Part shown: in pieces, positions 1 through 42,766 of the stretch
How the letters are laid out: every line of letters begins with the position of its first letter
Numbering within the stretch: the first letter of the stretch is position 1
Assembly (NCBI RefSeq): GCF_016863395.1
Contig: NZ_BOOU01000101.1
Span: 1-42,766 of the forward strand
DNA: 42,766 nucleotides
Direction: 5' to 3'
Source: Sphaerisporangium rufum
Lineage (GTDB): Bacteria; Actinomycetota; Actinomycetes; Streptosporangiales; Streptosporangiaceae
The notes under the pieces: generated by a model
Told to the model about the DNA's origin: nothing
The model's input: only the letters and a program-made list of their open reading frames with translations
Databases searched by the model: none
Made by a program: the position numbers and the translations under genes

Positions 1-474
<474 letters not shown>

Positions 475-588
475 CGACCGGCGGACCAGGCCGGTCACCG
501 GCGCCGCGCGTCACCTCCGCCGGCGTCCGGACCGGCGGGAACGGCACGGGCGCCGTCCCCGCCGGCGGACCGGCCCGCTGATCCTGGC

Positions 589-624
589 GGCCTCCGGTGC
601 GGCGCTTCCGCCGCACCGGAGGCC
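589..624 (+). terminator. Perfect 15-bp hairpin, terminator-like
   Basis: Arms 589-603 and 610-624 are perfectly complementary (15 bp) with a 6-nt loop GCTTCC. It lies 115 bases after the xylanase stop and before the next promoter, so it most likely ends xylanase transcription. No U-tract follows, which is common in actinomycetes. The rest of the 475-819 gap holds no gene that I can support. Confidence 0.6.
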
Positions 625-728
625 GTCCGCGTTCCGGGGCGGCCCACCGCCGACCGGCAGCGCCGGTGCGCCGCCCCGCCGGCCGCGCGAGCCGGACGCG
701 GGCCGGCCGCGGCTCCGGCCGCGGGCCT

Positions 729-783
729 GCTGTGGCGCCCATCACAGCGGCCGCATGTCACAGATGGGGATCCGCCTCCCATC
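729..783 (+). promoter_or_regulatory. ECF41-type promoter with upstream dyad
   Basis: TGTCACA at 756-762 and CATC at 780-783 are separated by 17 bases. The described ECF41 promoter has TGTCACA in the -35 region and CGTC in the -10 region, so this is a near match lying upstream of the ECF41 sigma operon and suggests autoregulation. An inverted repeat GCTGTG-N8-CACAGC (729-748) sits just upstream and could be a further control site. The promoter call combines a sequence match with family knowledge; the dyad's role is a guess. Confidence 0.6.
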
Positions 784-819
784 TGCTGGTGGTCAGCGAC
801 ATCCGGAGAAGGCGGAACG

Positions 820-2013
820 ATGAACATGAAGCACCAGACCGGGCACGACGTGGTGATCCTCGGCGCGGGGTACGCGGGACTGTCCGCGGCGATCCAGCTG
901 GCGTGCCGCACCCGGCGGCTTGCGAACGTACGGGTGACCGTGGTGAACGCGCAGGAACGGTTCACCGAGCGGCTGCGGCTGCACATGACGGCGAGCGGGC
1001 AGCGGGTCGCCGAGCTGAGCGTCCCGGACCTGCTGGACGGGACGGGCGCCCGGTTCGCGCGCGGCTGGGTGACGGCGGTGGACGCCGGCGCCCGGACCGT
1101 GCGGATCGACGACGAGCACGTCCTGCCCTACGACACGCTGGTCTACGCGCTGGGCGGCGTGACCGACACCGCGGCGGTGCCGGGCGTGGCCGACCACGCC
1201 TACACCCTGGACGGCGCCCAGGACGCCGAGATGCTCGCCGGCCGGCTGGCCGGGCTCGGCGGTGGCACCGTGGTGGTCGCCGGCAGCGGGCTGACCGGCG
1301 TCGAGGCGGCCGCGGAGATCGCCGAGCGGCACCCGAAGCTGAAGGTCGTGCTCCTGGGCCGGCGGGAACCGGGCGCGGCCATGCACCCGAAGGCCGGGGC
1401 CTACCTGCGCTCCGCGCTCGATCGCCTGGGCGTGACCGTGCGGAGCGGCGTCGAGGTCACCAAGGTGCTGCCGCACGGGGTCCAGCTGGCCGGCGGGGAG
1501 ATCATGCCGGCCGCCGCGGTCCTGTGGACGAGCGGCACCCGGGTGTCGCCGCTGGCGGCCGCCGCCGGGCTGGCCGTCGACGACCGCGGCCGCATCATCA
1601 CCGACGCCGCGCTGCGCTCGGTGTCCCACCCCGAGGTGTTCGCGGTGGGCGACGCGGCCGCGGTCCGCCAGGGGTACGGCCTCATGCACGGCACCTGCCA
1701 GGGCGGCATGCCGACCGGCGTGCACGCGGCCCTGTCGATCCTGCGGGTGCTGAACGGCGAGCAGCCCCGGCCGTTCCGGTTCGGCTACTACCACATGCCG
1801 GTCAGCCTGGGCCGGCGGGACGCGGTCGTGCAGTTCACCCGGCCCGACGACAGCCCGCGACGGCTGTTCCTGACCGGCCGCCTGGCGGCGCGGTACAAAG
1901 AGACGGTGACCGCCGCGCCGTGGCCCACCTGGGGCCGGATGAAGAAGTCGCCCGCCCTTGGCGCGTTCTGGCCGCGGGGCGGCCGCTACACCCGGAGCGG
2001 GGCGGCCCGGTGA
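820..2013 (+). CDS. NAD(P)/FAD-dependent oxidoreductase, type II NADH dehydrogenase-like
   Basis: A 397-residue soluble flavoprotein. The FAD-binding Rossmann motif GAGYAGLSAA is at about residues 15-24, the second (NAD-binding) nucleotide motif VAGSGLTGVEAAAEI near 152-166, and the FAD-contacting VFAVGDAAAV near 275. This is the pyridine nucleotide-disulfide oxidoreductase fold seen in NDH-2 and related quinone or ferredoxin reductases; no paired redox-active Cys is visible, which favours the NDH-2-like group. The start is ATG 820, preceded by AGAAGG with 7-nt spacing. The stop overlaps the GTG of the ECF41 sigma gene, so the two are translationally coupled. ECF41 factors are typically linked to oxidoreductase, epimerase or carboxymuconolactone decarboxylase genes, and this gene is the likely target and partner. 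Confidence 0.88.
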   Translation: MNMKHQTGHDVVILGAGYAGLSAAIQLACRTRRLANVRVTVVNAQERFTERLRLHMTASGQRVAELSVPDLLDGTGARFARGWVTAVDAGARTVRIDDEHVLPYDTLVYALGGVTDTAAVPGVADHAYTLDGAQDAEMLAGRLAGLGGGTVVVAGSGLTGVEAAAEIAERHPKLKVVLLGRREPGAAMHPKAGAYLRSALDRLGVTVRSGVEVTKVLPHGVQLAGGEIMPAAAVLWTSGTRVSPLAAAAGLAVDDRGRIITDAALRSVSHPEVFAVGDAAAVRQGYGLMHGTCQGGMPTGVHAALSILRVLNGEQPRPFRFGYYHMPVSLGRRDAVVQFTRPDDSPRRLFLTGRLAARYKETVTAAPWPTWGRMKKSPALGAFWPRGGRYTRSGAAR

Positions 2014-2936
2014 CCGGCCCGGCCGACCCTGACCAGCAGGTGTTCGTCCGGCATCGCAACCTGCTGTTCTCGGTGGCCTACCGGCTCCTCGGCACCGCGG
2101 CCGACGCCGAGGACGCCGTGCAGGACGCCTGGATCAACTGGTCGGCGGCCGACCGCTCGCGGGTGGCCGACCCTCGGGCGTACCTGACCCGGATCGTGTC
2201 GAACGTGGCGCTGGAACGGCTGCGCTCCAGCCGGCACCGCCGGGAGACGTACGTGGGACCGTGGCTGCCGGAGCCGGTCCTCACCGGCCGGGACGCCGCC
2301 GACACCGCCGACGCCGTCGCGCAGGCGGAGTCGGTGTCGATGGCGATGCTGGTGGTGCTGGAGACGCTGAGTCCGCTGGAGCGCGCGGTCTTCGTGCTGA
2401 AAGAGGTCTTCGACCTCGGCTATCCCGAGATCGCCGAGGCGGTGGAGCGTTCGGAGGCCGCGGTCCGCCAGGCGGGGCACCGCGCCCGGGAGCACGTGCG
2501 CGCCCGGCGGCCCCGCTACGCCGCCGACCGGTCGCGGCAGCGGGCGGTCACCGAGCGCTTTCTGGCCGCCGCGACCGGCGGGGACATCAACGCCCTGATG
2601 GAACTGCTGTCCCCGGACGTCACGCTGTGGACCGACGGCGGCGGCAAGGTCCGCCAGGCCCTGCGTCCGATCATCGGCGCCACCCGGGTGGCCACCTGGT
2701 TCGCGGCGGTCGGCACCGCGCCCTACCAGGGCGTCCAGCCCGCCGACATGACCGCCGAGCCGACCGAGATCAACGGCGGGCCGGGCCTGCTCTTCCGCGG
2801 CGCGGGCCGGGTGATCGCCACCGTCACCTTCGACTTCGACGCCGAAGGCCGGATCACCGCCGTCCACAACGTCGCCAACCCCGACAAGCTCCAGGCCGTC
2901 GCCGGGGGCATCCCCCACGACCTCGGCACCCGCTGA
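2010..2936 (+). CDS. sigJ: ECF41-family RNA polymerase sigma factor (SigJ-like) with SnoaL-like C-terminal domain
   Basis: A 308-residue sigma factor. Region 2 (about 8-75, including DAEDAVQDAWINW) and region 4 (about 110-165, with GYPEIAEAVERSEAAVRQ as the helix-turn-helix) are followed by a SnoaL/NTF2-like extension (about 185-308). The family signatures of ECF41 are present: WLPEP in the linker between regions 2 and 4, DGGGK in the extension and NPDKL near the C-terminus. These sigma factors lack a separate anti-sigma; the extension modulates activity in cis. The start GTG 2010 overlaps the oxidoreductase stop (GTGA). It converges on a TetR gene 40 bases away. It probably drives its own operon from TGTCACA-N17-CATC upstream of the oxidoreductase. 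The symbol is by family resemblance only. Confidence 0.9.
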   Translation: MTGPADPDQQVFVRHRNLLFSVAYRLLGTAADAEDAVQDAWINWSAADRSRVADPRAYLTRIVSNVALERLRSSRHRRETYVGPWLPEPVLTGRDAADTADAVAQAESVSMAMLVVLETLSPLERAVFVLKEVFDLGYPEIAEAVERSEAAVRQAGHRAREHVRARRPRYAADRSRQRAVTERFLAAATGGDINALMELLSPDVTLWTDGGGKVRQALRPIIGATRVATWFAAVGTAPYQGVQPADMTAEPTEINGGPGLLFRGAGRVIATVTFDFDAEGRITAVHNVANPDKLQAVAGGIPHDLGTR

Positions 2937-2976
2937 CATCCGTGGCGCGGTGGCCGGGCGGCAGGGCGGCCGCCCG

Positions 2977-3555
2977 CTAGAGGCGGAGCCCGGACTCCAG
3001 GTGTGCGAGGGCCCGGTCGATCTCGGCTGGCCCGTCCATCGCGGGGTCCTGGGCCCATTGCAGCCACAGCATGACCACGACACCGATGACAGCGCCGATG
3101 ATGTTCCGGATGCGAGGGTCGTCCGCGTCGCACCCGGCCCGGTCGGCCAGGATGCCGGCGATCTCGCGCAGCATTTCCGGGCTGCGGCGCAGGTTCGCCA
3201 CCAGCAACTCCGGAACGGTCACGGCGAAGACCTCCCGGGCATGCGCGGCCGCGATCTCCTCGTCCGTCAGCGAGGCGAACGCCGCGCGGAACGCGCCGCG
3301 CAGGGTGGCCACCGGCTCGCCCGGCGGCTGGCCCCGCAGTGCCTGGACGAGCGGCGGGAAGTGGTCAAGCGTGACCAGGTGCTCCTTGGTCGGAAAGTAC
3401 CGGAAGAAGGTGGCCGGCGAGATCTCGGCGGCCTCGGCGATCTGGTCGATGGTGGTGGCGTGGTAGCCCCGCTCGCCGAACAGCCGGAACGCTTCGCGGA
3501 GGATCGTCTCCCTGGTCCTGGCCTTCTTGCGTTCGCGTAGCCCGCCGCCGCTCAT
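2977..3555 (-). CDS. TetR/AcrR-family transcriptional regulator divergent from a P450
   Basis: A 192-residue protein. The N-terminal TetR HTH covers about residues 8-54, with REAFRLFGERGYHATTIDQIAEAAEISPATFFRYFPTKEHLV as the classic pattern (recognition helix around SPATFFRYF). The C-terminal helical domain is ligand-binding and not assignable. The start is ATG 3555, because the -10-like TAGGGT (3568-3563 on this strand) lies 7 nt upstream, so the mRNA is probably leaderless. It is divergent from the cytochrome P450 gene, 48 bases away, across a region rich in CTCTCA half-sites (3583-3634). It likely represses both itself and the P450, the usual arrangement for this family. Confidence 0.9.
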   Translation of the reverse strand: MSGGGLRERKKARTRETILREAFRLFGERGYHATTIDQIAEAAEISPATFFRYFPTKEHLVTLDHFPPLVQALRGQPPGEPVATLRGAFRAAFASLTDEEIAAAHAREVFAVTVPELLVANLRRSPEMLREIAGILADRAGCDADDPRIRNIIGAVIGVVVMLWLQWAQDPAMDGPAEIDRALAHLESGLRL

Positions 3556-3562
3556 GGACCCG

Positions 3563-3568
3563 ACCCTA
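3563..3568 (-). promoter_or_regulatory. Predicted -10 element, leaderless TetR mRNA
   Basis: TAGGGT on the minus strand fits the actinobacterial -10 consensus TANNNT. It ends 7 nt before ATG 3555, so transcription would begin at or next to the start codon. Confidence 0.5.
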
Positions 3569-3582
3569 CCGCGAGCCAATAA

Positions 3583-3635
3583 TGAGAGCGTACACTCAAA
3601 AGCATGTCGACTCTCAACAAAGATGGCGCTCTCAA
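3583..3635 (+). promoter_or_regulatory. Operator/promoter region: 18-bp phased CTCAA half-sites and TGAGAGCG/CGCTCTCA inverted repeat
   Basis: CTCAA occurs at 3595, 3613 and 3631, exactly 18 bp apart, each within an (A/T/G)C(A/T)CTCAA context. TGAGAGCG (3583-3590) is the exact reverse complement of CGCTCTCA (3627-3634). The first pair forms a dyad TGAG-N8-CTCA (3583-3598). The P450 -10-like hexamer TACACT (3591-3596) lies inside this dyad, 7 nt before ATG 3604. The last two half-sites are inside the P450 coding sequence. The arrangement suits repression by the divergent TetR protein; binding is inferred. Confidence 0.55.
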
Positions 3636-4833
3636 AAATTTGCCTCCGCTGCCCGGGCGGCGCGACCCTGGTCGCCCGTTCGCCCCGCCCGCCGACCTCG
3701 CGCGGCTCGGCGCGACCGGGCCGATCGTCCCGCTGACGTTCCCGGACGGCCACGCGGGATGGCTGGTCACCGGGTACGACCTCGCCCGCGCGATCCTGGC
3801 CGACCCCCGTTTCAGCGCCCGGCCGGACCTGCGGCACTCCCCGATGTCACGCCCGAACGTCCGCCCCGGCGGCACCGCCGCGCCGGCGGCACCCGGCTGG
3901 TTCCCCGGCATGGACCCCCCCGAGCACACCCGGTATCGGCGCCTGCTCACCGGCCAGTTCACCGTGCGCCGGATGAAGCGGCTCGAACCGCGCATCGCCC
4001 AGATCGTCGACGACCGGCTGGCGGCCATGGCCGCGGCCGGGCCGCCGGTGGACCTGGTGCGGGCCTTCGCGCTCCCGATCCCCTCATTGGTGATCTGCGA
4101 CCTGCTCGGCGTCCCGTACGAGGACCACGCGTTCTTCGAGGAACAGACCGACATCCTCGTCGACATGACGAACTCCGAGACCACGGCCATGACCGCCATG
4201 GCCGGGCTGGCGGGTTATCTGGGCGACCTGGTGGCACGCAAGCGCACCCACCCCGCCGATGACCTGATCAGCGGCCTGATCGGTGCCGGCGGGCTGACCG
4301 ACGAGGAACTGGTCAACATCGCCATGCTCCTGCTGGTGGCCGGGCACGAGACGACCGCGAACATGCTCGCCCTGGGCACGTTCGCCCTGCTCCGGCATCC
4401 CGACCGGCTCCACGCCTTCCGTGCGGACACATCACAGACCGCCACCGCGGTGGAGGAGCTGATGCGTTACCTGTCGATCATCCATGTCGGACCGGGTCGC
4501 GCCGCCCTGGAGGATGTCGAGCTGGGCGGCACGACCATCCGCGCTGGAGAGACCGTGATCTTGGCGCTGTCGGTCATCAACCGCGATCCCGGGCGGTTCG
4601 CCGAGCCCGGCGCCCTGCGGCTCGACCGCGCCGACGCCGGGCAGCACCTCTCCTTCGGCCATGGCGTCCACCAGTGCCTGGGACAGCAACTGGCGCGGAT
4701 CGAGATGCGCATCGGCTACCGGGCGCTGTTCGACCGCTTCCCCACCCTGCGGCTGGCGGTTCCGCCGGAGCAGGTCCCGCTGCGCGAGAACGCGATGGTC
4801 TACGGCGTATGGCGACTCCCGGTCACCTGGTGA
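3604..4833 (+). CDS. Cytochrome P450
   Basis: A 409-residue soluble bacterial P450 (class I type, needing ferredoxin and reductase from elsewhere). It has the oxygen-activating I-helix motif AGHETT at about 246-251, the K-helix ExxR (EELMR), and the heme-binding loop [10 protein letters not shown] with the axial thiolate Cys at about 358. N-terminal sequence [18 protein letters not shown] is the usual C-helix region of bacterial CYPs. The substrate cannot be inferred; no ferredoxin gene is adjacent. The start ATG 3604 has no Shine-Dalgarno but has TACACT 7 nt upstream, so it is probably leaderless. Control by the divergent TetR repressor is likely. No biosynthetic cluster surrounds it, so a xenobiotic-oxidising role is as plausible as secondary metabolism. 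Confidence 0.95.
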
Positions 4834-4988
4834 CCTGATCGGCCGGCGCGTACCGGCGGCCGGAGCGGGCCTCACCAATCGACGCCGCCGGGCCGGCACC
4901 GGTCCAGGCGCGCTCCGGGCCGTCGCCGGCGGCACCGTACGCGACCTCGGGACCCCGTTGGCGGCGGAACCACGCGATTCGCCCTCAC

Positions 4989-4994
4989 TAGGCT
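4989..4994 (+). promoter_or_regulatory. Predicted -10 element, leaderless TetR mRNA
   Basis: TAGGCT ends 6 nt before GTG 5001. The same hexamer at the same distance precedes genes at 11045 and 29869, supporting a leaderless transcript. Confidence 0.5.
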
Positions 4995-5000
4995 GAGCCC

Positions 5001-5582
5001 GTGAGACCACCGAAGGCCGGCCGGGAGACGGCGTTGCGCGCGGACGCAGCCCGCAATCGCGCGCGGGTGCTGCGGGTCGCCCGCGAGCAGCTGGCCGCGG
5101 GCGACGATTCACTGCAGCTGAACACCATCGCCCGGCTCGCCGGCGTGGGCGTGGGCACGGTGTACCGGCACTTCCCCAACCGGCACGCACTGCTGGAGGC
5201 GTTGTCGGCGGAACGCTTCCAGCAACTCGTCGACGAGGCGCGGGCGGCGGCGGCCGCCGAGGACGCCCTGGCCGGCCTGCACCGCATGCTGCGCTTCTCG
5301 CTCGCCCGCGCGCTGGACGACCCCGGGTTCGCCGCGGTGCTCGAATCGTCCGGTGACAGCGAGGCGCGGACCTCGGTGATGAAGGCCGAACTCGACGGTG
5401 CCGTCACCGAACTGCTCGACCGCGCCCGCCGGTCCGGCGCCATCCGGGGTGACATCGAGGCCGACGACCTTCGCCGGTTGATCTGCGGCATCCAGCACGC
5501 GGTCCGCTCCGGCGACGGGACCTCCCGGTATGCCGAGCTCTACCTCGACGTCCTCATCGAAGGCCTGCGACCCGCACGCTGA
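5001..5582 (+). CDS. TetR-family transcriptional regulator upstream of an SDR
   Basis: A 193-residue repressor-type protein. The HTH covers about residues 15-62, with LNTIARLAGVGVGTVYRHFPNRHALLEAL containing the family recognition helix (VGVGTVYRHF). The C-terminal helical domain resembles the SbtR/TetR_C-like domains found with redox genes. The start is GTG 5001, set by TAGGCT six bases upstream. It lies 123 bases upstream of an SDR gene in the same direction, and two copies of an AAGCGGATA-type palindrome sit in the gap between them; these are the likely operators. I see no copy of that palindrome at its own promoter, so it may control only the SDR. Confidence 0.9.
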   Translation: MRPPKAGRETALRADAARNRARVLRVAREQLAAGDDSLQLNTIARLAGVGVGTVYRHFPNRHALLEALSAERFQQLVDEARAAAAAEDALAGLHRMLRFSLARALDDPGFAAVLESSGDSEARTSVMKAELDGAVTELLDRARRSGAIRGDIEADDLRRLICGIQHAVRSGDGTSRYAELYLDVLIEGLRPAR

Positions 5583-5623
5583 GCGCGCCACGCGGTCGGC
5601 CCCATCCCATCCCTGAAAACGTC

Positions 5624-5691
5624 AAGCGGATAGCCATCCGTTTCGTGCTATGGTCACGAGCAGAGAAGCGGATAGCTATCCGCTTTAGGCT
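5624..5691 (+). promoter_or_regulatory. Two palindromic operators 42 bp apart flanking the SDR promoter
   Basis: A perfect 20-bp palindrome, AAGCGGATAGCTATCCGCTT, spans 5666-5685. A degenerate copy, AAGCGGATAGCCATCCGTTT, spans 5624-5643. The 42-bp offset is about four helical turns, so both would face the same side of the DNA. Possible -10 hexamers are TATGGT (5649-5654, between the operators) and TAGGCT (5686-5691, abutting the second). The upstream TetR protein is the obvious candidate ligand. Confidence 0.7.
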
Positions 5692-5705
5692 GATCCGGGA
5701 CGGGA

Positions 5706-6623
5706 GTGGCTGTGAAACAGGGACGACGGGCAGTGGTGACGGCGGGCACCGGCGGGATCGGCCTGGAGACGGCGGCGGGCCTGGCGGCGGCCGGGTACGC
5801 CGTCACCGTCGTCGGCCGGAGCGCCGAGCGCGGCGCGCGGGCGGTCGAGCGGATCGACTCCGCTGCGGCCGGCGCGCGGGCCAGGTTCATCGCGGCCGAC
5901 CTCGCGTCGCTCGATGCCGTCCGGGCGCTCGCCGCACTGCTGGCCGAGGAAGGGCCGCTGGACGTGCTGGTGAACAACGTCGGAGCGATGTTCGCCGACC
6001 GGCAGCGTACGGTCGACGGGATCGAGGCGACGTTCGCCGTCAACCACCTGTCCCCCTACCTGCTGACCGAACTGATGCTGCCCTCGCTCCGGGCCGGCCG
6101 GCCGAGCCGGATCGTGAACGTCACCTCCGGCGCCGTCCGGGTCGCCAAGCGCGCCTTCGACGCGGTCGAGCCACCGGGTGGCTACTACGGCTTCCACTGG
6201 TACGGCCGCGCCAAGCTCGCCAACCTCGCCTACACCCTGGATCTGGCCGAGCGGCTGCACGACACCGGCATCGCGGTGTTCGCGGCCGACCCCGGCGGCG
6301 CCGCCACCGGCATGACCGACGGAACCATGCGTTCACCGAAGATCGTCTCGCCCGCGCTGCGGCTGGTCTGGCCGCTGGTCCGGCGCACCTTCGAACGCGC
6401 CACCTCCGGCCCGGCGGCCACGGCCGCCCGATCCTCGATCACCGCCGCGACCGATGCCGCACTCCACGGCCGAACCGGCCTGGTCATCGGTCCCCGCACC
6501 CGCCCGGTGCCCCCGTATCCCCCGAGCCGCGACCCGCGGATCGTCAGGAACGTCCTCGAACTCAGCCGGCGGCTGGCACCGCTCACCCCGGCGTCGCGTG
6601 CCGGCGAGCCGCTGGGTGCGTGA
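5706..6623 (+). CDS. Short-chain dehydrogenase/reductase (SDR)
   Basis: A 305-residue NAD(P)-dependent oxidoreductase. The cofactor loop is TAGTGGIG near residues 12-19 (TGxxxGxG form), the NNxG motif is NNVG rather than the usual NNAG, and the catalytic Ser (VTSG) and YxxxK (YGRAK) are present. The extra segment before YxxxK and the length resemble retinol-dehydrogenase-like SDRs. GTG 5706 and GTG 5712 are both possible starts; GGGAG (5702-5706) gives better spacing to GTG 5712. The tandem palindromes upstream indicate control by the preceding TetR protein. The substrate is unknown. Confidence 0.88.
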   Translation: MAVKQGRRAVVTAGTGGIGLETAAGLAAAGYAVTVVGRSAERGARAVERIDSAAAGARARFIAADLASLDAVRALAALLAEEGPLDVLVNNVGAMFADRQRTVDGIEATFAVNHLSPYLLTELMLPSLRAGRPSRIVNVTSGAVRVAKRAFDAVEPPGGYYGFHWYGRAKLANLAYTLDLAERLHDTGIAVFAADPGGAATGMTDGTMRSPKIVSPALRLVWPLVRRTFERATSGPAATAARSSITAATDAALHGRTGLVIGPRTRPVPPYPPSRDPRIVRNVLELSRRLAPLTPASRAGEPLGA

Positions 6624-6712
6624 GGCACCACCCGACCGCGGCCCGGTCACCACAGCCCGGTGCGACGGCGTCGGCGCCGGTCCGGCGCGCGCGGACGGGC
6701 GCCGAGCCGTCT

Positions 6713-7330
6713 TCACGGCCGGACGCCGTCGGGAAAGCCGGTCCAGCGCAGGTCGGGCGGGAGGTGGCTCATGTCGTTGAACATCACGACGGTCGGCGGC
6801 AGGCCGTCCCGGTACTGGATGACGGTCAGCGCGGTGTTGGCGCTGTTCAGCCCGAGCCAGCGGGAGGGTGGCGCGTCCAGCGCGTGCCGCACCAGCCAGG
6901 CGATCGGGTAGGCGTGGGTCACCAGCACCTCGTGCCGGTCCGGCCGCCGGGGTCCTTCGGTGGCGGCGTCCGGCACCCTGGCGAACCGGGCGACCAGCGC
7001 CTCGGCCAGCCGGTGGCCCGAGGCGGCCTCGGCCTCGTCGTAGCCGTCGAAGAAACCGGCCCAGGACCGGGGGGTCTCGGCCGGGGCCGGGACGTAGGGA
7101 ACGTGGTCGATGAGTTCGGCGGCCTCGGTGACGGGCACATCCGGCAGCCATCGGCCCAGCTCCCGGGCGCACGCCTCGGCGCGGGGCAGCGGCGAGTGCC
7201 ACACCGCGTCGATCGGCAGCGCGGCGAGCCGCTCGCCGAGCAGCCCCGCCTGCCGGCGCCCGATGTCGGTGAGCCGCCCGAACGCGTCGGCCGCGCCGTG
7301 CCGGGCCAGGTAGAGGTGTCGTGTCGCCAT
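6713..7330 (-). CDS. Histidine phosphatase superfamily (branch 1) protein
   Basis: A 205-residue soluble protein. The catalytic RHG motif is at residues 10-12 (YLARHGAAD), with the second conserved histidine in VLVTHAYPIAWLV (His139). The superfamily includes phosphoglycerate mutases and SixA-type phosphohistidine phosphatases, which work through a phosphorylated active-site histidine. It lies 52 bases downstream of, and on the same strand as, the ATP-grasp/swivelling-His protein gene, with no terminator obvious between them, so the two are probably co-transcribed. That pairing suggests, but does not prove, action on a phosphohistidine or on the partner's product. Start ATG 7330. Confidence 0.85.
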   Translation of the reverse strand: MATRHLYLARHGAADAFGRLTDIGRRQAGLLGERLAALPIDAVWHSPLPRAEACARELGRWLPDVPVTEAAELIDHVPYVPAPAETPRSWAGFFDGYDEAEAASGHRLAEALVARFARVPDAATEGPRRPDRHEVLVTHAYPIAWLVRHALDAPPSRWLGLNSANTALTVIQYRDGLPPTVVMFNDMSHLPPDLRWTGFPDGVRP

Positions 7331-7382
7331 GATCTGTCCGGGCCGGGACGTCCGCGCGGACTCCCGGCCCGTCTCCTTTCGG

Positions 7383-8615
7383 TCAGCGGGCCGCCGCGGT
7401 GACGGTGCCGGTGGTGCCGTCGATCGTGATGGTGGTGCCGTCCTGGATCACGCGCGTCGCGTCCGGGACGCCGAGGACGGCGGGGATGGCGTACTCGCGA
7501 GCGACGATCGCGGCGTGCGCGAGCACCCCGCCGGTCTCGGTGACGACGCCGGCGGCCAGCCGGAGCAGCGGCGTCCAGCCGGGGTCGGTGCAGGGGCAGA
7601 CGAGGATGTCACCGGGACGCACCCGCGCGAAGTCGGCGGAGCCGCGGACGACCCGCGCGGTGCCGGTCACCCTCCCACGGCTGCCCCCGGTTCCGGTGAG
7701 GGCACCGGCCGGGACGTCCGCGGCCGGCCGGACCGGCGGGAGCGCGGCGGTGACCGGCCGGGCCTGCAGGATCCAGGGGCGGCCTCCGGCGATCGCCCAC
7801 TCGATGTCCTGCGGCCCGCCGAGCAGGGCGGCGATCCGCCCGCCGAGCCCGGCCAGCCCGGCGGCGGCCGCGTCGTCGAGCACCGGCCGGTTCCGGTCAC
7901 CGGCGGGCACCTCGCGCTCGACGAGCCGGGTGCCCAGCCGGTCGAGGCGGGTCCGCTTGTCGGCGACGGTGCGGGCGACCCGCCCGCCGGCCTCGACGTG
8001 GTAGGCGTCCGGGGTGACCGTGCCCGCGACGACGGCCGGGCCGAGACCGAAGGACGCCTCGATCCGGGTGACGTCCCCGGGGTTCGTGGGGGTGAACATG
8101 ACCCCGGACACCTCGGCGTCCAGGTGGCGCTGCACCAGGACGGCCATCATGAGATCGCCGGACCGCCGGTGGCCGGCGGCGCGCCGGTAGTCGACGGCCC
8201 GGGGGGTGAACACCGAGGCCCAGCAGGCCCGGACCGCCCGGGCGACCGCGCCGGCGCCCCGCACCGCCAGGCGGCTCTCGTGCTGGCCGGCGGCCGACGC
8301 CCGGCCGGTGTCCTCGCCCGCCGCCGACGACCGCACCGCCACCGGCGGATCGCCCAGCCCGGCGAGCGCGTGCTCCAGCGCGCCGGCCAGGGCGGGACGG
8401 AGCGGCCGGGCCTCGATCGCCCGGCGGGCCGCGGCGGGATCGTCCGGCTCGCCGCCGGGCCGGCCCGGCCGAAGGTCGCGGACGGCGTCGAGATAGCCGG
8501 CGAACGGGACGGCGAAGCCGTCCGGGACCGGCAGGCCCGCGCGGAGCAGCGCGCCCAGCGTGCCGGCCTTGCCTCCACAGGTGTCGGGGGCGGCCTCCGC
8601 CAAGGGTATGAGCAT
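7383..8615 (-). CDS. PEP/pyruvate-binding ATP-grasp protein fused directly to swivelling phosphohistidine domain
   Basis: A 410-residue protein. The N-terminal PPDK/PEP-synthase-type ATP-grasp region starts with GGKAGTLGALLRAGLPVPDGF (residues 14 on) and includes VAVRSSAAGEDT, a SGVMFT segment and DIEWAI...ILQARPV. The C-terminal mobile domain carries TETGGVLAHAAIVAREYAIP, with His367 as the predicted phospho-carrier. Such proteins move phosphate from ATP to the swivelling His and then to an acceptor. Neither the PEP-binding TIM barrel of PEP synthase nor the roughly 400-residue acceptor domain of rifampin phosphotransferase is present. The start ATG 8615 is chosen because an upstream ATG (8690) would run into the divergent gene. 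It precedes the histidine phosphatase gene. Confidence 0.88.
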   Translation of the reverse strand: MLIPLAEAAPDTCGGKAGTLGALLRAGLPVPDGFAVPFAGYLDAVRDLRPGRPGGEPDDPAAARRAIEARPLRPALAGALEHALAGLGDPPVAVRSSAAGEDTGRASAAGQHESRLAVRGAGAVARAVRACWASVFTPRAVDYRRAAGHRRSGDLMMAVLVQRHLDAEVSGVMFTPTNPGDVTRIEASFGLGPAVVAGTVTPDAYHVEAGGRVARTVADKRTRLDRLGTRLVEREVPAGDRNRPVLDDAAAAGLAGLGGRIAALLGGPQDIEWAIAGGRPWILQARPVTAALPPVRPAADVPAGALTGTGGSRGRVTGTARVVRGSADFARVRPGDILVCPCTDPGWTPLLRLAAGVVTETGGVLAHAAIVAREYAIPAVLGVPDATRVIQDGTTITIDGTTGTVTAAAR

Positions 8616-8629
8616 CCGGCCCAGCCTTT

Positions 8630-8656
8630 CAACGTTTTGTTGACAACATTTCGTTG
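8630..8656. promoter_or_regulatory. Nested 27-bp palindrome between divergent genes
   Basis: The order is CAACG, 3 bases, TGTTG, central A, CAACA, 3 bases, CGTTG. Both the inner 11-bp dyad TGTTGACAACA and the outer CAACG/CGTTG arms are symmetric about base 8643. The site overlaps the predicted -35 of the rightward operon and lies 15 bp upstream of the leftward gene's ATG. A dimeric winged-helix (MarR-like) protein, possibly the product of 9065-9700, is the natural candidate. Confidence 0.6.
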
Positions 8657-8668
8657 ATTCTGCATGCT
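8640..8668 (+). promoter_or_regulatory. SigA-type promoter for the 8676 operon
   Basis: TTGACA (8640-8645) matches the -35 consensus and is followed after 17 bp by CATGCT (8663-8668), a weak -10, 7 nt before ATG 8676. This geometry favours a leaderless mRNA starting at ATG 8676 rather than at ATG 8664. Confidence 0.45.
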
Positions 8669-8675
8669 GGACGGC

Positions 8676-9068
8676 ATGGAACGCAAGCACGGGAACGCCG
8701 ATGGGCAGGCCGACCAGAGCCAGGCCCGGCGCGAGCAGGAGGCACGCGAGCGCCTGCTGCGCCGGGGCGCGGACGCGCTGGAGGCCCGCCCGTGGCGACC
8801 CGCGCCCGCCCCGCCGTCGGCCACGGACCTCGCGCAGTTCGCCCTCTGGCGCTGGGCCGACCTGAGCCCCGAGGACATCCTCAGCGCGCTCGCCCTGCTG
8901 CCCGCCGCCCGCGCCGAGGTGGACGGGCTCGAGGCCGGGCTGCTGTTCACCGCGCGGAGCGCCGGGCTGACCTGGGCCCAGATGGCCCAGGCGATGGGGT
9001 TCAACTCCCCGCAGGCCTGCCAGCAGCGATACACCCGGCTGACCACCCGAGAGGACGCCGACTCATGA
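8676..9068 (+). CDS. Small putative DNA-binding protein, unknown family
   Basis: A 130-residue protein from ATG 8676 (an in-frame ATG at 8664 is possible but would overlap the predicted -10). The N-terminal third is charged and coil-like (QARREQEARERLLRRG). The C-terminal part, AGLTWAQMAQAMGFNSPQACQQRY, looks like a helix-turn-helix with a sigma-4/HTH_23-type pattern. Its stop overlaps the ATG of the next gene (ATGA), so the two are coupled. It is divergent from the ATP-grasp/swivel gene across the nested palindrome. I do not recognise the family; a regulatory role is inferred from the HTH-like segment and the context. Confidence 0.65.
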   Translation: MERKHGNADGQADQSQARREQEARERLLRRGADALEARPWRPAPAPPSATDLAQFALWRWADLSPEDILSALALLPAARAEVDGLEAGLLFTARSAGLTWAQMAQAMGFNSPQACQQRYTRLTTREDADS

Positions 9069-9700
9069 CGCAGGACTCCCCACCCGACCTGCTGGTCCTG
9101 CACGCCGTGCGCATCACCGGGTACGCCGACACCCCGGTGATCGCCCGCCGCTTCGGGCTGGACCCGGCCACGACCGAAGAGGCGCTGCTCGACGCCGAGG
9201 CGTACGGCTGGGTGGCGCACACCGCGTTCGGCGGCAGCGGCGGCTGGTCCCTGACCGAACGCGGCCGGGCCGAGAACGAGCGCCGGCTGGCGGCCGAGCT
9301 CGCCACCGCCGGCGGCGCCGGCGAGGTCCGGGACGTCTACCGCGAGTTCCTCCCGCTGAACGCCCGCCTCCAGCAGGCCTGCACCGATTGGCAGCTCCGG
9401 CCGGTCCCCGGCGACCGGCTCGCCGCCAACGACCACGCCGATCCCGCCTGGGACGCCCGGGTCCTGGCCGAGCTCACCGCCATCGACCGGGCGCTCGCGC
9501 CGCTGGCGGCCAGGCTGGGGCGGCTCCTCACCCGGTTCCGCGGCTACGACACCCGCTTCGCCGCCGCCCTGGCGCGCGCCCGATCCGGGGACGGGGCGTG
9601 GGTCGACGGCATCGAGGTCGACTCCTGCCACCGGGTCTGGTTCGAGCTCCACGAGGACCTCATCGCCACCCTCAACCTCGACCGCCAGACCACGCCCTGA
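9065..9700 (+). CDS. Winged-helix (MarR-like) protein, putative regulator
   Basis: A 211-residue protein from ATG 9065, overlapping the preceding stop. Residues about 8-70 (VLHAVRITGYADTPVIARRFGLDPATTEEALLDAEAYGWV and GGWSLTERGRAENERRLAAEL) form a convincing winged helix, with the beta-wing followed by the TERGR segment typical of MarR/PadR-like proteins. The rest is mainly helical, with charged residues and no motif I recognise. Coupling to 8676-9068 and divergence from the ATP-grasp/swivel operon suggest that it senses or regulates that activity. It converges on the membrane-protein gene 24 bases away. Confidence 0.7.
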   Translation: MTQDSPPDLLVLHAVRITGYADTPVIARRFGLDPATTEEALLDAEAYGWVAHTAFGGSGGWSLTERGRAENERRLAAELATAGGAGEVRDVYREFLPLNARLQQACTDWQLRPVPGDRLAANDHADPAWDARVLAELTAIDRALAPLAARLGRLLTRFRGYDTRFAAALARARSGDGAWVDGIEVDSCHRVWFELHEDLIATLNLDRQTTP

Positions 9701-9724
9701 CCGGCGGCCGCCCGGCGTCCGCGT

Positions 9725-10825
9725 TCAGCTCGCGGCGGCCGTCCGCTCGACCACCGGTCCGGCCGGGTGGCCGGGGTCCGCGGCCTGGCAGTGCCGGCAG
9801 GCGCCGCGCCGGCGCAGGGCGTAAGCGTAGGCGGCGGCCCCGAGCGCGACGCCCCACACGACGCACAACATGCTCGGCACGTTGAGGCCCCACGCGGCGG
9901 GGTCGACGCCCAGCCGGACGTTCATCAGCCCGGCCGGGATCAGCACGACCGCCACGATGCCGGCCGGGACCACGGCGAGCGCCGGCGGGACCCGCCGGCC
10001 CGCCCGGAACCAGACCCACCGCGGGTAGACCTCGCCCCAGCGGTGGACCAGACCATGGGTGAGGATCCCTCCGCAGATGGAGGCGACGGCACAGCCGAGT
10101 CCCACCTCCAGCATGCCGGGCGTCTGCTGCATCATCCGCTCGAAGTCCTCCGGGATGCCCAGCGGGATCCCGAAGTACCAGGCGATCCTGGTCACCTCGT
10201 ACGGCACGGGGGCGGCACACGCCAGGTAGACGGCCCACCGGCCCCAGCGGCGCGCGGCGTCCGGCGTGGCCCACCGCCCGGGCGCCCCGCCGCGCCGGCC
10301 GCAGCGCGCGCACGCCCGCCCGGTACGCCGCCGGTACGCGAGGGTCGCCAGGGCCCACAGCAGGCCACCGGCGAAGATGACGATCAGGTTCACCCGGTGC
10401 CAGTACAGGATGTCCCCGATGCCGTCCTGCGCGCCGGGCACCCCGGTGAAGGTGAAGACCAGCAGCAGCGGGGCGAAGGCCAGCAGCGCGAGCAGGGTGT
10501 AGTCCGGGATCAGCAGGGCGAGCGTCCCGGCCATGGCCCACCCGAAGACCAGCAGTGCCGTACGGGTGCCGCCTCGTCCCCATCCCCGGGCCATCGCCAG
10601 TGCGGCGATCGCACCGGCCGCGCCGAGCGCGGCCATGACCGGCGCGACGATCGCCGCCCGGCTCCCCTCCAGGATCGACGCCGAGGCGTGGGCGTCGTCG
10701 ACCGGCGCGAACGGGAAACCGTCCCCGCCCAGTGCCCAGTAGAGCCCGAGCGCCCCGTACGACAGCGACCACCCGGCCGCGGCGTACCCGGCCCAGGCCG
10801 GCCAGTACCTCACCCAGCGGAACAT
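9725..10825 (-). CDS. Multi-pass membrane protein with two CxxC motifs, unknown function
   Basis: A 366-residue protein with roughly eight hydrophobic segments (for example near residues 10-30, 58-78, 90-107, 110-128, 150-165, 200-220, 285-305 and 325-345). Two short Cys motifs stand out: CARC in the arginine-rich loop at about residue 173 (RACARCGRRGG) and CRHC near the C-terminus (GACRHCQAADP). Both sit beside positively charged residues, so they are probably cytoplasmic and could bind zinc together. I do not recognise the family. Start ATG 10825; the gene is divergent from a histidine kinase and convergent with the MarR-like gene. Confidence 0.75.
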   Translation of the reverse strand: MFRWVRYWPAWAGYAAAGWSLSYGALGLYWALGGDGFPFAPVDDAHASASILEGSRAAIVAPVMAALGAAGAIAALAMARGWGRGGTRTALLVFGWAMAGTLALLIPDYTLLALLAFAPLLLVFTFTGVPGAQDGIGDILYWHRVNLIVIFAGGLLWALATLAYRRRTGRACARCGRRGGAPGRWATPDAARRWGRWAVYLACAAPVPYEVTRIAWYFGIPLGIPEDFERMMQQTPGMLEVGLGCAVASICGGILTHGLVHRWGEVYPRWVWFRAGRRVPPALAVVPAGIVAVVLIPAGLMNVRLGVDPAAWGLNVPSMLCVVWGVALGAAAYAYALRRRGACRHCQAADPGHPAGPVVERTAAAS

Positions 10826-10953
10826 CCGCCCATCACATCCTCACCATCTCGCCGGGGCCCGGGCCGCGCTCGCGACCGGGACATCTCGACGGCGGGCTGC
10901 GCGCCGGCCGGGTCCCCTGCACAAGCTTCGGAGGCCATGGGCCACCGGCCCAG

Positions 10954-11009
10954 GTGCCGAACGGCATGGCCGCGGGCGGGGTCCGGCGGGTCGATGTGCC
11001 GTTCGGCAC
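10954..11009. promoter_or_regulatory. Two TGCCG-N2-CGGCA dyads 42 bp apart
   Basis: GTGCCGAACGGCAT (10954-10967) and GTGCCGTTCGGCAC (10996-11009) are dyads with a 2-base centre, offset by 42 bp (about four helical turns). They lie between the divergent membrane-protein and histidine-kinase genes, upstream of the kinase's predicted -10. They fit as response-regulator or repressor sites; the binding protein is unknown. Confidence 0.55.
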
Positions 11010-11032
11010 GGGCGGCGGACCGGCACGCTGTC

Positions 11033-11038
11033 TAGGCT
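11033..11038 (+). promoter_or_regulatory. Predicted -10 element, leaderless kinase mRNA
   Basis: TAGGCT ends 6 nt before GTG 11045. The intervening GGGAGG-like bases are too close to the start to work as a normal Shine-Dalgarno. Confidence 0.5.
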
Positions 11039-11044
11039 GGGAGG

Positions 11045-12328
11045 GTGCGTACCGGTGGAGCCCCGCGGCGGCGCGAACGGGCCGGCGCGGCCGTCGCCGT
11101 CCTGGTGACGATGGCCGGTGTGGCCTGCACGCCCGCGTACGGCCCGCCGGCCACGCTGCCGGCGTCGGTGACGATGGCCGCCGCGCTCGGCGTGCTCGCC
11201 GCCTGGCCGCAGGACGGCCGCCGGGTCGCGGCGGTCACCGGCGGGGCGGGCCTCGTGTCGCTCGCCGCGACCGCGGCCGTCCGGTCGCTCGGCGCGGACG
11301 TCTCCGCGCCCGGCTGGCCGGTCGGCGAGTCGGCGAGCCTGCTCGTGCTGATCGTCCTGGTGGTACGGACCGCTCCGCCCCGCCACGCGCCGGCCGCCGC
11401 CGGACTGGCCGGGGTGGCCACGCCGGCCCTGCTGCTCCGGTTCGAGCCGGGCCCGCCGACCATCGAGGCGCTGGCCGGATTCGCCGTCTGGGGACTGTCG
11501 GCGGCACTCGCCGCCACCATCGGGCTCTACCTGCGCTCCCTGGACGGCCACCGCGCCCGCGCGGTACGCGCGGCGCGCCGGGCGCAGCGCACCCGCCTCG
11601 CCCGGGACCTGCACGACTTCGTGGCCCACGACGTCAGCGGGATGCTCGCCCAGGCCCAGGTCGGCCGGATCCTGGCCGAGCGGGACCCGCGGCAGGCGGT
11701 GGCCGCGTTCGAGCGCATCGAGCAGGCCGCGCTGCAGGCGCTGGCGTCGATGGACCGGACGGTGCGGATGCTGCACGAGGCCGATGACGCCGCGGACGAG
11801 GAGCCGGCGGACCGGGCGCCGCCCCCGGCGCTGGCGAACCTGCGGGAACTGGCCGACCGGTTCGCCTCCTCCGGCACCGCGGTGGTGCGTCTCGACATCG
11901 ACGCGGGGCTGGCGGACCCGGACGGCGGCGTGCCGCGCGAGGTGTCGGCCACGGCGTACCGGGTCGTCGTCGAGGCGCTGACCAACGTGCGCCGCCACGC
12001 GGTGGCGGCGAGCCGGGTGGAGGTGGCCGTCCATCGCACCCGCGTCGTGGGCTTCGGGCCCGCGCTGGAGGTCACCGTGACAGACGATGCCCGGCCCGGA
12101 CCCGCGCCCGTCCGGCACCTGCTCGGCGGTGCGAGAGGCGGTGACACGAGGAACGGTGACACGAGGAACGGTGGCGGATTCGGCCTGGCCGGGCTGGCCG
12201 AACGCGTCGAGGCGCTCGGTGGCCGGCTGGCCGCCGGTCCGCACGATCCGCGTGGCTGGCGGGTCACCGTCACCCTGCCGCTGGCGCCCGCACCGCACGG
12301 CGGCGACACCCGGCCGGTCACGGCATGA
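11045..12328 (+). CDS. Sensor histidine kinase (HisKA_3, NarL/DesK-like)
   Basis: A 427-residue membrane kinase. About five N-terminal hydrophobic segments (residues 12-165) are followed by the dimerisation/phosphoacceptor motif ARDLHDFVAHDVSG (phospho-His about 196) and a GHKL ATPase domain with an N-box (EALTNVRRHA) and G2 box (GFGLAGLAERVEALGG). No extracellular sensor domain is obvious, so it probably senses the membrane or a partner. The ATP-lid region contains a 15-bp tandem duplication (12139-12168) that adds GDTRN twice. The start GTG 11045 is set by TAGGCT 6 nt upstream. Its stop overlaps the ATG of its response regulator. Confidence 0.92.
   Translation: MRTGGAPRRRERAGAAVAVLVTMAGVACTPAYGPPATLPASVTMAAALGVLAAWPQDGRRVAAVTGGAGLVSLAATAAVRSLGADVSAPGWPVGESASLLVLIVLVVRTAPPRHAPAAAGLAGVATPALLLRFEPGPPTIEALAGFAVWGLSAALAATIGLYLRSLDGHRARAVRAARRAQRTRLARDLHDFVAHDVSGMLAQAQVGRILAERDPRQAVAAFERIEQAALQALASMDRTVRMLHEADDAADEEPADRAPPPALANLRELADRFASSGTAVVRLDIDAGLADPDGGVPREVSATAYRVVVEALTNVRRHAVAASRVEVAVHRTRVVGFGPALEVTVTDDARPGPAPVRHLLGGARGGDTRNGDTRNGGGFGLAGLAERVEALGGRLAAGPHDPRGWRVTVTLPLAPAPHGGDTRPVTA
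12139..12168 (+). repeat. 15-bp tandem duplication in kinase ATP lid
   Basis: The 15-mer CGGTGACACGAGGAA occurs twice head to tail and preserves frame, giving GDTRNGDTRN between the DDA (G1) and GFGLAGL (G2) boxes. Slippage could change copy number without a frameshift. Confidence 0.85.
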
Positions 12329-12990
12329 CCGGCCGGCCGATCCGCGTCCTGGTCGCCGACGACCAGGAGGACATCCGCGGCGCGTTCCGGATCATCCTGG
12401 ACGCCCAGCCGGACATGACCGTCGTCGCCGAGGCCGCCTGCGGGGTCACCGCCGTCGAGCAGGCCCGCCACCTGCGCCCGGACGTGGTGCTCGCCGACAT
12501 CAGGATGCCGCGCCTGGACGGGCTGGAGGTCACCCGCCTACTCGCCGGGCCCCAGGTGACCGACCCCATCCGGGTCGTGGTCGTCACCACCTTCGACCTC
12601 GACGACTACGTCCACACCGCGCTGCGCAACGGCGCCTGCGGCTTCCTGCTGAAACGCTCCAGTCCCACCCTGCTCGCCGAGGCCGTCCGGGCCGCCATGT
12701 CCGGGGACACCCTCATCAGCCCGCAGATCACCGTACGGCTGCTGCGCGAGCTCACCGCGGCACCGCCGCCGGCGTCCGGCCGCGCCGATCGCACCCGGCT
12801 CACCGAGCGCGAGCTCCAGATCACCCGGCTGGTCGCCCAGGGCCACACCAACGCGGAGATCGCCACCGCGCTGTTCATCTCCCCCGGCACCGTCAAGAAC
12901 CACATCGCCGGCGTCCAGCGCAAGCTCGGCGCCCGCAACCGGGTCGGCATCGCCGCCTGGGCCTGGTCCACCGGCAACGCCGCCCCGTGA
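12325..12990 (+). CDS. LuxR-family (NarL-type) response regulator
   Basis: A 221-residue regulator. The receiver domain covers about residues 7-125: acidic pocket DDQ, phosphoacceptor Asp in DVVLADIRMPRLDG, conserved Thr in VVTTFD, Lys in FLLKRS. The LuxR HTH covers about 150-215 (LTERELQITRLVAQGHTNAEIATALFISPGTVKNHI). ATG 12325 overlaps the kinase stop by 4 bases, so the pair is stoichiometrically co-translated. It is followed by convergent DNA with an 11-bp direct repeat, CACCGTCAGGC, at 12998 and 13012. Its targets are unknown, but the tandem dyads upstream of the kinase are plausible. Confidence 0.93.
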   Translation: MTGRPIRVLVADDQEDIRGAFRIILDAQPDMTVVAEAACGVTAVEQARHLRPDVVLADIRMPRLDGLEVTRLLAGPQVTDPIRVVVVTTFDLDDYVHTALRNGACGFLLKRSSPTLLAEAVRAAMSGDTLISPQITVRLLRELTAAPPPASGRADRTRLTERELQITRLVAQGHTNAEIATALFISPGTVKNHIAGVQRKLGARNRVGIAAWAWSTGNAAP

Positions 12991-13102
12991 CGACGCACAC
13001 CGTCAGGCCGGCACCGTCAGGCGGGAAGATCTCGGGTGACGTCCGGCCGAGCCGTCCGCAGCCGGGGAGGGCCGGCCACCTCCCGAGCACCGGTCCACGC
13101 GG

Positions 13103-13741
13103 TCAGCTCTCGGCCGCCCGCCCGAGCAGCCCGGCCTCGTAGGCCGCCGCCACCGCCGCGGCCCGGTCCTTGACGCCGAGCTTGGCGAAGACGTGCAGCA
13201 GGTGCGTCTTGACCGTCGCCTCGGTGATGAACAGCTTCGCGGCGACCTCGCGGTTGGTGGCGCCCCGGGCGATCAGCGTGAGCACGTCGAGCTCCCGCCG
13301 GCTCAGCGTCCGCCGTTCGGGGGCCTCCGCCTTCCGGGCGAGCAGCCCGGACACGGTGGGAGACAGTACCGTCTCGCCGCGGGCGGCCGCCCGCGCGGCG
13401 CGGAGCAGCGCCGCCCGCGGGGTGTCCTTCAGCAGGTAACCGGTGGCCCCCTGCGCGATGGCGGGCAGCACGTCCGAATCATCGTCGAACGTCGTCAACA
13501 CCAGAATCTTGACGCCCGGCCGCTGGTCACGCAGCCGGCGGATCAGCTCGGCGCCGCTCATTCCCGGCATCCGCAGGTCCATGAGCACGAGATCGGGGCC
13601 GGTCCGGCGCGCCAGGGCGAGGGCCTCCGGCCCGTCGGCGGCCTCACCGACGACGTCGAAGGCCTCATCGGTGGAGAAGATCTCGCGTAGCCCGTCGCGC
13701 ACGACCGGGTGATCGTCCACGACGATCATGCGGATCGGCAT
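13103..13741 (-). CDS. LuxR-family (NarL-type) response regulator of ABC-exporter operon
   Basis: A 212-residue response regulator. Receiver motifs are VVDDHPVVRDGL, the phosphoacceptor in DLVLMDLRMPGMSG, VLTTFDDD and GYLLKDTP. The C-terminal LuxR HTH is LSRRELDVLTLIARGATNREVAAKLFITEATVKTHL. It is the last gene of a four-gene leftward operon (ABC ATPase, permease, kinase, regulator), starting 3 bases after the kinase stop. In such cassettes the regulator usually activates the exporter genes in response to a membrane-active compound. Confidence 0.94.
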   Translation of the reverse strand: MPIRMIVVDDHPVVRDGLREIFSTDEAFDVVGEAADGPEALALARRTGPDLVLMDLRMPGMSGAELIRRLRDQRPGVKILVLTTFDDDSDVLPAIAQGATGYLLKDTPRAALLRAARAAARGETVLSPTVSGLLARKAEAPERRTLSRRELDVLTLIARGATNREVAAKLFITEATVKTHLLHVFAKLGVKDRAAAVAAAYEAGLLGRAAES

Positions 13742-13744
13742 GTC

Positions 13745-14965
13745 TCACCCGTTCCTTGGGCCGGCCGGGATGGCGGGCACGGTGGCGGAGACGCCCGTCC
13801 CCTGGCCCGGAGCGGTCTCGATCGCGAAGTCACCGGCCAGCCGGGCGACGCGCTGGCGCATCGAGATGAGACCGAATCCGCCGGCGGGCGACGGGTCCGC
13901 CACCTGGGGGTCGAACCCGGCTCCGTCGTCGCGCACGTCGAGCACCACCACATCCTCCATGTAGGACAAGGTCACGGCCACCCGGCCGGCGGAGGCGTGT
14001 TCGGCGACGTTGGCCAGCGCCTCCTGGGCCACCCGCAGCAGCGTCATCTCCACCTCGGCGTGCAGCGGTCTCGCCTCGCCGGTGACCGAGACCGGAGCCG
14101 GCACGCCGGTCGCCCGTGACCAGGTGTCCGCGACATCCTCAAGGACGGCCGCGAGCCGGGCCTCCTCCAGGGCGGCGGGGCGCAACGCCTGCACCGACCG
14201 GCGGGCCTCGTCGAGTCCGTCCCTGGCCAGGGTGCGGATGATCTCCAGTCTGGACCGGACGGCGGCGGCGTCGTCGATGACGTTCTCGGCGACCTCGAGC
14301 TGGGTGAGCATGGCGGTCAGCCCTTGGGCGATCGTGTCGTGGATCTCCCTGGCCATCCGCTGGCGCTCGCCGAGCACACCCGCCTCGCGGGCCTGGGTCA
14401 GCAACCGGGCCTGCAGGCTTCCGTTCTCCTCCGCCAGGTCGACCAGCCTGGCGGAGGCCGCCCTCAGCTGGGTGATCATCTCCTTGCGCTGCCGGTTCTG
14501 CTCGGAGACGGTGCGGATGAACAGGCCGACGGTCGAAGCGACCAGGACGGCGAGCAGGAACGAGAAGGCCATCTCGCGCGGCGGCCGGGGATCGGGCCGG
14601 ACGCCCACCAGGACGGCGGTCGTCGCCGCCACCCCCAGGTAGGCCGTCCACCCGCGCAGCAGGGCGAACGACTGGATGAACGCCCCCAGGCCGGCCACCG
14701 TGAACAGCGGATTCATCCTGATCAGTACGGCGATGAGGGCGAGCGTCACCACGAAGTAGACGATCGCCGCCACCGGCCGCTCGATCCGGCTGAACCGCGA
14801 GGAGACCATGAACCAGTGCCAGCCTCCGGTCAGCACCGCCAGGACCGCCACCTCCGCTCGCCGGTCCTGCGCCAGGGCGAAGAGCATCGGCAGCAGGATG
14901 AAGAGGTACGGCAGGACCGGCCAGGTCCGGTCCCATCGCGAGATGTCGGCCTCGTCGCCGGTCAC
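13745..14965 (-). CDS. Sensor histidine kinase (HisKA_3) of ABC-exporter operon
   Basis: A 406-residue membrane kinase. Five to six hydrophobic segments (residues about 15-145) with little extracytoplasmic sequence are followed by a coiled-coil stretch, the phosphoacceptor motif MAREIHDTIAQGLTAML, and a GHKL domain (EALANVAEHA, DDGAGFDP, GGFGLISMRQRVARLAG). Intramembrane-sensing kinases of this shape often monitor transporter activity or lipid perturbation. The start is GTG 14965, overlapping the permease stop (GTGA), which implies coupled translation within the ABC operon. Confidence 0.93.
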   Translation of the reverse strand: MTGDEADISRWDRTWPVLPYLFILLPMLFALAQDRRAEVAVLAVLTGGWHWFMVSSRFSRIERPVAAIVYFVVTLALIAVLIRMNPLFTVAGLGAFIQSFALLRGWTAYLGVAATTAVLVGVRPDPRPPREMAFSFLLAVLVASTVGLFIRTVSEQNRQRKEMITQLRAASARLVDLAEENGSLQARLLTQAREAGVLGERQRMAREIHDTIAQGLTAMLTQLEVAENVIDDAAAVRSRLEIIRTLARDGLDEARRSVQALRPAALEEARLAAVLEDVADTWSRATGVPAPVSVTGEARPLHAEVEMTLLRVAQEALANVAEHASAGRVAVTLSYMEDVVVLDVRDDGAGFDPQVADPSPAGGFGLISMRQRVARLAGDFAIETAPGQGTGVSATVPAIPAGPRNG

Positions 14966-15684
14966 CAGCGGAACGCCCGGAGACCGAGCCCGCCGGCGAC
15001 CAGGAAGATCGCGGCCATGGCGGCGAAGGTGAGCGGAGAGACCGGCTGGCCTTCCCAGCCGGCCCGGACGGCGCGGACCGCGGGAGCCATGGGGGTCAGC
15101 CCGCCGATGGAGCGCATCGACGCCGGCAGGGTCTCCCAGGCACTCAGGGCACCGGAGACGAAGACCATCGGGAAGAAGAGCGCCAGGCCGACGACCGTGG
15201 CGGTGCGGCCGGTGGGCACCAGGGCCCCGACGAGCAATCCGATGGCACCCAGGCTCAGCGCGCCGAGGACCCAGGCCAGGACGACGGCGGTGAGGTCGGC
15301 CGGCCCGCCGAGGCCGTAGGCGACCAGGCCGACGACGGTGAGCAGGGCGGTGCCGAGCACGGCCAGCAGCATGTGCGCGGCCCACTGAGCGCCGAGGATC
15401 ATGCCGGCGGATGCCGGGGTGGCGCGCAGCCGCTTCAGCACCCGGCGTTCGCGGTACTGGGCCAGGGTGGCCGGCAGCACGACCAGGGAGGCCAGGCCGA
15501 GCACGAAGACGCTGAGCATCGGGACGAAGGCGTCGATGATGGGCAGCCCGCCGGGCAGCGTGCCGCCGTTGCGCATCTTCACCCACAGGATGACCACCGG
15601 GAAGGCCAGCGCGAAGAAGGCGGCCATCGGATCCCGCATCGCCAGCCTGAGTTCGATCGCGATGACGTTGCCGAGACCCCTCAT
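14962..15684 (-). CDS. ABC-2 type transporter permease
   Basis: A 240-residue integral membrane protein. About six transmembrane segments include FFALAFPVVILW, MLSVFVLGLASLVVLPATLA and VVGLALFFPMVFVSGAL; the last resembles the ABC2_membrane signature (FPMVFVSG). The preceding segment YRERRVLKRLRATP is the cytoplasmic coupling region typical of DrrB/YhgE-like permeases. ATG 15684 overlaps the ATPase stop. With the ATPase it forms a likely drug or lipid exporter controlled by the downstream two-component genes. Confidence 0.92.
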   Translation of the reverse strand: MRGLGNVIAIELRLAMRDPMAAFFALAFPVVILWVKMRNGGTLPGGLPIIDAFVPMLSVFVLGLASLVVLPATLAQYRERRVLKRLRATPASAGMILGAQWAAHMLLAVLGTALLTVVGLVAYGLGGPADLTAVVLAWVLGALSLGAIGLLVGALVPTGRTATVVGLALFFPMVFVSGALSAWETLPASMRSIGGLTPMAPAVRAVRAGWEGQPVSPLTFAAMAAIFLVAGGLGLRAFRW

Positions 15685-16397
15685 CAGGCGGTCCTCCCGG
15701 TGAGCGTGAAGTAGGCGTCGTCGAGAGATCCGGCGTCGCATCTGGCCATGAGCTCATCCGGGGTGCCCTCGTGCACGATCCGTCCCCGGTCGATCACCGC
15801 GATGCGGTCGCAGAGGGCTTCCGCCTCGTCCATGAAGTGGGTGACCAGGACGACGGTGACCCCGCGGTCGCGCATGTCGCGGATCAACCCCCAGGTCATC
15901 CGGCGGGCGGCCGGGTCCAGACCGGTGGTCAGCTCGTCGAGGAAGACGATCTCCGGGTCGCCGACCAGGGCCAGCGCGATGAACAGCCGCTGCTTCCAGC
16001 CGCCGGACAGGCCGGCGAAGCGGGCGCGCTTCATCGCGGTCAGCCCCCATTCCTCCATCAGGGCACGCCAGTCGGCGGGCCGGTCGTAGAAGGAGGAGTA
16101 CATCCTCAGCGCCTCGCCGACCTTGATGGCATCGGGCAGGGCTGCCTCCTGCAACTGAACGCCGACGCGCTGCAGCAGCTCGCGGCGCCGGGTCCGCGAG
16201 TCCAGGCCGAGCACGCGCACGGTGCCGCCGTCAGGACGGCGCAGGCCGGACGCGCACTCCACCACGGTCGTCTTGCCGGCCCCGTTCGGGCCGAGGAGAC
16301 CGAAGATCTCACCTCGCCCGACGGTCAGCGTGACGCCGTCCAGCGCCCGGTGCGTCCGGTAACTCTTCCGCAGGTCGTTGAGCTCAATTACTGTCAC
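15684..16397 (-). CDS. ABC transporter ATP-binding protein
   Basis: A 237-residue ATPase of the DrrA/CcmA type. Walker A is GPNGAGKTT (about residues 36-44), the signature is LSGGWKQR, Walker B runs VFLDELTTGLDP, and the switch His lies in LVTHFMDEAE. The start is GTG 16397; the sequence reads into MTVIELNDLRKSYRT, the standard N-terminus of the family. It is the first gene of a leftward four-gene operon and probably powers export by the ABC-2 permease. The 75 bases upstream (16398-16472), between it and the Cds1-like gene, must hold the operon promoter, though no strong consensus is visible. Confidence 0.94.
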   Translation of the reverse strand: MTVIELNDLRKSYRTHRALDGVTLTVGRGEIFGLLGPNGAGKTTVVECASGLRRPDGGTVRVLGLDSRTRRRELLQRVGVQLQEAALPDAIKVGEALRMYSSFYDRPADWRALMEEWGLTAMKRARFAGLSGGWKQRLFIALALVGDPEIVFLDELTTGLDPAARRMTWGLIRDMRDRGVTVVLVTHFMDEAEALCDRIAVIDRGRIVHEGTPDELMARCDAGSLDDAYFTLTGRTA

Positions 16398-16472
16398 GTC
16401 CCGAGAATCCCCGGTCCGCCGGATCTTCGTAATCCACCGAACGGTCGATGGTCCGGCACCGCCCGACGCCGG

Positions 16473-17504
16473 TCACGGCCGTTCAGCGCCGAGCAGGCGG
16501 GACAGGCGGGCGGCGTGCGGTCTCCAGTCCAGCCCGGCCGCCTCGGCCCAGGCATCGTCATGGCATCTGTGCAGGTGACGCTCGCCCGCGTCGCCGATCA
16601 AGGTGATCACATCGCCCGGTTCATCCCGGTCCCGCATCCGGGTGACGAGCTCCAGCGCACCCCACAGATTCGTCCCCGCGGCAGGACCGACCGCCGATCC
16701 GGTCACCTCGCGTACCCGGCGCGCGGCCGCCACGCTCGCGGCGTCGGGAACCGGAACGACCATGTCGACCACGTCGGGATCGAAGGCGGGTTCCATCCGG
16801 GGTCTGCCGATCCCGTCGATCCGCGACGGCATGCCCGTGCCGTAGTCGGCGGCGCCCAAGGTCCAGCCGGGGAAGTAGGCGGAGTTCTCCGGATCGACCA
16901 CGGCCAGCCTGGCGGGCAGCCGTCGCTCTCGCAGCATCCGGCCGATGGCGGCGGAAGTGGCCCCGGTGCCCGCGCCGACCACGATCCACGCCGGACACCG
17001 GTCCACCTGGTCGAGGAGTTCCACGGCGAGGCCGCCACCCTGCCAGTCGACGGTCGCGGCCGAGGCGTAGTAGTCGAGGTAGTGGCCCCCCATCTCCTCG
17101 GCCAGCCGGGACGCCTCACCATATACGGCCACCGGCGGATGGACATGCCGGACGCTCCCGCCCAGCCGCTCCACCTCCGCACCGGTGGACCCGCGCGGCA
17201 TGACGGCGGTGTACGGCAGGCCGAGCAGGCGGGCGAAGTAGGCCTCGGCGACGGCCATCGTGCCGCCGACCGCGTCGACCACCGCCGTGCCGCGCCCGAT
17301 GCGGCCCGCGGCGAGGGCGGTCCGGAAGATGGCGCGGGCCAGACGATGCTTGAGACCACCCGTCGGGTGCACGGACTCGTCCTTCAGCCAGAGCCGCACT
17401 CCCCACGCCGCGGGCAGCGGGAACGGCCGCAATGGAGTGGCCCCCTGCCTTGCCAGATCCTCGTCCAGCCGGGCGATCCCCTCGGCCGCCCACCTATCGA
17501 TCAT
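16473..17504 (-). CDS. PLP-dependent cysteine synthase/desulfhydrase family protein (Cds1-like)
   Basis: A 343-residue type II fold PLP enzyme. HPTGGLKHRLAR near residue 45 carries the Schiff-base lysine and matches the mycobacterial Cds1 pattern (PTGSLKHRLAR), where the enzyme degrades L-cysteine to H2S, pyruvate and ammonia. A Gly-rich phosphate-binding loop, VVGAGTGATSAA, follows near 190, and GDAGERHLH lies near the C-terminus. The start ATG 17504 is the first good start; in-frame GTGs exist further up. The gene stands alone between the ABC operon and a secreted protein. A cysteine-desulfhydrase role is inferred from the family, and cysteine synthase activity is not excluded. Confidence 0.85.
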   Translation of the reverse strand: MIDRWAAEGIARLDEDLARQGATPLRPFPLPAAWGVRLWLKDESVHPTGGLKHRLARAIFRTALAAGRIGRGTAVVDAVGGTMAVAEAYFARLLGLPYTAVMPRGSTGAEVERLGGSVRHVHPPVAVYGEASRLAEEMGGHYLDYYASAATVDWQGGGLAVELLDQVDRCPAWIVVGAGTGATSAAIGRMLRERRLPARLAVVDPENSAYFPGWTLGAADYGTGMPSRIDGIGRPRMEPAFDPDVVDMVVPVPDAASVAAARRVREVTGSAVGPAAGTNLWGALELVTRMRDRDEPGDVITLIGDAGERHLHRCHDDAWAEAAGLDWRPHAARLSRLLGAERP

Positions 17505-17748
17505 GGCCAGGAATGTACTCCGCCCGGTCCGGACCACTGCCGGCGGCACCTGTCCGGCTCCGGTGCCAGGTGGTGATCGTGCCGGCCTGCGGACCCGCGG
17601 ACCCGCGGAGCCGGCAGGCCAGGTGCGCAGACATCCTTCGGCTCTCCCGCGGCCTCGGTGATGACCGCGGTCCGCGTGACGGTAGCCCTGCGTCACCCTC
17701 GCCGACCGGCCGTCCGGCGGATCGGGAACATCGGTGACCGCCGTTTTC

Positions 17749-17776
17749 TTGACACCCCGCCGGCACGGGCCACAAT
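17749..17776 (+). promoter_or_regulatory. SigA-type promoter of the secreted protein gene
   Basis: TTGACA (17749-17754) and CACAAT (17771-17776) are 16 bp apart, giving a 5' UTR of about 70 nt before ATG 17854. The rest of the 17505-17748 gap has a 7-bp stem (TGCCGGC 17580-17586 / GCCGGCA 17610-17616) but no supportable gene. Confidence 0.5.
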
Positions 17777-17853
17777 GACGGTGTCGTCGCGAGTGGTGCC
17801 CTCTCGACGCGGACCACATTCCGTTCGTCACGGGTCGACATGGGAGTCCACTC

Positions 17854-18420
17854 ATGCGGTCAGCAGTGTTACGTGCGTTGATGGGCGCGGTCATCGCCGC
17901 CGCGGCGGTCCTGATGCCGGCGGGGCCGGCGTCCGCGGGCATCTGGCAGCTCACCGACGGATTCGAGCCGTCGACGAATCCGGCGTCCCGATGGACGTTC
18001 ACCGCCAACGGCGGGTGCGGCGGGCCCTCGTTCGGCGGTCCGTCGGCGACGCCGCGTACCGGGAGCGGCTGGGCCACCATGTGGGCCTACACGAAGGGCG
18101 ACTGGTGCGCGCTCGGGCGGACCATCCAGCTCACACCGGTGAGCGTCCATCCGGGGGCACGATGCTCCGCCGGCGTCTGGACGGAACTGTGGGGGGAACA
18201 GGCCTCGTTCAACCTCGAGGTGATCGACCCCGACACCTGGACGTACATCGCGCTGAAGTCGATCACCCAGGACTGGGTGCATGGCTGGGAACTGCAGACG
18301 GTGAGCTGGACGGCGCAACGCACCGACGTCGTGCTGCGGTTCGCCGTGGGCCAGCGCAACCCGTACTGGCACGCCGCGCAGGTGGATCTGGACGACGTCG
18401 TCGTCCAGTGCGCCTACTGA
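17854..18420 (+). CDS. Secreted protein, jelly-roll/carbohydrate-binding-like, unknown function
   Basis: A 188-residue protein with a clear Sec signal peptide (basic start, hydrophobic LMGAVIAAAAVLMPAG, cleavage after ASA at about residue 28). The mature part is rich in Trp, Thr and Gly and has four Cys (about 51, 87, 109 and 186) that can form two disulfides. It has the beta-rich pattern of a small lectin-like or CBM-like sandwich (for example FNLEVIDPDTWTYIAL and VDLDDVVVQC at the end). I do not recognise a specific family. ATG 17854 is preceded by GGGAG (17842-17846). It probably acts outside the cell. Confidence 0.75.
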   Translation: MRSAVLRALMGAVIAAAAVLMPAGPASAGIWQLTDGFEPSTNPASRWTFTANGGCGGPSFGGPSATPRTGSGWATMWAYTKGDWCALGRTIQLTPVSVHPGARCSAGVWTELWGEQASFNLEVIDPDTWTYIALKSITQDWVHGWELQTVSWTAQRTDVVLRFAVGQRNPYWHAAQVDLDDVVVQCAY

Positions 18421-18437
18421 TCGCCTGCCGGGAACCG

Positions 18438-19211
18438 CTACCGCCGGCCGGCCGAGCCGGCCGGCGGCCGCAGGAGGAGGCTCAACTGCGAGCCGAGTTC
18501 CCGGAAACCGAGAGCGCGGGCGACTCGCCGCGACGGCTCCGGGCGCGCTTTCCACTGCGGCAACAGCCCTTCGGCCAGGGCTTCGGCCACCGCCGCCGAG
18601 GCCACCAGGCGAGCCAGCCCACGACCGCGACGTTCCGCGTCCACCAGGACGGAAAGATGCGCCACCCCATCCGACCATGAGCGATACCCCGCGGCGGCGA
18701 TCACCTTCCTCCCTTCACGGATCGCCCAGACCGCCGAATCGACCTCATCCACCCCGCTCTCGTCGGCATCCTGGTCGTCCACTGCGGCCACCAGTCGGGC
18801 TACGTCGCAGTCGTCCGCCGGTAGACGTTCGACTCCGGCATCGATATGGGCCGAAACGAAATCATCGGCATCGAGGTACGCGAGCGTCGCCGGGCCAAGG
18901 ACATCGTGGACCGGTAGCCGGGCGGAGAGTCCAGAAAGCTCAACGCCGGTTCCGCCGAGATCGGCGAGCAGGACGCGACGCACCGGATCGACCAGACCGG
19001 CCTCGGGCACCGTGGCCAATGCCGCGCCACCCAGGGTGACGATTCCCGTCCATCCCGCCGGACACAACCACGATCCGGGAGAGACCACCACGGTCACGGC
19101 TCCGCGCCGGGGGAACGTGACGGGAACACGGGCCATGTTCGCCCATAGCCGGCACGCGTGATCCAGCAAGTACCTCGACACCTCTCCATGATCCGCCATG
19201 TCCAGCGGCAT
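18438..19211 (-). CDS. GNAT-family N-acetyltransferase
   Basis: A 257-residue protein. The C-terminal 100 residues show the GNAT acetyl-CoA core: VAHLSVLVDAERRGRGLARLVASAAVAEAL has the Q/RxxGxG/A-type pyrophosphate loop (RRGRGL), and RVARALGFRELGSQLSLLLR is the final strand. The N-terminal part (about 1-150) is less conserved and may form a second, degenerate GNAT-like half. ATG 19211 is chosen over ATG 19199 because a G-run sits about 6 nt upstream. It converges on the secreted-protein gene with an overlapping hairpin. The substrate is unknown. Confidence 0.78.
   Translation of the reverse strand: MPLDMADHGEVSRYLLDHACRLWANMARVPVTFPRRGAVTVVVSPGSWLCPAGWTGIVTLGGAALATVPEAGLVDPVRRVLLADLGGTGVELSGLSARLPVHDVLGPATLAYLDADDFVSAHIDAGVERLPADDCDVARLVAAVDDQDADESGVDEVDSAVWAIREGRKVIAAAGYRSWSDGVAHLSVLVDAERRGRGLARLVASAAVAEALAEGLLPQWKARPEPSRRVARALGFRELGSQLSLLLRPPAGSAGRR
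18441..18467. terminator. Perfect 12-bp GC hairpin between convergent genes
   Basis: Arms 18441-18452 and 18456-18467 are perfectly complementary with a 3-nt loop CGA. The hairpin lies 20 bases after the secreted-protein stop and also encodes the last residues of the convergent GNAT gene. It is a plausible bidirectional terminator. Confidence 0.6.
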
Positions 19212-19288
19212 TCGCGGCCCCCCGGGCGCGGGACGGGGTCGGGCGATGTTCGGCGGCCTGTGCCGGAGCGTGCGGCGGGGCCACGGGA

Positions 19289-20464
19289 CTAGCGGTCCGG
19301 GTCGTGGATGACGACCCAGGTGGCACCGCGCTTGAAGTAGAACATCTCCGTGCTCGTGTACAGGGTGGGGGATGCCTTGCGATCGTCGCTGATCCATAGC
19401 CGGCCGACCTTTGATGTGGCGAGATCGAAGATCACTCTGGCCTGCCGTCCCTGCCGGTCGACCTGACGCAGGGTGACGAAGCGCTCGGCCACGACTGATC
19501 GGGGGTAATCGCCCGGCAGGTCCAGCACCTGGCGGCCGTCGCGGCGGATCGCCTGGTGGCCGGTGAAACACCAGGTCACCTCGCATCGCGTCTGCGATGG
19601 ATCTTCGAGCCGCTCCCCGGTGCTCAAGTTGACCGGGCTCGTCAGGCCCCCCGGCCAACCGTCTCGGAAGCGCCCCGCCCAGGGCCAGGAGAAGATGCGC
19701 AGCCCTTCCGTGCCCGGGACGAGCGACGGTTCGCCGCCAGCCACCGGAACCCGGTGGACGCCCCCCGATTTGGTCGACGACCAGTAGATACTGCCGTCAC
19801 CGACGGCCAGGTCCACCCGATGAATGGTGTCCCCGTTCACCTTGTCCACGTCCCGCTCGGCCGGGAACGAGGCCACCGTGCGAGGAGTGCCACCGGTCAC
19901 CGGAACCGTCATGATGTGGATGTCTCGGTCCGCATACTTGAACCAGGCGATCACGCCGTCGCCCACCGCCGGCGCGTCCACCGGCGCGATGGGCTGGTCG
20001 ATGGTGGCCAGGTGCCGGAACGTCTGCGATTCCACGTGATAGGCCCACAGTTCAGGCGCAGGGTCGTAGCCCTTCTTCGAGACGTACCCGAGCAGGGTGC
20101 GGGAATCGATGAACAGCTTCGGCGTGAACGCCTCACCGCCGGGGACCTTCCGGGGGACCTCCGTGATCACCGAAGGCAGCACCTGCTCCAGTGGCGGCGC
20201 GATCTCCGCCACGATCCGTGGTCCGGCCGTGGACGGCGCGGGCTCGGCCGTGATGGCGGGCGACGGCAGGGGAGGCCGCCAGGTCACGACCGACGCGACC
20301 CCGATCGCCAGGCAGGTGGCCATCGCGGTCGCCAGCATCGGGCCGAGGCGTCCGCGCCGGATCCGCCCCGCGGTCACCTGGCGCAGCAGATCCGGCGGGG
20401 TGGCCGGCATCCGCGCCTCCGCGCCGGCGAACGTGCGGCGCAGCGCCTCTTCGACGTCCTTCAT
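19289..20464 (-). CDS. Membrane-anchored protein coupled to an ECF sigma factor (putative anti-sigma/sensor)
   Basis: A 391-residue protein. A short cytoplasmic N-terminus (about 1-42, basic, MKDVEEALRRTFAGAEARMP) is followed by one transmembrane helix (MLATAMATCLAIGVASVVTW, about 43-62). A large extracytoplasmic part follows, made of repeated beta-strand units with SxxxSGG-type turns (IYWSSTKSGGVHRVPVAGGEP), resembling a beta-propeller. ATG 20464 overlaps the sigma stop (ATGA), the typical coupling for an anti-sigma. No zinc anti-sigma HxxxCxxC motif is visible, so it is either an atypical anti-sigma or a sensor partner. It is separate from the GNAT gene by 77 bases. Confidence 0.75.
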   Translation of the reverse strand: MKDVEEALRRTFAGAEARMPATPPDLLRQVTAGRIRRGRLGPMLATAMATCLAIGVASVVTWRPPLPSPAITAEPAPSTAGPRIVAEIAPPLEQVLPSVITEVPRKVPGGEAFTPKLFIDSRTLLGYVSKKGYDPAPELWAYHVESQTFRHLATIDQPIAPVDAPAVGDGVIAWFKYADRDIHIMTVPVTGGTPRTVASFPAERDVDKVNGDTIHRVDLAVGDGSIYWSSTKSGGVHRVPVAGGEPSLVPGTEGLRIFSWPWAGRFRDGWPGGLTSPVNLSTGERLEDPSQTRCEVTWCFTGHQAIRRDGRQVLDLPGDYPRSVVAERFVTLRQVDRQGRQARVIFDLATSKVGRLWISDDRKASPTLYTSTEMFYFKRGATWVVIHDPDR

Positions 20465-20940
20465 CGCACCTTCCTTAGCGGGGTCACGGTGTCACGCAGC
20501 TTGCCGAGGGCGCGATGTGCCTGACTTCGGACGGTCGCCGGAGAGATGCCGAGGATCTCGGCGATCTCGGCATCCGGTAGGTCCTGGTAGTAGCGCAGCA
20601 CCAGTACGGCCCGCTGCCTCTTGGGCAGCCTGGCCAGGTCGTCCCAGAGGTCCAGCGGCGACTCCGCCACCGGCTGCGGCCGTTCGGGTACCTCCCACGC
20701 CAGATGCTCGCGCCTGCGCCGCCGCCAGACCGAGATGTGCAGCCTGGTGATCGTCGTTTTCACGTAACTCTCCGGATCGTCCTTGCGCCGCACCCGCGAC
20801 CACGAGCCGCGCAGCCGGAGCATCGCCTCCTGGACGAGGTCGGCGGCGTCGTGCGGGTTGCCGCTGAGCATGTAGGCGTAGCGGAACAGCGCGTCGATCC
20901 GATCGGCGGCGAACTCCGCGAAATCCGGCACGTCATCCAC
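20461..20940 (-). CDS. SigE-family ECF RNA polymerase sigma factor
   Basis: A 159-residue sigma factor. Region 2 (about 5-65) includes DALFRYAYMLSGNPHDAADLVQEAMLRL, and region 4 (about 100-155) has LPKRQRAVLVLRYYQDLPDAEIAEILGISPATVRSQ. This matches the short actinobacterial 'SigE family' group. The start is GTG 20940, chosen because the sigma domain begins there and GAGAGGA lies about 9-10 nt upstream. An upstream TGCAAC-N18-CGTCTC (20999-20970) resembles an ECF promoter and suggests autoregulation. It is co-translated with the membrane-anchored partner. Confidence 0.88.
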   Translation of the reverse strand: MDDVPDFAEFAADRIDALFRYAYMLSGNPHDAADLVQEAMLRLRGSWSRVRRKDDPESYVKTTITRLHISVWRRRRREHLAWEVPERPQPVAESPLDLWDDLARLPKRQRAVLVLRYYQDLPDAEIAEILGISPATVRSQAHRALGKLRDTVTPLRKVR

Positions 20941-20969
20941 AGGCAGGGGTCCTCTCGTCCATCCCGGCT

Positions 20970-20999
20970 GAGACGCCCCAGAACCCCTGAAATGTTGCA
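20970..20999 (-). promoter_or_regulatory. Candidate ECF promoter for the SigE-family operon
   Basis: On the minus strand TGCAAC (20999-20994) and CGTCTC (20975-20970) are separated by 18 bp. The CGTC core in the -10 is common to ECF promoters; the -35 match is looser. Confidence 0.4.
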
Positions 21000-21176
21000 C
21001 CATCCCGAATCCGCCGAAGATTCGGCGGGCCGGGCGGCCGCCCAAGCCCACCTCGACGGACCTCCGCACCTGGTGCAGGGAGGTGCTCAAACCGCCGTGG
21101 ACGCCCACCGTCGAACGAGGTACACGGCGTGCTGCGACTCATGAGTCCAGCGGGCCGGACCGTCGCGGACGACGGA

Positions 21177-22277
21177 TCAGCGGCCGCGAAGGAACGCGGT
21201 GAGCGCCCGGCGGTACGGCAGCACCGTCGCCAGGTCGGCGTACTCGTCCGGGCCGTGCTGGCCGTCGCCGCCGATGCCGAAGATCACCGCGTCCACTCCC
21301 CGCTCGTAGTAGAACCGTCCGTCGGCGGCGCCGTGCTTGCGCAGGAAGGGGGCGTCGTAGCCTTGGTCCCTCGCCGCCGCGCGCAGCGCGCGCACCTCCG
21401 GGCGGTCGCGATCGGCGTGGTGCGGCGGGTCGACGTGGTCGACCACCGGGGTGACGCCCGGCTCGCAGAAGCCCAGCAGATGTTCGGCGACCTGCTGCGG
21501 GGACCGCCCGGCCAACTCGCGGTCCTCCGGCGGGAAGCGGATGTCCAGCCACGCCTCGGCCAGGGCCGGGACCTGGTTCCGGGCGGCGCCCGGCGTCTCG
21601 ACCCGCGCGAGGTTCACCGTGGTGCGCCAGACCTCCTCGGTGGCGACCGGGTATCGGGCCAGCATGTTGTCGACGCTGCGCATCAGCTTGAGCAGGGCGT
21701 TGTCGCCGAGCCAGGGGTAGGCGCCGTGCGCGCCGCGCCCGGTGGCCCGCAGGTTGGCCACGACCATGCCCTTGGAGTCGGTCACCACCCGCAGCCCGCT
21801 CTGCTCGCCGATCACCACGAAGTCACCGATGACGCCCTGCCGGAGTTGGTGCAACGTGCCGTTCCGCCCCCCGATCTCCTCGTCGGTGACGAGTTGCAGC
21901 GCGACCGGATAGGGCAGCCCGGCGGCCGACTCGCGGAACACCCAGGCCATCACCAGCGCCGACACCTTCATGTCCTGGGCGCCTCTGGCGTACAGGCGAT
22001 CACCCTCGCGGCGGGGCACGAACCGGTCCGGCGCAGCGGGGACCACGTCCAGGTGCGCGTTGAAGATCACTAGAAACCGCGGGCGGGTCGCCGAGACGGG
22101 GTAGACCAGCGCGCTCGGCTTACCGCCCGACTCGAACCGCTCCACCGTGAAGCCGGGCCCGGTGAAGTCGAGCACCAGGTCCAATGCCCGGTGAAGATCG
22201 GCCGGGCGGTCGGCCACCGATGGCACCGCGAGCAACTCCTCGGCCAGGGTCACGAACCACTCAGGGACGGCCTCCAT
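21177..22277 (-). CDS. M20-family metallopeptidase
   Basis: A 366-residue cytosolic exopeptidase or deacylase. The metal site is complete: HLDVVP (first His), GAQDMK (bridging Asp), DEEIGG (catalytic Glu and metal ligand), and the C-terminal HG in GDGQHGPDEY. The GRGAHGAYPW segment belongs to the dimerisation (lid) domain. This matches the ArgE/DapE/CPG2 group, which cleaves N-acyl or terminal peptide bonds with two zincs; the substrate is not predictable. ATG 22277 is used; GTG 22301 is an alternative. Confidence 0.9.
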   Translation of the reverse strand: MEAVPEWFVTLAEELLAVPSVADRPADLHRALDLVLDFTGPGFTVERFESGGKPSALVYPVSATRPRFLVIFNAHLDVVPAAPDRFVPRREGDRLYARGAQDMKVSALVMAWVFRESAAGLPYPVALQLVTDEEIGGRNGTLHQLRQGVIGDFVVIGEQSGLRVVTDSKGMVVANLRATGRGAHGAYPWLGDNALLKLMRSVDNMLARYPVATEEVWRTTVNLARVETPGAARNQVPALAEAWLDIRFPPEDRELAGRSPQQVAEHLLGFCEPGVTPVVDHVDPPHHADRDRPEVRALRAAARDQGYDAPFLRKHGAADGRFYYERGVDAVIFGIGGDGQHGPDEYADLATVLPYRRALTAFLRGR

Positions 22278-22507
22278 GCCCCCATGGTCACCCGCCGACA
22301 CCACCGGCACCAGAGCCCCCGGCCAAGGAAGTGCGCCCGGTCTCCGTCCGGCCAATTCCTGTCACAAGATCGAGCAGAGCGCGGTGAATCATCGCAGTTC
22401 GCCGCGTAAACGACGGCCGGCATATCGACCAGGTTCCATTAATAGAACAATGATCGCCAGACTCCTGTGGCCAAACGGCCATACCGCACTGTATCGATCT
22501 GGGCTAA

Positions 22508-22525
22508 ATCAATATTGATCGATCA
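22508..22525. promoter_or_regulatory. Overlapping AT-rich palindromes upstream of a small secreted protein
   Basis: ATCAATATTGAT (22508-22519) and TGATCGATCA (22516-22525) are perfect and overlap; TGGCC-AAAC-GGCCA lies at 22468-22481. This 22380-22530 stretch is much more AT-rich than its surroundings and holds the likely promoter of the 22553 gene. No protein ligand can be named. Confidence 0.4.
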
Positions 22526-22552
22526 GCTGCCCGTCCTGCCACAAGGAGAAGC

Positions 22553-22858
22553 ATGCGAAAAGTCACCTGGCTCCGCCGACTCGGCCTCGCGTTAGCCGTG
22601 ATGGCGGCCGGCCTGGCCACCACGCCCGTCAGCGCGCATGCCGACGGTTACGACACTCCGCGCAGCGCCACTGCTGATGGGGCGGGCAGCACCCAGGCGG
22701 CGGGGTGGGCGGCGGCCGAGAATCGAGCCCGGCAGGCCGTCCTCGCGGTCGGCCACGACTGCACCCCTGGGACCTATAACACGTTCAGCATTTATATTTC
22801 TCCTGGTGGCGGCACCTGGGTCTACCGGTCCACGCATGAGGCGATGTGCGTCGACTGA
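22553..22858 (+). CDS. Small secreted protein, unknown function
   Basis: A 101-residue protein with a good signal peptide (basic RKVTWLRRLG, hydrophobic LALAVMAAGLA, cleavage near SAHA at about residue 31). The mature part is about 70 residues with two Cys (DCTPGT and the C-terminal CVD), which could make one disulfide. ATG 22553 has an excellent Shine-Dalgarno (AAGGAGAAGC). The upstream AT-rich promoter region sets it apart from the surrounding sequence. I do not recognise a family. It is not linked to its flanking genes. Confidence 0.7.
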   Translation: MRKVTWLRRLGLALAVMAAGLATTPVSAHADGYDTPRSATADGAGSTQAAGWAAAENRARQAVLAVGHDCTPGTYNTFSIYISPGGGTWVYRSTHEAMCVD

Positions 22859-22992
22859 TCGATAATCCGAGCCACGATCGCCCGGCCCGAGGTCGTCCAG
22901 ACGGCACGGGCGGTGTCATCGACGGCCCGGCGCGTACGCCCGATGCCGGTGACCGCGAGTTCCGCGAGCCCGGGAGCCGGGCGGCCGAGTGA

Positions 22993-24870
22993 TCACAGGT
23001 GCCAGCCGAGCAGGTTCCAGTGCCCGCAGAACCAGAGCAGGGCGAGCAGTCCCGCCAGCACGACCACCTGGTGACCGCGGGCCAGCACACCCGCGCGCCG
23101 CCAGGCCCGCGCGGTGGCGGCGGTCCCGGCGACGGTGAGCGCGAGGACCAGCACCGGCAGCACCAGGAGGACCTGGACATTGGCCGGCACGCCGTACAGG
23201 ATGCTCGTGTCGCCGGTCAGCACCAGCGTGAACAGCACCACGAACGCCAGTCCGGCCGCGGCGGCGAGCCCGGTCATGACACGCCCGGCTCGCCACCCGC
23301 GCGGAACGGGACGTTTCTTGGCCCGGTGGACCACCGCGGCCACCGGCAGGCCGAGCACGGCGGTCAGCGCGGTGACGGCGAACAGCAGGATGATGACGAC
23401 ATTGACCGGCGGGGTGTCCCACCAGGGGACGCGTTGGTAGGCGGGGCCGTCCGTGGCCACGTACGCGACACCGCTCCCGCCGGTCACCAGCGCCAGCCGC
23501 CGCGTACCGCCGTCCTGCTGGTACAGCCCGGGGCCCAGCGGGCTCCACGTGGACCCGCCGAAGCCGAGCTTCCCACCCGCCACCCGCAATCGCGTGGAAC
23601 CGGTCAGGGCGACCACCCTCTCGATGCTGGACTCGGCGGACCGGGTGGGCTTGTAGAAGCCTTCGACCGGCGTGGCGGAACCCCCGCCACCGGACATGGC
23701 GCGCTTTCCCGGCAGGAAGCGGTCGAAGAAGGCAGGAATGATCTTCGCTGCGGTGTCGGCCTCGTCCAGGCCGTTCATGGAGACGAACAGGCCGAGGTCG
23801 GCGTCCGGCACCAGCAGCAACGCGCTCTGGAAACCCTCCCAGCCACCGTCATGCATGATCACGCGATGCCCGTTGAGCGTCTGCTCCTTGAACCCGTGGG
23901 CGTACCCGTCGATGCGCGGATCGGCGGCGAACGTCCGCTGGTGCATGAGCCGGGCCGTCGGCTCGTCGAGGATGCGCCGGTCGCCGAAGCGGCCGTCCCG
24001 CAGGTGAGCGATCATGAAGTGGGCCATGTCGTTCGCGGTGGCACTGATCGACCCGTCGGGCGCGAGGTTGTCGAAGACGAACGGCTTGCGGCGGTACGCC
24101 CCGCCCTCGTATTCGTAGCTGCGCGCCAGATCCGCGGCCAGCGGGGCGGGCACGGGCTCGGCGGCCGTGCTGCGCCGCATCGCGAGCGGGTCGAGGATGT
24201 GGTCGCGCACGTACTCGTCATACGGCTGCCCGCTCACCCGCGACACGATGTATCCGGCCAGCGCCGCCCCGTAATTCGAGTACGCCGAGACCTCGCCGGG
24301 CGGGCGCACCCGCGCGGGCATGGCGTCGGCGAGATGATCCGCCAAGGGCGGCACGTCGTCCTTGCTCCGCGAACCCACGCCGATCGTACGGTCCTCGAAC
24401 CCGGCCGTGTGGTCCATCAGGTCCTGCAGCGTGACCGGCCGGGAGTAGGTGGCGGGAATCCGGAACGAGGTGAGGTACCGATTGACGTCCGCCTTCAGGT
24501 CCAGCCTGCCCAGCTGAACCTGTTGCATCACCGCGGTCCAGGTGAACAGCTTGGTGATCGAGGCGATCCGGACCAGCGAGGTGTCCGGGTCGAAGGGCCT
24601 GCGATTCTCGACGTCGGCCAGCCCGTACCCATTGCTGAAGATCGTCTTTCCGCCGCCCACCACCGAGACGACCGCGCCCGGCACGTGGCCGGCCGCCAAC
24701 CCGTCCGCCATCGCGGCGTCGAAGAAGTCCGCCAGCGCGCGTTCGCCTGGAATATCAGTAGCCGCCATGGCGGGACGCGACGACCCAAGGATCATCGGCA
24801 CCGCGCACACCGCCACGAGCATCGAACGGAAGACATACACGAGACGGCTCCTGACCTTGTCCGGGGCCAT
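22993..24870 (-). CDS. Serine hydrolase of the class C beta-lactamase/DD-peptidase fold with C-terminal membrane segments
   Basis: A 625-residue protein. A signal peptide or anchor (VYVFRSMLVAVCAVPMILG) is followed by a beta-lactamase-fold domain with the three active-site elements: SITK (SxxK), YSNYG (YxN) and HDGGW (in place of KTG). About 100 residues of variable sequence follow, then four hydrophobic segments at the C-terminus (about 500-620). The fold covers penicillin-binding, esterase and DD-peptidase enzymes, so it is extracytoplasmic and tethered to the membrane. ATG 24870 is chosen for the signal peptide. It is divergent from a histidine kinase 138 bases away, which may respond to the same envelope conditions. 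Confidence 0.88.
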   Translation of the reverse strand: MAPDKVRSRLVYVFRSMLVAVCAVPMILGSSRPAMAATDIPGERALADFFDAAMADGLAAGHVPGAVVSVVGGGKTIFSNGYGLADVENRRPFDPDTSLVRIASITKLFTWTAVMQQVQLGRLDLKADVNRYLTSFRIPATYSRPVTLQDLMDHTAGFEDRTIGVGSRSKDDVPPLADHLADAMPARVRPPGEVSAYSNYGAALAGYIVSRVSGQPYDEYVRDHILDPLAMRRSTAAEPVPAPLAADLARSYEYEGGAYRRKPFVFDNLAPDGSISATANDMAHFMIAHLRDGRFGDRRILDEPTARLMHQRTFAADPRIDGYAHGFKEQTLNGHRVIMHDGGWEGFQSALLLVPDADLGLFVSMNGLDEADTAAKIIPAFFDRFLPGKRAMSGGGGSATPVEGFYKPTRSAESSIERVVALTGSTRLRVAGGKLGFGGSTWSPLGPGLYQQDGGTRRLALVTGGSGVAYVATDGPAYQRVPWWDTPPVNVVIILLFAVTALTAVLGLPVAAVVHRAKKRPVPRGWRAGRVMTGLAAAAGLAFVVLFTLVLTGDTSILYGVPANVQVLLVLPVLVLALTVAGTAATARAWRRAGVLARGHQVVVLAGLLALLWFCGHWNLLGWHL

Positions 24871-24996
24871 CCACGATGCGGCCGGCGAGGGCGCGGCCGC
24901 ATCGCCATCGCGGTCACCGGCGTCTGCGACGAAAGTCGGAGGTCGCCCGGCGTCCGGCATCGACCCTGGTGGGAGGTGTCGCGCCGTCACCCTGGC

Positions 24997-25002
24997 TACG
25001 CT
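24997..25002 (+). promoter_or_regulatory. Predicted -10 element, leaderless kinase mRNA
   Basis: TACGCT ends 6 nt before ATG 25009, the same geometry as the TAGGCT elements at 4989 and 11033. Confidence 0.5.
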
Positions 25003-25008
25003 GGACCG

Positions 25009-26157
25009 ATGCTGTCGTACCGCGCGGCGCCGCGGCGGGTGGCCGCGCTCGGGCCGCACACGATCAGCGCGGCCGCCACGGCGCTCTGCCTGTTCCTCAC
25101 CGTCCTGGCGGTGAAGACGCCGTGGGCGCCGCTGCCGCGGCCCGTCATCGCCGCCGCCGGGCTGGCAGGCACAGGAGCGCTGTGGTTCCGGGGCCGGTGG
25201 CCGGTCGCGGTGGCCGTCGCCGGGGCGGGCGCGTACGTGCTGTCCGGTAATCCGGGACCGCTACTGATCAGCCTGTACGCCGGCGCCGGCCCGCGCTTCC
25301 TGGTGCTGGCGGTGATCGGCGTGGCGGGGTTCCTGGCCCAGCAGTGGGTGGACGGCGGCCGGTGGGGCACGGACGCGCTGATCTCGGCGGTCGCCGCCAC
25401 CGGGGTCACGCTGGCGGCAGGGGCGTACGCCACCACCCGTCGTGAGCTGAACCGATCGCTGCGCGAACGCGCCGAACGCGCCGAGACCGAGCGGCGGCTG
25501 CGCGACGAGCAGGCGAGGTCCGCCGAGCGCGGCCGGATCGCCAGGGAGATGCACGACGTGCTCGCGCACAAGATGGCGCTCATCTCGCTGCACGCGGGCG
25601 GCCTGGAGGTGAACGCGAGCGCGGGGCCGGAGCGCGTCGAGCGCGAGGCGGCGCTCATCAGGGTCAGCGCGCAGGAGGCGCTCGAAGAGCTGCGCAAGAT
25701 CCTGGGGGTGCTGCGCGCCGGGCCCGAAGATGACGACGGCTTTCCCGACCTGCGGCGACTGGTGGACTCCTGGACCTCGGCCGGCGGGACCGTCACCCTG
25801 CGGGGTGACACCGGCACCTGGCCCCCGGAAACGGCCAGGGCCGCGCATCGCCTCGTCCAGGAGGGCCTGACCAATGCGCACAAGCACGCCCGCGGGGCCC
25901 CGGTCACGGTCACGGCGACCGGGAGCCGCGAAGAGGGCGCCACGATCGTGGTCGCCAACGGACCATCGCCGCGGCCGGGCCCCGGGACCGGCGCCGGGGT
26001 CGGTCTGGTGGGCCTGGCGGAGCGTTTCCGGCTGATCGGCGGAACGGTGCGCGCCGGGCCGGACGATGCGGGAGGCTGGCGGCTGGAGGGCCGGCTGCCG
26101 TGGCACGCCGCGGACGCGTTCCCGAGGGAATCACATGATCAGGACACTGCTGGTTGA
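25009..26157 (+). CDS. Sensor histidine kinase (HisKA_3)
   Basis: A 382-residue kinase. Four N-terminal hydrophobic segments (about 15-145) are followed by a coiled-coil (RELNRSLRERAERAETERRLRDEQ), the phosphoacceptor motif IAREMHDVLAHKMALISLHAGG, and a GHKL ATPase domain with EGLTNAHKHARG and GVGLVGLAERFRLIGG. ATG 25009 is placed by TACGCT six bases upstream. The last 23 bases overlap the response-regulator gene. It is divergent from the beta-lactamase-fold hydrolase, suggesting a cell-envelope signal. Confidence 0.93.
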   Translation: MLSYRAAPRRVAALGPHTISAAATALCLFLTVLAVKTPWAPLPRPVIAAAGLAGTGALWFRGRWPVAVAVAGAGAYVLSGNPGPLLISLYAGAGPRFLVLAVIGVAGFLAQQWVDGGRWGTDALISAVAATGVTLAAGAYATTRRELNRSLRERAERAETERRLRDEQARSAERGRIAREMHDVLAHKMALISLHAGGLEVNASAGPERVEREAALIRVSAQEALEELRKILGVLRAGPEDDDGFPDLRRLVDSWTSAGGTVTLRGDTGTWPPETARAAHRLVQEGLTNAHKHARGAPVTVTATGSREEGATIVVANGPSPRPGPGTGAGVGLVGLAERFRLIGGTVRAGPDDAGGWRLEGRLPWHAADAFPRESHDQDTAG

Positions 26158-26788
26158 CGACGAGTCGCTGATCCGCGCGGGCCTGCGGTTCATCATCGAG
26201 TCCGCACCCGACGTGGCGGTCGCCGGCGAGGCCCAGGACGGCGGCCAGGCCATCGACGCGGTCCGCCGGCTGCGGCCCGACGTCGTCCTGATGGACATAA
26301 GGATGCCCCGGTACGACGGCCTGGCCGCCACCGCGGCCGTCCGCCGGCTCCCCCGGCCACCTGCGGTGATCATCCTCACCACCTTCGACAGCGACGAGCA
26401 CGTCTTCACCACCCTGGAGGCGGGAGCCTGCGGGTTCCTGCTCAAGGACACCTCGCCGCACGACCTGATCCGGGCGATCCGGCTCGCGCACGCCGGCGAC
26501 TCGATGCTGTCCCCGCAGGTCACCCGGCGGCTGATCCACCGGCTCACCACCGATCAGCCCATCCGGCGCCGCCGTGACGCGCTCGCCCGACTGGAGACCC
26601 TGACCGGCCGCGAGCGCGAGGTGCTCGTCGAGGTCGGGCTCGGCCGGTCCAACACCGAGATCGCCGCCCGGTTGAACATGAGCGAGGCCACCGTCAAGAG
26701 CCACATCTCTCACCTGTTCGACAAGCTCGCCGCCACGAACCGCGTCCAGGTCGCCATCGCCGCCTACCGCGCCGGCCTGGTCGACTGA
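26135..26788 (+). CDS. LuxR-family (NarL-type) response regulator
   Basis: A 217-residue regulator. The receiver has LLVDDESLIRAGL, the phosphoacceptor in DVVLMDIRMPRYDG, LTTFDSDE and GFLLKDTSP. The HTH is LTGREREVLVEVGLGRSNTEIAARLNMSEATVKSHI. ATG 26135 lies 21 bases inside the end of the kinase gene and has GAGGGAA upstream. It is the cognate partner of the kinase. Confidence 0.94.
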   Translation: MIRTLLVDDESLIRAGLRFIIESAPDVAVAGEAQDGGQAIDAVRRLRPDVVLMDIRMPRYDGLAATAAVRRLPRPPAVIILTTFDSDEHVFTTLEAGACGFLLKDTSPHDLIRAIRLAHAGDSMLSPQVTRRLIHRLTTDQPIRRRRDALARLETLTGREREVLVEVGLGRSNTEIAARLNMSEATVKSHISHLFDKLAATNRVQVAIAAYRAGLVD

Positions 26789-26979
26789 CCCGGCCCGGCC
26801 CGGCACGATCTCGCGACCTGAACCGTACGGACAACGGGCGCCCGCAGCCAGGTGGCGGCGGTCAGTGATCACCTGCTGCCCCGAGACGAGCCGAAGATCA
26901 ACGACCTGGCGAGTACGGTGTCCGATCGACCCGAGCCACACCGGCAGGCTGGACAGACCCGGTGCTGCCGGCACCCGCT

Positions 26980-27819
26980 TCAGAGTCTGGTCGCGGTGCG
27001 GATCAACGAGGCGAGGGCCAGGGACCGGCTGTGCGGCGGCCAGGCGATCACGGTCGTCACCACCGGCGCGTCCGGTACCGGCACCACGGCCAGGTCCTGG
27101 CGTAGCTGGGTGCGGCACGACTCGGGCATGATCGCCGAGGCGCGGCCCAGCGCGATCAGCTGACACAGCTGCGCGAGGTCGCGCACCCGCGGGCCGGGCC
27201 CGTCGGCGTAGATGCCGTCCTGGCGGGGCCAGCACGGCTGTGGCAGTCCGGGCAGGTCGGCGACGTCGGCCATCCGCAGTTCGGCCCGGTCGGTCAAGGG
27301 GTGTCCGGCGGGCAGCACGGCGACCTGTCCCTCCGCGTGCAGTTCCTCGGTGTCGAACCCGGCCGTCGAGTCGTACGGCAGATGCAGCAGCGCCACATCC
27401 GCCCGGCCGTCGCGCAGCAACCGCTCCTGCTCGGCGACCCCGCACAGCATGACTTCGACGGCCACGGAATCCGGCTCGGCGGCGTAGGCGTCGAGCAGTT
27501 TGGCCAGCAGCTCGCCGACGGCTCCGGCCTTGGTCACCAAGACCAGGCCCGGCCGGCCGGTCGCGGCTCGCCGGGTGCGGCGCTCGGCGGCCTCGACCGC
27601 GTCGAGGGCCGCCCGGCCCTCACGCAGCAGAACCGAGCCGGCCTCGGTCAGCGCGACGGCGCGGCTGGTGCGGGTCAACAGCAGGACACCGAGCCTGCGT
27701 TCGAGCTGCCGGATGGCCCGAGACAGGGGCGGCTGCGCGATGCCGAGCCGTTGGGCCGCCCGCCCGAAGTGCAGCTCCTCGGCGACCGCGACGAAATACC
27801 GCAATTCCCGCGTCTCCAT
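26980..27819 (-). CDS. LysR-family transcriptional regulator divergent from an SDR
   Basis: A 279-residue regulator. The winged HTH covers residues about 1-60 (METRELRYFVAVAEELHFGRAAQRLGIAQPPLSRAIRQLER), followed by a linker helix and a periplasmic-binding-protein-like effector domain. ATG 27819 is preceded by TACGGT six bases away (27831-27826), so the mRNA is probably leaderless. The SDR gene begins 115 bases away on the other strand, with a GATACC-N5-GGTATC dyad between them. LysR proteins normally activate the divergent gene in response to a small molecule; the ligand is unknown. Confidence 0.92.
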   Translation of the reverse strand: METRELRYFVAVAEELHFGRAAQRLGIAQPPLSRAIRQLERRLGVLLLTRTSRAVALTEAGSVLLREGRAALDAVEAAERRTRRAATGRPGLVLVTKAGAVGELLAKLLDAYAAEPDSVAVEVMLCGVAEQERLLRDGRADVALLHLPYDSTAGFDTEELHAEGQVAVLPAGHPLTDRAELRMADVADLPGLPQPCWPRQDGIYADGPGPRVRDLAQLCQLIALGRASAIMPESCRTQLRQDLAVVPVPDAPVVTTVIAWPPHSRSLALASLIRTATRL

Positions 27820-27825
27820 GCCCTC

Positions 27826-27831
27826 ACCGTA
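27826..27831 (-). promoter_or_regulatory. Predicted -10 element, leaderless LysR mRNA
   Basis: TACGGT on the minus strand ends 6 nt before ATG 27819 (spacer GAGGGC). Confidence 0.45.
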
Positions 27832-27861
27832 CGGCGGAGCAGGCTTGTCCGGCGCCACATT

Positions 27862-27878
27862 GATACCGCCGAGGTATC
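27862..27878. promoter_or_regulatory. LysR-box palindrome GATACC-N5-GGTATC
   Basis: The 17-bp dyad has 6-bp arms and contains ATAC-N7-GTAT, fitting the LysR T-N11-A box. It lies between the divergent LysR and SDR genes, 43 bases upstream of the LysR ATG and 56 bases upstream of the SDR ATG. Confidence 0.65.
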
Positions 27879-27934
27879 GCCGGGTACCCAGGCGGTGTTG
27901 GAAGCCGCGGCCGGTGCGCCGCCAGGATCGAGGC

Positions 27935-28666
27935 ATGAGCGAACAGTCGATCGCGCTGGTCACCGGCGCGAACAAGGGAATCGGTTACGAGATCGCCGCC
28001 GGTCTGGGCGGCCTCGGCTGGCGGGTCGGGGTGGGCGCCCGGGACGCGGAACGCCGGGAATCGGCCGTGGAGAAGCTGCGCGCGGCGGGCGTCGACGCGT
28101 TCGGCGTGCCGCTGGACGTCACCGACGACGCGAGCGTGGCCGACGCCGCCCGGCTCGTCGACGAGCGCGCCGGGCGGCTCGACGCGCTGGTCAACAATGC
28201 GGCGGTGACCGGTGGCATGCCGCAGGATCCCACGAGGGCCGACCCGTCGGTGGTGCGGACGGCCGTGGAGACCAACGTGATCGGCGTCATCCGCGTCACC
28301 AATGCGATGTTGCCGCTGCTGCGCCTCTCCGCCTCCCCGCGGATCGTGAACATGTCCAGCACCGTCGGCTCCCTCACCCGGCAGACCTCGTCCGCCGACC
28401 TGGCGGTGATCGGGCCGCTGTCGGTCGCCTATGCGCCGTCCAAGACGTTTCTCAACGCCGTCACCATTCAGTACGCCAAAGAGCTGCGGGACACGCCCAT
28501 CCTGATCAACGCGGCCTGCCCCGGCTTCGTCGCGACCGACCTCAACGGCTTCCGCGGCGTGCGCACGCCGGAGCAGGGGGCGGCGATCGCGATCCGGCTC
28601 GCCACCCTGCCGGACGGTGGCCCGACCGGCGCGTTCTTCGACGACGCCGGCGTGGTCCCCTGGTAA
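27935..28666 (+). CDS. Short-chain dehydrogenase/reductase (carbonyl reductase-like)
   Basis: A 243-residue classical SDR. The cofactor loop is TGANKGIG (residues 10-17), NNA is present at about 89, the Ser motif is MSSTVGS, and the catalytic YxxxK is YAPSK. The sequence resembles the CBR1-like carbonyl reductase group, which reduces ketones and quinones with NADPH. ATG 27935 has AGGA in range. It is presumably activated by the divergent LysR protein. Confidence 0.9.
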   Translation: MSEQSIALVTGANKGIGYEIAAGLGGLGWRVGVGARDAERRESAVEKLRAAGVDAFGVPLDVTDDASVADAARLVDERAGRLDALVNNAAVTGGMPQDPTRADPSVVRTAVETNVIGVIRVTNAMLPLLRLSASPRIVNMSSTVGSLTRQTSSADLAVIGPLSVAYAPSKTFLNAVTIQYAKELRDTPILINAACPGFVATDLNGFRGVRTPEQGAAIAIRLATLPDGGPTGAFFDDAGVVPW

Positions 28667-28815
28667 CGCCCCCGAAGTCCGCTCACGGACGCGAGGTCTT
28701 CGGGGAGTCCACTCAGGGCACGTGGACGGAGCCGAAGCGGAGTGCGAGCCCTCGCCGGTTTCGGCGTCCCCGCTCGGTCACGCTGCGACGAGCCGGCGCC
28801 TCCGGCCGGTGCGGG

Positions 28816-29763
28816 CTACATCGCGATGGCCGATCCGGCGGCGGACGAGTTCTGCTCGGACCGAACGACGGGGAACTTCACCCCGGTGAGGTCTTCGGAG
28901 ACGGCCCACAGCCGCTGCTGGACGGCCACCTCGTACGACTCGGGGCTGGAGGTGACCAGCCGGGGGTGGCCCATGACCTCGAAGCGTCCACCGGGACCGT
29001 AGTACTGGCCGCCCAGCACGGCAGGGTCGGTCGCGGCGCGCAACGTCGGCAAGGCCCCCATCGCCGGCGTCTGGGTGATCAGCGGCGCGAGCCAGGTGAG
29101 CGGAACCCGGAGGGCCGCGGGCGAGTTGCGGGCGAGCTCGGTGCTCGACACGCCGGGGTGGGCGGCCACCGCGACGGTATGGCCGCGCGTGACGAGCCGG
29201 CGCTGCAGCTCGTAGGTGAACATCAGGTTGGCCAGCTTGGACTGGCCATAGGCGGCGACCCTGCTGTACGACCGCTCCCACTGCAGGTCGTCGAAGTGGA
29301 TCGCGGCCCGGATGCGATGGCCCACGCTGCTGACCGTCACCACGCGGGAGCCGGGCACCGGCAGCATCAGATCCAGCAGCAGCCCGGTCAGCGCGAAGTG
29401 GCCGAGGTGGTTGGTGCCGAACTGCATCTCGAAGCCGTCGCGGGTGGTCTGCTTCGGGGTGTACATCACGCCGGCGTTGTTGATCAGCAGGTCGATGCGG
29501 TCGAAGCGGGACCGCAGCGCCGCCGAAGCGGTGTGGACGGAGTCGAGCGAGGTCAGGTCCAGCGCCTGCACGGTCACGTCGCCGGTCATGCGAGCGGCGG
29601 CCCGCTCGCCCTTCTCGACGTCGCGCACGGCGAGGACCACCGACGCCCCGCGTTCGGCGAGCGCCTTGGCGGTCTCGTATCCGAGGCCGGTATTGGCTCC
29701 GGTCACCACGGCCACCCGCCGCTGCTGGCCGGGGATGTTCGCCGTCGTCCACTTCTTGTCCAT
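28816..29763 (-). CDS. SDR oxidoreductase (retinol dehydrogenase-like) divergent from TetR
   Basis: A 315-residue SDR. It has TGANTGLG (about 22-29), a canonical NNAG (about 99-102), VSSVGHR (catalytic Ser) and YGQSK (YxxxK), plus the long segment between Ser and Tyr typical of the RDH11-14/WWOX-like group. ATG 29763 is used. Three GTACC-N3-GGTAC-type dyads lie between it and the divergent TetR gene, so it is probably repressed by that protein. Its substrate is unknown. Confidence 0.9.
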   Translation of the reverse strand: MDKKWTTANIPGQQRRVAVVTGANTGLGYETAKALAERGASVVLAVRDVEKGERAAARMTGDVTVQALDLTSLDSVHTASAALRSRFDRIDLLINNAGVMYTPKQTTRDGFEMQFGTNHLGHFALTGLLLDLMLPVPGSRVVTVSSVGHRIRAAIHFDDLQWERSYSRVAAYGQSKLANLMFTYELQRRLVTRGHTVAVAAHPGVSSTELARNSPAALRVPLTWLAPLITQTPAMGALPTLRAATDPAVLGGQYYGPGGRFEVMGHPRLVTSSPESYEVAVQQRLWAVSEDLTGVKFPVVRSEQNSSAAGSAIAM

Positions 29764-29781
29764 ACCGGACTCCCATCTAAC

Positions 29782-29849
29782 GTACCGAAGGTATCTTCTA
29801 CCCGCAACAGTAAGGTACCCCCGGTACATTGTCAACGTACCGGGGGTAC
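29782..29849. promoter_or_regulatory. Three GTACC-N3-GGTAC operators phased at 33 and 22 bp
   Basis: GTACCGAAGGTAT (29782-29794), GTACCCCCGGTAC (29815-29827) and GTACCGGGGGTAC (29837-29849) start 33 and 22 bp apart. The second and third are exact reverse complements of each other and could form a 13-bp stem with a 9-nt loop. They lie between the SDR and TetR starts, so the TetR protein probably controls both genes from here. Confidence 0.7.
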
Positions 29850-29855
29850 TTAAGC

Positions 29856-29861
29856 TAGGCT
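29856..29861 (+). promoter_or_regulatory. Predicted -10 element, leaderless TetR mRNA
   Basis: TAGGCT ends 7 nt before GTG 29869 and lies just downstream of the last GTACC dyad, so a bound repressor would block it. Confidence 0.5.
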
Positions 29862-29868
29862 GGAGATC

Positions 29869-30543
29869 GTGAGTTTCCAGCGGGCGCGAACCGAAGAGCA
29901 GCGGGAGATCCGCCGGCGGGCGATCCTCGACACGGCGTCGGCGATGCTCCACGAGATGCCCGTGGCCGCGGTCACCCTGAACGAGCTCAGCCGCCGGGTA
30001 GGCCTGGCGAAGCCGAACGTGCTGCGCTACTTCGAGTCCCGCGAAGCGGTGCTGCTGGAACTGCTGGACCGCTTCCTGCAGGAGTGGCTGGCGGAACTGG
30101 CGGGCGAGCTGGCCGCCGGCATCGACGAAAAACTGCCCATGGCCGAGCGAGCGGAAGCGGTGGCAGAGATCCTCAGCCGCTCGCTCGCCGGCCGACCGGT
30201 GCTGTGCGACCTGTTCGGCGCACAGGGGAGCGTCCTGGAGCACAACGTCTCCGTCGAGGTCGTGGCCCGCTACAAGCGCGCCTCCCTGGACCGCTTGACG
30301 ACCATGGCCGCCCTGATCCAGCAGCACCTGCCGGAGCTGGGCGAGAACGCGACGCTGTTCAGCCTGCAGACCATGGTCATGGCCGGCGCGCTGTCGGCGT
30401 ACAGCACACCCCCGCCCAGCCTGCAGGCCGCCTACCAGGCCCAGCCCGAACTGGCCCGCTTCCACTTCGAGCTGAAGGACTCCTTGAAGCTGGCCCTGAC
30501 CGCCACCCTCCTGGGTGTACTCCCCCGCCCTGACCTACCTTGA
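29869..30543 (+). CDS. TetR-family transcriptional regulator divergent from an SDR
   Basis: A 224-residue regulator. The HTH (about 12-60) includes AILDTASAMLHEMPVAAVTLNELSRRVGLAKPNVLRYFESREAVLLEL, with PNVLRYF as the recognition helix. The C-terminal domain is all-helical. GTG 29869 is positioned by TAGGCT seven bases upstream. The divergent region carries three related dyads, so autorepression and repression of the SDR at 28816-29763 are likely. It is convergent with another TetR gene 140 bases away. Confidence 0.92.
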   Translation: MSFQRARTEEQREIRRRAILDTASAMLHEMPVAAVTLNELSRRVGLAKPNVLRYFESREAVLLELLDRFLQEWLAELAGELAAGIDEKLPMAERAEAVAEILSRSLAGRPVLCDLFGAQGSVLEHNVSVEVVARYKRASLDRLTTMAALIQQHLPELGENATLFSLQTMVMAGALSAYSTPPPSLQAAYQAQPELARFHFELKDSLKLALTATLLGVLPRPDLP

Positions 30544-30565
30544 CCGGGCAGGTCCTGGAGTCTCG

Positions 30566-30628
30566 ATCCCCGGTGGGAACCAGGCACGCGTGGGTTCTGC
30601 GAAAGTGATCTGGTCCCACCCGGGGGAT
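30566..30628. terminator. Large imperfect inverted repeat between convergent TetR genes
   Basis: ATCCCCGGTGGGA (30566-30578) pairs with TCCCACCCGGGGGAT (30614-30628) with two bulged bases. It lies in the gap between convergent genes and would make a bidirectional terminator-like structure. Confidence 0.4.
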
Positions 30629-30683
30629 GGCCGAGGCGGGTGCGTGCGGCGAATCCGGGTCAGATGGCTGCTGGGCACGACGG

Positions 30684-31250
30684 TCAGCCGGCGGGGAGCG
30701 CGCCGAGGAGGGTCTCGAGAATCTCGTCGGCGTCGGTTCGCCATTTCTCTCGGCTCAGCTGGCCGCTCGCCTCCATGCCCAGGATTCCGTGCACGCTGGT
30801 CAGCAGCAGTGCGCCGTAGTGATGGGCCCGGTCCGGACCGACCAGATCGCTCAGGACGGTGAGGAACGGGTCCTGGCTGCGTGCCGCCGCCCGGAGCATC
30901 TCCTCGGCGGCCGGCGCGCGGTGCATCAACCGGTAGAGGTGCGGCTTCTCGCGACCGATGGTGAGCATGCCGGAGAGCATGTCGCGCAGCTTGTCGTGCG
31001 CCGGACGCGCCGGGTCGGCGCTCAGCGCCACCGCCTCGTCGGCGAGCCTGTCCCAGGCCTCGGCTGCGATCGCCGCGAGCAGGTCGTCCTTGTCGTGGAA
31101 GTGCCGGTAGGGCGCACCTCGACTGACCCCGGCCCGTGATCCCACCTCTCGCAGCGTGACCGCTTCCGGTCCGCCCTCGTTCAGCAACGCGGCCGCCGCA
31201 TCCAGCAGGGATCGGCGGGTGGCGGCGGCGGACTCAACGCGGCTGATCAC
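30684..31250 (-). CDS. TetR-family transcriptional regulator divergent from an extended SDR
   Basis: A 188-residue regulator. The HTH region (about 10-57) has LLDAAAALLNEGGPEAVTLREVGSRAGVSRGAPYRHFHDKDDLL, a typical TetR pattern; the C-terminal part resembles TetR_C_25-like domains. GTG 31250 is set by TAGGAT six bases upstream. Two GTTGACA-T-TGTCAAC-type dyads lie between it and the divergent extended SDR, consistent with repression of both genes. Confidence 0.92.
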   Translation of the reverse strand: MISRVESAAATRRSLLDAAAALLNEGGPEAVTLREVGSRAGVSRGAPYRHFHDKDDLLAAIAAEAWDRLADEAVALSADPARPAHDKLRDMLSGMLTIGREKPHLYRLMHRAPAAEEMLRAAARSQDPFLTVLSDLVGPDRAHHYGALLLTSVHGILGMEASGQLSREKWRTDADEILETLLGALPAG

Positions 31251-31256
31251 GGCAGC

Positions 31257-31262
31257 ATCCTA
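31257..31262 (-). promoter_or_regulatory. Predicted -10 element, leaderless TetR mRNA
   Basis: TAGGAT on the minus strand ends 6 nt before GTG 31250 (spacer GCTGCC). Confidence 0.45.
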
Positions 31263-31266
31263 TCCA

Positions 31267-31320
31267 GTTGACATTGTCAACATTGTGGGCCAGGCTTGCA
31301 TTTCAGATGACAATGTCAAC
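31267..31320. promoter_or_regulatory. Paired TTGACA-containing dyads, operator and promoter
   Basis: GTTGACATTGTCAAC (31267-31281) is a perfect 15-bp palindrome; GATGACAATGTCAAC (31306-31320) is a near copy, 39 bp on. The first contains TTGACA (31268-31273), a consensus -35 that is 17 bp from CAGGCT (31291-31296) as -10 for the rightward gene. The operator thus covers the -35. Confidence 0.65.
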
Positions 31321-31347
31321 TCTTACGAATGACCTCGAAGGACGCTT

Positions 31348-32346
31348 ATGGACATCTTCCTGACCGGCGGATCCGGTTCCGCCGGTGACGCGATCATCCG
31401 GAAGCTGGTGGCCGGCGGACACACGGTGCACGCCCTCGCGAGATCCGACTCGGCCGCGCAGACGGTCACGGCCGCCGGGGCGACCCCGGTGCGCGGCGAT
31501 CTGGCAGAGCTCACCGGCGCCGCCGCGCCGGCCTGGTTCGACATCCTCGACAAAATGGACGTCGTGGTCCACGCGGCGGCCTACATGGAGTTCTGGGGAC
31601 CGGACGACCTGTTCGTCGAACGGAATCTGGTGCCCACCCGCGCCCTCTACCAGGCAGCGGTGACCGCCCGAGTCAGGCGCTTCGTGCTGCTCTCGGCGGC
31701 CAGCGTCTCGACCGGCACCAGCCGCGCGAGCACCATCGACGAGACCTCCGAGACGGGCCGGCCGAACATCGCCTACAGCCGGGTCAAGCTCCGTACCGAG
31801 CAGGAGCTACTCGCCCTACCGCACGGCGACACGGCGCTGGTGATCCTCCGGCCGCCCTTCCTATGGGGAAAGCGCGGGGCCAACAACCTGCAGGGCTTCG
31901 TCGAGTCGGTCGAGGCAGGCCGGTTCTCCTGGATCGACGGCGGCCGGCACCTGGTCGACTTCTGCCACTTCGACAACCTCGCCCACGCGATCTCCCTCGC
32001 CACGACACGCGGGGAGCACGGCCTCACCTGCTACATCACCGACGGCAGACCCATGCCCGCCCGTGACTTCTTCACCTCGCTGCTCGCAACCCGCGGCCTC
32101 GACGTGAGCAAGGCCGGCAGCGTCCCGCGCCTGATCGCATCGACACTGGCCACGCTCATGGAGACCGCCGCCAAGGCCCGGCGCAGCACCACGCCGCCGC
32201 CTCTCACCAACTGGATCATCACCTTCATGGGCCGCGACCGGACATACGACATCACCCGCGCCCGCACCCACCTCGGCTACGCGCCTGTCACCACGGTGGA
32301 CGAAGGCCTCCGCCAGATGTCTCTTTCCGGAAAGGCCCACCGATGA
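31348..32346 (+). CDS. NAD-dependent epimerase/dehydratase family protein (extended SDR)
   Basis: A 332-residue extended SDR. It starts with TGGSGSAG (residues 6-13), followed by DVVVHAAAYMEFWG, LLSAASVS (Ser) and the catalytic YSRVK. The layout matches 3beta-hydroxysteroid dehydrogenase/NAD-epimerase-like proteins. ATG 31348 has GAAGGA 8 bases upstream, so unlike the divergent regulator it has a leader. Control by that TetR protein is likely. The substrate is unknown. Confidence 0.9.
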   Translation: MDIFLTGGSGSAGDAIIRKLVAGGHTVHALARSDSAAQTVTAAGATPVRGDLAELTGAAAPAWFDILDKMDVVVHAAAYMEFWGPDDLFVERNLVPTRALYQAAVTARVRRFVLLSAASVSTGTSRASTIDETSETGRPNIAYSRVKLRTEQELLALPHGDTALVILRPPFLWGKRGANNLQGFVESVEAGRFSWIDGGRHLVDFCHFDNLAHAISLATTRGEHGLTCYITDGRPMPARDFFTSLLATRGLDVSKAGSVPRLIASTLATLMETAAKARRSTTPPPLTNWIITFMGRDRTYDITRARTHLGYAPVTTVDEGLRQMSLSGKAHR

Positions 32347-32427
32347 AGCGGTTCCACCTCGCCACCGTGACCCTCACATCCGCCGGGTCAGTTTTCACCC
32401 ACCCGCCGGTCAACCTCGTCGGGTCCG

Positions 32428-32577
32428 CGGGGCCTGGTCCACTTCCACGCCGTGATCTGGCTGGACGGACCGGGCGGGCCTGGCGATGCTCCGCCCGGCT
32501 GGGCCACCGTGCCCATGCCGGCTGCGGCGATCGGGCAGACGGCGGCGGGGGTGGCGGTGCCGGTTCCGGAGGAAGCC
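32428..32577 (+). pseudogene. Relic of a RepSA-type replication initiator (HUH-like HFH motif)
   Basis: Read in the frame of 32428, the translation RGLVHFHAVIWLDGPGG is close to the conserved RGxVHFHAxxRLDG block of RepSA-like replication initiators of actinomycete integrative elements and plasmids. It is followed by a recognisable APPGWATVPM / AVPVPEEA stretch. HFH is the His-hydrophobic-His metal-binding motif of HUH nickases. In the same frame, stops occur at 32344 and 32368, and after about 32577 the match ends; no start or C-terminal half exists. It is a fragment, probably left by a mobile element. The surrounding 32347-32709 region has no intact gene I can support. Confidence 0.6.
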
Positions 32578-32709
32578 CCGTGGTTCGGTCCAACCCAAGC
32601 TCTACGCGGACTGGCCATCATGTCGCCCGGCGGCACTTCCGCTCATACCGATGAGTGGATGCATGACGCCGAGGGACATCGACCACCGCTCAGCCCCGAC
32701 AATGATCTA

Positions 32710-33174
32710 ATGAACATCGAGATTAGACGGCCCCAGCCAGGTACCGAGGCGGAGTTCGTAAGAGGGCTGGAGTGGCTCTTCGACCCGCCCGGTAGCCGGC
32801 CTCCGGATTGGGACCGCGACCGCGCCGTCGAGCGCACCGCCCAGGTCCTCGCGAGCGAGAACGTCGCCCTGTTCGAAGCCCGCTCGCCTCAGGACCAGTT
32901 GGTCGGCGTCGCCAGCGTCTACCTGGACATCCTCTCGGTGCGCTTCGGTCGCCGGGCTTCGATCGAGGATCTCGCCGTGCACCCCGAATGGCGCTCCCGA
33001 GGTGTCGGGGCCAGTCTGCTGACAGCCGCCAGGACGTGGGCGCAAGAGCATGGCGCCGACTACGTCTTCCTGGAGTCCGGCATCGCACGAACCGAGGCGC
33101 ATCGCTTCTACCTTCGCCAAGGTGCGAACCACGCGGCCGCAGCGTTCAGATGGACGGTTGGACACAATCGCTGA
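32710..33174 (+). CDS. GNAT-family N-acetyltransferase
   Basis: A 154-residue GNAT protein. The acetyl-CoA loop is RSRGVGASLL (Q/RxxGxG/A), preceded by SIEDLAVHPEW and followed by HGADYVFLESGIARTEAHRFYLRQGA. The fold covers the whole protein. ATG 32710 starts exactly where the GNAT N-terminal strand MNIEIRRPQP begins; the frame is open upstream but that part encodes the replication-initiator relic. GACAAT lies six bases upstream and may be a weak leaderless -10. The substrate is unknown. Confidence 0.85.
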   Translation: MNIEIRRPQPGTEAEFVRGLEWLFDPPGSRPPDWDRDRAVERTAQVLASENVALFEARSPQDQLVGVASVYLDILSVRFGRRASIEDLAVHPEWRSRGVGASLLTAARTWAQEHGADYVFLESGIARTEAHRFYLRQGANHAAAAFRWTVGHNR

Positions 33175-33213
33175 CGAGCTTCGGTCGTGAATCGACTTAT
33201 CCGCTACTGCAGC

Positions 33214-33338
33214 GAGGGGTAACCCCGCCTCGGGATTCTCGACTAGAAGGAGGATCTTTTCAGCACCTTCGGTACGGCATCGGGGGCGATTCGCCGGAGA
33301 TCATCGACCGCCCGGGCGGTGAAGACGACGTCCGACAT
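33214..33338 (-). pseudogene. RelE/ParE-type toxin gene, frameshifted and truncated
   Basis: ATG 33338 lies just past the antitoxin stop and reads MSDVVFTARAVDDLRRIAPD then AVPKVLK, the start of a RelE/ParE-like mRNA interferase or gyrase inhibitor. It stops at TAG 33245-33243 after 31 codons. Shifting frame by one base at the AAAA run (33260-33257) restores KILLLVENPEAGLPL, the expected continuation; beyond about 33214 the match is lost. So the gene has a single-base loss plus a missing 3' half and cannot make a working toxin. Confidence 0.7.
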
Positions 33339-33340
33339 GG

Positions 33341-33649
33341 CTATTCGTCATCCGGCATCGCGGCCAGCGACTCCCGCGTCTGCCCGAAGGCGGCAAGCAC
33401 ATCATCGAGCGCGACGCGCTCGCCGGCGTCTGTGACCGAACGTGCCAGCACCAGGGCCAGGTCTCGAAGGTCGGCCGCGGCCTCCTCCAGCTCCTCCAGT
33501 CGTCGGATGCTGACCACCGCTGCCACCGGCTGGTGCCGGCGGGTTACCACCAGGTCGGTTCCGTTCTCGGCGTCGGCTACCAGACGGGCTACCCCACGCT
33601 GGGCGGCTTCGGTGACGCTCAGTTCGGTGACATCATGCAAAACCGTCAT
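33341..33649 (-). CDS. Phd/YefM-family type II antitoxin, intact
   Basis: A 102-residue protein. The N-terminal Phd/YefM domain (about 1-65) has VTELSVTEAAQRGVARLVADAENGTDLVVTRRHQPVAAVVSIRRLEELE, binding DNA as a dimer; the C-terminal tail would neutralise the toxin. Its partner toxin gene downstream is broken (frameshift at 33260), so the antitoxin is an orphan. ATG 33649 is preceded by CATAGT six bases away, and TAACTAT repeats sit there, so autoregulation may still work. Orphan antitoxins can persist as regulators or as anti-addiction modules. Confidence 0.88.
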   Translation of the reverse strand: MTVLHDVTELSVTEAAQRGVARLVADAENGTDLVVTRRHQPVAAVVSIRRLEELEEAAADLRDLALVLARSVTDAGERVALDDVLAAFGQTRESLAAMPDDE

Positions 33650-33653
33650 GCGC

Positions 33654-33672
33654 TAACTATGCAGGTAACTAT
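33654..33672. promoter_or_regulatory. TAACTAT direct repeat and -10 of the antitoxin gene
   Basis: TAACTAT occurs at 33654-33660 and 33666-33672 (12-bp period, GCAGG between). On the minus strand the predicted -10, CATAGT (33661-33656), lies within it and ends 6 nt before ATG 33649. Antitoxin binding here would autoregulate. The 33673-33903 stretch holds nothing else that I can call. Confidence 0.45.
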
Positions 33673-33903
33673 CTAGACACCATACGTAGCGGCCAAGGTG
33701 ATCTCCAGATGAGGGGAGGCGGCCGCCGAGCCGAATCGACGATCAGGGAAGGCGGTGGAGTTCCCGTCGTGCGTTTGGGCTGGAGCCCGCCAAGTGCCAT
33801 CCTCGAGAAGCGAACCCCTCCGCGTTTGATGGGGCTGAGCAGGGCCGGGCGATGAATCTGCCGGTGGCGACGCTCTCCGATCATGTGTCCGTTCCGGCGC
33901 TCG

Positions 33904-34737
33904 TCAAACCTGGAGGCCGACGACCTCTAGTAGCCGCAGCCGCTCGGCGGTCTCGCCGCCCTCCGCCACGGTGAAGGCCATGATCCGCAGATCGGTGCCG
34001 AGCGCCGAGAGGATGTCGCAGTCGAGGGTGAGTTCGCCGACGCTCGCGTGCCTGACCGTCTTGGTCAGGGACTTGTGCACACCTACCACGCCGGAGCCCC
34101 ACAGCGCCGCGAAGTCACCGCTGCGGGCACGGAGCTCATCGATCAGTGCGGCCAGTCCGGCGTCCTTCGGATAGCGAGCCGAAGCCGCTCTCAGGTCGGA
34201 CATGAAGGCGGCGCGGTGACCCGTCTCCCTGCTCACCGCCTGGGGGTATCCGGCGGGCGGTTCCACGAAGGACCACCACACGGCATTCCTCCCGAAGCCG
34301 CGTGACACGGGAGGGTCGCCGAACACCGCGGCCCACAACCGGTTCCACGTGATGAGATTCCATGCGGCGTCGTACACGCTCAGGGGTGTGCCGGTCAGCC
34401 GATCCAGCAGGCGCTGGACGCCTGCCGGCACATGGTCGGAAATCTGCCCCGGGCCCGGCACCGCCTGACCGGCGAGCACGAACAGGTGCTCACGCTCCGC
34501 CGTCGTCAGCCGCAACGCCCGAGCCAGCGCGGACAATACCTGGGGGGACGGATTCGTCGACCTGCTCTGTTCGAGCCGCACGATGTAGTCGACGGACAAG
34601 CCGCTGAGCAGGGCGAGCTCCTCACGTCGCAGGCCTGGCGCGCGCCGGCGTCCGTCGTCCGGCAGGCCGGCCTCGGCCGGTTTCGTGCGATCCCGCCAGG
34701 CGTGCAGGGCCCTGCCGAGATCGGTGGATCCGGTCAT
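33904..34737 (-). CDS. Helix-turn-helix transcriptional regulator with MmyB-like ligand-binding domain
   Basis: A 277-residue regulator. The N-terminal XRE HTH (about 30-80) has RREELALLSGLSVDYIVRLEQSRSTNPSPQVLSALARALRL; the C-terminal part has YDAAWNLITWNRLWAAVFGD and DLRAASARYPKDAGLAALIDELR, the hallmark of the MmyB-like (PAS-like) domain. ATG 34737 is supported by CATACT six bases upstream, giving a leaderless mRNA; a longer N-terminus is less likely. It is divergent from the aldo-keto reductase. Homologues commonly regulate an adjacent oxidoreductase. Confidence 0.9.
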   Translation of the reverse strand: MTGSTDLGRALHAWRDRTKPAEAGLPDDGRRRAPGLRREELALLSGLSVDYIVRLEQSRSTNPSPQVLSALARALRLTTAEREHLFVLAGQAVPGPGQISDHVPAGVQRLLDRLTGTPLSVYDAAWNLITWNRLWAAVFGDPPVSRGFGRNAVWWSFVEPPAGYPQAVSRETGHRAAFMSDLRAASARYPKDAGLAALIDELRARSGDFAALWGSGVVGVHKSLTKTVRHASVGELTLDCDILSALGTDLRIMAFTVAEGGETAERLRLLEVVGLQV

Positions 34738-34743
34738 CTCCTC

Positions 34744-34749
34744 AGTATG
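34744..34749 (-). promoter_or_regulatory. Predicted -10 element, leaderless XRE mRNA
   Basis: CATACT on the minus strand ends 6 nt before ATG 34737; the spacer GAGGAG is too close to serve as a Shine-Dalgarno. Confidence 0.4.
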
Positions 34750-34905
34750 GGCAATCGGCCGCGTCCGGTCGTGGTACTCCGGGTCCACTGGCTGCGGCGG
34801 GTGCTGGTCGATGCCCACGGGTCCGCGGAAGGTGGACGTACCGGCCGACGGGCGGTGGCCGGCGGGAGGACCCACTCACCGGTTGAGACCGAAAGAGGCA
34901 CGTAC

Positions 34906-35925
34906 ATGAAGTATCGCAACCTCGGGCGGACCGGGATCAAGGTCAGCCCCTACGCACTCGGCACGTTGATGCTCGCCGGCCAGATGGGCAACGACCCGGA
35001 CGAGTCGGTCCGGATCATCCACAAGGCGATAGACGCCGGGATCAACCTCATCGATACCGCCGACCGCTACGCCGACTCCGAGGACATCGTCGGAAAGGCC
35101 CTCAAGGGCCACCGCGACGAGGTGGTCCTGGCAACCAAGGTCGGCATGCCCATGGGCGAGGACGTCAACCGGCAGGGTGCCTCCCGCCGCTGGATCACCA
35201 CCGCTGTCGAAAACTCCCTGCGGCGGCTCGGCACCGACCACATCGACATTTATCAGCTCCAGCGGCCTGACCCGGACACCGACCTGGAGGAGACCCTTTC
35301 CGTTCTGACCGACCTCGTCAGGGCCGGCAAGGTGCGCGTGATCGGTTCGTCGACGACGCCCGCCTCGGTGATCGTCCAGGCGCAGTGGGCCGCCGAACGC
35401 GCCGGCCTGCAGCGGTTCCGCACCGAGCAGCCGCCGTACTCGATCCTGAACCGCGGCATCGAACGGGAGGTCCTGCCGCTGGCGCAGGAGTACGGCATGG
35501 GCGTCATGGTGTGGGGCCCGTTCGGCCAAGGCCTGCTGACCGGCCGGGTGCGCAAGGGCGGTGAGAACGACCTCAAACGCGTCCAGTTCTCCCGCCACCT
35601 CACCGACGAGCGCCGCATCGACGTCGTCGAACAGCTCATCCCGCTCGCTGAGGAGGCCGGCCTGCCCATGACCCACCTGGCCATGGCGTTCGCCATCGCC
35701 CATCCAGGCGTCACCGCCGCGCTCCTCGGCCCGCGCACCATGGAACACCTCGACGACCTTCTGGCCGGGGCCGACGTCGAGCTGTCCGACGACATCCTCG
35801 ACCGGATCGACAAGATCGTCCCGCCGGGCACCGAGGTCAGCGCGCTCGACCAGGAGTACAAGCCCCCGGCATTGCTCGACCCCGCTCTCCGGCGTCGTCC
35901 CGCCGGGCTCCGGTCGGCGGCCTGA
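34906..35925 (+). CDS. Aldo/keto reductase family protein, catalytic His replaced by Gln
   Basis: A 339-residue TIM-barrel NADPH-dependent oxidoreductase. N-terminal MKYRNLGRTGIKVSPYALGT is typical of the AKR family. Catalytic Asp and Tyr are present in LIDTADRYADSED and Lys in LATKVGMP. The residue where the fourth catalytic position (His) is expected, in IYQLQRPDPDTD, is Gln (about residue 119), while related proteins read IYQxHRPDPDTD. C-terminal EHLDDLLAGADVELSDDILDRID is standard. ATG 34906 has GAAAGAGG upstream. It is divergent from an MmyB-like regulator that may control it. The Gln may alter activity or specificity. Confidence 0.9.
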   Translation: MKYRNLGRTGIKVSPYALGTLMLAGQMGNDPDESVRIIHKAIDAGINLIDTADRYADSEDIVGKALKGHRDEVVLATKVGMPMGEDVNRQGASRRWITTAVENSLRRLGTDHIDIYQLQRPDPDTDLEETLSVLTDLVRAGKVRVIGSSTTPASVIVQAQWAAERAGLQRFRTEQPPYSILNRGIEREVLPLAQEYGMGVMVWGPFGQGLLTGRVRKGGENDLKRVQFSRHLTDERRIDVVEQLIPLAEEAGLPMTHLAMAFAIAHPGVTAALLGPRTMEHLDDLLAGADVELSDDILDRIDKIVPPGTEVSALDQEYKPPALLDPALRRRPAGLRSAA

Positions 35926-36246
35926 GCCAGAGGCCAGGCGGCGGCCTGCCCGGGGAAGTGGTCCGGCCCCTGGCACGCCTCTCGACTCTCGATCGACGCG
36001 ACTATCTGGTCATCGCTCCCGCCATCTGCGTAAGGAAGAACGGCTCACGATCTTGGCAGATGACTGATCTGCTGTGTTCATGGCCCTATGCATCGCGCGG
36101 GTTCGGGGTGCGGAGCCCCTGCCTTAGGGTTTGGTGCGGGAATCCCGATAAGAACAGTCCGAGCGGATCGAGGGCCGTTTCCCGGTGGAGCCGGACACGT
36201 ACCTGCGGGCCGCACCTGGATTTGATGCGGCCCGTGGTCGAGCGGC
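35926..36246. other. Gene-free stretch in the decayed island
   Basis: I find no intact gene or structural RNA here. Short open frames exist but none has a family match I can defend. The following 36247-36390 stretch holds a msrA relic on the minus strand. Confidence 0.4.
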
Positions 36247-36390
36247 TCAGGCTTCGCCGGTGGTCAGGCCGACGGGGCAGCTGACGCCGGTGCCCCTATG
36301 CCGCAGTAGCCGTTGGGGACTTTGTGCAAGTACTGCTGGTGGTGGCGACTCGCCTCAGGCAATAGTTCATCATCGCCGTCACCTCGCCGT
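36247..36390 (-). pseudogene. Relic of an msrA 3' end
   Basis: On the minus strand the translation contains LPEASRHHQQYLHKVPNGYCGI, the conserved MsrA C-terminal block (YHQQYLxKVPNGYCG), then after one missing G continues as GTGVSCPVGLTTGEA and stops at TGA (36249-36247). The upstream part (GEVTA...) is damaged by more frameshifts and the catalytic N-terminal GCFWG is absent. The sequence differs from the intact msrA at the window's right end (which reads [15 protein letters not shown]), so it is not a recent duplicate of that copy. Confidence 0.65.
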
Positions 36391-36839
36391 TCAGGCGTGC
36401 GAAGGGTCGACCGATACTCCTCGAAGGACTTCGACTGAAACGAGCGCGTTGACCGCACGGCCGAGCCTCGCATCAGTCGTAAGCAAAGGCAGTTGTCGCT
36501 CCAACGCGGCCTGCACGAACAGGGCGTCGAACATCCGCAGCGAGTAATCAACGGCCAGGATCGCTGCTCTCTGAATGCGATCGACACCGCAGACATGAAC
36601 CACCACAGCGAGGTCATCGATCACACGTGTCGCGGCCAGGAACGTCGCTCTGTCCAGCCGACCAGAACGCAGCCCCTTCTTACGAAGCACTTCGGCCACC
36701 TCGACACGCGCGAAGTCGACGGTCTCCAGCCGCAGCCCACCTGTCAGGAAGGCCCGCTGAATCTCGCGGGCGTGCTCGTACCCGTCCTGGTCGACGAACC
36801 ACCGGAGGAAGACGTGTCAACGATGTATCCCTCAGCCAC
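36391..36839 (-). pseudogene. VapC PIN-domain toxin gene with frameshift
   Basis: From GTG 36839 the protein begins VAEGYIVDTSS, the first strand and catalytic Asp of a PIN ribonuclease. Near 36806-36815 the frame shifts: the other frame reads RWFVDQDGYEHAREI and continues without interruption through ETVDFARVEVAEVLRKKG (catalytic Glu), MFDALFVQAALERQLPLLTTDARL (last acidic residues) to TGA 36393-36391. Related VapCs have about VVL between DTS and RWF, so a few bases are missing. GTG 36839 overlaps the VapB stop region. The gene is probably non-functional, unless the frameshift is a sequencing error. Confidence 0.75.
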
Positions 36840-37044
36840 GCGGCTCGTCCCGCAGGCGTTGCAACTCCTCGTCCAGGCCCGTCACGCCGCTCATCCGCTC
36901 CTGGACCCCCGCCAACGTCGCCAGGACGGCCTGACGAGAGCCATGAGCCGGCACACTCCCCCGCACCAACGCAAGGGCCCGCCCGACCTGCTCGTCTGGC
37001 AGTTCATCGATCAGATGATGGAGCTCTTCACGTTGCACGCTCAC
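36832..37044 (-). CDS. VapB-type antitoxin, intact and orphaned
   Basis: A 70-residue protein, MSVQREELHHLIDELPDEQV then a helical tail, of the size and position expected for a VapB-like antitoxin. It is followed, with the reading frames overlapping, by a VapC gene that is frameshifted. GTG 37044 is fixed by the -10-like TAGACT (37056-37051) six bases upstream, and a 12-bp palindrome covers the start codon. The promoter and antitoxin look intact while the toxin is not. Confidence 0.75.
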   Translation of the reverse strand: MSVQREELHHLIDELPDEQVGRALALVRGSVPAHGSRQAVLATLAGVQERMSGVTGLDEELQRLRDEPRG

Positions 37045-37056
37045 GTGAGCAGTCTA
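37039..37056 (-). promoter_or_regulatory. VapB promoter and start-codon palindrome
   Basis: GCTCACGTGAGC (37039-37050) is a perfect 12-bp palindrome that contains the GTG start codon of VapB. The -10-like TAGACT (37056-37051) abuts it. A VapB dimer bound here would block both transcription start and translation of a leaderless mRNA. Confidence 0.6.
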
Positions 37057-37177
37057 AGCGCTATCGCGCCTAGCCCCTCTTACCTTCCGTGAATCGCTGT
37101 GATACCGAACGTTACCAAGGGGCGTCACTCAGGAACTTCCAGGCTGACGGGGACTGATCCCGGCACGCGTGGTGCGG

Positions 37178-37203
37178 CCGGCGGGAACCGGTCAACCCGC
37201 CGG
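37178..37203 (-). terminator. Hairpin downstream of the XRE-TPR gene
   Basis: CCGGCGGG (37178-37185) pairs with CCCGCCGG (37196-37203) around a 10-nt loop. It is 11 bases beyond the stop of the XRE-TPR gene on the minus strand and upstream of VapB. Confidence 0.5.
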
Positions 37204-37213
37204 GCGCCTTCTG

Positions 37214-38452
37214 CTACCGGGCGGGCATGCGAGAGAGAAGGTCTCGCACCTGCGGCACGTCGCTGTGCGGTCTGAGGCGAGCGAGGACGACCCTGGTCCG
37301 CTCGGCGGTCCGGTTGCTCGCGACGTCGGCGGACACGTCGAGCATGCGTTCGGTGACCTGCGCGGCTTCCTCGGGCTCGTTGGCGTCGGCCAGCGCGACG
37401 GCGAGCCAGGACAGGTAGAGGGCCAGTTCGCGGGCGTGCGTGGCGTCGTAGCGGCTGAGAACGTCCGTCAGCAGCGGCACAGCACGTAGCGGGCGGCGCA
37501 ACTCGGTGAAGGCACGCGCCTTCATGATCCGGAGTTCTCCCGCGTCGACCCAGTATAGGTACCCGGGGTCATCCCTAGGCGTGTCGCCGGCCAATGCCTG
37601 GTCGGCCTCGCCCAGTGCCCGCATAGTCGCCTGCGCCTGGCCGTTGCGCGCGTACGCCCATGCCAGACGGTCCCAGCACAGTGCCCGGGCGCGTGCCGGT
37701 GCGTCGGGGCCGGCCGCGTCCAGGGCGGCATGGGCCAGCTCGATGCTCTCGCCCGGGTTCTCGGAGTTCGCCACCTGGTAGGCCAGCGATCCGACGAGGT
37801 TGGACTCAAGGACGCCGTCGCCGGCTTCGTGAGCCGCGCTGATCCCGAGCCGGTACGTACGAGCCGCCTGGTCGGGTAACCCGGCGTCGCTGGCCACCCA
37901 ACCGGCGATCTGCGCGATCTCGCCGACGGCGACCAAAAGGGTGTGCCCCACGGCTTCGGTATGCGTGCTCTCCCGATACAGCCGCACGGCCGTGTCGAGC
38001 TCCCGGAACGCGGGCCGGATCAGATCGCCGCCGGCCAGCACGTCATCGGCGAGCCGCAGGCCGTGAGCCCGTGACATCAGATCGGCGACCGCCTCTGAGC
38101 TGACGCGCCGCGCCTTGCGCTTGGTGACCCTGCCGAGCGGGTTCTCCTGCCCGAGAAGGTCTTTGAGGACGTCGGCGGGCAGGCGGCGCGGTCGCGGCCC
38201 GCCCTCGTTGAACAGTTCGCGCTCGTCCATGTCGAACACCCGGCAGTACAGCAGCGCGTACGGGTCGGCGGGGCGATGGCGGCCGGCTTCCCAGTCCTTC
38301 ATCAGCCGCACGATGGAATCGCGCTCGGGGAGCCGTACCCGAGTGTGGTCGTCAGCCGCGTCGCAAAGCCGCCGGGCCATCTCCCGTTGCGACCAGAGCC
38401 GGTTACGCCGTTCGGCACGGAGGCGAGCCGCCCAGACTGGAACATCCTCCAT
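37214..38452 (-). CDS. XRE-family HTH regulator with TPR-like C-terminal domain
   Basis: A 412-residue regulator. The N-terminal HTH (about 9-75: LRAERRNRLWSQREMARRLCDAADD then IVRLMKDWEAGRHRPADPYALLYCRVF) resembles XRE proteins that carry a long C-terminal TPR array (about 130-400, repeated helical pairs such as AHEAGDGVLESNLVGSLAYQVAN and ARALCWDRLAWAYARNGQAQA). Such proteins occur in actinomycete accessory elements and may sense peptides. ATG 38452 has AGGAG four bases upstream. It is divergent from a GHKL ATP-binding protein across a tandem 10-bp repeat. Confidence 0.85.
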   Translation of the reverse strand: MEDVPVWAARLRAERRNRLWSQREMARRLCDAADDHTRVRLPERDSIVRLMKDWEAGRHRPADPYALLYCRVFDMDERELFNEGGPRPRRLPADVLKDLLGQENPLGRVTKRKARRVSSEAVADLMSRAHGLRLADDVLAGGDLIRPAFRELDTAVRLYRESTHTEAVGHTLLVAVGEIAQIAGWVASDAGLPDQAARTYRLGISAAHEAGDGVLESNLVGSLAYQVANSENPGESIELAHAALDAAGPDAPARARALCWDRLAWAYARNGQAQATMRALGEADQALAGDTPRDDPGYLYWVDAGELRIMKARAFTELRRPLRAVPLLTDVLSRYDATHARELALYLSWLAVALADANEPEEAAQVTERMLDVSADVASNRTAERTRVVLARLRPHSDVPQVRDLLSRMPAR

Positions 38453-38485
38453 CGGTACTCCTGTGGGGGAGAACGCGGGATCTGC

Positions 38486-38505
38486 CTGTCTCCCCCAGTC
38501 TCCCC
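38486..38505. promoter_or_regulatory. Tandem 10-bp repeat CTGTCTCCCC/CAGTCTCCCC
   Basis: Two nearly identical decamers lie head to tail, one helical turn apart, between the divergent XRE-TPR and ATP-binding genes. They could be binding sites for the XRE regulator. Confidence 0.45.
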
Positions 38506-38626
38506 TATCCGGACTGTCGGCGCCCGTGCACTGAGCGCTGTGATGGATGCGACGTCAGAGACAACGGGACCCGCAGGCGCGGTCACGCCGTACGGGTCCC
38601 TTGACCGCACGCTGGAGGTGCGATCC

Positions 38627-39298
38627 ATGGCACAGCCTAGGCCCATTCCGCCCCATCCCTACCAGACAGCCACCGGCATCCTGCTGGGTGTCACCGACTT
38701 GCCCGGTTCGCCGGAATCGGCGTCCCGCGCCCGCGCCTGGATCCGGGACAGGCTCGGCGAGGATCATCCTGCCCTGGAGGACGTGACACTCCTCGTGTCC
38801 GAGGTCGTTACCAACTCCGTGATCCACTCCGCATCACGCGACGGCGGAAAGGTCACGCTCGCTATCGCCGACTGCCATGAGTTCATCCACATTGACGTGG
38901 TGGACGACGGCGCCGAGACGGAACCGCGTGTGTGCGGCGACCCCTTCGGCGAGAGCGGGCGCGGGCTCATGCTGGTAGACGTCATCGCCCGGAACTGGGG
39001 TGTCTACACCGACCCGGCCGGACGCACGGTGTGGTTTCAGTGCGCCTACCGGCGCCGGGCAGCCGACTCCCCGTCACTGGCCTGTCCCCGGCCCCGAGTG
39101 CCGGCCGAACCGACACCCGGCCACGAAAGCGCGCTGCGGCGGACCGCCCGGCAGGCCGCCCAGACCGTGGCCGACAGTGCCCGGCAAGAGCAGGCGCTGC
39201 GCCTGGTCCAGCGCTGGGACCTGGATCCCGATGGCCTGAACGAGGCCGCCCGAAGGATCGGCGTCGCCCCCATGGACGGCATGGGGACCCGCCACTGA
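38627..39298 (+). CDS. GHKL ATP-binding protein (anti-sigma factor/RsbW-like)
   Basis: A 223-residue protein. Residues about 20-145 form a HATPase_c_2 domain: VTLLVSEVVTNSVIHSA (N-box), a VVDDGAETEP stretch (G1-like) and GESGRGLMLVDVIARNWGV (G2-like). It has no transmembrane or HisKA part. The C-terminal 80 residues are unrelated and helical (LRRTARQAAQTVADSARQEQALRL). Many actinobacterial proteins of this type are serine kinases or anti-sigma factors paired with XRE regulators. ATG 38627 has GGAGG 8 bases upstream. Confidence 0.85.
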   Translation: MAQPRPIPPHPYQTATGILLGVTDLPGSPESASRARAWIRDRLGEDHPALEDVTLLVSEVVTNSVIHSASRDGGKVTLAIADCHEFIHIDVVDDGAETEPRVCGDPFGESGRGLMLVDVIARNWGVYTDPAGRTVWFQCAYRRRAADSPSLACPRPRVPAEPTPGHESALRRTARQAAQTVADSARQEQALRLVQRWDLDPDGLNEAARRIGVAPMDGMGTRH

Positions 39299-39301
39299 GC
39301 C

Positions 39302-39377
39302 AGAACGGCGGCGCGGCGGGTTCCTCTGGATGGCGAGGGCCGGAGGTGGCCTCTTCCTCGTGCCGCGCCGCCGTTCT
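39302..39377. terminator. 16-bp perfect inverted repeat just downstream of the ATP-binding gene
   Basis: AGAACGGCGGCGCGGC (39302-39317) and its exact complement (39362-39377) enclose 44 bases that also fold partly (GGGCC/GGCCTC). It begins three bases after the stop, so it is likely a transcription end or 3' protective structure. Confidence 0.55.
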
Positions 39378-40239
39378 CCCCGTTCCTCGGCAGAAAGGAG
39401 ACCGATCAAGGTAACCAGCCCCCAAGGGATATGTACCCAGGGATCACAGTCCCCCGGTGCTTCCGTCATCGGGGGCCTTTCCATGTCCCGGGTATCACCG
39501 ATACCGGTCACCGGTCCCGCGCCCGGCATGGCGTGTCCGGTGGGCTGGTGCTGAGGAACGAAGTACCAGCCCTTCGATCGCCCCCGGCCAGGCGCGAAGA
39601 TCAGCCGAAACTGGCGATCGTGGCAGCGTCGTGGTGACTGTCTGCTGGTCCTGCAAACCTGCCGCGGCGTGCCGCCGCCCACCTCAGAAAGGCGCGGCCA
39701 CCAAGTCGCTGTTGGTGGCAGCGTGTACCAGAGGTGGCGGATACGGTCCGGTACGACGGATGCTCGAAGCGGCGGGCGCCGCGACCTGCCCACCACCACC
39801 GAGCGGCCGCGGGCCGGCACCGGCCGCCTCCTGACGTCCTGCTTGCACACGAGCGCCAGCCCCGACAACACACCCCTCGCCCTGCTCAAACAGTAGAAGA
39901 CGACCGCCAGGGTTGAACATGTAAGGCGGCGTTGCTGTACCCACTTCTGTACAGCACCCGGCCGACGCCAGCCCGAGTTCCATGGCAAGGTGAGCCCATA
40001 CCCTGGCACCACCCAGGCCCGAGGAATGGAAGCCCTGCAGTAGCCCGCAAATCACCTTTTAGGAGAGCGGCGCCCACATCCGGGACCGTAAAACTAATGG
40101 CTCGCACAGACCCTCCATCGGCTGACCGGCCTTACGGACCGCAGGATGGAGGGCCACTTCGGCGGTGCCGCCGTGCCGAGGTCGCACCGTAGACGTCGAA
40201 CAGCCGGAATTCGGGGCAGGTCTCTGAGACCATTCGGCT
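39378..40239. other. Gene-poor region, with a terminator-like hairpin at 39451
   Basis: No frame here gives a protein I can assign or that stands out in codon use. A 9-bp stem with one mismatch (CCCCCGGTG 39451-39459 / CATCGGGGG 39467-39475, 7-nt loop) looks like a terminator. GAAAGGAG near 39395 resembles a Shine-Dalgarno but has no good start after it. The rest is unexplained. Confidence 0.4.
40219..40231. promoter_or_regulatory. Perfect 13-bp palindrome upstream of an unknown operon
   Basis: GGTCTC-T-GAGACC lies 8 bases before ATG 40240 of the small open frame and could be its operator. Confidence 0.4.
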
Positions 40240-40422
40240 ATGTCGGAGAAAGCACCCACCACCCGTCGGACCACACCTGCTGAACGCCAAGCCCAAACAG
40301 GTGGCGGTCTTCCGGCCGACCAAGGGTCTGCCGGTTCATCTTGCGAAGCGGCTGCTCAGAGCGGTCGTTCCATCGAGACCCCAGGACAGATGGATGTCAC
40401 ATACCCGATCCCCACCTCGTGA
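40240..40422 (+). CDS. Small open frame coupled to a membrane protein, uncertain
   Basis: A 60-residue, polar, low-complexity protein (MSEKAPTTRRTTPAERQAQ at the N-terminus) ending at TGA 40420-40422, which overlaps GTG 40419, a possible start of the next gene. A perfect palindrome lies just upstream. The coupling is the main support; there is no family, and the composition could be chance. Confidence 0.35.
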   Translation: MSEKAPTTRRTTPAERQAQTGGGLPADQGSAGSSCEAAAQSGRSIETPGQMDVTYPIPTS

Positions 40423-40427
40423 GCGAG

Positions 40428-41693
40428 ATGTCAGATGCCTGGAAGAGCGACGTGGAGGTGCTCGTAGCTAGGGTCTCGGATCTGGCTACGCGCACGATGA
40501 GGTTTGCACGAACGTTGCCTGACAGACCGATCCGTCCGCGTCGGCGCTCCCACGCATACAGGAGTGCGGTAATGGCGTTCCATCGGTCGCGCCGCTCGGT
40601 GCTGGACGATCAAGGGAACCTCACGCGAGACGGGCGTGCAAGATTCATCGAACTCGCGAAGCAATATGGAGCCAGCGAGCAGGCTAGGTCCCGCGCGTTC
40701 GCGATCGCGATGATCCCGAATGCAGCGATCGGCTTAGTGGGCCCTTTCGTGGTCGGCAACCGACTATTCGGCCTGGGGTTTGTGGGGACACTGGGCTGTC
40801 TTTACATCGCGCTCGCGATCCCGGCAGCCATGTACTTCGCGGTCATCGTACGCACGTTCAAGGGGCTGGCGGCGCTCCTGACGCTACCGGTAGCCATGTT
40901 CACAATCGGCCTGGCACTCTTCGCTCTAGCCTGGCCAGGCCATGGAGCCTCAATGATTCAAAGCTTTCCATGGATGGAGGTGGGAATAACCTCTTTATCC
41001 ATCTATGGGTCGATGCTGCTTGGCGCGCTTATCAGTGGCCCTATTCTTCTAATGGCGGAGATCCGGATAACTCGCAGGTGGCCCGAGGCCATGGCATTGC
41101 GGCAGATCCTATGGGCACTTGAGACAATGTCCGAAACCCCTTATCTAGGACCAGATGAGCGACAACGTCTCTCCCAGATCTTCGGTCGGATTTCCAATCT
41201 GATCGGTTTGCACCTTCCTGCTACCCTGCCTTCCTTCCATCAAGCCGGTCGTGACATGCTCAGATCGCGATGCAGGCTGGCGGCGCGAGCGGTACAGGAG
41301 TACGAAATCGACGCTATCCTCGCCACCGGTGTCACCAGAGTGACACTCCAGGAGAATCTGAGGAAATTGGCCACTGTAATTGTATGTGCCGATTACGGGC
41401 ACCTCCCGCTACCGAAGAACGAAACACACATAACGACGAAGGGAGTGCTCAAATTCCTTGTCCGCATTCTCCGCCTCGTGTGCGTGGGACTTTTGGTCCC
41501 GGCGGCCGTATGGGCGACCGGCCAGTTACCGATGCCCGCTTGGTGGGATGCCTACCGTGATGGCGCCACAGTGTTCGCGATCGCGTGGGTGGTTGCCACG
41601 ATCTTCGTCATGCTCAACCCCCACTACAAAGACCCGCTCCAAGTGGCGCAGGAGTTCCTGTCGATGATCAACCCGAACCGGAGGTCTGAATAA
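40428..41693 (+). CDS. Multi-pass membrane protein of unknown function
   Basis: A 421-residue protein (ATG 40428; GTG 40419, overlapping the small open frame's stop, is an alternative). A basic cytoplasmic N-terminus of about 95 residues (RPIRPRRRSHAYRS) precedes four hydrophobic segments (about 98-205, including IPNAAIGLVGPFVV, GTLGCLYIALAIPAAMYFAVIV and LALFALAWPG), a roughly 140-residue soluble helical part, and two final segments (VCVGLLVPAAVWATG and VFAIAWVVATIFVML). I know no family with this layout. The base composition is visibly less GC-rich than most of the window, with codons such as TTATCC and ATTCTT, suggesting transfer. Confidence 0.75.
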   Translation: MSDAWKSDVEVLVARVSDLATRTMRFARTLPDRPIRPRRRSHAYRSAVMAFHRSRRSVLDDQGNLTRDGRARFIELAKQYGASEQARSRAFAIAMIPNAAIGLVGPFVVGNRLFGLGFVGTLGCLYIALAIPAAMYFAVIVRTFKGLAALLTLPVAMFTIGLALFALAWPGHGASMIQSFPWMEVGITSLSIYGSMLLGALISGPILLMAEIRITRRWPEAMALRQILWALETMSETPYLGPDERQRLSQIFGRISNLIGLHLPATLPSFHQAGRDMLRSRCRLAARAVQEYEIDAILATGVTRVTLQENLRKLATVIVCADYGHLPLPKNETHITTKGVLKFLVRILRLVCVGLLVPAAVWATGQLPMPAWWDAYRDGATVFAIAWVVATIFVMLNPHYKDPLQVAQEFLSMINPNRRSE

Positions 41694-41791
41694 AGACCAG
41701 ACTGGCCTCCATGTACATGTCTCTTGGCCCCGCTGGTACGCCTCTCTCCCACGTACCTGATACCGGGAAAATTCCGGGTCATTCCGATTGT

Positions 41792-41905
41792 AATGCTGCG
41801 CGGCTCGACGGGCTTGTCGATGCGGCGGGTGGAGACCTCGGACAGATAGGAGCTTGCGACCACCCTGATCAGGGTTTGCTAGGCGCGGCACCGGTGCTGC
41901 AGTTT
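41792..41905 (-). pseudogene. Relic of an IS256-family transposase
   Basis: On the minus strand the translation HRCRA*QTLIRVVASSYLSEVSTRRIDK matches the conserved IS256/Mutator block RRRRAEQALxxVVAxxYLLGVSTRRxxKLV, with a stop codon (TAG) where Glu is expected. The match fades on both sides, and neither DDE neighbourhood nor terminal repeats remain. The surrounding 41694-42021 stretch has no intact gene I can support. Confidence 0.5.
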
Positions 41906-42021
41906 CTTCAAGCGCGTCGGGCGGTGCGTGCCCGGACCGGCCAACGAGCCGCAGCCGGGCACGTAGACCGACCGGCGCGCCCAGCGGGCCGCCTTTAACC
42001 ATGTAGAGAAGGTCCTCGCCG

Positions 42022-42357
42022 CTACTGCTCTCTGTAGTCGTCGCCTGCGGCTGCATCCCGGACGACAAGGTCCGCGATACGGAGCAACCGTGCGACGTAG
42101 GCCCGGTTCTCGCGTCGGCGGACGCGTGGGAGAAGCGCCCGCAGGTCTCGGGCGCACTCCCTTACGGTCCGAAGCTGCGTAGCCGATAACGCGGCGTGCC
42201 GACTCCCGACGTAGCTGGTCAGGCATCCCGCCATGTAGAGATCGAGCAGCATGACGGGCTGCCCGTTGATCTCGAAATCACGTAGATCGTCCGGGCAGAA
42301 CTGCCCCCTGTGCTCGGCCCACAGCACCGAGACCTCGTTGAAGACCTCCCGGTTCAC
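42022..42357 (-). CDS. Conserved-looking hypothetical protein coupled to msrA
   Basis: A 111-residue, soluble, helical protein ([20 protein letters not shown], then [29 protein letters not shown]). GTG 42357 overlaps the msrA stop (GTGA), so it is translated with msrA. I do not recognise the family and no transmembrane segment is present. The coupling to msrA is the best evidence that it is real. Confidence 0.6.
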
Positions 42358-42766
42358 TCACCCGCAGGCGCGATGCCCTCCGGGCACGAGACCCCGGTAC
42401 CCCCCAACCCGCAGTAGCCGTTCTTGTTGCGCCAGAGGTACTGCTGGTGATACTCCTCCGCGAAGAAGTAGTCGGGGGCAGGGGTGATCTCGGTGGTGAT
42501 GTCGCCGTAGCCGGCGGCGGTGAGGACCTGCTGGTAGGCGTCCCGGGACGCCTGGGCGGACTTCTCCTGGGCCGGGCCGTGGGTGTAGATGGCCGAGCGG
42601 TACTGGGTGCCGACGTCGTTGCCCTGGCGCATGCCCTGGGTCGGGTCGTGGGCCTCCCAGAAGACCCGCAGAAGTTCCTCGTAGGAGACCTGGTCGGGGT
42701 CGTAGACCACCCGCACCACCTCGGCGTGCCCGGTGCGGCCGCTGCAGACCTCTTCGTACGTGGGGT
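42354..42766 (-). CDS. msrA: Peptide-methionine (S)-S-oxide reductase MsrA, 5' end outside window
   Basis: The frame is open to the right edge and reads [24 protein letters not shown], then [31 protein letters not shown], and [26 protein letters not shown], the continuous MsrA pattern apart from the N-terminal GCFWG, which lies beyond the window. MsrA reduces methionine-S-sulfoxide in proteins and free methionine in the cytoplasm, using thioredoxin. It is intact as far as visible. A degraded copy of another msrA 3' end lies at 36247-36390. Confidence 0.95.

What the first reader, a model, noticed from the sequence alone, without database searches (positions are those of the whole stretch)
6713..9700. 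Possible phosphohistidine circuit: ATP-grasp/swivelling-His protein, histidine phosphatase, and a divergent HTH operon
The 410-residue protein has the N-terminal ATP-grasp and C-terminal swivelling His domain of PEP synthase or rifampin phosphotransferase but no acceptor domain between or after them. It sits 52 bp upstream of a histidine-phosphatase-superfamily gene on the same strand. Divergent to both are two coupled genes (an HTH-like protein and a winged-helix protein) with a nested palindrome between. A phosphate donor without its acceptor, a phosphatase and dedicated regulators suggest a signalling or small-molecule phosphorylation system in which the acceptor is supplied in trans. The function is inferred from domain content and gene order only.
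Basis: partly seen in the sequence, partly recalled or inferred. Interest (0 to 1): 0.75.

Follow-up and report, generated by a model that had tools for sequence, protein, structure and literature searches.

The report
Stand-alone phosphohistidine kinase, phosphatase, regulator cassette
Many actinobacteria carry a conserved four-gene set: a stripped-down phosphate-loading enzyme with no substrate domain, a phosphatase and two DNA-binding-type proteins under one private DNA switch, which looks like a little-known kind of histidine-phosphate signalling.

Summary
The window encodes a 410-aa ATP-grasp + swivelling-His protein without an acceptor domain, a histidine phosphatase 52 bp downstream, and two divergent coupled genes, with a tandem dyad in the 48-bp divergent region. 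The protein is not a local truncation but a separate ~400-aa family. Of 38 relatives with usable flanks, 38 have HTH2 nearby, 34 HTH1 and 27 the phosphatase. The dyad occurs once in the 7.8-Mb genome and accompanies HTH1.

HTH2 is the key part: a MarR-like winged helix plus a four-helix bundle with ten invariant residues, two of them His. Elsewhere in the phylum HTH2 sits beside a second class of short kinases, cut down from pyruvate phosphate dikinase, including the VadK type. VadK was recently shown to autophosphorylate on His; its operon partner Rv1126c was washed off it with 2 M NaCl (PMC13400623). By synteny Rv1126c belongs to the HTH2 family.

Best reading: an autophosphorylating kinase whose phospho-His state is read by HTH2, reset by the phosphatase, and whose genes HTH1 controls. 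Kinase chemistry and HTH2 binding are inferred from homologues. The phosphoryl acceptor, in particular HTH2, is untested.

The parts
6713..7330 (-). HisPhos: branch-1 histidine phosphatase, 205 aa; R10, H11, G12, R50, E72, H139 the same in 38 of 38 rows, E85 in 37; nearest solved structures are PGAM5
   Evidence: 27 of 38 family loci have it nearby
7383..8615 (-). 410-aa ATP-grasp + swivelling phosphohistidine protein with no acceptor domain; H367 is the predicted autophosphorylation site
   Evidence: short family lies inside the rifampin-phosphotransferase-type clade
8630..8656 (.). operator: two tandem CAAY-N5-RTTG dyads in the divergent promoter region
   Evidence: single place in the 7.8-Mb genome with up to one mismatch; present upstream of the kinase in 31 of 40 loci with HTH1, 0 of 5 without (one of the 5, L064, lies at a contig end)
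8640..8668 (+). consensus-like promoter for HTH1 (TTGACA, 17 bp, CATGCT), leaderless if HTH1 starts at ATG 8676; overlaps the operator
   Evidence: read by eye from the sequence; starts of relatives; inference
8664..9068 (+). HTH1: small HTH protein (134 aa; 130 aa if it starts at 8676), probable cognate binder of the operator
   Evidence: no Pfam match over cut-off
9065..9700 (+). HTH2: MarR-like winged helix (1-84) + four-helix bundle (85-211); invariant F95 N99 W109 Q110 R157 S187 H189 W192 H196 R207; inferred Rv1126c family

Best explanation
The four genes form a self-contained phosphohistidine switch. (1) The 410-aa protein binds ATP in its ATP-grasp domain and loads a phosphate onto H367 of the swivelling domain (inferred from invariant catalytic residues and from RPH/VadK chemistry). 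(2) With no acceptor domain to discharge on, the phospho-His state is what matters. HTH2 binds the kinase and reads or accepts the phosphate through its invariant His/Asn/Gln/Trp/Arg residues (binding inferred from Rv1126c-VadK; acceptance is hypothesis). (3) The PGAM5-like phosphatase returns the system to zero (inferred). (4) HTH1 binds the tandem dyad between the divergent units and controls both of them (inferred from operator-HTH1 co-occurrence). The input signal and the downstream target are unknown.
For: Of 38 loci of the family with usable flanks, 38 have HTH2, 34 HTH1 and 27 the phosphatase within 3.5 kb, in 13 named genera and one Egibacteraceae MAG. In an independent draw over the phylum, 30 of 296 genomes have HTH2; of 24 loci fetched, 13 have an ATP-grasp/His or bare His-domain gene within two genes of HTH2. 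The window's kinase falls within the RPH-type clade, while 14 other HTH2 partners fall with pyruvate phosphate dikinase (models), so HTH2 pairs with short kinases of two origins. In three relatives lacking the 410-aa protein, phosphatases 65-68% identical to the window's stand beside an HTH2 + ~540-aa kinase pair. In L150 and L151 HTH2 adjoins a bare swivel domain that keeps its catalytic His. In a homologous system VadK autophosphorylates on His422, and Rv1126c improved its solubility and was removed with 2 M NaCl (PMC13400623). Operator-HTH1 linkage.
Against: No biochemistry is known to me for this family. HTH2 has not been shown to be phosphorylated, and its four-helix bundle has no clear PDB match. 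The phosphatase is absent from 11 of 38 loci and from one whole relative genome at E<=1e-20 (G022), so it is dispensable. HTH2 occurs without any such kinase or swivel gene within three genes in 11 of 24 sampled loci, seven of them in one recurring neighbourhood. Deleting vadK did not significantly change methylcitrate-cycle transcripts (PMC13400623 section 10, passages), which speaks against a simple transcriptional read-out in that relative. HTH1 was not found in L065-L067 and L069. Nine of 40 HTH1 loci lack the strict operator pattern upstream of the kinase.
Confidence: 0.5

Rival explanations
1. VadK-like metabolic regulator: the kinase autophosphorylates and acts by binding metabolic enzymes in its phospho state; HTH2 is only a stabilising partner and HTH1 an ordinary autoregulator.
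For: VadK was reported to interact with methylcitrate-cycle enzymes and its deletion left their transcripts without significant change (PMC13400623; abstract, sections 8 and 16, passages of section 10). Rv1126c raised VadK solubility.
Against: Apart from the four cassette genes, no gene cluster occurs in more than 15 of the 71 loci compared, so no metabolic target is suggested. HTH2 has ten invariant residues in 53 diverse members, more than a mere chaperone role would need (my judgement). VadK-type proteins group with PPDK, not with the RPH-type clade.
Confidence: 0.25
2. Small-molecule dikinase with the acceptor in trans: the 410-aa protein phosphorylates a small compound held by another protein (HTH2's helical bundle or a long paralogue), and the phosphatase removes the phosphate, as in RPH or the two-component HpeHI kinase.
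For: The protein falls within the RPH-type clade. HpeHI and phenylphosphate synthase show that ATP-grasp and swivel/substrate parts can work as separate proteins (PMC12167813, abstract and discussion). In L161 and L165 HTH2 stands beside both an ATP-grasp+His gene and a gene with a His domain behind a long N-terminal part, and in L194 an HTH2 is fused to an AMP-forming ligase-type protein beside such a gene.
Against: Own assembly: besides this protein, the six other swivel domains found lie in three RPH-type enzymes, one PPDK and two PTS enzymes I, so no free acceptor+His protein was found. HTH2 C-terminal domain has no profile similarity to RPH middle domains (probability under 1%). HpeI carries no swivel domain, whereas this protein does.
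Confidence: 0.17
3. Degenerate remnant: a rifampin phosphotransferase or PEP synthase that lost its acceptor domain and survives by drift.
For: It groups with RPH-type enzymes. One relative (L047) keeps only a 16-residue match to the phosphatase.
Against: Catalytic residues are conserved across the family. Cassette and operator are conserved. In the family no stop-to-stop frame is long enough for an acceptor domain (longest 618 aa).
Confidence: 0.04

Closest known systems
VadK / Rv1127c with Rv1126c, a PPDK-derived histidine kinase (PMC13400623, 2026)
   Same: Short ATP-grasp + swivel-His protein without acceptor; partner gene inferred to be of the HTH2 family (L168/L169 synteny); autophosphorylation shown for VadK
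   Different: VadK is cut from PPDK, the window protein belongs to the RPH-type clade; no HTH1 or phosphatase within three genes of the VadK-type pairs L168/L169 and no operator match there; VadK interacts with methylcitrate-cycle enzymes
Rifampin phosphotransferase RPH (PMC4844700, passages)
   Same: ATP-grasp and swivel-His domains, RPH-type catalytic residues
   Different: The ~430-residue substrate-binding middle domain is absent; HTH2, HTH1 and the phosphatase form a dedicated cassette
HpeHI, CreHI and PpsAB two-component small-molecule dikinases (PMC12167813, abstract and discussion)
   Same: Split RPH-type architecture acting across proteins
   Different: There the swivel is on the acceptor protein; here it is on the ATP-grasp protein and no acceptor gene was found
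PGAM5 and SixA phosphohistidine phosphatases (PMC11277029, passages; SixA papers seen only in the listing)
   Same: Branch-1 histidine phosphatase fold; PGAM5 is the best PDB match; PGAM5 is reported to act on NME2 His118
   Different: Only about 51 bits to PGAM5; SixA model far below cut-off (18.9 of 74.5 bits); substrate unknown

Membership tests
Rifampin phosphotransferase (RPH) | ATP-grasp and swivel-His domains with RPH-type catalytic residues | tested here: met
Rifampin phosphotransferase (RPH) | Substrate-binding domain between them; model NF041857 over cut-off | tested here: not met
   289 of 999 bits; domains joined directly
PEP synthase / PPDK | C-terminal PEP/pyruvate-binding barrel after the His domain | tested here: not met
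   protein ends 43 residues after H367
VadK-type short histidine kinase | ATP-grasp + swivel-His, no acceptor domain | tested here: met
VadK-type short histidine kinase | Derived from PPDK (PRK05878 model over cut-off) | tested here: not met
   58.6 of 456 bits; groups with RPH-type; L168, L187 and L192 do pass, 908, 484 and 495 bits
VadK-type short histidine kinase | Partner gene of the family that stands beside VadK-type genes (HTH2) | tested here: met
   38 of 38 loci have HTH2; HTH2 overlaps a VadK-type gene in L168. Rv1126c's own sequence was not compared; that it is HTH2-like rests on synteny
VadK-type short histidine kinase | ATP/Mg-dependent autophosphorylation | not testable with these tools
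   needs protein
HpeHI-type two-component dikinase | Separate acceptor + swivel protein encoded in the genome | tested here: not met
   seven swivel places in the assembly (99% complete), none of that kind
Phosphohistidine phosphatase (SixA, PGAM5) | RHG motif and second catalytic His of the superfamily | tested here: met
   R10 H11 G12 and H139 the same in 38 of 38
Phosphohistidine phosphatase (SixA, PGAM5) | Activity on phosphohistidine | not testable with these tools
   needs assay
MarR-family regulator (HTH2) | MarR-like winged helix | tested here: met
MarR-family regulator (HTH2) | Winged helix plus dimerisation helices only (recalled definition) | tested here: not met
   a 127-residue conserved four-helix bundle follows the winged helix
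Canonical two-component system | HATPase_c kinase and receiver domain | tested here: not met
   neither found in the four proteins

The most novel reading that the evidence does not exclude
A new class of bacterial phosphorelay: ATP-grasp/swivel 'histidine kinases', arisen at least twice by loss of the substrate domain from small-molecule phosphotransferases, pass phosphate from the swivel His to an invariant His in the helical bundle of a winged-helix protein (HTH2/Rv1126c family), with a PGAM5-like phosphatase as the off-switch.
Probability: 0.2. Interest if true: 0.92.

Novelty: new variant of a known kind. Interest (0 to 1): 0.72.

Why it matters
Only one short dikinase-derived histidine kinase (VadK) has been characterised in what I read, and in the passages I saw its operon partner served only as a solubility aid. 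The comparison here suggests that the partner is the general element: a winged-helix + four-helix-bundle family without a Pfam model that fits it, in 30 of 296 genomes sampled over the phylum, repeatedly paired with short kinases of two origins, with bare swivel domains and with histidine phosphatases. The window's cassette offers kinase, partner, phosphatase and a single defined operator in 3 kb, so a suspected non-canonical phosphohistidine pathway becomes directly testable in vitro.

Tried and rejected

Weak points: the 38 loci are from few orders, and some genomes appear twice in the loci (L057 and L148; L068 and L178), so counts are not independent. The family scan returned the best 80 of 108 relatives. 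Three loci of L037-L077 were dropped before the 38-count (L064 and L072 at contig ends; L075 not of the family). In the HTH1-operator contrast L018 (a long protein) was dropped, and L182 and L183, which carry the operator, are left out because the fetched piece shows no HTH1; L064, counted among the five without HTH1, has only 215 bp upstream. Of nine HTH1 loci without the strict pattern, L070 has it beside HTH1 outside the 110-bp stretch, and L015's genome likewise (L177). Of the 30 genomes with HTH2, 24 were examined; the others are the own genome and five with fragments or weak matches. Gene calls in relatives come from my own simple caller. The tree is FastTree, midpoint-rooted; support for monophyly of the short family itself is low (0.17), while the node that joins it with the RPH-type proteins has 0.91. 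The PPDK-type kinases in it were chosen because they stand beside HTH2. Names such as dapA, RNase J and TetR for neighbours in other loci are by look and recall, not by a family search.
Full report
What is there. The window holds, on the minus strand, a 410-aa protein (7383-8615) and a 205-aa phosphatase (6713-7330) 52 bp further on. On the plus strand, starting 48 bp away from the kinase start, are HTH1 (8664-9068) and HTH2 (9065-9700), which overlap by 4 bp. Pfam gives PPDK_N followed directly by PEP-utilizers for the 410-aa protein and His_Phos_1 for the phosphatase. HTH1 has only sub-threshold Myb/LexA-like matches and HTH2 none at E<=1. The best solved relatives of the 410-aa protein are long, three-domain proteins of the RPH/PEP synthase kind, matched in two pieces that skip about 440 residues. 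The own genome also has three long RPH-type proteins (frames of 878, 900 and 1483 aa), one full PPDK and two PTS enzymes I. These and the window protein account for all seven swivel domains found with PF00391, so no separate acceptor+His protein was found.

Not a truncation. Among 41 genomes (own plus 40 relatives), own plus eight carry a near-full-length match, the eight at 69-75% identity, in stop-to-stop frames of 408-574 aa. A scan of the species-genome collection gave 80 loci (of 108 relatives), 40 of them of the short family, from Microbispora, Nonomuraea, Microtetraspora, Streptosporangium, Sinosporangium, Acrocarpospora, Actinomadura, Nocardia, Rhodococcus, Kribbella, Micromonospora, Pseudosporangium, Streptomyces and two MAGs. 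In a FastTree tree of 77 proteins over 353 positions the 21 short proteins included lie inside a clade with the RPH-type proteins (support 0.91); the short family's own node is weak, 0.17. Catalytic residues are conserved: H367, R95, Q269, D270, E272, Q284 and R286 in 43 of 43 aligned rows, K16 in 98% (13 of 55 cluster members were left out for their length, and one row, L167, is of the VadK type). In RPH the equivalents Lys22, Arg117 and His825 matter for catalysis, while replacing Glu297 had no effect on resistance (PMC4844700, passages; the correspondence of positions is mine).

The cassette. Of 38 family loci with usable flanks, HTH2 lies within 3.5 kb in 38, HTH1 in 34 and the phosphatase in 27; all three in 24. 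In Micromonospora, Pseudosporangium and one Streptomyces (L065-L067) HTH1 is missing and the phosphatase lies behind HTH2 on the other strand, so the association survives rearrangement. In L047 only a 16-residue stretch of the phosphatase is matched beside the kinase. In three relatives without the 410-aa protein (L187-L189) HTH2 is followed by a ~540-aa kinase and then, convergently, by a phosphatase 65-68% identical to the window's. The phosphatase keeps the RHG motif and second His in 38 of 38 rows. Its nearest solved structures are PGAM5, which a review credits with dephosphorylating NME2 on His118 (PMC11277029, passages).

HTH2 is the common denominator. Searching 296 genomes of the phylum with HTH2 gave matches in 30. 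Of 24 loci fetched, 13 have an ATP-grasp/His or bare His-domain gene within two genes; two of these, L147 and L148, are of the window's type. L150, L151 and L159 have stand-alone His domains of 94-131 aa; L150 and L151 keep the catalytic His and its surroundings, and in L151 the order is HTH1, His domain, HTH2 in one overlapping operon. L152, L160, L161 and L165-L169 have short PPDK-like kinases. L161 and L165 additionally have a gene with a His domain behind a long N-terminal part, as in HpeH-type proteins. Eleven of 24 have no such partner, seven of these in a neighbourhood that looks like dapA-RNase J, and L164 has another histidine phosphatase beside HTH2. Among 41 relatives HTH2 was found in 20; loci from these add further HTH2 + ~540-aa kinase pairs (L187-L189, L191-L193, L196), an HTH2 without kinase (L190) and the fusion in L194. 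The 14 short PPDK-like kinases in the tree group with full PPDK (support 1.0) and not with the window's family. HTH2 has therefore paired with short kinases of two origins, though the tree used kinases picked by that very adjacency.

Operator. Two tandem dyads CAAY-N5-RTTG lie between the divergent starts (8630-8656). A pattern with fixed spacing is found within 110 bp upstream of the kinase in 31 of 40 loci that have HTH1 and in 0 of 5 that lack it (L064 among the five lies at a contig end); 2000 rounds of mononucleotide shuffling of the 48 upstream regions gave none. It also occurs upstream of HTH1 in L151, which has no ATP-grasp gene there, and in L190, which has no kinase there. In L071 it occurs twice, before HTH1 and before the kinase 2.4 kb away. 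In the own genome it has a single place even with one mismatch. HTH1 is thus the likely binder, and the circuit's direct control appears to be local.

Link to literature. VadK (Rv1127c) is a short PPDK-derived protein that autophosphorylates on His422 with ATP and Mg; H422A abolishes this (PMC13400623, section 8). Its operon partner Rv1126c improved its solubility on co-expression, and the authors washed with 2 M NaCl to separate the two (methods passage). I take this as evidence of binding, although the paper draws no such conclusion in the passages I read. L168, from an unnamed Mycobacteriaceae-type genome, has a VadK-type gene (PRK05878 model, 908 bits, cut-off 456) overlapping an HTH2 gene. 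That identifies Rv1126c as HTH2-like by synteny, not by direct sequence comparison. The same paper reports VadK in Nocardia, Streptomyces and Rhodococcus (section 17) and no significant change in methylcitrate-cycle transcripts in the deletion mutant, although 28 genes rose and 21 fell (passages). HpeHI shows small-molecule dikinases working as two proteins (PMC12167813, abstract and discussion).

Verdict. Shown here: genes, domains, conservation, cassette, operator, the association of HTH2 with kinases of two origins, and the HTH2 model. Inferred: autophosphorylation of H367, HTH2 binding, phosphatase reset, HTH1-operator binding. Hypothesis: HTH2 as phosphate acceptor. The family-level novelty is a second, RPH-type branch of VadK-like kinases together with a recognised partner family and a dedicated phosphatase and operator. 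It is a new variant of a very recently described kind rather than a wholly new kind.

Noticed in passing
L194:5874-8069 (-): 731-aa fusion of an AMP-forming ligase-type enzyme (AMP-binding, AMP-binding_C) with a complete HTH2 (527-729), beside a gene with a C-terminal His domain on the other strand, among catabolic-looking genes.
   Followed up: partly
L151:6007-7321 (-): Overlapping operon HTH1 - stand-alone swivel His domain (110 aa) - HTH2 with the tandem-dyad operator upstream and no ATP-grasp gene in the stretch.
   Followed up: partly
L161:5944-9664 and L165:4362-8506: HTH2 beside both an ATP-grasp+His gene and a gene with a His domain behind a long N-terminal part, resembling two-component phenol-type dikinases but with two swivel domains.
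   Followed up: partly
L153-L158, L163: HTH2 homologues in a recurring neighbourhood that looks like dapA - RNase J (in several also an ftsK-like gene; names by look), with no kinase within three genes.
   Followed up: no
L190:5378-6464: HTH1 and HTH2 without a kinase in the fetched stretch, preceded by three tandem operator dyads.
   Followed up: no
L164:5953-7138: HTH2 directly followed by a different histidine phosphatase (His_Phos_1, E 5e-36), no kinase adjacent.
   Followed up: no
genome G040: 21 matches to the kinase query, many of them swivel-domain matches only, in frames of about 540-980 aa, suggesting a large set of acceptor+His proteins.
   Followed up: no
L160, L189, L191, L192: A protein of 368-393 aa, TetR-like by look, recurs next to HTH2 + ~540-aa kinase pairs.
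   Followed up: no
window 3604-6623: Cytochrome P450 (pentalenolactone-synthase-like, 254 of 700 bits), TetR regulator and SDR in a row upstream of the cassette.
   Followed up: no
window 9725-12990: Membrane-protein-like ORF without a family, then a HisKA_3 sensor kinase and an ORF that looks like its response regulator, an ordinary-looking two-component system next to the cassette.
   Followed up: no
L216 and L219 (own genome): Two PTS enzymes I by Pfam domains in the own genome.
   Followed up: partly
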